From an uncultured Lachnospiraceae bacterium (lineage in GTDB: Bacteria > Bacillota > Clostridia > Lachnospirales > Lachnospiraceae): a stretch of 43,233 nucleotides of DNA. The DNA lies in assembly GCA_947652735.1 (NCBI GenBank), contig CANTEG010000019.1, forward strand, positions 1 through 43,233. The letters run 5' to 3'. A model generated the notes under the pieces. The model was not told the origin of the DNA and made no database searches. It saw nothing but the letters and a program-made list of their open reading frames with translations. This document shows positions 1-43,233 of the stretch, in pieces (within the stretch, counting starts at the first letter, position 1; every line of letters begins with the position of its first letter). The translations under genes were made by a program, and so were the position numbers.

Positions 1-96
1 GATGGAAGTTAAGGAATGGCAGGTAATCTTTGTGTGAAGTTCTGAAGGTGTATGAACACATGATGAAAATGCAGTTTTCAATAAAATAAACAAAAG

Positions 97-120
97 GCGC
101 ACGATACCTGTGCGCTTGTT
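97..120 (+). terminator. hairpin, possible terminator of an upstream gene
   Basis: A 6-bp perfect stem, GCGCAC (97-102) with GTGCGC (110-115), has a 7-nt loop and is followed by TTGTTATATATA. The T tract is weak. It probably ends a gene lying left of the window. No reading frame of note is seen in bases 1-96. Confidence 0.4.
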
Positions 121-126
121 ATATAT

Positions 127-197
127 AGGGGATTGGTCAAATGGTATGATAGGGGTCTCCAAAACCTTTGGTGGGAGTTCGATTCTCTCATCCCCTG
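127..197 (+). tRNA. tRNA-Trp (anticodon CCA)
   Basis: A full cloverleaf can be drawn. The acceptor stem is AGGGGAT (127-133) with ATCCCCT (190-196) and a G discriminator at 197. The D stem is GTCA/TGAT, the anticodon stem 152-156/164-168 (two G-T wobbles), and the T arm GGGAG-TTCGATT-CTCTC (173-189). The anticodon loop CTCCAAA puts CCA at 159-161, reading UGG for tryptophan. The 3' CCA is not encoded. It is a single tRNA gene followed directly by its own terminator. Confidence 0.97.
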
Positions 198-204
198 CTT
201 AATA

Positions 205-256
205 AAAAGGTCTGAAAGGCTAGTGTTTACTAGGGTTTCAGACCTTTTGCTTTTTT
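205..256 (+). terminator. intrinsic terminator of tRNA-Trp
   Basis: A 13-bp stem, AAAAGGTCTGAAA (205-217) with TTTCAGACCTTTT (236-248), is followed by GCTTTTTT. The loop contains a second small stem, CTAGT/ACTAG. It lies 8 nt after the tRNA. Confidence 0.85.
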
Positions 257-290
257 ACCAATTTTATATTTGAAAATGACTATAATATAA

Positions 291-400
291 GTAGGACACT
301 TTTACAAGTGAAATAGGACACTTTTATGAATACCTCCACTTGTGTAAGTTTGTGTACACAAATAATACTACACAAGTTTATATAATAAAAAAATAGGACA
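291..400. repeat. clustered short repeats next to an excisionase-like gene
   Basis: Three direct copies of (G/A)TAGGACA occur at about 291-298, 314-321 and 393-400. The first two extend to TAGGACACTTTTA. Between them sit a 9-bp inverted repeat, ACTTGTGTA (338-346) with TACACAAGT (369-377), and a perfect palindrome TGTGTACACA (351-360). Such clusters are typical of binding sites for recombination-directionality or replication proteins of integrative elements. That role is an inference from the neighbouring excisionase-like gene. The tRNA and this cluster fill bases 127-434. Confidence 0.6.
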
Positions 401-434
401 AATCAATTAATACTAACGATTATAAAATCACAAC

Positions 435-626
435 TTACAATTTAATTGTTTTATACGTATTTCTTGACATGTATTCTTCAAATTTATTTTTCGGTATTCT
501 AATGTTGTGACCTATTTTTATTTTAGGAAAATCTTTTTGATTGACAAGGGAATAAGCTTTAGTTTTTCCTATTTTTAATATCTTACATATATCATTAACA
601 GTTAAATATTCTTCGATATATAACAC
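435..626 (-). CDS. excisionase-like / AlpA-type helix-turn-helix protein
   Basis: A 63-residue protein made almost entirely of one winged helix-turn-helix of the Xis/AlpA/MerR-like type. An N-terminal 'EYLTVNDICKILKIGKTKAY' stretch (residues 6-25) is the typical DNA-reading helix pair, and 'IGHNIRIPKNKFEEY' (about 38-52) is the typical wing and C-terminal helix of small excisionases. In integrative elements such proteins bind and bend att DNA. Here no integrase lies nearby, so the gene is probably an orphan left from a lost element that may have used the adjacent tRNA-Trp. The start is uncertain: GTG at 626 has only a weak upstream AAGTAG, and a TATAAT on the same strand lies just 9-14 nt before it. 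Confidence 0.7.
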   Translation of the reverse strand: MLYIEEYLTVNDICKILKIGKTKAYSLVNQKDFPKIKIGHNIRIPKNKFEEYMSRNTYKTIKL

Positions 627-983
627 CTACTTGTATTATAAAAGTAGTAGTGTTTATAGACCCTCTCCAAGGTCTTGATATAATATCTTTATAACCATTC
701 ATGTATTGTCAAATCAATAATTGCCTTGGTCACGTTTATCGTCTTTGAATAAATCTACAGTTTATTATTTTCGTTGCTTATATACAAATTCATTGGTGAA
801 ACAGGTGGTATGCCTGTATCTGCTGTCTAAGATTTTAGATATGAGATTATTTTGTCCAAATTCTTGTCTTTTATTTTAAACCCCACTTCTGCACTACTAT
901 AATAATATGTAAAATTTATGAAATAAAATAAAAAGGTCTTTTCAAAATGTGTAAAATCGCGTATCATATAAATATCTATAGTG
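627..983. other. AT-rich stretch without a recognisable gene
   Basis: No convincing reading frame, RNA or repeat was found on either strand. The stretch lies between an orphan excisionase-like gene and a transposase fragment and is probably decayed mobile-element DNA. Confidence 0.5.
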
Positions 984-1202
984 TTAATACACTATGTATG
1001 GAAGTTTTATGAGTGTTGAGATTACTTGTAACAAATGTAATCTTTTTGGCTTCCGGTTACTGCACATCCGCAAGATTTCATCCATACATATAGCTGGGAG
1101 CGAAGGATTGAATGGAGGCTCATGCGCATCAAGGATATCTTCCATGCATGTTGCGAATTCTGCATCTTCTTTTGAGGTAAATCTCCCCCCCTCATGGAGC
1201 AA
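984..1202 (-). pseudogene. IS630-family transposase fragment
   Basis: The minus strand encodes a 72-residue piece, of which the first ~45 residues resemble the middle of IS630-type DDE transposases. There is 'KEDAEFATCMEDILDAH', then 'PFNPSLPAICMDE', where CMDE carries the first catalytic Asp of the family. An in-frame TAA lies just upstream (1209-1211). After CMDE the similarity stops, and the second and third acidic residues are absent. The piece is therefore about a fifth of a normal transposase and cannot be active. No terminal inverted repeats were seen. Confidence 0.6.
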
Positions 1203-1282
1203 ATCCCTTTATCGGCACAGTGTTTTGGAGAATGGTAACGGTTGTCATATATTCAATTATTCAAAGAAAAGAGGGCAAAAGC

Positions 1283-2650
1283 ATGGCGATTAAAGGTAAC
1301 AAATTGACACTTATGAAAGCTGTTTCAGAATTGAAGGATGTTGATTATTCAAAGGAGCCTGAATTAAACAGTATGTATATGAGGCTGTCAAATGGTAGAA
1401 AACAGTTTGCGGAAATCTTCGAAAAGAACATAAAAGTTATTATGCAGATTAGCTCCCTTGATTTAACGTTACAGCATCAGACAGAAAAAATTATGGAAAT
1501 ATCCCAGAGTATAGAAAGGGCGACAGATGCTATTTTTGGAACAACATCTGGTGGGTCTTATGCTTCCGGAAGTTCCAATAATCAGCATGAAGAATTAGCG
1601 AATACAATTGTTAAGGTTGCTGAGGATACCAAAGAAGTATATCGGAAGATTGAATCCGGTCAGAATGAATTAACAGATATAAAAGAGCTTTCTGAGCAGT
1701 TACTGGTTGTCTCCACAGAAATGAAAGAGGATATGGAGGAACTGTTCGATATTATGCAGCGTATGGGTGCGGTAATAACTGGAATTGATACAATATCCAT
1801 GCAGACAAACCTGCTTGCGTTAAATGCTTCCGTTGAGGCAGCAAGAGCAGGAGAGGCAGGAAAAGGATTTGCTGTTGTAGCAAATGAAATTCGTGAATTG
1901 GCGGGAGAAACCAAGAAAATGGTAGGTAGCATGGGTGAATTTGTTGAAAGTATGAAGCATGCGTCCCAAAAAAGTTCAAAGAGTGCTACTAATACAATTA
2001 GTGCACTAAATTCTATGACAGACAGGATTAAAAATGTGTGGGAATTAAATGACGAAAACCGGAAATCTGTTTCAGAGGTCAATGAGTCCGTTAGTTCCAT
2101 TGCTACAGTCAGTCAGGAAATCAGTCACTCCATGACCGAAATGGAAAATCAGATAATAGGAAGCACTGATTTTATGCGTCAGGTCAGCACCGATTTAAAT
2201 CAGGCGATTGAGCCAGTGGTTAATATTGAAAAAACACTTGATGAGACGGTTAAGCAAATGGGAGCAATGACAGATGATGCCTTTTTCCGTATGGAAAACA
2301 AGGAGTTTGCCGAGTATATGAAAAATGCTATTTCATCACATCATACATGGCTGGGTAATTTGCGAAAGATGGTAAGTGAAAGAAAGGTAATTCCGTTGCA
2401 ATTGGATTCTTCCAAGTGTGGATTCGGGCATTTTTACTATTCCATGACACCGAAAATTCCTGAGGTTCTTCCTATATGGAATACCCTTGGTGAAAAGCAT
2501 AAAAGGTTCCATCAGTTTGGCGCATCGGTTATTCATGCTTTAAACTGTGGAAATTATTCGGACGCCGAGCAGATATATAGAAAAGCAGATAAGTACTCGA
2601 AGGAGTTGATTGCTGATATGGAGCAAATATTGCTTCTTGCAGAGCGTTAA
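1283..2650 (+). CDS. soluble methyl-accepting chemotaxis protein with C-terminal CZB zinc-binding domain
   Basis: A 455-residue chemoreceptor with no membrane segment, so it should act in the cytoplasm. The signalling hairpin tip is at about residues 172-200, with the family signature '[17 protein letters not shown]' binding CheA/CheW. Residues 340-450 form a CZB domain: HxW at H354, CxFG at C379 and HxxxH at H406/H410 give the expected three-His-one-Cys zinc site. CZB domains of other bacteria sense zinc or oxidants such as HOCl through the Cys; which applies here is unknown. I chose ATG 1283 (GAGGG 12-8 nt upstream), because the frame extends 21 codons further with no family-like sequence. 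It is monocistronic, apart from the main Che operon at 9.7-18.9 kb, and lies just before rubrerythrin. Confidence 0.93.
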
Positions 2651-2753
2651 TCTGATGCGTTTGAAAGCCAATATAGTAATTCAGGAACATATTATAGTGT
2701 TTCAGTGAAAGACTGTAACATATAAGGCATGTGATTTGAAAATTAAGATTCTA

Positions 2754-2782
2754 TCGACAGGAAAGCAAAACCATAATATAAT
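2754..2782 (+). promoter_or_regulatory. sigma-A-type promoter of rubrerythrin
   Basis: TCGACA (2754-2759), a 17-bp spacer and TATAAT (2777-2782) lie 44 nt before the ATG. The -10 is a perfect match. No PerR-like operator was recognised by eye. Confidence 0.6.
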
Positions 2783-2825
2783 CTAAATTGAAGAGTATGC
2801 TATTAAATATCATAAGGAGGAAAAC

Positions 2826-3368
2826 ATGAAATCAACAAAGTATTCAGGAACACAGACAGAAAAAAATTTGGAGGCTGCATTTGCAGGTGAATCACAGGCA
2901 AGAAATAAGTATACATACTTTGCTTCAGTGGCAAAAAAGGAAGGCTATGAGCAGATAGCAGGTTTGTTTTTAAAAACAGCAGATAATGAAAAAGAGCATG
3001 CAAAGATGTGGTTTAAAGAATTGAATGGAATTGGTGATACAAAAGAAAATCTTTCCTCAGCTGCGGATGGTGAAAACTATGAATGGACAGACATGTATGA
3101 GGATTTTGCCAAGACAGCGGAGGCAGAAGGATTTCCTGAACTTGCAGAGAAATTCAGGCTTGTGGGAGAGATTGAAAAACACCATGAAGAACGGTATCGT
3201 GCCCTGTTAAAGAACGTCGAGACAGCTGCCGTATTTGAAAAAAGTGAAGTAAAGGTGTGGGAGTGCCGCAATTGTGGACACATTGTCGTTGGAACAAAGG
3301 CACCTGATGTTTGTCCAACATGCAATCATCCACAGAGCTATTTTGAGGTACATGAAGAAAATTACTAA
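2826..3368 (+). CDS. rbr: rubrerythrin
   Basis: A 180-residue non-haem iron peroxidase that reduces hydrogen peroxide in anaerobes, taking electrons from rubredoxin-type partners. The N-terminal ferritin-like four-helix bundle shows the di-iron motifs '[12 protein letters not shown]' (about residues 18-29), '[11 protein letters not shown]' (about 50-60) and '[10 protein letters not shown]' (about 117-126). The C-terminal rubredoxin domain carries two CxxC knuckles, CRNC and CPTC, for one FeS4 iron. Length and domain order are standard. A strong AAGGAGG lies 8 nt before the start. It has its own promoter and terminator, so it is a single-gene unit, and it is cytoplasmic. Confidence 0.97.
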
Positions 3369-3421
3369 TTGTGGATTCAACTGAGAAATAGAAAAAACGC
3401 TTGAATACATCGACACTTAAG

Positions 3422-3472
3422 TTGCTGGTTTAAGATATCATTATTTTGGCTTACCTTAAACCAGCAATTTTT
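3422..3472 (+). terminator. intrinsic terminator of rubrerythrin
   Basis: A 13-bp perfect stem, TTGCTGGTTTAAG (3422-3434) with CTTAAACCAGCAA (3455-3467), is followed by TTTTT. Confidence 0.85.
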
Positions 3473-3507
3473 AGTACCATTATCCTACGTTTGGATTAAT
3501 ATATTTG

Positions 3508-4128
3508 TCATTGTATTATTTTATGTTGTTGATTCAGTATAGCGGCAATCGCTTGCGGTGCACATTTGTTTAGTTCATGTCCTGCATTTGGGATGATATG
3601 CAATGTGGCTTGTGGAAGAAGGCTGCTTAATTGTTTGGATGCCTTAAGATTTGCTTTATCCCTGCCGCCGCATATAATTGTTACAGGGCACGTGACCTGA
3701 TTCAGATTTTTGGAAAAATCCAGTTGCCGCATGGAATGAGACAATTGGATTATGTTACTTTTGGACATTCCTATATTTTCGAATGTTTTCTTTGGCATAC
3801 AGCGGAATAAAACATTTTGAATATCTATCAGCAGACTTGGGACCTTGTATTGTGTCCCGATTAATATGAGTGATGCTACCTTATCTCCATGCCTAATTGT
3901 ATAATCCAGTGCAAGAAGAGCACCTAAAGAAAGTCCACAGAGGCAAATAGGCTGTGTTATATTTGCGTACCGTTTTTCAAGTGCTGTCAGTATGTGAGGG
4001 TAGGTCATGGTTTCTTTTGATAGAGAAAATAGGGCAGGACAGTCAACATCCGAACACGAGGTGTAGCTGATTACGTCTTGCCAGTCGTGTTCGGTCTGTC
4101 CCAGACCATGTAAAAAAACTGTTTTCAT
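3508..4128 (-). CDS. small alpha/beta-hydrolase
   Basis: A 206-residue single-domain alpha/beta-hydrolase of unknown substrate. It starts with the oxyanion-loop motif 'FLHGLGQTEHDW'. The nucleophile elbow is GLSLG with Ser67, the acid is probably Asp157 in 'CGGRDKAN', and the base is His184 in 'PNAGHELN', so the triad is intact. There is no signal peptide, so it is cytoplasmic. The length is short for the fold (usually 230-280), consistent with a minimal lid. It is the second gene of a two-gene operon: its AGGAGG lies inside the end of the upstream XRE/membrane regulator gene, two bases away. Esterase, thioesterase or MenH-like roles cannot be told apart. Confidence 0.85.
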   Translation of the reverse strand: MKTVFLHGLGQTEHDWQDVISYTSCSDVDCPALFSLSKETMTYPHILTALEKRYANITQPICLCGLSLGALLALDYTIRHGDKVASLILIGTQYKVPSLLIDIQNVLFRCMPKKTFENIGMSKSNIIQLSHSMRQLDFSKNLNQVTCPVTIICGGRDKANLKASKQLSSLLPQATLHIIPNAGHELNKCAPQAIAAILNQQHKIIQ

Positions 4129-4130
4129 TT

Positions 4131-4928
4131 TTATGCCTCCTCCTTTTTGCGGACGGAAAGATAATCAAGCCCAAAGCATATGAGAGAAAGTACAAGGGTA
4201 ATTACACAATTAAATATGTCTGATGTAAAATCTACCTGATTTTTTGGTATAAATTTAGCTGTGATATGGGTGATGGCAATTGCAACGGGGATGATAACAA
4301 GTAAAGCAAAGCCTGAAGCTTTCCACAAACGTGTGCGGTATTTACAAAAAATACCATATATTATCCAAAGTGCAGCAATTGTAACAAGTGATATGCAAGT
4401 CCCCAGTTTGAAAATAATTGGTTTATGTAAAAGAAATGCAAGAATTGCCAGTAACGGGATTGGAATTATGCTGATAACAAGTAAGGTTTTTTGAACAAGC
4501 TTTGTTTTTGCAGCTAAAACAGGCAGTGTCATAAACCATGCTGCAATGATTGATACAATGGCAATAAAAGACCATGATAATTCATGTCCCGTAAAATAAT
4601 CGCAAATCAGGCATACACAAATGGCAACAAGCATCGTTGCGGATATTATTGCTAAAATGATGCGTTTTGATTTTTCAGATATCTGATAATACCCGGTACG
4701 TTTTTTAAATTGTGGTTCACTTGGTTCTATTATTTCATTTTTGATAAGGTAATCAGTTGAAACATTAAAAATGTTGCTCAGGTTAACTATAAAATCTAAG
4801 TCAGGGGTTGATTGTCCTAATTCCCATTTTGAAATCGTCTGCCTTGTGACGTTTACCATTTCAGCAAGTGCTTCTTGTGAAAGACCTCTCTGTTTTCTTA
4901 AATTTTGTATTTTTTCTCCCAAAGTCAT
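4131..4928 (-). CDS. XRE-family regulator with C-terminal membrane domain
   Basis: A 265-residue protein with a Cro/C1-type helix-turn-helix at residues 1-60; 'RQTISKWELGQSTPDLD' is the recognition helix region. A linker and then about six hydrophobic segments (residues ~85-255) follow, so the DNA-binding head is anchored to the membrane. This is a common Firmicute architecture whose signal is usually unknown. I start it at 4928, where AGGAGG stands 8 nt before ATG, rather than at the further upstream ATG, because the added 28 residues are outside the domain. It is co-transcribed with the downstream hydrolase. It may repress its own operon, but no operator was identified. Confidence 0.88.
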   Translation of the reverse strand: MTLGEKIQNLRKQRGLSQEALAEMVNVTRQTISKWELGQSTPDLDFIVNLSNIFNVSTDYLIKNEIIEPSEPQFKKRTGYYQISEKSKRIILAIISATMLVAICVCLICDYFTGHELSWSFIAIVSIIAAWFMTLPVLAAKTKLVQKTLLVISIIPIPLLAILAFLLHKPIIFKLGTCISLVTIAALWIIYGIFCKYRTRLWKASGFALLVIIPVAIAITHITAKFIPKNQVDFTSDIFNCVITLVLSLICFGLDYLSVRKKEEA

Positions 4929-5065
4929 GTTGGCACCTCCTAGTTGTATTTTGAAATTATTATAGCAGAGGAGGAGCTTGGCCTCTACCAATTTTAGCTG
5001 GAAATACCGCAACGAATTGTTGCAATGTTGCTTTTACCACTTTAAAGATAGATTCAATAATATCT

Positions 5066-5138
5066 AAAGGGGCTGTTATACTAAGTTTTTGATACGGATA
5101 TGAGGTAATACAAAAACTTTTAGTACGACAACCCCTTT
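5066..5138. repeat. long imperfect inverted repeat
   Basis: The left arm 5066-5091 (AAAGGGG...TTTTTG) and right arm 5111-5138 (CAAAAAC...CCCCTTT) pair along about 24 positions. There are a few mismatches, a 2-nt bulge and a 19-nt loop. It is far longer than a normal terminator stem and has no T tract on either side. It sits in the 435-bp gap between the divergent XRE and small-membrane-protein genes. It could be the folded core of a small non-autonomous element or a regulatory hairpin. A 79-codon frame on the minus strand crosses it but looks like chance. Confidence 0.6.
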
Positions 5139-5201
5139 GTAATTCAATAAGCATGTCAGAAATATTCTTATGGTTGTTATCCGTAAACAAAGAAAACATT
5201 T

Positions 5202-5218
5202 TAACATTTCCTTAACAA
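5202..5218 (+). promoter_or_regulatory. TTAACA direct repeat, candidate OmpR/PhoP-type operator
   Basis: TTAACA occurs at 5202-5207 and again at 5213-5218, exactly 11 bp (one helical turn) apart, with a degenerate third element TTGAAA at 5223-5228. The spacing is that of PhoB/OmpR-family operators. The same arrangement (CTAACA-N5-TTAACA) is found in front of the response regulator gene at 6329. It lies about 150 bp before the membrane-protein gene at 5364. Binding by that regulator is an inference. Confidence 0.5.
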
Positions 5219-5363
5219 AACTTGAAACATTTAAAAATATTAGGGGGATAAAATGCAGACATAATCTTATAAAGCACTTCGGAAGTGATGTCCTGATATG
5301 TATGTTTTTGAAGAAACTTGCTTAAACATGGACAGATGTTCCACAGAGAAAGGGGTAATTACA

Positions 5364-5726
5364 ATGAATAACAAGGATCAGGAATTTATCGTACAAAAAA
5401 TTCGCACACAGTATATGGGAAAGGAAAGCTCACAGCTGGATGCACTGAAAAAATTGGATGGCAAGGTGAAAAAACCTGCCAACATATTTGCTTATATATT
5501 TGGTGTTGTTGCGGCTATTGTTATGGGCAGTGGTATGAGTCTTGTCATGACAGATATTGGGGCAACGATTGGGATTGACAGCCCAATGGCACCGGGTATT
5601 GTTATCGGTGTTGTCGGTATGCTGATGGCTGTTATCAACTATCCGATTTATAAGAAAATGCTTGCATCCCGCCGCAGGAAATATGCACAACAAATTATAG
5701 AAATCAGTGACCAGATTATGAAGTAA
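5364..5726 (+). CDS. small two-helix membrane protein, paralogue of the one at 9024
   Basis: A 120-residue protein of unknown function. Residues 1-36 are charged and soluble. Two hydrophobic helices follow: about 39-60 with the motif GSGMS, and about 72-96 ending in 'NYPIYKK'. A short basic tail ends in 'EISDQIMK'. The protein at 9024-9395 shares KDQ, IRxxY, LxxLD, G(S/T)GMSxVM, GIVGxx, YPxY and the EIxxISDxxxK ending, so the two are clear paralogues. I start at ATG 5364, with AAGGGG 13-8 nt upstream; the frame is open 22 codons further but without a ribosome binding site. It is probably co-transcribed with the small coiled-coil gene at 5790. Confidence 0.85.
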   Translation: MNNKDQEFIVQKIRTQYMGKESSQLDALKKLDGKVKKPANIFAYIFGVVAAIVMGSGMSLVMTDIGATIGIDSPMAPGIVIGVVGMLMAVINYPIYKKMLASRRRKYAQQIIEISDQIMK

Positions 5727-5789
5727 GAGATAGCACGTTTCAAAGTAAATTGCTAAATAATTGAGTTAAATTCATCAGGAGGAAATGAA

Positions 5790-6047
5790 ATGAGTAAAAC
5801 AGTGAGTTTTTTAAAAAATGCATTTGCTGATTTGAAAGAAAGCGCAAAAGCACAGCATGAGGTGGATAAGGCAAACTTTGCCGCCGCTAAGGCTGAGTCT
5901 AAGGCACAGTGGGAAGAAGCAAAGGCGATGGGAAGCCCGAAAGCACATAAGGCTAAGGAACAGGAAAAACGGGAAAAGCAGATGGAGGAAGCAAATACCC
6001 GAATTGCTGCTGCCAAGGAACGTATTGCCGCCGCTCAAAATAAATAG
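5790..6047 (+). CDS. small Ala/Lys/Glu-rich helical protein
   Basis: An 85-residue, strongly charged protein rich in Ala, Lys, Glu and Gln, predicted as one long amphipathic or coiled-coil helix from about residue 8 to the end. It has no signal peptide, membrane segment or known motif. CAGGAGG 6-12 nt upstream of the ATG and a terminator 20 nt after the stop support it as a real gene. It follows the membrane protein at 5364 by 63 nt and is likely in the same transcript. No function can be assigned; its composition resembles small stress or envelope-associated proteins only in a general way. Confidence 0.8.
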   Translation: MSKTVSFLKNAFADLKESAKAQHEVDKANFAAAKAESKAQWEEAKAMGSPKAHKAKEQEKREKQMEEANTRIAAAKERIAAAQNK

Positions 6048-6067
6048 TACCATGATACAAAAGAAAG

Positions 6068-6090
6068 CGGGATGTAAAAATCCCGTTTTT
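6068..6090 (+). terminator. intrinsic terminator
   Basis: CGGGAT (6068-6073) pairs with ATCCCG (6080-6085) around a 6-nt loop and is followed by TTTTT. It separates the 5364-6047 genes from the two-component operon. Confidence 0.85.
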
Positions 6091-6093
6091 AAT

Positions 6094-6212
6094 ATACAGA
6101 AACACTAACAAAACCTTAATATATATTGCAATACATAGAAACACTAACAAAACCTTAATATATTGCAATACATGGAAACGCTAACAAAACTTTAACATAT
6201 GTATGATATAAT
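6094..6212 (+). promoter_or_regulatory. three tandem ~38-bp repeats overlapping a promoter
   Basis: A unit of 37-39 bp is repeated three times, with the CTAACAAAAC core at 6105, 6144 and 6181. Each core is followed 11 bp later by TTAATA or TTAACA. The third copy leads into TATAAT (6207-6212), which has no good -35: ACAAAA stands at 6184-6189. This is the layout expected of an activator-dependent promoter in which an OmpR/PhoB-family regulator binds tandem direct repeats up to the -35. The gene just downstream encodes such a regulator, so autoregulation is likely (inference). Confidence 0.6.
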
Positions 6213-6328
6213 ATAAAAAGGGTAAATAATCAGGGCAGTTGTGATGCGGATGTTTGGCAATGCGAGGAACCCGTGATGAGATGATACAAAATTATGGAGA
6301 AGTAAAAATATAAATGGGAGGTGGAGTG

Positions 6329-7003
6329 ATGTTCAAAATTTTAGTTGTTGAGGATGACAGGGAGCTGAATCGGACAGTTTGTGCATATTTGGGGAAAAAC
6401 GGATACGAGACTGTGGGATGTCTGTCTGCAAATGAAGCCTTTGATGAAATGTATGGCGGTACGGTTTTTGATATGATTATTTCGGATATTATGATGCCGG
6501 ACATAGATGGATTTGAATTTGCAAAATCAGTTCGGGAACTTGACAATGAAATTCCTATTTTGTTTATGACTGCCCGTGATGATTTCGCTTCCAAGCAAAA
6601 AGGCTTTCGCGCAGGTATTGATGATTATTTGGTTAAACCCATTGATTTGGATGAGCTGCTGCTTAGAATTGGTGCCTGCTTGCGCAGGGCTAAAATCGCT
6701 GCAAGCAAAGAAATAAACATAGGTAATCTTGTTTTGAATTTGGAGGAACACTCTGCTTATTTAGATGGCGAGGAGGTCCCTTTAACCGTGCGTGAATTTA
6801 ATCTATTGTACAAGCTACTCTCATATCCGAAAAAAACATTTACCCGTTCGCAGCTTATGGATGAATTTTGGGATAGTGATACGACTTCTGGTCCGAGAAC
6901 GGTAGATGTGTATATTACAAAGCTTCGTGATAAATTTTTGGGATGCCATGATTTTGAAATTGTAACAGTTCACGGACTTGGTTATAAGGCGGTAATAAAA
7001 TGA
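6329..7003 (+). CDS. OmpR/PhoB-family response regulator
   Basis: A 224-residue two-domain regulator. The receiver domain (1-115) has the acidic pocket 'VVEDD', phospho-acceptor Asp53 in 'ISDIMMPDIDG', 'MTARDD' and 'LVKP'. The C-terminal winged helix (about 128-222) has 'LTVREFNLLYKLL' and the typical ending 'VTVHGLGYKAV'. I chose ATG 6329, 6-7 nt after GGAGGTG; an ATG 15 nt upstream overlaps that site. The stop overlaps the start of the histidine kinase gene by 4 nt (ATGA), so the two are translationally coupled. Likely targets are its own promoter and the 5364 gene, which share TTAACA direct repeats. Confidence 0.96.
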   Translation: MFKILVVEDDRELNRTVCAYLGKNGYETVGCLSANEAFDEMYGGTVFDMIISDIMMPDIDGFEFAKSVRELDNEIPILFMTARDDFASKQKGFRAGIDDYLVKPIDLDELLLRIGACLRRAKIAASKEINIGNLVLNLEEHSAYLDGEEVPLTVREFNLLYKLLSYPKKTFTRSQLMDEFWDSDTTSGPRTVDVYITKLRDKFLGCHDFEIVTVHGLGYKAVIK

Positions 7004-8100
7004 AAAAGAAGAATTATAAAAATCTTTTACATTCCATATGGAGTTTTCTTGTTTTTTTTCTATTAACAGCGTTTAGCGTCACCTGCTGCATGCTGCTTTT
7101 TTTGAATGTATTATCATCAAGGATGGGATTAGAGCTTACAGAAGAAAATATTAATATTGCGGCCAAGCTTACATTTGGAAATGTAATATTGCTGACAGTG
7201 GTATTTGTACTTATAGACAGTATCAGAAAAAAGCTTACCGTTGAAAGACCTGTTAAAAAAATTTTGCAGGCGGCAGAGAAAATAATGCAGGGCGATTTTT
7301 CTGTGCGAATTGGGATGAACAGCAGATTGAGAAAGGATGATGCATTTAACCGGATTATTGCCTGTTTTAACAAGATGGCGGAGGAACTTTCAGGCATTGA
7401 GACGTTGCGCACTGATTTTGTGGCAAATGTATCACATGAAATAAAAACACCCCTTGCAGTAATTCAAAATTATGCAATGCTGCTGTCCCAAAGGGATTTG
7501 TCCGAAGATAAGAAAAATGAGTACACAAAGGCAATCATGGATGCAACACGTCGTCTGTCTGACTTGATTTCCAATATTCTCAAGCTGAACAAACTGGAAA
7601 ACCAGCAGATATTTCCACAGCTTGAGGTATATGATTTGGGAGAACAGCTTTGTGAGTGTCTCTTGGATTTTGAAAATTTGTGGGAAAAAGAGGAACTGGA
7701 AATACAGACGGATATTGCCGATGGTATTCAGGTAAAGGCAGATAGGGAGATGGTGAAAATTGTATGGAACAATTTGTTTTCCAATGCCATCAAATTTACC
7801 GATAAGGGCGGCTTGCTTGCTCTTTCGTTATATACTGAAAATGAGATGGCGGTTGTCACGGTAAGGGATACGGGCTGTGGTATTTCCAAGGAGACAGGCT
7901 CTCATATTTTTGATAAATTTTATCAGGGTGATACCTCACATGCTTCACAGGGAAACGGTTTGGGGCTGGCTCTTGTAAAGCGTATCGTTGATATCATGGG
8001 GTGTGAGATTTCTGTTTCAAGCGAGGTGGGAAAAGGAAGTACGTTCACGGTGAAAATACGGAGGATTACTGATGGAAAAGGTGAAAAAAATTCTACATAG
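7000..8100 (+). CDS. membrane sensor histidine kinase
   Basis: A 366-residue kinase paired with the preceding regulator. TM1 spans about 16-38 and TM2 about 59-76. The extracytoplasmic loop between them is only ~20 residues, so it probably senses within the membrane or through a partner protein. HAMP is at about 77-130, and HisKA has 'VSHEIKTPL' with phospho-acceptor His146. HATPase_c (about 250-360) has the N box 'WNNLFSNAIKF', G1 'DTGCGIS' and G2 'GNGLGLALVK'. Short-loop kinases of this kind are often driven by a co-encoded membrane protein, and one follows directly with a 29-nt overlap. Confidence 0.95.
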   Translation: MKKKNYKNLLHSIWSFLVFFLLTAFSVTCCMLLFLNVLSSRMGLELTEENINIAAKLTFGNVILLTVVFVLIDSIRKKLTVERPVKKILQAAEKIMQGDFSVRIGMNSRLRKDDAFNRIIACFNKMAEELSGIETLRTDFVANVSHEIKTPLAVIQNYAMLLSQRDLSEDKKNEYTKAIMDATRRLSDLISNILKLNKLENQQIFPQLEVYDLGEQLCECLLDFENLWEKEELEIQTDIADGIQVKADREMVKIVWNNLFSNAIKFTDKGGLLALSLYTENEMAVVTVRDTGCGISKETGSHIFDKFYQGDTSHASQGNGLGLALVKRIVDIMGCEISVSSEVGKGSTFTVKIRRITDGKGEKNST

Positions 8101-8941
8101 GCTGTTGTTTCCACCCAATATATTCATTATTATATTTGTGCCGATTGCAACGGCACTTTTGGTTTATGCATTTGTCGGTGAAAATGTACTGCCAGTGACA
8201 GCGTACCTGTCTTATTTTCTGTCTGCTTATGCACTGACAATCGTGTGCGCAAGGATACCTTTTATTGTCCGCAAGATTGACGCGGTAAAACAGGAGAACA
8301 AGTACATCAGCAGATATTTCGGGGATGCGTCGTTGCGTGTGAAAACATCGTTGTATTGCTCCTTTGCAATTAATGTTTTTTATACTGTCATGCAGCTTGG
8401 ACTTGGTATTTACAACCATTCCATATGGTTTTATGCTTTGGCGGGGTATTATTTTATACTGGGTCTTATGCGTTTTTTCCTCTTAAAGGAAACGCGGAAG
8501 GAAAAGCTGGGGGAGAACCTGAAACTCGAATTTCAGCATTACCGTTTTTGTGGCATTATGCTGCTTGTCATGAACATTGCACTGTCGGTAATCGTTATTT
8601 ATATTGTTGTTCAAAATAGAGGATTTTCCTACCACTATATTATGACAATTGCGATGGCGGCATATACATTTTCTACATTTACGTCCGCAGTTGTAAATGT
8701 AGTCCGCTACAAAAAATATAACAGCCCCGTTATGTCTGCTGCTAAAGCAATTAATCTTGTGGCGGCAGTTGTGTCCATGCTGTCACTTGAGACTGCAATG
8801 CTTACGGCATTTGGGGACGAAGATGAAAGTGGGTTCAGAAAAATTATGACAGCCAGCACAGGCTTTGTTGTATGCACAGTAATTCTTTATATGGCGGTTT
8901 ATATGATAGTGAAATCGACAAAGCGGCTACATGAACTATAA
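8072..8941 (+). CDS. polytopic membrane protein co-encoded with the two-component system
   Basis: A 289-residue protein with about seven hydrophobic segments (roughly residues 15-35, 38-60, 92-115, 120-140, 160-182, 190-215, 230-285) and short basic loops. I do not recognise the family. The gene begins inside the kinase gene (29-nt overlap, different frame, GGAGG upstream), so the three proteins should be made together. The context suggests a membrane partner, sensor input or output of the two-component system. No transporter ATPase or substrate-binding protein is nearby, and no catalytic motif was seen. Confidence 0.85.
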   Translation: MEKVKKILHRLLFPPNIFIIIFVPIATALLVYAFVGENVLPVTAYLSYFLSAYALTIVCARIPFIVRKIDAVKQENKYISRYFGDASLRVKTSLYCSFAINVFYTVMQLGLGIYNHSIWFYALAGYYFILGLMRFFLLKETRKEKLGENLKLEFQHYRFCGIMLLVMNIALSVIVIYIVVQNRGFSYHYIMTIAMAAYTFSTFTSAVVNVVRYKKYNSPVMSAAKAINLVAAVVSMLSLETAMLTAFGDEDESGFRKIMTASTGFVVCTVILYMAVYMIVKSTKRLHEL

Positions 8942-9023
8942 GGTAATAATATGGGAATTTATATTGCACAATGGAGTTTTACAATTACCTATTAAAAATC
9001 ATGTTTAAGAGGAGGATTTTAAA

Positions 9024-9395
9024 ATGGAAGAAGAAAATAAATATAACTATACTTATTCAGCAAAGGATCAGGCAGAGGTGAAAAAAATCAGGGATAAGTA
9101 CTGTCCGAAAGAGGATGATAAATTGGAGCGGCTTCGTCATTTGGACGCAAGTGTTACAAAAAAAGGAATGATTGTGGCATTAACAATCGGCATTATAGGA
9201 TGTCTGGTTTTGGGAACAGGTATGTCATGTGTTATGGTGTGGGGAGGAAAGCTGTTTGTTATAGGTATTATTATCGGCATAGTGGGTGTTGCAGGAGTGA
9301 TCGCTGCGTATCCCTTGTATACGCATATCACAAAAAAAGAAAAGGAGAGGATAGCACCTGAGATAATCAGAATCAGTGACGAGCTGCTGAAATAA
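9024..9395 (+). CDS. small two-helix membrane protein, paralogue of the one at 5364
   Basis: A 123-residue protein with a charged head (1-47), a helix at about 48-71 containing GTGMS, a helix at about 75-95, 'AYPLYTH', and a charged tail ending 'ISDELLK'. It is a clear paralogue of the 5364-5726 product in length, layout and conserved residues, yet much diverged. An AGAGGAGG sits 9-16 nt before the ATG. It lies 82 nt after the polytopic membrane gene with no terminator between, so it is probably the last gene of the two-component operon. Function unknown. Confidence 0.85.
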   Translation: MEEENKYNYTYSAKDQAEVKKIRDKYCPKEDDKLERLRHLDASVTKKGMIVALTIGIIGCLVLGTGMSCVMVWGGKLFVIGIIIGIVGVAGVIAAYPLYTHITKKEKERIAPEIIRISDELLK

Positions 9396-9413
9396 AATAA
9401 ATTGACATTTATA

Positions 9414-9442
9414 TTGAAAAATGGTAGCTTAGGGTATATAAT
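9414..9442 (+). promoter_or_regulatory. sigma-A-type promoter of the chemotaxis operon
   Basis: TTGAAA (9414-9419), 17 bp and TATAAT (9437-9442) form one of the best promoter matches in the window. A transcript would start near 9449, about 280 nt before the first start codon. It looks like a housekeeping promoter, not the flagellar sigma-D type often used for Che genes. Confidence 0.65.
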
Positions 9443-9448
9443 GTAAAA

Positions 9449-9730
9449 CAATAACGGCATTCCGGATGCTATCTTTTTAAACCGGACGCTTGACATCGAT
9501 ATAATCAAAATTATTAACGCGCAGCGACTTGGCTGCAAACATAATTATGAAAGGTGAATGGCAACAATTCTCGCCAAATATATTGAAATGATGTGCACTA
9601 GTAAGAGTATATTTTCAATAATGTGGAATTTAATCAATATTTAAAGCTTTAAGAATAAAATATATATAAGGCAGCAAAAATTATCTTCTTTGCTGCTCGC
9701 TTTTTTGAACTGTATCTGAGGAGGAAAGAG
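9449..9730 (+). promoter_or_regulatory. structured leader ending in an intrinsic terminator (attenuator-like)
   Basis: The leader contains several hairpins: TCCGG/CCGGA (9461-9465/9482-9486), GCAGC/GCTGC (9521-9525/9532-9536), GGTGA/TCGCC (9553-9557/9571-9575) and TATTGAAA/TTTCAATA (9581-9588/9613-9620). Last comes a terminator, GCAGCAAA (9671-9678) with TTTGCTGC (9689-9696), followed by TCGCTTTTTT (9697-9706). That terminator lies between the promoter and the ribosome binding site (GAGGAGG, ~9718-9725), so transcription must read through it to express the operon. The GGCTGC at 9531-9536 could pair with the terminator's GCAGC instead. No known riboswitch class was recognised. A terminated small RNA is the alternative reading. 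Confidence 0.5.
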
Positions 9731-11161
9731 ATGGAACTAGGGAAAGAATGTATATTTCCAATAGAGGATGCTCTGGAAATGATTCTGATGTTCGATCAAA
9801 CAGGGAAAATCTCTTATGCGAATAATGCCGCAAGGCAGAAGCTGGAATACGACAATGATTTGTGTGGGAAAAATATCTGTGACATTTTTCCAAATGAGTT
9901 TCGGCTTGCAGAAGAGCAATTTGTATTAGAGGACTTCGTTGGAAGTGAGTTAAAGAATTTAGTTGCATACCGTAAAAATCTTACTTGTTTTCCTGTAGAG
10001 GCAAAGCTGCTGAGTGATGCCGATTCAGAAATGTACATATGCATGGCGAATGATATATTGGAGAAAGAATTCCTCAACAGGGAAATCGACCGTATCAAGC
10101 AGGAAGCACAGGATGCCATGAAGGTGAAGTCAGAGTTTGTTGCAAATGTCACACATGAGCTTCGGACACCTGTAAACGGCATTTTGGGAAATTTAAGGGA
10201 ACTTTCTGAGCAGGAACTGGATAAGGCAACTGTAAAGTCGCTGAATTTGATAGAACGCTGTTGTGATGACATGAATAAGATAATAAACAGTATTCTTGAT
10301 TTTTCCAAGCTGGAGGCAGGTAAATTTAGTTTAGAGCCACGTAAGTTTAATTTCAGAAACATGATGGATTATGTGAAAGCAAATCACATCAATAAGATTA
10401 CGGAAAAGGGATTGGGATTTTTTGTAACAATATCCCCGCAAATACCAGAATGTATCATAGCTGATGAACTGAGAATTGTCCAAATTCTTAACAACCTGCT
10501 GTCAAACGCACAAAAGTTTACATCAGTAGGAAAAATCACAGTGGAAGCAGTAAGGACGGCCCAGATTAATAACAGAATGGAACTTTTTTTTATTGTGTCT
10601 GACACAGGTATCGGAATTGATGAGGGCGACAAGGATAAACTGTTTCAAAGCTTTTCACAGGTTGATGCATCTATTTCAAGGAAATATGGCGGAACAGGTC
10701 TTGGCTTAAACATAAGCAAACAGCTTGTAGAGCTGATGGGTGGTAAAATTGAAGTTGAGAGTGAAAAAAACAAGGGCAGTACATTTTCATTTTCTATATG
10801 GGTAGATATTTGCGAAGGTGAAGATGCCGTTCTTCAGCAGCCAAATGATGAAAAGCGTGTAACAGGTGCATTTTCCGCTATGGGTGTTTCTCCTGATGAG
10901 GAGGAAGCCTTGGAGGATATCAGACAATATGGTACTGATGCTAACCTTAAAAATCTTAAGCGGACATTATCAAAGCTGATTCTTTGTGTAGAAATGGAAA
11001 ACTGGGAAAAGGCAGAGATGTTTATGGATACAGTAAAACAGTTGACAAACGAGGCTCCAAAGGAGATTAAACGTACAGTTTTACGGCTGAAAATGGCAAT
11101 CCAAAAAGAAAATTATGATAAGGTAGATGCTGAATTTAAAGAGTTAAATAATCTTCTGTAA
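9731..11161 (+). CDS. soluble PAS-domain histidine kinase
   Basis: A 476-residue kinase without membrane segments. A PAS-like sensor domain (about 10-110) contains 'MFDQTGKISYANNAA'. HisKA has His142 in 'VTHELRTPVNG'. HATPase_c (about 240-356) has 'NNLLSNAQKF', 'DTGIGID' and 'YGGTGLGLNISK'. Residues ~380-476 form an extra all-helical region with no conserved His, perhaps a degenerate Hpt-like or dimer bundle. GAGGAGG precedes the ATG by 7 nt. As first gene of the Che operon, immediately followed by a receiver protein 17 nt away, it probably phosphorylates that receiver. BarA-like kinases are the nearest general type, but no receiver is fused here. Confidence 0.9.
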   Translation: MELGKECIFPIEDALEMILMFDQTGKISYANNAARQKLEYDNDLCGKNICDIFPNEFRLAEEQFVLEDFVGSELKNLVAYRKNLTCFPVEAKLLSDADSEMYICMANDILEKEFLNREIDRIKQEAQDAMKVKSEFVANVTHELRTPVNGILGNLRELSEQELDKATVKSLNLIERCCDDMNKIINSILDFSKLEAGKFSLEPRKFNFRNMMDYVKANHINKITEKGLGFFVTISPQIPECIIADELRIVQILNNLLSNAQKFTSVGKITVEAVRTAQINNRMELFFIVSDTGIGIDEGDKDKLFQSFSQVDASISRKYGGTGLGLNISKQLVELMGGKIEVESEKNKGSTFSFSIWVDICEGEDAVLQQPNDEKRVTGAFSAMGVSPDEEEALEDIRQYGTDANLKNLKRTLSKLILCVEMENWEKAEMFMDTVKQLTNEAPKEIKRTVLRLKMAIQKENYDKVDAEFKELNNLL

Positions 11162-11178
11162 TAGTGAGGAGTGAATGC

Positions 11179-12231
11179 ATGAACAGGGACGCGGACAAAG
11201 CAAAAATTTTAATTATAGATGACGTAGAGACGAACAGGGCGATACTGGAAGAAATTATCAAGGACATGAATTGTGAACCTGTTTTGGCAGAGAGCGGTGA
11301 GCAGGCACTGGAGATTTTACAGCAAATGCTCCCAGAACTGATTTTAACGGATATTTCCATGCCGGGCATGGATGGATATGAGCTTTGCAGAATCCTGAAA
11401 AAAAATAAAGACACAAAGGATATACCTGTTGTTTTTATTTCTGCATTTGATGATCCGAAGGATATTATTGAAGGATTTTCATTGGGCGGTGAGGATTATA
11501 TTACAAAGCCGTTCATTGCTGCCGTGGTACAGGCACGTGTGGGTGTTCACTTACGTTTACATGAGGTGAAATGTGAGCTTAAGGAGATGAACAGGAAGCT
11601 TCAGGTTTCTGTCAGTGAACAGCTGGAACAGATGGAAAATGAGAAAAAAAATATTTTATATGCAATGGCAAATATTGCGGCACAAAACAGTGATTATGAA
11701 AAAGAACATGTTGAACGCATGGGACATAATTGCAGAATATTGGCACAGGGCATGCAGCTTTCGCCATTGTTTGAATCACAAATTTCAGATACATACATTG
11801 ATGCAATAGAACTCGCAGCACCTCTTTGTGACATAGGAAATATTGGTATTCCGAAAGAGATTCTGCAAAAGAAAACAAAATTGACGGATGAGGAGACAGC
11901 CATCGTACGCAATCATACGAATATTGGTGCTAAGCTTTTAGAGGACTTACACGTCAATAGTGATTATAATGATTTTATGAGTGTTGCTATTGATATTGCA
12001 CGTTACCACCATGAAAATTGGGATGGCAGCGGGTATCCTGAGGCTATTTCGAAAGAGGAAATTCCTCTTGCAGCACAGATTGTCGCTGTTGTTGAACGGT
12101 ACTGCATATTGACCGGAAAGGGGAATTACTCAAGAGAAGAGGCTGTTGAAGTGATGCGGGCGGAAGCTGGTGTAAAGTTTAATCCTGATATTTTTGAAAT
12201 ATGTTGTAAAATATTGCGTCAATTGTATTAA
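11179..12231 (+). CDS. response regulator with degenerate HD-GYP domain
   Basis: A 350-residue protein. The receiver (1-125) has phospho-acceptor Asp58 in 'LTDISMPGMDG' and Lys110 in 'YITKPF'. A coiled linker (~125-165) leads to an HD-GYP-type domain (~165-350), the family that hydrolyses cyclic di-GMP. Kept: H177, H246 in 'RNHTNIG', and the 'HHENWDGSGYP' motif (277-287). Lost: the HD dyad is C217-D218, Lys of the 'DIGKIGIP' motif is Asn, and the late 'VAD' metal ligand is V-E306. With key metal ligands changed it is probably inactive as a phosphodiesterase and may act as a binder or adaptor. I start at ATG 11179 (AGGAG 8 nt upstream), not the GTG at 11164 that overlaps that site. Confidence 0.88.
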   Translation: MNRDADKAKILIIDDVETNRAILEEIIKDMNCEPVLAESGEQALEILQQMLPELILTDISMPGMDGYELCRILKKNKDTKDIPVVFISAFDDPKDIIEGFSLGGEDYITKPFIAAVVQARVGVHLRLHEVKCELKEMNRKLQVSVSEQLEQMENEKKNILYAMANIAAQNSDYEKEHVERMGHNCRILAQGMQLSPLFESQISDTYIDAIELAAPLCDIGNIGIPKEILQKKTKLTDEETAIVRNHTNIGAKLLEDLHVNSDYNDFMSVAIDIARYHHENWDGSGYPEAISKEEIPLAAQIVAVVERYCILTGKGNYSREEAVEVMRAEAGVKFNPDIFEICCKILRQLY

Positions 12232-12268
12232 ATAAAATAATAAGTTATTTTACGGGAGGCGTATATGT

Positions 12269-13084
12269 ATGATAACGAATGAGGAGTTTTTAAGGATTTC
12301 AGTTTATGTGAAACAACGATATGGCATAGATTTGAGCCAGAAAAAGGTTATTGTAAATGGTCGGCTTGAAAACTATCTCAAATCCGGAGGCTGGAAGAAT
12401 TTTAATGACTTTATGGATGACGTTGAAAAGGATAAATCGGGAGCATTGGAAAAAAAGCTGGTCGATTTTCTGACAACGAATCATACATATTTTATGAGAG
12501 AATTTGAACATTTTGAATTTTTTAAGAAGGAAGTGCTGCCTTGGATAAAGAAAAAGGAGAGCAGCAGGAAAGATGTGCGTGTATGGTGCGGTGCAGCATC
12601 TTCAGGTGAAGAACCTTATATGATTGCAATGGTGCTGGCCGACTTTTTCGGACTGGAAAAAAATCAGTGGGATATGAAGCTTTTGGCAACTGATTTGTCT
12701 ACAGGAATACTTCAGCAGGCAATGGCAGGGGTCTACAATGCTGACCAGCTTATAAAGCTGCCTGAGTCATGGAAAAGACATTTCTTTAAGGCAATCAATA
12801 ACGGAAGCCAGTACAGGGTAACGGACGAGTTGAAAAGCCAGGTTATTTTCCGCAAGTTTAATCTGATGGATCCATTTCCGTTCAAAAAGAAGATGCACAC
12901 CATATTTATGAGAAATGTTATGATTTATTTTGACGAACCGACAAAGCGCGTGTTAGTCCAAAAAATATATGATGCTTTGGAGCCGGGTGGCTATCTGTTT
13001 ATAGGAACGACAGAAACCCTTGACCGTGGAAGTACACCATTTCAGATTATTCAACCGTCAATATTTAGGAAAAGAGAAGGGTAG
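12269..13084 (+). CDS. cheR: chemoreceptor methyltransferase CheR
   Basis: A 271-residue SAM-dependent methyltransferase that methylates glutamates on MCPs for adaptation. The N-terminal helical domain (1-75) is followed by 'TNHTYFMRE' (70-78, family signature). The SAM-binding motif 'VWCGAASSGEEPYMIAM' is at 105-121, and 'IFMRNVMIYFDEPTK' is in the catalytic domain. Length is typical. GGGAGG lies 8-13 nt before ATG 12269; an ATG 4 nt earlier is out of frame and closes after five codons. It lies 37 nt after the HD-GYP gene and 10 nt before cheB. Confidence 0.96.
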   Translation: MITNEEFLRISVYVKQRYGIDLSQKKVIVNGRLENYLKSGGWKNFNDFMDDVEKDKSGALEKKLVDFLTTNHTYFMREFEHFEFFKKEVLPWIKKKESSRKDVRVWCGAASSGEEPYMIAMVLADFFGLEKNQWDMKLLATDLSTGILQQAMAGVYNADQLIKLPESWKRHFFKAINNGSQYRVTDELKSQVIFRKFNLMDPFPFKKKMHTIFMRNVMIYFDEPTKRVLVQKIYDALEPGGYLFIGTTETLDRGSTPFQIIQPSIFRKREG

Positions 13085-13094
13085 TGATTAATAT

Positions 13095-14132
13095 ATGCAG
13101 CCAATTAAGGTTTTGGTAGTAGAAGATTCCTTAGTGTTTCGGGAGTTGCTTGTCCAAAATTTGGGTAAGGATCCAGCCATAAAGGTAGTAGGAACGGCAA
13201 AGGACCCATTTGAGGCAAGGGATGCCATTTTAAAGCTGAAGCCGGATGTTATGACACTTGACGTTGAGCTTCCGAGAATGAGTGGAATAGAATTTCTACG
13301 TAAATTGATACCGCAATATCCACTACCTGTTGTTGTAATCAGCTCTCTGAGCGACAAGGTATTTGATGCCATGCAGGCAGGAGCCGTAGATTTTGTGGCG
13401 AAGCCGGCTGTGACAAACCGTGCACAGTTGGAGGACTTCATTAAAAATGAACTGCTGGTAAAAATCAAAATTGCATCTACGGCAAAGATTAGCAACATAA
13501 AGAAAACGGTTATGATGAACAACCAGCAACAGCAGCATCTTGCAGCGAGCAAGAGTAACCTGATTGTTGCAATTGGAGCCTCCACGGGAGGCACAGAGGC
13601 CATTTTTGATGTTGTGAAAGGATTTGGAACTGATATTCCGGGTGTTGTTGTTGTGCAGCACATGCCACCGGGATTTACCAAAATGTATGCGAAGAGGTTA
13701 AATGACCAATGCCGCATTCAGGTTAAAGAGGCAGAGACAGGTGACAGAGTTTTACCAGGGCATATGTTAATTGCACCGGGAGGCGACAGGCACATGCGTC
13801 TTGTCAAGGTGAATGGAGTGTATCAGGTAGAGTGTAAGGCAGGTCCGAGAGTAAACGGCCATTGTCCTTCCGTTGATGTTTTGTTTGATTCGGTTGCACG
13901 GTTGGCAGGACCTGATGCAGTCGGAATTATATTGACCGGAATGGGCGGTGACGGTGCAAAAGGTCTTTTGGAGATGAGAAAGGCAGGTGCCAAAACAATC
14001 GGACAGGATGAGTCAACCTGTGTGGTTTACGGAATGCCAAAGGTTGCTTATGATATTGGCGCGGTTGAGTATCAGGAGAAGCTGTCTGACATTTCGGCAA
14101 GAACATATTCATTGTTAAACAAGATTAGATAA
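13095..14132 (+). CDS. cheB: chemoreceptor methylesterase/deamidase CheB
   Basis: A 345-residue two-domain enzyme that removes receptor methyl groups and deamidates glutamines, switched on by CheA phosphorylation. The receiver domain has Asp56 in 'MTLDVELPRMSG' and Lys103. After a Gln-rich linker (about 141-150), the esterase domain shows the whole triad: Ser163 in 'GASTGGTEAI', His189 in 'VVQHMPPGF' and Asp286 in 'TGMGGDGAKG'. It appears fully active. The ribosome binding site (GAAGGG) is weaker than for its neighbours. Together with CheR it gives the pathway classical methylation adaptation; CheC and CheD are absent from the operon. Confidence 0.97.
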   Translation: MQPIKVLVVEDSLVFRELLVQNLGKDPAIKVVGTAKDPFEARDAILKLKPDVMTLDVELPRMSGIEFLRKLIPQYPLPVVVISSLSDKVFDAMQAGAVDFVAKPAVTNRAQLEDFIKNELLVKIKIASTAKISNIKKTVMMNNQQQQHLAASKSNLIVAIGASTGGTEAIFDVVKGFGTDIPGVVVVQHMPPGFTKMYAKRLNDQCRIQVKEAETGDRVLPGHMLIAPGGDRHMRLVKVNGVYQVECKAGPRVNGHCPSVDVLFDSVARLAGPDAVGIILTGMGGDGAKGLLEMRKAGAKTIGQDESTCVVYGMPKVAYDIGAVEYQEKLSDISARTYSLLNKIR

Positions 14133-14187
14133 AATGAATTGCAGCGCTTTAAAACGCTTCATTAATAAAATGTAAAGGAGAGCAGGC

Positions 14188-14580
14188 ATGAAGATTTTAT
14201 TGTCAGAAGATGATTTTGCGACAAGAAAATTTATGACAAAATTCTTATCTAAGTATGGTGAGTGCGATGTTACTGTAGATGGTATGGAAGCAGTAGATGC
14301 ATTTATGATGGCTTTAGAGGATGGAGAACCATATGATTTAGTGTGTCTTGACATTATGATGCCGGTCATGGATGGTTATCAGGCACTTGTTGGAATCCGT
14401 AATCTGGAAAAAGAAAGAAATATTCCGGAGGATGAGGCAGTAAAGGTTATTATGACGACTGCATTAAATAGTGAAGATAATGTCAAGATGGCATTTGAAT
14501 TGGGCTGTACCATATATTCAGGAAAGCCCATTGATCAGGAACGCTTTGAACAGGCACTAAAGAAACTGAATGTTATTTAG
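14188..14580 (+). CDS. CheY-like single-domain response regulator
   Basis: A 130-residue stand-alone receiver: 'LLSEDDFATR' acidic pocket, phospho-acceptor Asp55 in 'VCLDIMMPVMDG', 'IMTTA' with the switch Thr, and 'SGKP' with the conserved Lys. There is no output domain, so it signals by docking to a target, a flagellar motor switch if the operon drives motility. It sits directly before cheA, as cheY genes often do, but such receivers also serve non-flagellar pathways, so I leave the symbol open. GGAGAG lies 7-12 nt before the start. Confidence 0.92.
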   Translation: MKILLSEDDFATRKFMTKFLSKYGECDVTVDGMEAVDAFMMALEDGEPYDLVCLDIMMPVMDGYQALVGIRNLEKERNIPEDEAVKVIMTTALNSEDNVKMAFELGCTIYSGKPIDQERFEQALKKLNVI

Positions 14581-14619
14581 TTAAAAACATATTTGAATGC
14601 TAGAGGAAAGGAGAAGTAT

Positions 14620-16806
14620 ATGGCTGAAGAATTTAGTACAGACGGCATGTTGGATATGTATCTGTTTGAGAATGGACAATTGCTTGAGCAGCTTCAGGAA
14701 ACGGTTCTCGAACAGAAAGATGCAGACTGCTTTGATGAGGACAGCATAAATGAGATATTTAGAACGATGCATACCATTAAAGGCTCTTCGGGTATCATGA
14801 TGTTTGACGATATAACCGCTGTTTCACATAAGCTGGAGGATGTGTTCTATTTTTTAAGGGAGTCACACCCGGAACATGTGCCACATTTAGAGTTAGTGGA
14901 GCACGTGTTAGAGGTAGAAGATTTCATTTCGAATGAAATGGAAAAGATTCGTAATGGTGATCCGGTAGACGGTGATGCCAGTGAGATTATAGCGGGTCTT
15001 GACAAGTTTCTAAACAAAATTAAAAACGGCGAGGAAGAGGGAGGTAAAGAGCCACCTGCTGAAAATGTACACGAGGAGCCAAAGCAGTTTTATATTGCTC
15101 CTGTTGCAACAAGTGCCAGTCGTTTTTACAAGATTTATCTTACGTTTTATCCGGGAACGGAGATGGCGAATGTACATGCGTATAAAACAATATATGCATT
15201 AAAGGAAATCGCAGAGGATTTGCTTTATTCCCCGGAGGATATTATTTCTGATGAGCAAAGTGCAGCAGTCATTATGGAAGAAGGATTTCGAATTCTTTTG
15301 CAGGCACAATGCGATGAGGCAGAAATACGGAAATATATTACTGAAGGTTATGACATTCAAAAGGTAGATATTTATGAATGTAAGGCTGAGGAATTCCTCC
15401 AGGGCTTTGATTTTGGAGAGCAGGAAGAAACCGTTATTGACTTAGACTCTAGTGTTGAGGATATTGAATCACGGACGCAGGCAGAAACAAAGGAAAGCAC
15501 TGGGGAAGCGAAAGAGGAGCCAAAAGAAACACCGAAAGAAAAGCCAAAAGAAAAACCGAAGATGGCACCTGGTGATTTCGTTATTAAATCTAAGGAGCCT
15601 GGTAAGGCAAAGAAGCTGGCAAAGGATAAAAAAGGAGACAAGGCAACCTTTATCAATGTCAATGTCAAGAAGATGGATCAGTTGATGGATTTGATAGGAG
15701 AATTGGTTATTTCAGAATCCGTTGTACTCCAAAATCCTGATTTGAAGGTGCCGGGACTTAACCTTGACCGCTTCAATAAGGCAGCAGCCCAACTGTCCAA
15801 GATTTCCACTGACTTGCAGGATGTTATCATGTCCATGCGAATGGTTTCTCTCTCGAATATATTCCAGAAGATGAACCGTATCGTATTTGATGTATCAAGA
15901 AAGCTTGGAAAAGATATTGAATTTGAGATGGTTGGCGAGCATACAGAGGTTGATAAAAATATTGTCGAAAAAATCTCTGACCCATTGATGCATATTGTAA
16001 GAAATTCCGTAGACCACGGAATTGAAGATAAAGAAGAACGTATTGACAGCGGCAAGTCGGAGAAAGGCAAGGTTACCTTGTCAGCGAAGACAGAAGCTGG
16101 TAAGGTTTGGATTAGCGTTCAGGATGACGGAAGGGGTCTTGACAGGGAAAAGATACTTGCCAAGGCAAGAAAGCAGGGACTGCTGGATGACAATAAACCT
16201 GATGAAGCTTATAAAGATAAAGAGGTTTATCAGTTTATAACGCTTCCTGGATTTTCTACCAACGAGGAAGTAACAGAATATTCCGGACGAGGGGTTGGTA
16301 TGGACGTTGTAGTTCAGAATATCCAGTCAATCGGTGGTGCACTTGATATCGAGAGTACGCCTGGCATGGGAAGCACCATGAGCCTGAAGATTCCGTTGAC
16401 ACTGGCAATTATAGATGGTATCGTTTTGGAGGTGGGAAATTCTTCCTTCGTTTTGGAAACAGGTGTTATCAAAGAGTTTGTTCGTGTGAGAGAAGATATG
16501 ATGATTTATGAGCCAAACGGTGATGAATACATCATGATACGTGGAGAATGTTACCCTGTGCTCAGGTTGGGTAAATGGTATGACTTGAAGGATTACACGG
16601 AAAACGTTGAGGATGGTGTCATTTTAATTCTCGAGGTTGAGGAACGCAGAGTTTGTATTCTGGTTGACAGGCTAATCGGTGAGCAGGAGATAGTTGTAAA
16701 GCCGATTCCGTCATACATAAAGAAAGTGAAAGGACTGTCCGGTTGTACACAGCTTGGTGATGGAAGTATTGCCCTGATTTTGGATGCTGCCGGAATAGTG
16801 GAATAA
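14620..16806 (+). CDS. cheA: chemotaxis histidine kinase CheA
   Basis: A 728-residue kinase. The P1/Hpt domain has phospho-acceptor His51 in 'RTMHTIKGSSG'. A P2-like regulator-docking domain lies at about 165-275 and a Pro/Lys/Glu-rich flexible linker with KEKPKEKPK repeats at about 290-325. P3 dimerisation starts near 345. The P4 ATPase domain has N box 'HIVRNSVDHG', 'QDDGRGLD' and 'GRGVGMDVV'. The P5 CheW-like domain is at about 600-728. All catalytic parts are present. I chose ATG 14620 with AAAGGAG upstream over a TTG nine codons earlier. It phosphorylates CheB and the CheY-like protein just upstream and binds CheW, encoded 24 nt downstream. Confidence 0.97.
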   Translation: MAEEFSTDGMLDMYLFENGQLLEQLQETVLEQKDADCFDEDSINEIFRTMHTIKGSSGIMMFDDITAVSHKLEDVFYFLRESHPEHVPHLELVEHVLEVEDFISNEMEKIRNGDPVDGDASEIIAGLDKFLNKIKNGEEEGGKEPPAENVHEEPKQFYIAPVATSASRFYKIYLTFYPGTEMANVHAYKTIYALKEIAEDLLYSPEDIISDEQSAAVIMEEGFRILLQAQCDEAEIRKYITEGYDIQKVDIYECKAEEFLQGFDFGEQEETVIDLDSSVEDIESRTQAETKESTGEAKEEPKETPKEKPKEKPKMAPGDFVIKSKEPGKAKKLAKDKKGDKATFINVNVKKMDQLMDLIGELVISESVVLQNPDLKVPGLNLDRFNKAAAQLSKISTDLQDVIMSMRMVSLSNIFQKMNRIVFDVSRKLGKDIEFEMVGEHTEVDKNIVEKISDPLMHIVRNSVDHGIEDKEERIDSGKSEKGKVTLSAKTEAGKVWISVQDDGRGLDREKILAKARKQGLLDDNKPDEAYKDKEVYQFITLPGFSTNEEVTEYSGRGVGMDVVVQNIQSIGGALDIESTPGMGSTMSLKIPLTLAIIDGIVLEVGNSSFVLETGVIKEFVRVREDMMIYEPNGDEYIMIRGECYPVLRLGKWYDLKDYTENVEDGVILILEVEERRVCILVDRLIGEQEIVVKPIPSYIKKVKGLSGCTQLGDGSIALILDAAGIVE

Positions 16807-16830
16807 AATTATAGAAAGGAAGGTAGTCAT

Positions 16831-17379
16831 ATGGAGGCAACAAGCGAAGTTAAGAAGCAGGAAACAGGACCCCAGGGTAATTCAAATGACGACAACAATG
16901 AAAAGGGTAAATATATGACTTTCAAATCTGGAAATGAATATTTCGGACTGGCAATCCAGTATGTGAACGAAATTATCCAGATGCAGGAAATTACTGCGAT
17001 TCCTGAAACAGAGGATTATATTAAAGGCCTTATCAATTTAAGGGGAAAAGTTGTCCCTGTTATCGATGTCCGGTTGCGGTTTAAGCAAAAGCCACTGGAG
17101 TATAATGACAGAACATGTATCATTGTCATTAATGTAAAATCAACAGTAGTTGGCTTAATTGTTGAGAAAATCGCAGAAGTGGTTGAAATTAATGAAGATA
17201 ATATTCTTCCGCCGCCTAAGATTGGACATACAGATAAGGCACAGAACAAGTATGTTTATGGTATTGGTAAAGTAGGAACTACTGTTAAACTGTTGCTGGA
17301 TCCGGATAAATTATTAAATGATGAAGATTTATCAATTATGGAACAAGCAAGTGATTTAAATGAAGAAGGAGAGGTATAA
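16831..17379 (+). CDS. cheW: chemotaxis coupling protein CheW
   Basis: A 182-residue scaffold linking MCPs to CheA. The CheW fold starts near residue 28 ('[19 protein letters not shown]') and includes the signature '[18 protein letters not shown]' (about 64-81) and '[13 protein letters not shown]'. It is preceded by a ~27-residue polar, disordered tail and followed by ~20 acidic residues, making it slightly longer than the usual 150-165. AAAGGAAGG precedes the start. The stop lies 2 nt before the MCP start, so translation is probably coupled. Confidence 0.95.
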
Positions 17380-17381
17380 TT

Positions 17382-18854
17382 ATGAAAGACATGAAGATGA
17401 GAACCAAAATGATTATAGGCTTTGTCGTTCCAACTATATTTATAATTATAAATGTGCTGATTGGAATGAGTGCAATTGGCGATATCAGTGACAAAGTGGC
17501 TGATATGCAGAAGCAGGAGATAACTGAGATTGAGCAGACAATGAGGGACATCGGTGCAGATGAAGCAAAGGCTCAGCTTTTGATAGACGCTATTTCAGAG
17601 TCTCAGAGTAGTGCATTTAATAGTGTTAAAACATTGGCAAACAGATCTAATTTATTTAGTTTAGGAATGGTAATCATATCTGTTTTGATAACATCATTCT
17701 TATCAACATCTTTAATTAAGGCTATTAGAAAATCTGTTTCCCAGTTGTCAAATGCCGCAAAAGATATAGCTGCCGGACGTGTGGATATTGAAATGGTTAA
17801 ATATAACAACGATGAGTTTGGTGAGTTGGTTGATGAATATACAAAGGTAATCAACAACATGAAGTATCAGGCTCAGATTGCTGAGGAAGTGGCAAATGGT
17901 AACCTTACAGTTCAGGTTGATGTTAAGTCAAGTGATGATGTATTGACAGGTGCATTAAAGAAATTGGTTGATGATAACCTTCATGCTTTGACAAATATTA
18001 GTGATGCAGGTTCACAGGTAACAGTTAGTTCTTCACAGGTAGCAAGTGCCAGCCAGGCATTGGCTCAGGGTTCTACAGAGCAGGCAAGTGCAATCCAGCA
18101 GATTACAGCATCTATCGATGAGATTGCTGATAAGACAAAGGCAAATGCTGAGGAGGCAAATTCAGCAGCTAACCTTGTAGGACTTGCAATTGAAGATGTA
18201 CTTAAGGGTAACAAGCAGATGCAGGATATGATGGCTGCTATGCAGGATATTAATAAGTCATCTGAGAGTATTTCAAAGATTATTAAAACAATTGATGATA
18301 TCGCATTCCAGACAAACATTCTTGCGTTAAATGCCGCAGTTGAGGCAGCAAGAGCAGGTGAGGCAGGAAAGGGATTTGCAGTTGTTGCAGAAGAAGTAAG
18401 AAGCCTTGCAGCTAAGAGTGCAGCAGCATCAGGTGAGACTGCTGAGCTTATCGAGGAGTCTATTGAAAGAGTTAATGCAGGTTCTAAGATTGCAGAAGAA
18501 ACAGCAAAGGCTATGGAAGAAATTTCTAAGGTTGTAAAAGAAAGTGAAGGAATCATTAATGGTATTGCTGAGTCTTCAAATTATCAGGCAACAGCAGTAG
18601 CACAGATCGAGCAGGCAATTACACAGGTGTCACAGGTTGTACAGACAAACTCTGCTACAAGTGAGGAGTGTGCGGCTGCCAGCGAGGAATTATCAAACCA
18701 GGCATCAAGAATGAGAGAAATGCTTTCTATCTACAATTTGGGATCAGGACACGCAAGTTCTTCATCATTCGGTAGCTCATCATATTCTTCATCTTCTATG
18801 TCGAGTGCAAATGAGCAGGTGATTTCACTTGGTGATGATTTTGGAAAGTATTGA
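17382..18854 (+). CDS. transmembrane methyl-accepting chemotaxis protein with minimal outer domain
   Basis: A 490-residue MCP. TM1 is at about 10-30 and TM2 at about 91-112, with only ~58 residues between them, too short for a usual Cache or full four-helix-bundle sensor. HAMP (about 113-165) follows, then the long cytoplasmic coiled coil with hairpin tip '[21 protein letters not shown]'. The C-terminal tail (about 457-490) is very Ser-rich, with no CheR-tethering pentapeptide of the enteric kind. GGAGAGG lies 7 nt upstream. As last gene of the Che operon it is the pathway's own receptor; it may read membrane state or work through other receptors in the array. Confidence 0.95.
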
Positions 18855-18889
18855 TTATAGGATAATATAAAACGAATCATATGTTAAAT

Positions 18890-18936
18890 AAAAGACCGCT
18901 TTTGCAAACCATAATAAGTTAGCAAAGCGGTCTTTT
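18890..18936 (+). terminator. intrinsic terminator of the chemotaxis operon
   Basis: AAAAGACCGCTTTTGC (18890-18905) pairs with GCAAAGCGGTCTTTT (18922-18936) with one bulge. The T tract is part of the stem and the structure works in both directions, so it may also stop the decayed genes on the other strand. Confidence 0.85.
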
Positions 18937-18959
18937 AAAATTATTGTTTGATGTATCAA

Positions 18960-19109
18960 CTAATTCTCTTTTCTGTACTCTTGTTGGGAAGAAATATAAT
19001 GTGCAAATTTCGTTATTTCTGCTTTCCCACTTTCATTTAATAAAGAAAAAATAGCGATAAGCCGTTGTGTGTCTTCGTCAATAGTCGTTTCGTTTGATTT
19101 ATCTGAATA
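18960..19109 (-). pseudogene. C-terminal fragment of an XRE-type regulator
   Basis: Reading the minus strand gives about 49 codons ending in TAG at 18960-18962, with 'DEDTQRLIAIFSLLNESGK' and the ending 'HYISSQQEYRKEN'. This pattern, a helix around 'LLNESGKAEI' and then a polar tail, is typical of the C-terminus of small Cro/C1-type regulators. There is no start codon or helix-turn-helix part. An in-frame stop and the IS21 scrap lie directly upstream on that strand, so the 5' part appears to have been removed by the insertion. The family call is by pattern only. Confidence 0.45.
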
Positions 19110-19128
19110 TTATCCCGCTTGGGAGGCA

Positions 19129-19425
19129 TCAGTTTCCCGCTTGAGAGCCACCCGGGAGTTTCTTTCTTAAGTTTGTTTCATTTATTGGGATTTCATAGGC
19201 ATTATGGATAATCCTGTCCATGATGGAATCCGCCTGTGTCCCGCCGCCGAGCCTGCTGTGCCATTCATCCACGGGATACTGCCCGACAAAAATGGTGGAA
19301 TTGTTTCAGCTGCGCTGCTCAAACAGTTCATAGAGGTTCTTGGCATCCTTTTCAGAAAGTTTGTAATTCAGCCATTCATCAAGGATAAGGATCTGATAGT
19401 TGCCGATTCTTTTGGTAGTGCTCAG
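19129..19425 (-). pseudogene. IS21-family IstB (ATPase) fragment with nonsense codon
   Basis: Minus-strand translation from 19425 shows the IstB Walker B region 'QILILDEWL', then 'LYELFEQRS', a TGA in place of the usual Trp, 'NNSTIFVGQYPVDEWHSRL', and the signature 'GGGTQADSIMDRIIHNAYEIP', ending at a stop at 19129-19131. The N-terminal half with the Walker A motif is missing. IstB is the helper ATPase of IS21 transposition; this copy is dead twice over. No IstA remnant was seen. It is fused head-on to the broken LytTR gene on the other strand. Confidence 0.8.
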
Positions 19426-19966
19426 TATTGAATTTATAGAAGAATCATTTGACGGAATTTATCTTGGTAAAATTTTAAACAGGAAACATCCTGACTGTCA
19501 GATAATATATGTTAACGACAGTCAGAAAGATTTGCCTGATGTGTATGAGACAAGGCATTGTTATTGTATTCGGGCAGGAGATATGGTGCATATGCTGCCA
19601 AAGGCAATTGAAAAAGCAATGGAACTAATCGGGGATGCCAAAGAGGGAAATTCGCTTAGCATTGCCTGTAACGGACATATGATTTTTATTCTTTTGGATG
19701 ATATAAAATATATAGAAAAGGTTGCACGTACAATTAAAATACATACAGAGCACGCAGTATATAGCTGCTACATGACATTGTCAAATATATGCCGAAAAAT
19801 TGAGGGGGGGGGTAGAAAATTCCTTAGGTGTCATGGGAGCTTTATTGTGAATTTCAGTCATATAAAAATGATTGAATCGGATAACATATACATGGATGAC
19901 GGAGGCGTAATTCCAATCGGTCGGACATTTAAGGCAAGGCTAAAAGAACTATGGGGTGGAAAGTAA
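19424..19966 (+). pseudogene. N-terminally truncated LytTR-type response regulator
   Basis: About 180 residues remain. A tail of a receiver-like domain ('GKILNRKHPDCQIIYVND') is followed by a LytTR DNA-binding domain (about 75-180 of the remnant) with 'DIKYIEKVARTIKIHTEH', 'LRCHGSFIVNFSHIKMI' and 'IPIGRTFKARL', as in AgrA/VirR-type regulators. The receiver's N-terminus and phospho-acceptor region are gone, cut where the IstB fragment begins. The frame stays open into IS DNA (a TTG at 19400), so a short LytTR-only protein could still be made. A run of nine G (19804-19812) encodes three Gly inside the DNA-binding domain. Confidence 0.7.
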
Positions 19967-20006
19967 AGAGGCTGTACAGATGGTGTACAGCCTCTTGGTT
20001 CCTTTT
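19967..20006 (+). terminator. intrinsic terminator after the LytTR remnant
   Basis: A 12-bp perfect stem, AGAGGCTGTACA (19967-19978) with TGTACAGCCTCT (19984-19995), has a 5-nt loop and is followed by a modest T-rich stretch (TGGTTCCTTTT). Confidence 0.7.
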
Positions 20007-20020
20007 AGGAAATGTCGTTC

Positions 20021-20194
20021 CTATATATTGGTTTGGGAAATATATTTTTCTGCGTCCTCGGGTGACAGGGCAAAGCTATTTATAAGGGCTTCTGTGATTT
20101 GGTCGTTGGAGAAACCGTTTTCTTTCAGGAGAGAAAGCGTGTTTGAAATTGTTTGGGTAATGCAATTCTTTTGTAAAAAATCATAATCATTAAT
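20021..20194 (-). pseudogene. C-terminal fragment resembling an Rpn/PD-(D/E)XK-family protein
   Basis: The minus strand reads about 57 codons between an in-frame TAA and a TAG at 20021-20023. It contains 'LLKENGFSNDQITEAL' and the tail 'FALSPEDAEKYISQ', which resembles the C-terminal ends of Rpn-type nuclease genes common in Lachnospiraceae. There is no start codon and no catalytic part. The call is weak and rests on pattern only. A full-length Rpn-type gene of a different subtype lies 300 bp away. Confidence 0.35.
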
Positions 20195-20415
20195 TTAAGA
20201 AAAAATTGCTTGCAATCGTAACATGCCTGTAATACAATATTTGCAAAGCATTGTATTCTATTTTTACTTTGGCTCAAGCCATTCTTGACGAATCTGTAAT
20301 CAAATAAACTTCGATGCTTTATTTCATAAAAATAGGCAGCGAAGTTGCTGTTTGAAATAGATGAATATATGTCATGTCACAATTTTAGTATGGCGCTATG
20401 GATATTGCATGACTT

Positions 20416-20424
20416 TGGTATAAC
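20416..20424 (+). promoter_or_regulatory. possible extended -10 promoter of the Rpn-type gene
   Basis: TGGTATAAC, an extended -10 (TGnTATAAC), lies about 65 nt before the start codon. No good -35 is present. The remaining bases from 20195 to 20489 show nothing else recognisable. Confidence 0.35.
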
Positions 20425-20489
20425 AATCAATCTATTTTGTTCAATTTCAATCTTCTCTGCCTGACAAGCCAATTATAGGAGGAAAATTG

Positions 20490-21359
20490 ATGAACAAAAA
20501 ATTGAACCGGCAATCAAACATTAAAAGCTTTGAGGAACTGGAGTTTAAGGATGATTTTATGTTTGGGGTTATTATGAGGAACCCTAAGTATTGCAAGCCG
20601 TTTTTAGAAACGATATTAGGTATAAAAATATCAAATATAGAATATCCGAAAACGCAGGAAACAATCGACATTACAGCAAACGCTAAAAGTGTGAGACTGG
20701 ATGTATACGTGGAGGATGAACGCAGTACCATTTACAACATTGAAATGCAGGTGTCAACAAATAAAAATTTACCTAAGAGAACCAGGTATTATCAGGGAAT
20801 GATAGACCTTAATATTTTGGAAAAGGGTGAGGATTACAAAAATCTGAAACGGAGCTATGTGATTTTTATTTGTACCTTTGACTTATTTGGCAAAGGAAGA
20901 CATATATACACATTTGAAAACAGATGCTTACAGGATTATGAAATAAGCTTGGGTGACGAAACAACCAAAATAATATTAAATACAAAGGGAACAATGGATG
21001 ATGTAAGTCTGGAAATGAAACGACTGTTAGATTACATAGACAGGCAGGTGGTGTCTGATGGATTTACAAGGGAACTGGAGACAGCGGTTGAATCCGTGAG
21101 AAGTAATGAGAAATGGAGGCTTGACTATATGACTTTGGAAATGCGATATAGGGAATTGTTTGAAGAGGCATTAGAACAGGGACTGGAGCAGGGGATAGAA
21201 CAAGGAATAGAACAAGGAATAGAACAAGGAATAGAACAAATGGTAATTAAGATGCTTAAAGCAGATAAGCTGTCGGTAGAAGAAATTTCCGCATATTCAG
21301 AGCTTACGGTTGAGAAGGTACGGGAATTAAAGCAACAAATGGAACAAGGTGTGTTATAA
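20490..21359 (+). CDS. Rpn-family PD-(D/E)XK nuclease (putative recombination-promoting/transposase-like)
   Basis: A 289-residue protein of the PD-(D/E)XK nuclease family often labelled transposase. The N-terminal signature 'ELEFKDDFMFGVIMRNPKYC' (about 14-33) is typical. The nuclease core has 'VRLDVYVEDE' (Asp) and 'YNIEMQ' (ExQ), which match the D...ExK/Q catalytic pattern. The C-terminal part (about 225-285) is helical and includes four to five EQGI repeats from a 12-bp tandem DNA repeat. E. coli Rpn proteins are Ca-stimulated DNases that promote RecA-independent recombination; the role here is inferred. Start ATG 20490 lies 7 nt after AGGAGG; a TTG one codon earlier is less likely. Monocistronic. 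Confidence 0.85.
   Translation: MNKKLNRQSNIKSFEELEFKDDFMFGVIMRNPKYCKPFLETILGIKISNIEYPKTQETIDITANAKSVRLDVYVEDERSTIYNIEMQVSTNKNLPKRTRYYQGMIDLNILEKGEDYKNLKRSYVIFICTFDLFGKGRHIYTFENRCLQDYEISLGDETTKIILNTKGTMDDVSLEMKRLLDYIDRQVVSDGFTRELETAVESVRSNEKWRLDYMTLEMRYRELFEEALEQGLEQGIEQGIEQGIEQGIEQMVIKMLKADKLSVEEISAYSELTVEKVRELKQQMEQGVL
21180..21239 (+). repeat. 12-bp in-frame tandem repeat
   Basis: Four copies of GG(A/G)ATAGAACAA (21192-21239) follow one diverged copy (21180-21191). Each adds Gly-Ile-Glu-Gln to the protein. The nearly identical copies suggest recent slippage; because the unit is a multiple of three, copy-number changes keep the frame. Confidence 0.9.
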
Positions 21360-21479
21360 AAAACAGATAAAATTTTTATTTGAAATATTTTAGTATTATT
21401 ATGGAAATTATGGTAGAAATAGGTTATTATAATCCTTGGGTAAAGATAAATACAAAATACAAGAAGGAGAGATTACAAG

Positions 21480-22769
21480 ATGAGAGCCTATAAAGATATG
21501 AGTAAGGACGAGCTGTTGTCGTTGAAGGCAGCATTACAGGAAGAATATAAAACAGCAGAAGCAAAGGGGCTTTCTTTAAATATGGCAAGAGGAAAGCCGG
21601 GAGCATCACAATTAACACTTTCCATGCCGATGCTGGATGTGGTAAACAGTGAATCGGATATGAATACGTTTCTTGGTAATGATACCAGAAATTATGGTGA
21701 TTTGGATGGAATCGGTGAGTGCAGAAAGTTCATGGCTGACATGATGGATGTTAAAAAGGATAATGTAATTGTATGTGGAAATTCCAGTTTGAACATTATG
21801 TACGATACGGTGGCACGTTCCTTTGCGTTTGGTGTAAATGGATGCACACCGTGGTGTAAGCAGGATAAGGTAAAGTTTTTGTGCCCTGTTCCCGGATATG
21901 ACAGACATTTTAAGATTACGGAAGTTTTTGGAATTGAAATGATTAATGTTCCGCTGCATGAAGATGGTCCGGATATGGACATGGTGGAGCAGTATGTCAA
22001 TAATGATTCGGCGGTGAAAGGAATCTGGTGCGTACCAAAGTATTCCAATCCGACTGGTATTTCTTATTCTGACGAGGTTGTAAAGCGGTTTGCAAATCTG
22101 AAGCCGGCAGCAGAGGACTTTAGAATTTACTGGGACAATGCATATTGTATTCATCATTTATATGAGGATCAGCAGGATGAGATTTTAAACATATTGGAGG
22201 AATGTGAAAAGGCAGGAAACCCTGATATGGTGTATATATTTGCATCAACCTCCAAAATCAGTTTCCCAGGTTCAGGTATTTCAGCAATCGCTACCTCACC
22301 AAATAATATGGAGTATATTATGGGTCACATGTCAGTGCAGACCATTGGACATGATAAGATTAACCAGTTGCGTCATGTGCGGTTTTTTAAGGATATAGAT
22401 GGTTTAAAAGCACATATGCAAAAGCATGGAGAGCTGTTGCGTCCGAAGTTTGAATCGGTGCTTAATATTTTGGAAGAGGAATTAACAGGTCTTGAAATTG
22501 GAACATGGATAAAGCCAAGAGGCGGATACTTCATTTCCTTTGATGCCATGCCAGGCTGTGCCAAGGCCATTGTGAATAAGTGTAAGGAGCTTGGAGTTGT
22601 AATGACAGGAGCAGGTGCTACCTATCCATATGGAAAGGACCCGCAGGATTCAAATATCAGAATTGCACCAACGTTCCCAACACCGGAAGAAATGCTGGAG
22701 GCAACAAAGATTTTTGTTTTATGTGTAAAGCTTGCAAGTATAGAGAAGCTGTTAGAGGAAAAGAATTAG
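21480..22769 (+). CDS. type Ic aspartate aminotransferase-like PLP enzyme
   Basis: A 429-residue fold-type I aminotransferase of the subgroup Ic family, probably moving amino groups between aspartate or another amino acid and 2-oxoglutarate. Visible: 'LNMARGKPGASQ' near the N-terminus, N190-P-T-G, Asp219 in 'YWDNAY' (pyridine nitrogen), Schiff-base Lys259 in 'FASTSKISFPGSG', and the substrate carboxylate Arg in 'NIRIAPTFPTPEE'. All key residues are present. AGAAGGAGA lies 8-16 nt before the ATG. It is monocistronic, with a strong terminator 8 nt after the stop. The exact amino acid used cannot be read from sequence. Confidence 0.9.
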   Translation: MRAYKDMSKDELLSLKAALQEEYKTAEAKGLSLNMARGKPGASQLTLSMPMLDVVNSESDMNTFLGNDTRNYGDLDGIGECRKFMADMMDVKKDNVIVCGNSSLNIMYDTVARSFAFGVNGCTPWCKQDKVKFLCPVPGYDRHFKITEVFGIEMINVPLHEDGPDMDMVEQYVNNDSAVKGIWCVPKYSNPTGISYSDEVVKRFANLKPAAEDFRIYWDNAYCIHHLYEDQQDEILNILEECEKAGNPDMVYIFASTSKISFPGSGISAIATSPNNMEYIMGHMSVQTIGHDKINQLRHVRFFKDIDGLKAHMQKHGELLRPKFESVLNILEEELTGLEIGTWIKPRGGYFISFDAMPGCAKAIVNKCKELGVVMTGAGATYPYGKDPQDSNIRIAPTFPTPEEMLEATKIFVLCVKLASIEKLLEEKN

Positions 22770-22776
22770 AATTTAT

Positions 22777-22816
22777 AAAAAGTGGCTGTCCCGCTAAGTG
22801 GAACAGCCACTTTTTT
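22777..22816. terminator. bidirectional intrinsic terminator
   Basis: A 13-bp stem, AAAAAGTGGCTGT (22777-22789) with ACAGCCACTTTTT (22803-22815), has T on one side and A on the other. It can end both the aminotransferase gene and the convergent CHR operon. Confidence 0.88.
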
Positions 22817-22867
22817 CTGTGAAATCCCGTATATTTACCAACGCAGGAAAATTATAATGCTTTTCGC

Positions 22868-23419
22868 TTACTGATAAAATATAAGTCCGGCAATGCCGCT
22901 TAACAGCATAATGATAATTGGATTAACCTTCCATCTACGTAATAGTAAGAGCATAGTTAAAAGCAAAAGCAATGCAGTCCGGTTAAACGATAAAAAATTT
23001 GATTCGGGATTATTATTACCATATAACGTTAATAATAAAATTGTGCATGCGGCTGAAATAATTAAACCTAAGGAAGCGGATTTTAGCCCATTTTGTACTT
23101 CCAACACATAGTTGGATGTTTGATGCGTCAGGAAAAATTTATATAACAATACGGAAATTATAATGCCGCACAATATGCAGCCGATTGTTGTAGCTAGTGC
23201 ACCTGCAATGCCGCCAATTTGAAGCCCGACAAATGTTGATGTATTGACGGCTAGCGGACCAGGAGTCATTTGGGAAATCGTAATAATGTCTGTAAACATT
23301 TTTTCGCTTATCCAGCCTGTTTTTGTTACGACCTGTTCCTGAATTAACGGTATAATTGCATAGCCGCCGCCAATGCTCAATAAGCCGATTTTGAGGAATA
23401 TAATAAACAAACTCCACAT
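22868..23419 (-). CDS. CHR-family half-transporter (chromate-transporter type), second subunit
   Basis: A 183-residue membrane protein made of one CHR domain. It starts with 'LKIGLLSIGGGYAIIPLIQEQVV' and has 'ISQMTPGPLAVNTSTFVGLQIGG' in the first third, then four or five more hydrophobic helices. CHR proteins of this short type work as heterologous pairs that together equal one long ChrA; long forms export chromate, but the natural substrate of such pairs in gut Firmicutes is unknown. Its start lies 5 nt after the stop of the partner gene, with AAGGAGG inside the partner's end. Confidence 0.88.
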   Translation of the reverse strand: MWSLFIIFLKIGLLSIGGGYAIIPLIQEQVVTKTGWISEKMFTDIITISQMTPGPLAVNTSTFVGLQIGGIAGALATTIGCILCGIIISVLLYKFFLTHQTSNYVLEVQNGLKSASLGLIISAACTILLLTLYGNNNPESNFLSFNRTALLLLLTMLLLLRRWKVNPIIIMLLSGIAGLIFYQ

Positions 23420-23424
23420 AACGC

Positions 23425-23997
23425 TTATGCCTCCTTCCTCTTTTTAAAAAGCACGTGTAGGATACATACAATACAACAGAGAAGGAGAATCAAAGCAACG
23501 TTCATACCCAATACAAAATTTGCAAGAAATGACAAAGGAATCATAACAGATAAAAGGAAAGACTTTTGTTTTATAATCAAAGAGCACATATCCGCGATAA
23601 AGTCAATCATCAAAGCAGCAACGCCTGCTTCCATTCCTTTTAAAATTGCGGCAACAATCCTATTGGCAACAAATATTTTATAAAATGCTGAAATGCATGT
23701 GAGGATGACAAGCGGGGGAATGACAGCAGCAAAACAGCTAATGACGGCACCTGCAACACCAGCCACCTTGTATCCCGCCAAAGCAGAAAGATTGATTGCA
23801 ATTGCGCCGGGCGTTGACTGTGCAATGGCAGCCATATTTATTAAATCTGCTTCTGAAAAATACTGCTTTTTTACGACGAAAAAACGGCGGACCATGGGAA
23901 CTACAATATAACCACCGCCAAATGTAAAAGCACTAATCATCATATTGGTTACGAAAAGCCATGCATATGTTTTAATTCTTTGTTTCAAAAGTATCAC
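23425..23997 (-). CDS. CHR-family half-transporter (chromate-transporter type), first subunit
   Basis: A 190-residue protein with one CHR domain: 'FTFGGGYIVVPMVRRFFVVKK' and 'MAAIAQSTPGAIAINLSALAGYKVAG', followed by several hydrophobic helices. It matches the partner gene's layout but the two are clearly diverged. It is transcribed first in the pair. A LysR regulator gene is divergent, 99 bp away, which usually means that regulator controls this pair; the inducing anion is unknown. Confidence 0.88.
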   Translation of the reverse strand: MILLKQRIKTYAWLFVTNMMISAFTFGGGYIVVPMVRRFFVVKKQYFSEADLINMAAIAQSTPGAIAINLSALAGYKVAGVAGAVISCFAAVIPPLVILTCISAFYKIFVANRIVAAILKGMEAGVAALMIDFIADMCSLIIKQKSFLLSVMIPLSFLANFVLGMNVALILLLCCIVCILHVLFKKRKEA

Positions 23998-24022
23998 CTT
24001 CCTGTTGAGCCAATTATATTCC

Positions 24023-24051
24023 TTGCCTAGAAATCTGTAAAATGATATAAT
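24023..24051 (+). promoter_or_regulatory. promoter of the LysR gene
   Basis: TTGCCT (24023-24028), 17 bp and TATAAT (24046-24051) stand 45 nt before the LysR start. The site lies in the 99-bp divergent region shared with the CHR pair, where a LysR regulator would be expected to bind. Confidence 0.55.
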
Positions 24052-24096
24052 TTAATATAATCCATCTATTTTGTTCATGGGTGTAAAGGAGAAAAA

Positions 24097-24984
24097 ATGG
24101 TCATACGGCATTTGGAAATTTTAGAGGCTATTGCGGAAACAGGTACATTTACAGGTGCTGCAAAAAAATTGTATATTACACAATCAGCAGTTTCCCACGC
24201 TGTTGCCGAGCTTGAAAAACAGGCGGGGACAGCCCTTTTTGAGCGATTGCCCAAAGGTGTCATCCTGACACGGTGCGGCGTCTCCCTTTTAGAAGAGTCC
24301 CGTAATATTTTAACAGCTTGTAGAAATTTAGACAGACGAATCAACAATTTGGAAGAAAATACACCTGTCAATATTGTTTCAAGCATTACAATTGCCTCTT
24401 TCCTGCTTCCTGAAATACTCAACCAAGTAAAGACAGCAGCCCCAAAGCTTCAAATATCTGTCCGTGTTGCAAGCACGAATACTGCAATTGATATTTTAAA
24501 GCGTGGAAATGCTGATATTGCATTTTGGGAAGGCGTTGCCCCGCAAGGCAGTTTTCAGTCAATTGAATTAGGTTCCTATAAACTTTGTGCCGCGTGTGCA
24601 CCAGACTTTGATTTACCAGGACAGACAATCACGCCGCAACAATTATGTCAATATCCGTTATTACTCCGTGAGCAGGGAAGTGCTATCCGTGATACGTTGG
24701 ATAGTGTACTTGCACTTGCCAGCTTAAAGGCAACACCTATTTGGGAAAGTGTGAATTCACAGGCACTTATAAAGGCTGCGGAAGCAGGATTAGGCATCAC
24801 CATTTTACCAGAACGGTTATTGTCAGATTCATTGCTTCTAAAGAAGCTACGGTTAATTCACCTGGAAAAAATGGAAATGGAAAATCAAATGTTAGCATTA
24901 TTCCATAAGGAAAAATATATTACAAAACCTTTTCAAATGCTGCTAGACGGCTTAAAAAGTGGAAATAAAGTCCGCCTTTTGTAG
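24097..24984 (+). CDS. LysR-family regulator, probably of the CHR pair
   Basis: A 295-residue protein. The N-terminal winged helix-turn-helix (1-62) has 'TFTGAAKKLYITQSAVSHAVAELEKQ', and the C-terminal two-lobed effector domain (about 90-290) is of the periplasmic-binding-protein fold. Length is standard. AAAGGAG lies 6-12 nt before the ATG. Divergent orientation to the CHR transporter pair is the classic LysR layout, so it likely activates that pair in response to a small anion and controls itself (inference). Confidence 0.93.
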   Translation: MVIRHLEILEAIAETGTFTGAAKKLYITQSAVSHAVAELEKQAGTALFERLPKGVILTRCGVSLLEESRNILTACRNLDRRINNLEENTPVNIVSSITIASFLLPEILNQVKTAAPKLQISVRVASTNTAIDILKRGNADIAFWEGVAPQGSFQSIELGSYKLCAACAPDFDLPGQTITPQQLCQYPLLLREQGSAIRDTLDSVLALASLKATPIWESVNSQALIKAAEAGLGITILPERLLSDSLLLKKLRLIHLEKMEMENQMLALFHKEKYITKPFQMLLDGLKSGNKVRLL

Positions 24985-25055
24985 AAAAAAAATTTGAATA
25001 TATTACCTTATCATTGGAAAACATAAGAAAATATAATAACATAAGGAGGTTTGAA

Positions 25056-26051
25056 ATGAACATATTATTTTATGATACCACGACCTATGACAAAAAGTCA
25101 TTTGATGAAGAACTGGCAAAACACACGGATGTTACAATAACATTTCAGGAGGCGGATATTTCAGAGAAGACGGTTTCGCTTGCGAAGGGATATGATGCCA
25201 TATGTGCATTTGTAAATTCAGATTTGAGTGCACCTGTTATTGATAAGCTTGCAGAAATTGACATCAAACTTATTTTGTTAAGATGTGCAGGCTTTAATAA
25301 TGTTGATATAAAACGTGCAAGTGAAAAGGGAATTACAATTTTGAGAGTTCCGGGATATTCACCTGAGGCTGTTGCCGAGCATGCAATAGCACTGGCACTT
25401 GCAGCAGGCAGACGTATACACAAAAGCTACATTAAAGTAAGGGAAAATAATTTTAGTCTGGTTGGTCTTACAGGTGTTAACCTTTATAAAAAGACGGCAG
25501 GTATAATCGGAACGGGAAAAATAGGAGCTGCCATGTGTAGAATATGTCAAGGCTTCGGCATGAAGGTAATTGCATATGACGTATACCAAAATAAGGATTT
25601 GCCGTTTGTTGAGTATGTAAGCTTAAATGAGCTTTTGGAAAATTCTGACCTTATATCACTTCACTGTCCACTTACGGAGGAGTCCTATCATATGATAAAT
25701 AAGGACAGTATAGGCATGATGAAGAAAAGGCCTATTTTCGTAAATACATCAAGAGGTGCATTAGTAGATACAGAGGATTTGATTAAGGGAATCAGGGAAA
25801 ATAAATTTTTCGCAGTAGGACTCGATGTGTATGAAGAGGAAGCAATCAATGTTTTTGAAAACAGGGAGGACGAGCTTTTAGAACATTCCGTAACTGCAAG
25901 ACTGCTTTCTTTTCCGAATGTAATTATCACCTCACATCAGGGATTTCTGACCAACGAAGCCTTAGCTGCAATCAGTGAGGTTACAATAAGAAATGCAAGA
26001 AACTTTGCGGCAGGAAATGTGAAGGATTACGAGGCAAATCAGGTAAAGTAG
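25056..26051 (+). CDS. ldhA: D-lactate dehydrogenase (D-isomer 2-hydroxyacid dehydrogenase family)
   Basis: A 331-residue NADH-dependent enzyme reducing pyruvate to D-lactate in fermentation. The Rossmann motif G152-T-G-K-I-G is followed by Asp175 at the end of the second strand (NAD preference). The catalytic set is Arg233 in 'NTSRGALVD', Glu262 in 'GLDVYEEE' and His294 in 'TSHQGF', at the spacing known from lactobacillar D-LDH. The start is ATG 25056, 8 nt after AAGGAGG; the frame is open 14 codons further with no site. Monocistronic, with its own terminator. A related 2-hydroxyacid dehydrogenase cannot be fully excluded, but the motifs fit the LdhA group best. Confidence 0.9.
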   Translation: MNILFYDTTTYDKKSFDEELAKHTDVTITFQEADISEKTVSLAKGYDAICAFVNSDLSAPVIDKLAEIDIKLILLRCAGFNNVDIKRASEKGITILRVPGYSPEAVAEHAIALALAAGRRIHKSYIKVRENNFSLVGLTGVNLYKKTAGIIGTGKIGAAMCRICQGFGMKVIAYDVYQNKDLPFVEYVSLNELLENSDLISLHCPLTEESYHMINKDSIGMMKKRPIFVNTSRGALVDTEDLIKGIRENKFFAVGLDVYEEEAINVFENREDELLEHSVTARLLSFPNVIITSHQGFLTNEALAAISEVTIRNARNFAAGNVKDYEANQVK

Positions 26052-26057
26052 AAAAAT

Positions 26058-26096
26058 GGTGCATAGAATTTGTAGAGTTCTATGCACCTTAGCTTT
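26058..26096 (+). terminator. intrinsic terminator of the D-lactate dehydrogenase gene
   Basis: An 11-bp perfect stem, GGTGCATAGAA (26058-26068) with TTCTATGCACC (26078-26088), is followed by TTAGCTTTCTTT. The convergent small gene ends just beyond it. Confidence 0.8.
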
Positions 26097-26098
26097 CT

Positions 26099-26299
26099 TT
26101 ATTCTGCTCTTTGTACAAGACTATAAAATCCGATAATATAAAGACCACATAAACCGACTAATCCGTATATTATTCTGGAGAGAGCGGATGCGTCTCCGAA
26201 TAATGCAGATACAAGGTTAAAATTAAAGAAGCCTATAAGTCCCCATACAATTGCTCCGATAATAGTCAATGTGAGGCAGAAGTAATTTAGAAATTTCAT
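26099..26299 (-). CDS. DUF378-type small membrane protein
   Basis: A 66-residue protein with two hydrophobic helices (about 4-28 and 40-62). The pattern 'GAIVWGLIGFFNFNLVSALFG', then 'IIYGLVGLCGLY', matches the DUF378 family, whose function is unknown. The start is ATG 26299, 8 nt after GGAGGTTTT; the frame runs 82 codons further upstream, but that part has no site or family likeness. The gene stands alone, divergent from the PurF-like gene with a 244-bp gap in which nothing else was recognised. Confidence 0.82.
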   Translation of the reverse strand: MKFLNYFCLTLTIIGAIVWGLIGFFNFNLVSALFGDASALSRIIYGLVGLCGLYIIGFYSLVQRAE

Positions 26300-26543
26300 A
26301 CAAAACCTCCATTCTTGGGCATCAGCAAATGGGCTGATACGGTATGTCATGTTTTCATGGAAAACCTGAACAATACATAAAGTAGCTAATAAAATTAGCC
26401 CTTTGAATATAGGATGAGCAAATGACATAAAATTATGTAGTAAATTGTTGCCAAAACATATAAAGTAATGTAGAATTGTGGTTGCAAATGCCTTAGTGAT
26501 TGCAGACGTTTGTTTGAAATTTGTCATTTTACAGGAGGATATC

Positions 26544-27947
26544 ATGGGCGGTTTTTTTGGAGTTGCATCAAAGGATGATTGTGTGTTTGATTTGTTTTTT
26601 GGAACGGACTATCATTCACATTTAGGAACAAGACGAGCTGGTCTTGCAGTATACGGAGAGGATGGATTTAAAAAATCAATTCATAAAATTGAAAATTCAC
26701 CATTTAGAACAAAGTTCGATAAGGAAGCGAATTCTATGAAAGGAAACATGGGTATCGGATGTATCTCAGATTATGAGGCGCAGCCTATACTTGTGCGTTC
26801 CCATCATGGCTCATTTGCCATAACAACAGTTGGAAAAATAAATAATGCAGATGCCATTATAGAAGATATTTTAAAGAACAACGCTCATTTTTTTGAAATG
26901 AGTAATGGTGAGATTAATGCCACAGAGCTTGTGGCTGCAATTATTGACCAGAAAGAAAACTTTATAGATGGAATAAAGTATGCACAGGATATAATTGAAG
27001 GCTCCATGTCCATGCTCATCCTGACACCGAAAGGAATTTACTGTGCACGTGATAAGTTTGGAAGGACACCGATAGTTTTGGGCAAAAAGGATGGGTCAAG
27101 ATGTGCTGCATTTGAGAGCTTTTCGTATTTGAATTTAGGGTATTCCGCGGATAGGGAGCTTGGACCGGGTGAAATCGTTGTCATGACTTCTGAGGGAGTA
27201 AAGACGCTTGTGCAGCCAGGAAAAGATATGAAAATATGTACATTCCTTTGGATTTATTACGGATATCCTTCTGCTTCCTATGAGGGCGTCAGCGTGGAGC
27301 AGATGCGGTACAAATGCGGAGAGGCACTAGCAAAAAGAGATAATGTTAAGCCTGATATTGTGGCAGGCGTGCCTGATTCAGGAACGGCTCACGCAATCGG
27401 ATATGCAAATGCATCAGGTGTTCCGTTTTCAAGACCATTTATAAAGTATACACCTACATGGTCCCGTTCTTTTATGCCGACAATACAGAGCAAACGTGAT
27501 ATGATAGCAAAGATGAAGATGATACCTGTTGAACCGTTAATCAAGGATAGAAGCCTGCTTCTTACGGATGATTCCATTGTAAGGGGGACACAGCTTCGGG
27601 AAACAACAGAATTTTTATATGAAAGTGGTGCAAAGGAGGTTCATATAAGGCCTGCGTGTCCGCCGCTTATATTTGGATGTAAATATTTGAACTTCTCACG
27701 TTCAAACTCTGAGATGGAGCTGATTACAAGAAAGGTTATAAAAGAGCTTGAGGGTGAAGATGTATCTGATGAGGTGCTGAAAGAATATGCAAACCCTGAC
27801 TCAGAAAAATATGAGAAGATGGTTGATAAAATTTGTGAAAAACTGAATTTTACATCACTCAGATTTCACAGACTGGATGATATGATAGAGTCGGTCGGAA
27901 TAGACCCATGTAAGCTCTGCACTTACTGTTGGAGCGGAGAAGAATAA
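26544..27947 (+). CDS. PurF-like amidophosphoribosyltransferase homologue lacking glutaminase residues
   Basis: A 467-residue homologue of PurF, which makes phosphoribosylamine from PRPP and glutamine. The phosphoribosyltransferase half is good: PRPP loop 'LTDDSIVRGTQ' (340-350). Cys232, Cys379 and the C-terminal CKLCTYC (456-462) sit where Bacillus-type PurF holds its 4Fe-4S cluster. The N-terminal Ntn domain is altered: the nucleophile Cys after Met is Gly ('MGGFFG' for the usual MCGxxG), 'GHxRYST' is replaced by 'GIGCISD', and the 'HNGNL' oxyanion motif is 'TVGKI'. It should not hydrolyse glutamine; an ammonia-dependent or non-purine role is possible. CAGGAGG precedes ATG 26544; upstream codons are discounted. 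No pur genes adjoin. Confidence 0.88.
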   Translation: MGGFFGVASKDDCVFDLFFGTDYHSHLGTRRAGLAVYGEDGFKKSIHKIENSPFRTKFDKEANSMKGNMGIGCISDYEAQPILVRSHHGSFAITTVGKINNADAIIEDILKNNAHFFEMSNGEINATELVAAIIDQKENFIDGIKYAQDIIEGSMSMLILTPKGIYCARDKFGRTPIVLGKKDGSRCAAFESFSYLNLGYSADRELGPGEIVVMTSEGVKTLVQPGKDMKICTFLWIYYGYPSASYEGVSVEQMRYKCGEALAKRDNVKPDIVAGVPDSGTAHAIGYANASGVPFSRPFIKYTPTWSRSFMPTIQSKRDMIAKMKMIPVEPLIKDRSLLLTDDSIVRGTQLRETTEFLYESGAKEVHIRPACPPLIFGCKYLNFSRSNSEMELITRKVIKELEGEDVSDEVLKEYANPDSEKYEKMVDKICEKLNFTSLRFHRLDDMIESVGIDPCKLCTYCWSGEE

Positions 27948-27961
27948 ATTAATGTTAAATT

Positions 27962-27989
27962 TCATTAAGAATGTGGACATCCTTAATGA
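27962..27989 (+). terminator. hairpin after the PurF-like gene
   Basis: TCATTAAG (27962-27969) pairs with CTTAATGA (27982-27989), continued inward past one mismatch by ATG/CAT. No T tract follows, so it may serve as a weak terminator or 3'-end protector. The rest of 27948-28089 shows nothing clear. Confidence 0.4.
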
Positions 27990-28089
27990 TTATGCATGAA
28001 TTGTATCAAATAAAGATTAGTAAAATGCATTATTTAAAAAGGATAGTTTTGCTCATGATTATGTATCAAATGGCAAGGAGGTATGTGTT

Positions 28090-28485
28090 ATGTTTTTTGA
28101 TTGTGGACTCATAAACATTTTTGAAGATAATACTGTGGGAGTGCCACAGCTTATGAGAACGGACATACAGGAACGGGATGGTAATTATCTTTTGGAAATA
28201 GAGCTGCCGGGTTTTGTGCGCGAGGACATTCAGGCGGAGCTTGTTGACGGACGCCTGACTATCATTGCCGAAAAGCAGGAATACATCTCAAAGGAAGGAA
28301 ATTCTGTAAATTTCATCAGGAGAGAACGGCTTGTAGGCGGTTGTAAGCGTAGCTTTTTTGTGGGAAGCAAGGTGCGTCAGGAGGATATATCCGCTGCATT
28401 CAAGGATGGAATTTTAAGCCTTATTATCGCAAATTCCGAAATGTCGGTGGAGCGTGAGGAGCGAAAGCTGATTCCAATAAAATAG
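28090..28485 (+). CDS. Hsp20/alpha-crystallin small heat-shock protein
   Basis: A 131-residue chaperone that holds unfolding proteins. The alpha-crystallin domain fills residues ~20-118: 'MRTDIQERDGNYLLEIELPGF' opens it, 'LTIIAEKQE' is a core strand, and 'AAFKDGILSLII' is the classic A-x-x-x-(N/D)-G-(V/I)-L signature. The C-terminal tail carries an 'LIPI' I-x-I/V-type anchor used for oligomer assembly. The N-terminal arm is short. AAGGAGG stands 8-14 nt before the ATG. No CIRCE element was seen upstream, so HrcA control is not indicated. Confidence 0.92.
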   Translation: MFFDCGLINIFEDNTVGVPQLMRTDIQERDGNYLLEIELPGFVREDIQAELVDGRLTIIAEKQEYISKEGNSVNFIRRERLVGGCKRSFFVGSKVRQEDISAAFKDGILSLIIANSEMSVEREERKLIPIK

Positions 28486-28574
28486 ACTATGATTATAAAA
28501 TTTGATTAAAGTAAAGCCTGTATCGGTGATATAACAAAGCCTGTGACAGAAGTGTTATGTATAGGAGATAATTG

Positions 28575-29639
28575 ATGAGACAATTTATAAGACAGCTTCA
28601 TAATATGGGATATACGGAAGCAGGAGCAGTGGAACCGGGTGTGGACGTCATGTATGTTATACAAAATGACATGCCGTATATTATATGCTTTATCGATATC
28701 AATATGCCACAGGCAAAAAGTAGGGAAAGAATTGATTTGATTGACACCGAGGTAAGGACACTGTTTTCAAGAATTGCCTATGACAACGTCACAATGCTGA
28801 AAATCATAAGCACGGATGATTTGGGTTGGGTGAGGGAAAATTTAAGTGACTTAAGCTATTACTGGATATTTGATACGAATTACAGACGGCTTTTAATATA
28901 TGAAAACCAACCATCAAATTTTCTTGGAATAAAAAGTAAAATCGAAGATTATCTTTATGGAAGAGAGCCTGACAAGAAATCCAAAAGAACAGAAATTGAT
29001 GATTTAAACGTTATCTACAGACCAACGAAAAGAACCTTTGGGGATTATATGACCGTAACAAATATAATCATTTTAATCAATGTTTTTGTATTTTTTATAA
29101 CGGTTTTTGGCGGCAATTTGGAAAGTGGAACATATCTCCGTAAATGTGGAGGAATGTATGTACCTGACATTTTATTTAGGGGAGAGGTCTACAGACTGTT
29201 TACCTCCATGTTTATTCATAGTGGATTTATGCATTTGGTAAGCAATATGTTTTCACTATACTGTATCGGTGATTTATTGGAACCGGTTGTAGGGAAAGTG
29301 AGATATCTGATTATATATATGGGTGGCGGTTTTTTTGCATCGTTAGTCAGTTTTTTGTATCATATGGAATTTCGGTATCATGTTGTATCTGCGGGAGCAT
29401 CTGGTTGTGTATTTGCAATACTGGGAGCATGGGTAATTCTGCTTGTTTTCAGGTCGGCAAATGCAAATGCAAGCACTATGGGGTATTTGATTATTGTTGT
29501 AATCTTATGCGTTCTGCCAGGGTTTACGGAGGACAATGTTGATAATGCAGCACACATAGGTGGGCTGATTGCAGGAGCGGTGATTGCATACATTATGCAT
29601 AAAATCAGTGACCGAAAGACATTAAAAAATAAGGGCTGA
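28575..29639 (+). CDS. rhomboid intramembrane serine protease with N-terminal soluble domain
   Basis: A 354-residue protein. Residues 1-~145 form a soluble, cytoplasmic domain I do not recognise. Residues ~155-345 are the rhomboid core with about six helices. The family markers are 'SMFIHSGFMHLVSNMFSLY' (TM2, with the oxyanion-side His and Asn), the nucleophile Ser in GASG ('SAGASGCVF') and the catalytic His in 'NAAHIGGL'. The protease looks active. AGGAGA precedes the start by 6 nt; ATG 28575 was chosen over a TTG one codon upstream. It is convergent with the citrate synthase gene, the stop codons lying within one hairpin. Confidence 0.92.
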   Translation: MRQFIRQLHNMGYTEAGAVEPGVDVMYVIQNDMPYIICFIDINMPQAKSRERIDLIDTEVRTLFSRIAYDNVTMLKIISTDDLGWVRENLSDLSYYWIFDTNYRRLLIYENQPSNFLGIKSKIEDYLYGREPDKKSKRTEIDDLNVIYRPTKRTFGDYMTVTNIIILINVFVFFITVFGGNLESGTYLRKCGGMYVPDILFRGEVYRLFTSMFIHSGFMHLVSNMFSLYCIGDLLEPVVGKVRYLIIYMGGGFFASLVSFLYHMEFRYHVVSAGASGCVFAILGAWVILLVFRSANANASTMGYLIIVVILCVLPGFTEDNVDNAAHIGGLIAGAVIAYIMHKISDRKTLKNKG

Positions 29640-29648
29640 TGCCCTTAT
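29629..29648. terminator. compact hairpin shared by two convergent stop codons
   Basis: ATAAGGGC (29629-29636) and GCCCTTAT (29641-29648) with loop TGAT cover both the rhomboid stop and the citrate synthase stop. On the minus strand TTTTTTAAT follows, as a usable T tract; on the plus strand only CTTTC follows. Confidence 0.7.
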
Positions 29649-31009
29649 CTTTCACCTATTGGTACATATGGTTTTTCTTCCGCTACAGACATGTATGCAG
29701 GTCTGATTATCTTGTTTGCATTGATAAGCTCCTCAATGCGGTGTGCACTCCAGCCTGCAATACGTGCGATTGCAAAGAGTGGTGTAAATAGCTCCTCAGG
29801 AAGCTCCAGCATACTGTAAACAAAGCCGCTGTAAAAATCAACGTTCGGGCTGACGCCCTTGTAAATCTTTCTTTTTTCTGCAATAACCTCTTTTGCAATA
29901 CGTGCCACGTTCGTGTACAACATATATTCATCCTGCTTACCTTTTTCGTCTGACAGACGGCCCACAAATCGTTCAAATATATTTGCTCTCGGGTCTGAGA
30001 TAGAGTAAACTGCATGCCCCATACCGTATATTAGTCCTGTGCGGTCAAATGCTTTTTTGTCAAGGACATCAGCGAGGTATGAGCGTATTGCTGATTCGTC
30101 ATTCCAATTTTTAATATGTTTTTTAATATCGTCAAACATCTGTTTCACCTTTACATTGGCGCCACCGTGTTTTGGTCCTTTCAGTGCGCATAAGGATGCG
30201 GTTACGGACGAGTAAGTATCGGTTCCTGAGGACGTGACAACATGAGTGGTAAATGTAGAGTTATTTCCACCGCCATGTTCAGCATGAAGAACGAGTGCAA
30301 GGTCTAAAATTTTTGCCTCAGTGTCCGTATAAGACTTATCCTTACGGAGAAGCCTTAAAATGTTTTCTGCTGTGGAAAGCTCAGGCTTTGGATTATGTAT
30401 GTATATGCCGCGCCGCAAATCATAGTGTCTGTATGCAAGGTAAGAGTAAACTGCAATCAGCGGAAAGCTTGCAATAAGCTGTAAGCTCTGACGCAAAACA
30501 TTAGGGGTGGATGTGTCAGATGAACTTGGGTCATAGGAGCTTAAAGTAAGAATACTTTTCGCCATTGCATTCATAATATCCCTGCCTGGTGTTTTCATAA
30601 TAACGTCCCTCACAAAATGCTGTGGGAGCGTTCTGTATGAGCCAAGCAATTCCGAAAACTTGTTAAGCTCCTTTTGATTTGGAAGCTCACCAAATAAAAG
30701 GAGATAAACTGCCTCTTCGTATCCAAAACGGTTTTCGTTGATAAAACCTTTCACTAAATCATATATATTTACGCCTCTGTAAAAAAGCTCACCGTCTATC
30801 GGTGTGGAAACACCATCTATTACTCTTGAAGAATTGATTGTAGATATCTCGGTAAGACCTGTTAAAACGCCTTTTCCGTCCAAGTCACGAAGACCACGCT
30901 TTACTTCGTATTTCGTGTATAGGCTGGCATCAATCAAATCGTGTGCCTCGCAAAGCTTTGCAAGTTTATATATTTCAGGTGTAATTGCTGATAATCCGTT
31001 CGTTTTCAT
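29645..31009 (-). CDS. gltA: citrate synthase
   Basis: A 454-residue enzyme condensing oxaloacetate and acetyl-CoA to citrate. Family motifs: 'LHAEHGGGNNSTFTTHVV' with the first active His, 'CALKGPKHGGANVKV' with the second, and Asp in 'NVDFYSGFVY' as the third member of the triad. It belongs to the longer form seen in Clostridia and Bacteroides, with a ~50-residue N-terminal extension. AAGGAGG lies 7 nt before the ATG. No aconitase or isocitrate dehydrogenase is adjacent. It probably feeds a partial TCA branch to glutamate (inference). Re-type citrate synthases are unrelated, so this is the Si type. Confidence 0.95.
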   Translation of the reverse strand: MKTNGLSAITPEIYKLAKLCEAHDLIDASLYTKYEVKRGLRDLDGKGVLTGLTEISTINSSRVIDGVSTPIDGELFYRGVNIYDLVKGFINENRFGYEEAVYLLLFGELPNQKELNKFSELLGSYRTLPQHFVRDVIMKTPGRDIMNAMAKSILTLSSYDPSSSDTSTPNVLRQSLQLIASFPLIAVYSYLAYRHYDLRRGIYIHNPKPELSTAENILRLLRKDKSYTDTEAKILDLALVLHAEHGGGNNSTFTTHVVTSSGTDTYSSVTASLCALKGPKHGGANVKVKQMFDDIKKHIKNWNDESAIRSYLADVLDKKAFDRTGLIYGMGHAVYSISDPRANIFERFVGRLSDEKGKQDEYMLYTNVARIAKEVIAEKRKIYKGVSPNVDFYSGFVYSMLELPEELFTPLFAIARIAGWSAHRIEELINANKIIRPAYMSVAEEKPYVPIGER

Positions 31010-31390
31010 TCATATCCTCCTTATAATCTAAATTGTTATATTGGAATTGTAGTTCCGTAAGATTTGACTACATATCATGCATCATTGTAAAAGAAAGCTT
31101 TTCAAAATAACTAGAATAACTAATACTATAATACAAATTGGCTTTTAATGCAAATGTTATTTGGTTAATAATTAAACCAAACACAGAAAATTCATAAATA
31201 GAGTGGAGAAATTACATTTGTCACATGATAAATTGACGGATGTTACTTACATAACAAATTGATTTATGTAAAAATAAGGTATGTTCAATGACGGGCAGGC
31301 TCCAAAAGAAGCTGCCAACAAAAGTGAAGGCTATTATTTAAAATAATAAAGTATCAGAATATTTAGTGTAAAAATGATAAGGAGGCACAT
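31010..31390. other. divergent intergenic region without recognisable gene
   Basis: About 380 bp between the citrate synthase and ABC genes. Apart from the two ribosome binding sites, only AT-rich DNA and a repeated ATAACAAATTGAT-like phrase near 31250 were seen. Both divergent promoters must lie here, but none is convincing by eye. Confidence 0.5.
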
Positions 31391-32341
31391 ATGGCTGAGA
31401 CGGTTGTAAAAATTGAAAATTTAGTAAAACGATACAAGGAGACTTTGGCACTCGACCATTTTAACATGGAAATAAAGGAGGGAGAAGTGTTCGGACTGCT
31501 TGGTCCTAACGGGTCGGGAAAGACAACGACAATGAATTGCATTCTTTCCCTGCTTACATATGATAAGGGTACAGTTGAGGTATTTGGAAAAAAAATGACA
31601 CCTGACAATTTGGAGGCAAAGAAAAATATAGGTGTGGTTATGCAAAATGTTGCCGTATATGACGAGCTTACGGTTTATGAGAACATTGATTATTTTTGCG
31701 GTTTATATATCAGGGACAAGGAGCTTCGAAAAAAATATGTTGGGGAAGCATTGGATTTTGTAGAACTGAATGAGTTTAAGAAGTTTTATCCCAAAAAGCT
31801 TTCAGGGGGGCTGCTCCGAAGACTGAATATAGCCTGCGGAATCGCCCACAAGCCAAAGCTGATTTTCTTTGACGAGCCGACGGTTGCTGTTGACCCACAG
31901 AGCAGGAATAAAATTCTTGAGGGCATTTTGGAGCTTAATAAAAATGGAGCTACAATTATCTATACGTCCCATTACATGGAAGAGGTGGAACAGATTTGTA
32001 CGAGAATAGCGATTATGGACAAGGGAAAAAACATAGCACTCGGGACAAAGGATGAGTTGAAAAAAATGATAAAAAACACAGAAACCATAAGCATAGAGTC
32101 AATTAATGTTTCGGAGGAAGATAAGAAAAATCTGGGTGCGCTTGAGCACGTATATGAAGTGAATTCAGATGGGGAAAAGCTTATCATAAAATGCAATGGC
32201 GGAAAGCATAATCTGATACGTGTTTTAAATTATATCAACGAAAAGAATATACCATGCGGCAGGGTGTATTCGGAGCTGCCTACATTAAATGATGTTTTTC
32301 TGGAAATAACGGGAAAAGAGCTTAGGGATAAGGAGGCATAG
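31391..32341 (+). CDS. ABC transporter ATP-binding protein (ABC-2 exporter type)
   Basis: A 316-residue ATPase. Walker A 'GPNGSGKTT' (about 38-46), Q-loop 'VVMQNVAVYDELT', signature 'LSGGLLRRL' (LSGGQ with Leu at the fifth place), Walker B 'LIFFDEPTVAVDP', and the H-loop in 'YTSHYMEEVEQ'. A C-terminal ~90-residue extension follows, as in drug, polysaccharide or antimicrobial-peptide exporters. It powers the two permeases encoded just downstream (3 nt and then an overlap). AAGGAGG precedes the ATG by 6 nt. The nearby NarL-type two-component system is a likely regulator. Confidence 0.93.
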   Translation: MAETVVKIENLVKRYKETLALDHFNMEIKEGEVFGLLGPNGSGKTTTMNCILSLLTYDKGTVEVFGKKMTPDNLEAKKNIGVVMQNVAVYDELTVYENIDYFCGLYIRDKELRKKYVGEALDFVELNEFKKFYPKKLSGGLLRRLNIACGIAHKPKLIFFDEPTVAVDPQSRNKILEGILELNKNGATIIYTSHYMEEVEQICTRIAIMDKGKNIALGTKDELKKMIKNTETISIESINVSEEDKKNLGALEHVYEVNSDGEKLIIKCNGGKHNLIRVLNYINEKNIPCGRVYSELPTLNDVFLEITGKELRDKEA

Positions 32342-32344
32342 CTT

Positions 32345-33490
32345 ATGTTTTTTCATAACTTTAAATATAGTATAAAAGCGACGCTTCATAATAAACCGCA
32401 TATGCTTTGGAGTGTGGCATTTATAATTGCACTTGGCACTCTTTTTTATGTCAGTTTCGGGGAGATATATAGTCAGGAGCTTGTAAATGCAATCAAGGTG
32501 GCTGTCATTATAGATGATACCGAAACCGCAGAAGTCTTTCATGATATGGTGGCAAATATCAGTATTGATGAGGAGGGTGGAGAAAAGCTTTTGGATATAT
32601 CGGACGTCAGCCATATGGACGAAGCAAAAATAATGCTGGAGGACGGAGATATAGATGGTATTTTTTACTCACAGGACAGGGAGCTAAAGCTTATGGTTCA
32701 CGAGAATGGGATTAATCAGAGCATCCTTGCCTCCATCGTTGCCAAATATCATCAGGTAATGACCGTGATTGCAGATTTGTCGGAAAAGGCACCTGATAAA
32801 ATACCGGCAGTACTTAGTGAGCTTTTATTGGGAGAAAGCCACAACGTTGAGAAGAAAACCACAACAGGGGATATGGATGTATATATTGCATATTTCTATA
32901 ATCTGATTGCACTTGCCTGCCTGATGGCAGTTAATTCGGGACTTGTCATTACAATGAAAAATCAGGCAAACTTAAGTATCGTCGGTGCAAGGAAGTGGGT
33001 GGCAGGAGCAGGGTCGTTTTTGCAGACGCTTGCAGAGCTTTTAGCAGGAATCGTTGTCCAGTGCCTTTGCACGCTGGTAGGATTTTTGTATCTTGTGCTT
33101 TTGGGCGTGGATTTTGGCAATCAGATTGGATATATTGCATTAATCATTATCGTAGGCTGCGTTACAGGAGTTTCTTTGGGATTTTTTGTCGGGAATATAG
33201 GAAAGGGTTCGGCAGCACTAAAAGAAAATATTGGAGTGGCGGTTATTTTGACCAGTGGCTTTTTAAGCGGTCTGATGGTTGGGGATATGAGGATGATGGT
33301 TGAGGAAACATGTCCGGTAATCAATAAAATCAATCCGTCGGCTCTTATAGCAGATTCATTTTACGCACTTAACATATATGATAGCCATGACAGATATTAT
33401 AAAAATATGATTACTCTTTTTATCATTTCAGTTATGCTAATCATCGCAGGAACTCTGTTTGGAAGGAGGAAGAGATATGCAAGTATTTAA
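32345..33490 (+). CDS. ABC-2 type permease, first subunit
   Basis: A 381-residue permease. One N-terminal helix (about 20-38) is followed by a ~140-residue extracytoplasmic domain, then five or six helices (about 180-375). This is the ABC-2 layout of YhgE/NatB-like exporters. The gene begins 3 nt after the ATPase stop and overlaps the next permease gene by 14 nt, so the three form one complex. The substrate is unknown; lantibiotic, lipid and Na+ exporters share this shape. Confidence 0.9.
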   Translation: MFFHNFKYSIKATLHNKPHMLWSVAFIIALGTLFYVSFGEIYSQELVNAIKVAVIIDDTETAEVFHDMVANISIDEEGGEKLLDISDVSHMDEAKIMLEDGDIDGIFYSQDRELKLMVHENGINQSILASIVAKYHQVMTVIADLSEKAPDKIPAVLSELLLGESHNVEKKTTTGDMDVYIAYFYNLIALACLMAVNSGLVITMKNQANLSIVGARKWVAGAGSFLQTLAELLAGIVVQCLCTLVGFLYLVLLGVDFGNQIGYIALIIIVGCVTGVSLGFFVGNIGKGSAALKENIGVAVILTSGFLSGLMVGDMRMMVEETCPVINKINPSALIADSFYALNIYDSHDRYYKNMITLFIISVMLIIAGTLFGRRKRYASI

Positions 33491-34598
33491 TACATTCTTT
33501 AAAATTGCAAAAAAACAGTTACCTGTTACCTTGATGTATATCGGCATATTTGTAGGCCTCTGTATTATGATGGGAAATACGGCAAGAACCGATAAGGATT
33601 ATTATAATTTCAAAGCATGTGATTTGGTTGTTATAGACAGGGATAACAGTGAGATGTCAGCAATGCTGATGAAGTATTTGGCAGGCATACACGAGGTTGA
33701 TACAGAGTCAGATTATAGAGATGAGCAAATTCAGGATTACCTCTATTATCAGAAGATAGATTATGTGCTTTATATTGAACAGGATTATGCAAAAACGGGT
33801 ACACTTACAAACGTGAAACGTCCTGATTCTAAGGTGGGTGAATATATTGACAATCAGATTTTGGTGTATGAGAGTAATATGCGTGCACTTACCCATGCAG
33901 GGTATTCCCTTGAGGAGGCATATGCCTTGACGCTTATGGCGTCTTCTGCCGACGGACTTGTGACTCTGATGGACAAGGAGGATACATGGCCGCCGATATA
34001 TAACGCTTTAAGCTTTGCACCGTACGTTTTGATTATGGTTATGTTTTATGTACTTGCACCTGTGCTTGCCGCATTTAACCATAAGGAGATTAGTAAGAGA
34101 CTGAATGTTTCACCTATTACGTCGAGAAGTAAAAATGTTCAGATTGTTTTTGGACAGATTATCATGAGTATATTCATATGGATTGTATTTTTGGCTTTCA
34201 TATATCTGTATTATGGAATTGAAAATGTAGACGGTAAGCTGCCGTTTATACTGTTAAACAGCATGGCAATGATTATTATAGCTGCTTCTATGGCAGGTAT
34301 CGCCGGAAATTTACGGCTTAAGGGAGATATATTAAACATTATTGCAAATATTATAGGTCTTGCAATGTGTTTCTTAGGCGGTGTGTTTGTTCAGGTGAAA
34401 TTTATGGGTAGCACAATGCTTCAGGTTGCAAGATTTATGCCAACTTATTGGTATATAAGGGCAAATGAGAAAATATTTAGTGGTGATAATACGAATGAAA
34501 TTCTTTTATGTATAGGCGTAGAGCTTCTTTTTGCACTTGTATTTTTCATGGTGAGTACAGTTGTATCAAAACAGATGCGGGCTGCAAGTAAAAGCTAA
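33477..34598 (+). CDS. ABC-2 type permease, second subunit
   Basis: A 373-residue protein with the same plan as its neighbour: helix at about 14-32, outer domain to ~175, then about six helices with 'SFAPYVLIMVMFYVLAPVL' and 'MPTYWYIRANEKIFSG'. It is a distant paralogue and forms a heterodimer with the preceding subunit. I start at ATG 33477, 7 nt after GGAAGGAGG, not six codons earlier. It ends the ABC operon; an 83-bp gap with a possible promoter leads to the two-component genes. Confidence 0.9.
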   Translation: MQVFNTFFKIAKKQLPVTLMYIGIFVGLCIMMGNTARTDKDYYNFKACDLVVIDRDNSEMSAMLMKYLAGIHEVDTESDYRDEQIQDYLYYQKIDYVLYIEQDYAKTGTLTNVKRPDSKVGEYIDNQILVYESNMRALTHAGYSLEEAYALTLMASSADGLVTLMDKEDTWPPIYNALSFAPYVLIMVMFYVLAPVLAAFNHKEISKRLNVSPITSRSKNVQIVFGQIIMSIFIWIVFLAFIYLYYGIENVDGKLPFILLNSMAMIIIAASMAGIAGNLRLKGDILNIIANIIGLAMCFLGGVFVQVKFMGSTMLQVARFMPTYWYIRANEKIFSGDNTNEILLCIGVELLFALVFFMVSTVVSKQMRAASKS

Positions 34599-34605
34599 AA
34601 AACAT

Positions 34606-34634
34606 TTGCCATATAAACGGTTATTATATAAAAT
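34606..34634 (+). promoter_or_regulatory. possible promoter of the NarL-type two-component genes
   Basis: TTGCCA (34606-34611), 17 bp and TAAAAT (34629-34634) lie 47 nt before the kinase start. A fair match only; readthrough from the ABC operon is equally possible, since no terminator is seen. Confidence 0.4.
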
Positions 34635-34681
34635 AGAAATATTAGTGGTCAGAAGGATGATATAAACCGGAGGGAAGTGAT

Positions 34682-35806
34682 ATGTCCTATATTGCAGACA
34701 GACTTATAATTTTGCTTTTATCACTGTATTTATTTTTTGCCGAGGGTGTAGCTGATGTTTATATCTCCGCAGGGTATGAAGATGTGGTTATCGTGCTTGG
34801 TATGATTATTACTACGTGTATTCTTTGCTTCGTGGACAGCAGAAAGCAAAAAGGAATTATAACATTTATTTATGGGATGGCGGCACTTTTTGTGCCGTCA
34901 CTTGCTGCGTTATCCCCTGTTATCATATATGACATCTTTGGCAGCAGATTTATGATACAGGGGATGTTGATTGTGACTGCCACACTGATGTCACATAATT
35001 TTATCATCTGCTGTACGGTTGTGGTACTCGGTGCCCTTGCATGTCTGTTAAATTTTAGAAGTACAAAAAATGAGTTGATGACGGAGCAGGTAAAAACCAT
35101 AAGGGACAATAGCTATGAGACAAATCTTATATTGCAGGAAAAAAATAAGCATTTGATGGATAAACAGGATTATGAAATATATACGGCAACATTAAAGGAG
35201 AGAAACCGAATAGCAAGAGAAATCCATGACAATGTAGGACATATGCTTACAAGATCGATTTTGCAGGTGGGAGCACTGATGGCTGTAAACAAGGACGAGC
35301 CTATACATAGCCAGCTTGCACAGGTGAAGGATAATTTGGACGAGGCAATGAATAATGTTCGTGAGAGCGTTCACGATTTGCATGATGAAGCCATAGATTT
35401 AAGACAGGCTGTCGGTGATGCTGCTTCTGTGTTGGAGGGAAAATTTGAGTACAGGCTTGAGTATGATATATCAGACAATGTGGACAGAAAGTATAAATAT
35501 GCAATGATAAGCATAATCAAAGAGAGCGTATCAAACATTATTAAGCACAGTGACAATGAACAGGTTGACATAATGTTGAGAGAACATCCGGGCATGTACC
35601 AGATAATCATACATGATTACAGTAAAAATAAGGCGAAAGAACAACCTGTACCTGACAAAGTATATGCAGGACAAGGCAAAGCCGATAATATGGGTGACGG
35701 TATCGGACTTCAAAATATAAAGGACAGAGTAGATACGCTACATGGAAATATGACTATTACGACAGACAAGGGCTACAGAATCTTTATTACATTTCCGAAA
35801 AAATAA
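34682..35806 (+). CDS. NarL-type membrane sensor histidine kinase
   Basis: A 374-residue kinase of the HisKA_3 class. The N-terminal half (about 5-125) holds four or five helices with almost no loops, so sensing is in the membrane. After a coiled stretch comes the phospho-acceptor His in 'RIAREIHDNVGHML', then an ATPase domain with 'IIKESVSNIIKHS' (N box) and 'GDGIGLQNIKDRV' (G2). Such intramembrane-sensing kinases often monitor the cargo of a linked ABC exporter. The partner regulator follows at 36068, separated by 261 bp containing a broken regulator stub. Confidence 0.93.
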   Translation: MSYIADRLIILLLSLYLFFAEGVADVYISAGYEDVVIVLGMIITTCILCFVDSRKQKGIITFIYGMAALFVPSLAALSPVIIYDIFGSRFMIQGMLIVTATLMSHNFIICCTVVVLGALACLLNFRSTKNELMTEQVKTIRDNSYETNLILQEKNKHLMDKQDYEIYTATLKERNRIAREIHDNVGHMLTRSILQVGALMAVNKDEPIHSQLAQVKDNLDEAMNNVRESVHDLHDEAIDLRQAVGDAASVLEGKFEYRLEYDISDNVDRKYKYAMISIIKESVSNIIKHSDNEQVDIMLREHPGMYQIIIHDYSKNKAKEQPVPDKVYAGQGKADNMGDGIGLQNIKDRVDTLHGNMTITTDKGYRIFITFPKK

Positions 35807-35885
35807 TTATTCGTAAGAAAATGGAGCTGTTATTATTAGGATAAAAAAGGATACATGTAAGTAGGATAACAAGCAAAGTGCGGTT

Positions 35886-35894
35886 TGGTATAAT
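35886..35894 (+). promoter_or_regulatory. extended -10 promoter before the NarL-type regulator
   Basis: TGGTATAAT matches an extended -10 (TGnTATAAT); the -35 is poor. It would drive the regulator gene at 36068 separately from its kinase, with the receiver stub in its 5' leader. Confidence 0.45.
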
Positions 35895-35966
35895 TAGCAC
35901 TGATGCATAATGGACATAGGGATATTGTTTTATGGTAATCTTTATGCTGAAAGGGGTATTGTTGAC

Positions 35967-36032
35967 ATGTATAGTATACTTTTAGTAGAAGATGACGTTG
36001 ACATTATGGAGGTAATAGCAGAAGCCTGTTAA
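35967..36032 (+). pseudogene. 22-codon stub of a response regulator receiver
   Basis: ATG 35967 opens a 21-residue frame reading 'MYSILLVEDDVDIMEVIAEA' plus one Cys and then TAA. This is the start of an OmpR-type receiver domain, including strand one and the acidic 'VEDD' pocket, cut off before the phospho-acceptor. AAGGGG stands 16-11 nt upstream of the ATG, so it could still be translated as a leader peptide. It lies between the NarL-type kinase and its regulator and is most simply the remnant of a deleted regulator gene. Confidence 0.6.
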
Positions 36033-36067
36033 TGTATGAGATAATATAGGATGTAAAGGAGTGTTAT

Positions 36068-36697
36068 ATGAGAGTTTTGCTAATTGATGATGATGCACTT
36101 GTGGCAATATCACTGAAAACAATACTTGAGGCTACCAATCAAATAAATGTAGTTGCAACGGGATGTAGTGGCGAGGAGGCAGTCAGCCTGTACGATGAAT
36201 ATCAGCCTGACGTGTTATTGATGGATATCAGAATGGGAGAAATGTCAGGCCTTGTGGCAGGGGAAAAAATACTTGCAAAATATGCAGACGCAAACATTTT
36301 GTATTTAACAACCTTTATGGATGATGAATATATTGTAAAAGCACTCAATATCGGAGCAAAGGGGTACATTTTAAAACAGGATTTTGAGGGCATTGTTCCT
36401 GCACTGGAGGCTGTCGTGAAAGGGCAGAGTGTGTTTGGGGCAGATATCGTTGGAAAAATTCCTGACCTAATTGATAAGAAAAACGGTTTTGATTATGCAA
36501 GCTACGGAATATCGGATAAGGAATATGAGATAATCGCGGAGATTGCGACAGGAAAGAGCAATAAAGAGATTTCAGCAAAGCTTTTTTTAAGTGAGGGAAC
36601 CGTGCGGAATTACATCAGTGTCATATTGGAGAAGCTGAAGCTTCGTGACAGAACCCAGCTTGCCGTTTTTTATCTGACAGGGCAGGGTAATTCATAA
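36068..36697 (+). CDS. NarL/FixJ-family response regulator
   Basis: A 209-residue regulator. The receiver (1-120) has 'LIDDDA', phospho-acceptor Asp53 in 'LLMDIRMGEMSG', 'LTTF' and 'ILKQ', in which the conserved Lys is present. The C-terminal LuxR/GerE helix-turn-helix (about 145-205) shows 'EIIAEIATGKSNKEISAKLFLSEGTVRNYIS' in two joined helices. AAAGGAG precedes the ATG by 7 nt. It pairs with the HisKA_3 kinase upstream and probably controls the ABC exporter, but no operator was identified. Confidence 0.95.
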   Translation: MRVLLIDDDALVAISLKTILEATNQINVVATGCSGEEAVSLYDEYQPDVLLMDIRMGEMSGLVAGEKILAKYADANILYLTTFMDDEYIVKALNIGAKGYILKQDFEGIVPALEAVVKGQSVFGADIVGKIPDLIDKKNGFDYASYGISDKEYEIIAEIATGKSNKEISAKLFLSEGTVRNYISVILEKLKLRDRTQLAVFYLTGQGNS

Positions 36698-36776
36698 AAA
36701 GTATTCCATAAAAATAAACAGGAATAACGTATATTAAGTGAGAGGAGTTCTCATGTCATGGTTGGGAGGTTAATAC

Positions 36777-37322
36777 GTGACAAATGAGGAATTTGAGTTT
36801 GCCCTTGACCTGCTTGCACAGGGAAATAAGGACGGATTAAAAATGATATATGATGCCTATGCAAAGCTCATATATTCAGTTGTCAAAGATACGGTCGGGC
36901 ACTGTGAGGATGCAGAGGATATTACCTCTGAGTTTTTTATCAAGCTTATCAGAGTAGCGGGAAGTTTTAAGAAGGGAGCACCACATAAGGCTTGGCTTGT
37001 AAAAATAGCAAGAAATATGGCAATCGATGCAATCAGAAAAAGTAAAAAGGTAATACCCGTGGAGCAGGTGGATATGGACTTTGCTGGTGCTTTGCAAGGA
37101 TTATCCGTGGAAAAGCAAACGGTACTTGCCGAGGATATGAGAAAAGCAATGTTAACACTTTCACGCAAGGAACGTGAGATTATTGATATGAAGCTTTTGG
37201 GCGGACTGAAATTTAAGGAAATATCAGCAGTTACCAAGCTTCCTATGGGAACAGTCACATGGTTGTATAATCAGGGAATCAGGAAGTTAAGGAGGTGTTT
37301 ATCTGGCTATGAAAAAGAATAA
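36777..37322 (+). CDS. ECF-type RNA polymerase sigma factor
   Basis: A 181-residue sigma factor with region 2 ('EDAEDITSEFFIKLI' and 'KAWLVKIARNMAIDAIRKSKK') at about 8-90 and region 4 ('LSRKEREIIDMKLLGGLKFKEISAVTKLPMGTV' in parts) at about 120-175. Regions 1 and 3 are absent, as in extracytoplasmic-function sigmas. It starts with GTG, 8 nt after GGGAGGT. The downstream gene overlaps by 14 nt and encodes a membrane protein of anti-sigma type. It may direct envelope-stress transcription; its own promoter motif could not be defined here. Confidence 0.92.
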   Translation: MTNEEFEFALDLLAQGNKDGLKMIYDAYAKLIYSVVKDTVGHCEDAEDITSEFFIKLIRVAGSFKKGAPHKAWLVKIARNMAIDAIRKSKKVIPVEQVDMDFAGALQGLSVEKQTVLAEDMRKAMLTLSRKEREIIDMKLLGGLKFKEISAVTKLPMGTVTWLYNQGIRKLRRCLSGYEKE

Positions 37323-37977
37323 AAAAGAACCCTTAATTAAGCTGTCTAAGCAGGAATTAAACGCCTACCTTTCCATGTATGATGAGGATACACCAGATTT
37401 ATGGGAGAGAATCGAAGCAGGCTTCGAGGAAGAAGTAAACCTTTCAGAGAATGCCAAAAAATATGAAAATAAGCTGGTAAGCCTGAATAAAAAAGTAAAG
37501 AGAATGCGGCTTGCAACCGTGATAGCAGCATGCGTACTTATTACTGTTATAGCCGTTCCTGTTTTTATATTTTCCAATATGCATATGGGAAGGAAAAGTG
37601 AATCAGACCAAATGGTTCAGGACACGAATGCAGGTGGGTACAGTGATGATACAGATAAAAGTATGGCTGAGAAAAATGATGCAGTGAATAATTTTATGTC
37701 TGATGAAATCAACAGTTCGGATGAAAGGGGGGAGGATGCGGCAGGAAAGTCAGAACAGACTGATTTGGGAGATAATTACGAGTATGTGGATGAAGATGAG
37801 TCAGAAAGTATGTCAGAGAATGATGCGGCATCGCCGACAGAAAGCCCCGCAAGTACGGACAGGTTCAACACGGAGATAGGTCCGAATGCCACGACAGAGG
37901 ATACCGAAATGGATTTTGATGCTTTTATGGTTAGATATGAAAGCTGTATGCAGGTAATGAAAGGGTTTATGGATTAA
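37309..37977 (+). CDS. putative membrane anti-sigma factor
   Basis: A 222-residue single-pass protein. A cytoplasmic N-terminal part (1-66) contains 'DTPDLWERIEAGFEEE', like the N-terminal segments of Firmicute anti-sigma proteins. One helix (about 67-88) and an outer, very acidic Asp/Glu/Ser/Asn-rich region (about 90-222) without known domain follow. The call rests on position and topology: it overlaps the sigma gene by 14 nt, so they are made together. No zinc-binding HxxxCxxC motif of the ZAS type is present. A conserved RsgI-like domain was not recognised. Confidence 0.75.
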   Translation: MKKNKKEPLIKLSKQELNAYLSMYDEDTPDLWERIEAGFEEEVNLSENAKKYENKLVSLNKKVKRMRLATVIAACVLITVIAVPVFIFSNMHMGRKSESDQMVQDTNAGGYSDDTDKSMAEKNDAVNNFMSDEINSSDERGEDAAGKSEQTDLGDNYEYVDEDESESMSENDAASPTESPASTDRFNTEIGPNATTEDTEMDFDAFMVRYESCMQVMKGFMD

Positions 37978-38030
37978 TTTATGTAACATTGTCATTTGTG
38001 AATAAAGTATGCTGTTTATGATACGATGTG

Positions 38031-38059
38031 TTGAAAACCTGACAAAACAAAATTATAAT
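38031..38059 (+). promoter_or_regulatory. sigma-A-type promoter of an unexplained transcript
   Basis: TTGAAA (38031-38036), 17 bp and TATAAT (38054-38059), as good as the Che operon promoter, but with no ordinary gene before the next terminator at 38156. Confidence 0.6.
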
Positions 38060-38065
38060 AAAAGA

Positions 38066-38188
38066 AAACATTTAGATGGAATTCGAACTTTATAATCTGT
38101 TTACTGGAGGTCTTCAGGGCACAAGCTTCGTCCGTATCAGGACATAATGTATATCAGGCTACGCACTTTTTGTGTGTAGCCTATTTTT
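38066..38188 (+). ncRNA. candidate small RNA or tiny peptide gene
   Basis: Between the promoter at 38031-38059 and the terminator at 38156-38188 a transcript of about 120 nt is expected. It contains a 23-codon frame, ATG 38076 to TAA 38145-38147, reading 'MEFELYNLFTGGLQ' and on to 'RIRT', with no convincing ribosome binding site. A small stem GTCC/GGAC follows inside. It may be a trans-acting small RNA, a leader peptide, or a short signal peptide for the regulators downstream. Nothing known was recognised. Confidence 0.4.
38156..38188 (+). terminator. intrinsic terminator
   Basis: AGGCTACGCAC (38156-38166) pairs with GTGTGTAGCCT (38172-38182), 11 bp including one G-T, with a TTTTT loop and ATTTTT after it. 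It is the only strong terminator after the sigma/anti-sigma genes, though 179 bp away from them. Confidence 0.85.
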
Positions 38189-38271
38189 ATGTCTTGTGGA
38201 CTGAAACTGGTCCCTATAATTGGTATCCATCCCATAAAATATTTGTAAATGGACTGGTGTTCAAGTGGTTG

Positions 38272-38376
38272 TGTCAAGTTTTCTATGAAAACTTGACATG
38301 TAGCGTCAGCCCATAGGGTTCTCGATTTACAGAGTAAATCGGAACATATACTGAAAGCAAATTTGGAATGGGCTGA
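38272..38376 (+). promoter_or_regulatory. strongly folded leader upstream of the small XRE gene
   Basis: Two adjacent structures are seen. Hairpin A is a perfect 12-bp stem, TGTCAAGTTTTC (38272-38283) with GAAAACTTGACA (38287-38298), loop TAT. Structure B has an outer 9-bp stem, TCAGCCCAT (38306-38314) with ATGGGCTGA (38368-38376). It encloses a 12-bp stem with one bulged T, GTTC-CGATTTAC (38318-38330) with GTAAATCG-GAAC (38334-38345). No T tract follows. The similar phrases GGACTGGTGTTCAA (38251) and GGGCTGATGTTCAA (38371) flank the block. It may be a cis-acting RNA or an operator region for the XRE protein. Confidence 0.5.
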
Positions 38377-38400
38377 TGTTCAAATACAGGTGGGTGAATT

Positions 38401-38637
38401 ATGGAACAAAAGATTAAACAGGATGGTACTATCAATCTTGGGAATAATATCAGAAGAATCAGACGCGAAAAAGGGCTAAAGCAGACGGAAGTGGCAGCGA
38501 GACTACAGATGGAGAATGTTTCCATGACAAGGGAAGCATTCGTAAAAATCGAGAGAGGAATCCAGCATGTGACGGTAACACAGCTTAGGGCAATCAAAAA
38601 CGTTTTGGATACGACGTATGATGAGCTATTAAAATAA
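38401..38637 (+). CDS. small XRE-family DNA-binding protein
   Basis: A 78-residue single-domain Cro/C1 helix-turn-helix protein: 'NNIRRIRREKGLKQTEVAARLQ' in helices 1-2, 'MTREAFVKIERGIQHVTVTQL' in helices 3-4, and 'IKNVLDTTYDELLK' at the end. There is no effector domain. GGTGGG lies 7-12 nt before the ATG. It lies 38 nt before the LytTR regulator gene on the same strand, so the two are probably co-transcribed. The folded DNA just upstream may be its operator or an RNA control element. Confidence 0.88.
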   Translation: MEQKIKQDGTINLGNNIRRIRREKGLKQTEVAARLQMENVSMTREAFVKIERGIQHVTVTQLRAIKNVLDTTYDELLK

Positions 38638-38675
38638 ACGAAATGTAATCAAAGGATATATGAAGAATTGGAAAA

Positions 38676-39392
38676 ATGATTTATATTGGTATTTGTGATG
38701 ATATAGCGGAGCATAGGGAACTCATAAAAGTAATATGCGATCAATATTTTATTGACAGAAAAATGAAATATAAACCAATTATGTTTCAGTCGGGTGAGGA
38801 TGTGCTGGCGTATGAGGCAGACTGTCTGATGCTGCTTTTTCTTGATATCGTGCTGGATGGCATTAACGGCATAGATGTCATGCACCGTCTGATTCACAGC
38901 GAAAGGATATGGAGGATATTGTTTGTATCCTGCCATGATGAGTTTATGATTGAAACCTTTGGACCCAAAACCTTAGGATACTGTGCAAAGCCCGTACAAT
39001 ATAAAGTTGTATGCAAATGGCTTGATATTGCATTAGAGGAATATGATTGTAACAAGGTCATCTGGTTTAACAAAACTGATGCAGTTGCAGTGGATGATAT
39101 TATTTATATACAGGCGGACAGTCATTATATACATGTTATTACGGTAGGAGGAACCAAGGTATTTGTTATGGATATCCGTGAATCTGAACGGCTGTTAAAG
39201 GATACCACAGTGATTCGCATACATAAATCATATATGGCAAATATGGTATATATCAGTACCCTTACCGCAAAGTTCGTCAAATTACATGAAAGCGGAATTA
39301 AACTTCCTGTAGGGCGAAGCTACACGGGAGCGGTAAGGGAAAAATATAAAGCATACATATACAGGACAGCAAAAAGGCGGGTTAAACCGTAA
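38676..39392 (+). CDS. LytTR-family response regulator
   Basis: A 238-residue AgrA/ComE-like regulator. The receiver (1-115) has 'GICDDIAEH', phospho-acceptor Asp in 'LLFLDIVLDGINGIDV', and 'AKPV' with the Lys. The LytTR DNA-binding domain (about 130-232) has 'DIIYIQADSHYIHVIT', 'VIRIHKSYMANMVYI' and 'LPVGRSYTGAVREKYK'. No receptor kinase or peptide gene of an agr type is adjacent. The ribosome binding site is poor (only AAGAATTGGAAA). Its last 11 nt overlap the convergent MATE gene. Confidence 0.92.
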   Translation: MIYIGICDDIAEHRELIKVICDQYFIDRKMKYKPIMFQSGEDVLAYEADCLMLLFLDIVLDGINGIDVMHRLIHSERIWRILFVSCHDEFMIETFGPKTLGYCAKPVQYKVVCKWLDIALEEYDCNKVIWFNKTDAVAVDDIIYIQADSHYIHVITVGGTKVFVMDIRESERLLKDTTVIRIHKSYMANMVYISTLTAKFVKLHESGIKLPVGRSYTGAVREKYKAYIYRTAKRRVKP

Positions 39393-40713
39393 GCTTTTTA
39401 TACTCCTTATGATAAAAATAAACAGAAAGCACCATAGCGATTGTCCAGCCAATCGGCCATGCACACCATATGCCTATGGCAGATTTTGTCTGGGCTGAGA
39501 GAACAAATGCCAGAACCACTCTTAAAATCAGGTCGGTAAACGTTGCAGCCATAAAACGGTGCATGGCACTGACGCCCCGTAATATGCCGTCTGCAACTAA
39601 CTTGGTTGACACAACAAAATAAAACGGAGACAATATCCACAAAAACTGTCTGCCTGACAGTAGGGCGGCGGCAGAGTTTTTTTGCATAAACAGAAGCAAA
39701 AGGTGTTTGCCGAAGCAAATGTAAGCAATACAAAACGGAATACACAGGCACCATACCATTTTAATTCCGGAGCGGAACCCTTCCTTGATTCGTCCGTACT
39801 TATGTGCACCAAGGTTTTGGGCTGAAAAATTGGAAATACCGTTGCCAATGGTGGTAAAGGATGTAATGACCATATTATTTAATTTTACGGCAGCAGAGTA
39901 GCCTGCCATAACAGAGGCACCAAATCCGTTTATGACACTTTGAATTAATATATTTCCCACGGAAATAAAGCTTTGCTGTAAAATACTCGGCACAGCGATT
40001 GTTATGATTTTTTTCAAAAGCTCAAAGCTAAATAACTGAGGCTTTTCTGCTGCATGAATTTTCTTAAGACGGATGCATACAGTCAAAACAGCTAAAACGC
40101 AGCTGATTCCCTGACACAAAAAGGTTGCCCATGCAACACCTGCCACACCCATATGAAACTGTTTCACAAACAAAATATCGACAGCTATATTTGCAGTTGA
40201 GGAAACTGCCAAAAAATAAAAGGGCGTTTTGGAGTCTCCCAGTGCTGAAAAAATTCCCGTTGCTATGTTGTAAAAAAATACAAAGGGCAGTCCCCATATG
40301 TAAATATCCAAGTATAATTGGGAATCTGCGAATACATTTTCAGGTGTCTTTATCAGATGGAGCAATGGGGTACACCCGAAAATGCCGATAAGCATTAATA
40401 AAACACAGAGACAGCCGCTAAAGATGGATGCCGTGGATACCGCGGTTTTCAGTCTGCCATATTCTTTGGCACCAAACAATTGTGAAACAATAATGGAACA
40501 ACCCATATTGCAGCCAAATGCAAACGCAATAAAAATTAATGTCACCTCATAGCTGTTTCCCACTGCTGCCAGTGCGTTTTCTCCAATGAATTTTCCTGCC
40601 ACAAGGCTGTCCGCTATATTATAAAGCTGTTGAAAAATAATGCTTCCAAATAAAGGAAGACAAAATTTCCACAGTACCGTTCCTGGTTTTCCAACTGTCA
40701 AATCCTTATTCAT
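39382..40713 (-). CDS. MATE-family multidrug/metabolite exporter
   Basis: A 443-residue membrane protein with about twelve helices in two related halves of six. Family markers are 'PLFGSIIFQQLYNIADSLVAGKF' near the N-terminus (in the NorM/DinF-like group), 'VSQLFGAKEYGRLK', and in the second half 'QSFISVGNILIQSVINGFG' and 'NFSAQNLGAHKYGRIKEG'. It exchanges Na+ or H+ for drugs or metabolites; substrate unknown. GAAAGGAT lies 8-15 nt before ATG. A LysR gene is divergent (263 bp), a possible regulator. Confidence 0.93.
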   Translation of the reverse strand: MNKDLTVGKPGTVLWKFCLPLFGSIIFQQLYNIADSLVAGKFIGENALAAVGNSYEVTLIFIAFAFGCNMGCSIIVSQLFGAKEYGRLKTAVSTASIFSGCLCVLLMLIGIFGCTPLLHLIKTPENVFADSQLYLDIYIWGLPFVFFYNIATGIFSALGDSKTPFYFLAVSSTANIAVDILFVKQFHMGVAGVAWATFLCQGISCVLAVLTVCIRLKKIHAAEKPQLFSFELLKKIITIAVPSILQQSFISVGNILIQSVINGFGASVMAGYSAAVKLNNMVITSFTTIGNGISNFSAQNLGAHKYGRIKEGFRSGIKMVWCLCIPFCIAYICFGKHLLLLFMQKNSAAALLSGRQFLWILSPFYFVVSTKLVADGILRGVSAMHRFMAATFTDLILRVVLAFVLSAQTKSAIGIWCAWPIGWTIAMVLSVYFYHKEYKKLTV

Positions 40714-40976
40714 AAAATTGTATCCTTTCGTTAAAAGATTTTATTAGGTAATTGTGAAATGCTGCCTTTTTCAAATATTCGTTGTACAATATAGACAATA
40801 TAACATTTTGCAATTGCCTATAAGATTTTATATTATGTATGTGCTGATTACTGGCTCTGAATATAAAATAGTCGACATTATATTTGTCTGCTTTACATCA
40901 TTTCGGGTATGTATTATAATATGCCTCGTGAAATATTAAAAATATATATAAAATATTGGAGAAATATAAAAAACAT

Positions 40977-41888
40977 ATGGATATAAATTTTGAATACTAT
41001 AAAATTTTTTATTTTGTGGCGAAATACAGAAACATAACAAGGGCAGCGACAGCCTTAGGAAGCAATCAGCCAAATGTAACACGGGTTATGAAATTGCTTG
41101 AAGCACAGTTAAATTGCAGATTATTTATACGTGAGGCGAGGGGAATCAGTCTGACGGAAGAAGGAGAACTTCTGTATGCACATGTTGAGGTAGCATACAG
41201 ACACCTGATAAATGCACAGGAGGAAATATTCAGGCAGGATTCGCAGAGGTGCGGTACGGTAGAAATTGGTGTGACAGAAACAGCATTGCATCTTTTTTTG
41301 ATAAATGCCTTGCGGGAGTTCCGGCAGGAATACCCTGCAATCAAAATTAAGATACATAATCAGTCCACACCGGAAAGCTTGAAATATCTTATGAGTGGTA
41401 AAGTGAGCATTGCGGTAATTACGACACCCTTTGACATGCCAAGGGAGCTGGTGTCTGTGAATGCACTGGATTTTCAGGAAATACTGGTGGGAGGAACACA
41501 GTATAAAGATTTAAGCCATAATGACTTGGAGCTTGCGGATATAATTGGATATCCGTGGATTGGTCTAGGAAGGGAGAGCGCAACTTACAGATTTTATCAG
41601 GATTTTTTCATAACATATGGAGTGGATTTAAAACTTGATATGGAGGTTGCAACATCTGATTTAATGCTGCCGCTCATTGAAAATAATCTGGGAATCGGTT
41701 TTGTGCCTGAAACCCTTGCCTTGCCACTGCTGAGGCAAAAGAGACTGGTGCAGATTAACCTGCACTCACGTCTCAACATTCCCTCAAGAGCCATTCAGAT
41801 TGTATCTGACCGAAGAAGGGGAAAAAGTCTTGCGGAAGATACCTTTTATAAATTTTTAAAAAGCAAGGTAGAAATATCCGTTAAATAA
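40977..41888 (+). CDS. LysR-family transcriptional regulator
   Basis: A 303-residue regulator. The winged helix-turn-helix (1-62) has 'FYFVAKYRNITRAATALGSNQPNVTRVMKLLE' across helices 1-3, and the effector domain follows (about 90-300). I chose ATG 40977, whose first residues 'MDINFEYYKIFYFV' fit the family, but GGAG lies 15 nt upstream, which is far. A TTG seven codons earlier has no site at all, so the start is uncertain. It is divergent from the MATE transporter and may control it. The 263-bp gap shows no clear palindromic LysR box. Confidence 0.88.
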   Translation: MDINFEYYKIFYFVAKYRNITRAATALGSNQPNVTRVMKLLEAQLNCRLFIREARGISLTEEGELLYAHVEVAYRHLINAQEEIFRQDSQRCGTVEIGVTETALHLFLINALREFRQEYPAIKIKIHNQSTPESLKYLMSGKVSIAVITTPFDMPRELVSVNALDFQEILVGGTQYKDLSHNDLELADIIGYPWIGLGRESATYRFYQDFFITYGVDLKLDMEVATSDLMLPLIENNLGIGFVPETLALPLLRQKRLVQINLHSRLNIPSRAIQIVSDRRRGKSLAEDTFYKFLKSKVEISVK

Positions 41889-41947
41889 TATCTAAAAAAT
41901 GTATAATATGGCAATCAAATAGTTTTCTGAACAAAAAAACAATATTT

Positions 41948-43150
41948 TTATTCCAGATTCTGGCAGAGTGCAATTACTAAAACATCATCTACCGATGGAT
42001 TTTTCACGAAGTAATCTGTGGTTTCCACCTTGCGGTATATACCATCGTCACCAAGCTGTCTTGTCACTATGCTGACGGATTTTTCACCCCGCTCATAAGC
42101 AGATAACAGATTGGAAATACTGAATGTATTTCTGAACAAATCCTGATCCTCAGGGTGCATGGAAGAAGCTCCGTGGGCTATCAGCTCGTCAAATACACCT
42201 GTGGAAGGACAGGAGCGGGATGTAAAATTCTCATATGCCATCATATAAAAGCTGTTTCTCGTAAGGTTAGAAAAAATAACAAGGGGATATCTTGTAAATA
42301 CTGCTTCCAACAAGAGCTGTGTGGCACTTGTAGGTGCCTGAACAAGCAAAATATCCTCCATTTCTTCCACATCCTCATCCTTTTTACAAAGTTCAATGAA
42401 ATCTGACTCTGGCATTGGCTTAGCAAACAAAAATCCCTGAATTACCTTGCAGGAGCATGTTCTTAAAAAGCCTAACTGTTCTCTTGTTTCCACACCTTCT
42501 GCGACAGTTGTAAGCTTCAGGCGGTGGGCAAAATTAAAGATACTTTCCAGCACAATACGCTCTTTTTCATCCTCACAGTTCCTGCTTAATAGTGATTTAT
42601 CAATTTTTAGAACATCTACCGAAATATCTTTGACAAAGCTTAAGGAAGAAAGACCGCTTCCAAAGTCATCTATGGCTACCCGAAAGCCTGCTTCCCGTAT
42701 TTTTTCAATGCGTTCCGTAATCTTTTCCGATTGGTCGACAAAGGCGGATTCGGTAATTTCTACCTCAATCATTTTCCGTGGCACATCATATTCGCTGACC
42801 ACACTACATAAGCGTTCCACAAAATCATCCTCATAAATGTGTCTTCTGGAAAAGTTAACCGCCACAGTGACACTATGTATCTTTTCTTCTTTTTGTCTTT
42901 TTAAAAAGGCACACACTTCCCGAAGCATATACCAGTCTAACTCTAAAATTGCATTGTCTTCCTCAAGACGTGGAATAAAACTGCCAGGCATTATTATGGA
43001 ACCGTCAGGCTTTAACCATCGTACTAAAGCCTCTGCACCCACCAGCTTGCTTGTGATGGCATCATACTGTGGATGATAGTAAACCTTTAACTCGTGGTTT
43101 TTCATTGCCTCTTTTACTTCTGAAATGAATTCTTCCTTTAACATTTCCAT
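41948..43150 (-). CDS. EAL-domain cyclic di-GMP phosphodiesterase with C-terminal PAS-like domain
   Basis: A 400-residue soluble protein. The EAL domain (about 8-250) keeps its catalytic set: 'GAEALVRW' (the EAL Glu), Asn in 'VAVNFS', 'VEITES', the 'AIDDFGSG' Asp pair, 'LKIDKSLL', 'AEGVET' and 'IQGFLFAKPMP'. It should therefore cut c-di-GMP to pGpG. The C-terminal ~130 residues look like a PAS-type sensor domain ('YPLVIFSNLTRNSFYMM', 'HPEDQDLF'), an unusual order, since sensors usually come first. No GGDEF domain is present. AAAGGGG lies 11-17 nt before the ATG. Monocistronic; convergent with the LysR gene, no hairpin in the 59-bp gap. Confidence 0.92.
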   Translation of the reverse strand: MEMLKEEFISEVKEAMKNHELKVYYHPQYDAITSKLVGAEALVRWLKPDGSIIMPGSFIPRLEEDNAILELDWYMLREVCAFLKRQKEEKIHSVTVAVNFSRRHIYEDDFVERLCSVVSEYDVPRKMIEVEITESAFVDQSEKITERIEKIREAGFRVAIDDFGSGLSSLSFVKDISVDVLKIDKSLLSRNCEDEKERIVLESIFNFAHRLKLTTVAEGVETREQLGFLRTCSCKVIQGFLFAKPMPESDFIELCKKDEDVEEMEDILLVQAPTSATQLLLEAVFTRYPLVIFSNLTRNSFYMMAYENFTSRSCPSTGVFDELIAHGASSMHPEDQDLFRNTFSISNLLSAYERGEKSVSIVTRQLGDDGIYRKVETTDYFVKNPSVDDVLVIALCQNLE

Positions 43151-43233
43151 CTTGTGTGTACCCCTTTCTTTTTATGAAAATTTGTACTTTATTTAAATCA
43201 TATATTCGTTTGTAATTTGTTATATGCAAAAAC

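Follow-up and report, generated by a model that had tools for sequence, protein, structure and literature searches.

In textbooks the committed step of purine synthesis belongs to PurF, an enzyme described as dependent on glutamine, and a flexible loop of its canonical form is probably involved in ammonia transfer. Among other class II amidotransferase relatives, beta-lactam synthetase and carbapenam synthetase have lost glutaminase function, and the former is a glutaminase-dead protein with a new reaction. The closest precedent for the protein described here is PurF′ of Crenarchaeota, for which a 2011 paper proposes, as a hypothesis, an ammonia-dependent PRPP aminotransferase activity (PMC3261824). 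That paper reports that each crenarchaeon studied has one gene of each cluster, purF and PurF′, and states, citing Mei and Zalkin 1989, that E. coli PurF stripped of its Cys still uses ammonia (PMC3261824). Here, we describe PurF2, a bacterial PurF paralogue with a dismantled glutaminase site, and we put at roughly 70% the probability, judged from sequence and gene content, that it is a glutamine-independent, ammonia-dependent PRPP aminotransferase for purine synthesis.

The window (the whole stretch of DNA analysed, 43,233 nucleotides from an uncultured Lachnospiraceae bacterium) encodes PurF2 (467 aa plus stop) at 26544..27947 on the + strand, as called from the open reading frame and from profile and sequence matches. 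The sequence relatives of PurF2 in the PDB are PurF enzymes (1ao0, E 1.3e-48), and one chain combines an Ntn domain with a type I phosphoribosyltransferase (PRT) fold, which is a feature of PurF membership. Residues 1-229 (26544..27230, + strand) form an N-terminal Ntn domain of the class II amidotransferase type, which was delimited by Pfam GATase_7, fold matches and residue tables and appears catalytically dismantled. GATase_7 scores above its Pfam cut-off and fold matches cover residues 2-228, with beta-lactam and carbapenam synthetases among the fold relatives; the PRT domain falls below its Pfam cut-off (20.6 versus 26.3 bits), and the protein scores 184.2 bits against TIGR01134, the NCBIfam purF equivalog, under the cut-off of 350. 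Because defining family features fail, we classify PurF2 by its sequence as a PurF paralogue and do not file it as PurF. A structure model, with pLDDT below 50 at residues 241-244, 300-328, 345-349, 377-387 and 462-467, supports the predicted fold only, not pocket or channel geometry. The genome of the window (2.77 Mb in 40 contigs, with a completeness score of 100%) also encodes the second, canonical PurF for which the earlier note had proposed a search; this protein is 31% identical to PurF2 and has Cys, HVRYST and HNGNL intact.

Residue alignment confirmed that Gly2 (26547..26549, + strand) directly follows Met where the nucleophile Cys1 belongs, as the earlier note had read it. Whether this Gly is conserved, a question also raised there, was answered with a residue table built from homologues of >40% identity and >380 aligned residues (155 found, 133 distinct), in which position 2 is Gly in 118/133 and Ser in 15/133. 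Ser is unlikely to be an alternative nucleophile, since Arg73 and Asn101 are lost in 133/133. A GTG at 26478 is a possible start for a longer ORF, and we rejected the idea of an upstream Cys hidden by a wrong start, as homologues start at MGG or MSG and the other glutamine residues are gone too. TVGKI (residues 95-99; 26826..26840, + strand) replaces HNGNL, the oxyanion segment, by alignment, just as had been noticed. The reported replacement of GHxRYST by GIGCISD (residues 70-76; 26751..26771, + strand) stands as a loss of the motif but not as a letter-for-letter change, since the alignment combines His71→Cys with an 8-residue deletion of the glutamine loop (E. coli 73-80).

These changes run through the family. 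In 133/133 distinct homologues, gaps stand where E. coli has Arg73 and Thr76, Arg26→Leu is found in PurF2 and likewise in 133/133, and His71→Cys and His100→Thr in 122/133 and 129/133, respectively. Asn101 is replaced by Val in 125/133, and Val, Ile and Thr together account for 133/133; Asp127 is replaced in the PurF2 of the window and kept in 1/133 homologues. We take E. coli Arg73, Asn101 and Asp127 to be glutamine-binding and oxyanion residues. The N-domain also carries new near-invariant motifs, DYHSHLGT and GIGxISD. On this pattern of residues, glutamine use by PurF2 is improbable.

The PRPP loop TDDSIVRGTQ, described previously as intact, is indeed present at residues 341-350 (DDSIVRGTQ, 342-350, at 27567..27593 on the + strand, by alignment). 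DDSIVRGT and the flexible-loop Lys and Arg are kept in 131-133 of 133 homologues per column, and the PRPP-site residues of the PurF2 family equal those of canonical PurF in invariance. The flexible loop itself (residues 301-326, KYTPTWSRSFMP..Q..R...A.MKM; 27444..27521, + strand), placed by alignment in a region of low model confidence, keeps Lys301, Arg308, Phe310, Gln315, Arg318 and Lys325; its changes are a one-residue insert (Trp306), Tyr329→Pro and Asn327→Tyr, and Thr374→Gln adjoins the PRPP loop. The altered loop and Thr374→Gln would count against an ammonia-dependent enzyme.

Four cluster-type cysteines are also kept, in line with the earlier note, and the cluster itself is putative. 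Cys232 (27237..27239), Cys379 (27678..27680) and the first cysteine of CTYC, Cys459, are present in 133/133 homologues, and the second, Cys462 (CTYC at 27918..27929; all on the + strand), in 132/133, the sole exception being an unresolved letter. All four match cysteines found in 16/16 canonical PurFs of related genomes, and in Bacillus-type PurF they presumably ligate a 4Fe-4S cluster; E. coli PurF retains only the first.

PurF2 is under purifying selection, with a dN/dS of ~0.04. Compared with a near relative (L010; dS 0.77, dN 0.029), the ratio is ~0.06 in the N-domain and ~0.02 in the PRT half. We therefore rejected decay or a strain-specific mutation, which the earlier note had named as one outcome that would undo its reading: dN/dS is low and the pattern extends across 133 homologues. 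In a tree of 71 rows, 54 paralogues separate from 17 canonical PurFs (E. coli included) with support 100 and a very long branch, so that PurF2 forms a deep clade apart from canonical PurF. Named close relatives are mostly from Lachnospiraceae; Peptoclostridium acidaminophilum has one at 59% identity, and three Bacteroidales records lie at 51% (one homologue set was drawn at ≥45% identity).

We infer the reaction of PurF2, its nitrogen source, its conditions of use (ammonia-replete or ammonia-poor) and a ligand for the remodelled N-domain. The PRT half would bind PRPP, free ammonia would attack C1, and PRPP + NH3 would yield 5-phosphoribosylamine + PPi, the reaction with which de novo purine synthesis begins. 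The Ntn domain would have lost glutamine hydrolysis and survived in remodelled form, with a structural or regulatory function.

The distribution of PurF2 was surveyed in an order sample of 196 genomes and a phylum sample of 398. In the order sample, PurF2 occurs in 41/196 genomes (including G127, in which only residues 265-467, the last 203, are visible at a contig end), canonical purF exceeds its cut-off in 157 and purD is found in 171. All 41 carriers have purD versus 130/155 non-carriers (Fisher 0.003, phylogeny ignored), and canonical purF is absent from 12/41 carriers versus 5/130 purD-positive non-carriers (Fisher 2e-5, phylogeny ignored). The 12 are G180, G017, G046, G067, G169, G183, G075, G154, G103, G111, G167 and G127; purM is found in 11 of them and a purH-type gene in 11, and four are only 68-88% complete. 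Incompleteness alone would predict about 2 absences in the 41 carriers and 0.8 in the 35 whose completeness is 90% or more; among genomes ≥90% complete and ≤5% contaminated, purF is missing from 8/34 carriers versus 2/102 purD-positive non-carriers (2e-4). When the 12 were searched more broadly with TIGR01134, in a search that does detect the divergent Bacteroides PurF-like protein of a control set, the only matches besides PurF2 fell within the amidotransferase half (profile positions ≤230). The tree calls for a minimum of 10 changes in canonical-purF status, 6 when purF-less genomes below 90% complete are left out and 5 when G530 (92%) is left out too; within genus g51, G046 has PurF2 only, G077 both genes and G121 canonical purF only. 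Five purD-positive non-carriers, one of them scored 100% complete, also have no detectable purF, and therefore absence of purF does not prove replacement. One genome scored 100% complete, G019, has purD and purM over cut-off, yet nothing PurF-like matched in it at E ≤1e-8.

PurF2 is usually not the only route, because canonical purF is kept in 29/41 order-sample carriers and in 22/23 of the phylum-sample carriers outside the order sample (PurF2 occurs in 28/398 genomes of the phylum sample). In G530, a phylum-sample genome without canonical purF, a purH match was not found either. The usual coexistence of both genes, and their adjacency or shared operon in several relatives, would suit a non-catalytic paralogue that tunes purine flux by forming mixed oligomers with canonical PurF or by sensing PRPP or nucleotides. 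We consider such a regulatory role unlikely, since the 12 purF-less carriers keep purD and have no detected canonical PurF to regulate, and since a pure sensor need not keep every PRPP-site residue as invariant as in canonical PurF.

Gene neighbourhoods point to purine synthesis. In the window itself, PurF2 has no purine neighbour: a D-2-hydroxyacid dehydrogenase gene lies upstream, and Hsp20, rhomboid and citrate synthase genes lie downstream (a separate PD-(D/E)XK transposase/nuclease, PDDEXK_2, that has an EQGIEQGIEQG repeat close to the C-terminus is encoded at 20487-21359). In one relative (L200), the order is purE, purC, PurF2, purM, purN, purO-like, AICAR formyltransferase; PurF2 occupies the purF slot of this purine operon, and canonical purF is on a different contig of the genome (99% complete). 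The order in L204 is purE, purC, purF, PurF2, purM, purN, purO-like, AICAR formyltransferase, purD, purL, and in L026 it is purC, purF, purB, PurF2, purA. The purO-like proteins fall below IMP cyclohydrolase cut-offs and the purC of L201 under its family cut-off; the remaining pathway neighbours pass theirs. Seven loci were missed by the greedy gene caller (L067, L074, L086, L091, L199, L204 and L208), and L204 was read instead from the ORF list and a family scan. Among 137 distinct homologues, 132 with an upstream gene in view, the immediate same-strand upstream gene is purB in 12, purE in 7, carB in 5 and purC in 3 (groups from BLAST clustering, with representatives named). A riboswitch scan of the window and 40 loci found no purine-related riboswitch at gathering threshold; its matches were tRNAs, one fluoride riboswitch and three c-di-GMP riboswitches.

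The remodelled N-domain, whose new motifs suggest a new ligand, and the synthetases among its fold relatives would fit a phosphoribosyl transferase acting on another small amine nucleophile, by analogy with beta-lactam synthetase. This seems quite improbable, since relatives have PurF2 in purine operons, even in the slot of purF, and since only purD-positive genomes of the order sample carry it. The earlier note's option of a non-purine phosphoribosyl enzyme is likewise not favoured, given purD in every such carrier and purB, purE, carB and purC upstream.

One frequent neighbour, carB, bears on the source of ammonia. We searched six genomes (loci in the survey: L182-L185, L192, L221, L222, L224, L225 and L227) and found two or three carB-type genes in each. 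In 6/6, a gene of carA size lies just upstream of the higher-scoring copy and was identified as carA by where it lies, how large it is and, in 4/6, a glutaminase motif; the second carB type has no adjoining carA-type gene in the six genomes. This orphan carB lies directly upstream of PurF2 in four genomes (G363, G206, G286 and, twice, G387) and away from PurF2 in G252 and G366. The E. coli CarB large subunit alone is reported to make carbamoyl phosphate from NH3 in vivo (Rubino 1987, as cited in PMC6245113). PurF2 could instead be supplied by a separate glutaminase or channelling partner and not from solution, as its place beside carB in four genomes, and beside pepT in Bacteroides finegoldii and in Peptoclostridium, might suggest; we regard this option, another ammonia source in the words of the earlier note, as a slim prospect, as the adjoining carB has no carA beside it and no glutaminase was recognised in the 28 commonest neighbour groups (named by eye, some confirmed). 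The pepT gene follows PurF2 in both species (Bacteroides finegoldii, L178 9001-12904, then gcvT; Peptoclostridium acidaminophilum, L179 8001-10800), an adjacency common to two phyla.

A thiamine-linked role, passing AIR to ThiC, was rejected because a ThiE-like gene occurs in only 4 loci of the context set. By sequence likeness, L066 4528-6968 encodes a 530-aa protein with a ThiE-like start and then a ThiC-like gene, ~2 kb downstream of PurF2, and a thiC-purF operon is described for Clostridium ragsdalei in PMC6505512.

In carriers, canonical purF is itself often remote from purine genes. In the genome of the window it lies in the one-strand arrangement glnN(GSIII)-purF-amt(Amt-PII fusion) (G000 contig C4, L228 3859-9255), and in G028 of the same genus (L229) the order is glnN, amt, purF. 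We compared all 29 order-sample carriers that have canonical purF with 34 of 125 purF-positive, purD-positive non-carriers, hand-picked from listed rows with preference for the families of the carriers; neighbours were named from tblastn matches, with proteins of other loci as the references. Same-strand purine genes lie within ~5 kb of canonical purF in 10/29 carriers versus 33/34 non-carriers (Fisher 5e-8), and in 10/24 once five short-contig carriers are removed (2e-6); plain Fisher tests ignore phylogeny, and stratified by family the p-value is 0.0002. Furthermore, glnN and/or amt share the strand of canonical purF in 6/29 carriers (G000, G028, G041, G077, G135 and G151) versus 0/34 (p 0.007), and G173 has both nearby on the opposite strand. 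Against the trend, 3/3 family f2 carriers with canonical purF keep it in full purine operons, and the canonical purF of non-carrier G063 has no purine neighbour.

An ammonia-dependent PurF2, as the earlier note had offered among its possibilities, is thus the part of that proposal that gains support, indirect but convergent, from PurF2 alone in purD-positive genomes, the purine operons of relatives, carB without carA and canonical purF in nitrogen loci. In genomes with both enzymes, labour may be divided as between glutamate dehydrogenase and GS/GOGAT: PurF2 would act at abundant ammonia and glutamine-dependent PurF would cover scarcity. With ammonia plentiful, canonical PurF would be free for loss or for nitrogen-limitation control, and in several lineages PurF2 would be the last remaining PurF. 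On balance, we lean towards a broader picture in which an ancient glutaminase-dead PurF provides an ammonia entry to purines that is widespread in the phylum of the window and found also in Bacteroidales, is the sole PurF of several lineages, has displaced canonical PurF from purine operons, in places into a nitrogen-scavenging glnN-amt operon, and with orphan carB forms an ammonia-fed module heading the purine and pyrimidine pathways.

If true, a natural, conserved PurF that works with ammonia only, and stands alone in some lineages, would alter models of how gut and other anaerobes make purines and manage nitrogen, and the 2011 PurF′ suggestion would become directly testable in bacteria. Annotation would also need a fix, as two named records label PurF2 amidophosphoribosyltransferase. 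A bacterial clade in which canonical purF has apparently been replaced, the pairing with orphan carB and the relocation of canonical purF to nitrogen loci appear to be new: in the literature searched, which scarcely covered subscription journals, we found no earlier description of a bacterial PurF2 clade, and only PMC3261824 was plainly relevant.

Compared with known systems, PurF2 shares with canonical PurF (EC 2.4.2.14; TIGR01134) the full-length fold, the PRPP loop, the flexible-loop Lys and Arg and the four cluster-type cysteines, and its relatives share the purine operon context; in contrast to canonical PurF, it is without the nucleophile Cys, the glutamine loop, the oxyanion Asn and (in 132/133) the binding Asp. 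Beta-lactam and carbapenam synthetases resemble it as class II amidotransferase relatives among its fold matches, but they have an AsnB-type synthetase half and no phosphoribosyltransferase. Orphan CarB, its genetic neighbour in four genomes, is likewise a glutamine-dependent synthase minus its glutaminase that is expected to use free NH3, although its fold and reaction are unrelated. Crenarchaeal PurF′, as described in PMC3261824, is like PurF2 a paralogue of PurF that has no N-terminal Cys, and it lies next to purF and purine genes; this arrangement recurs at L204, L026, L038, L048 and others, not at the locus of the window. Likened to PurF′ by its published description, PurF2 differs in being bacterial, in its nitrogen-related contexts and in sometimes occurring without a detected canonical purF.
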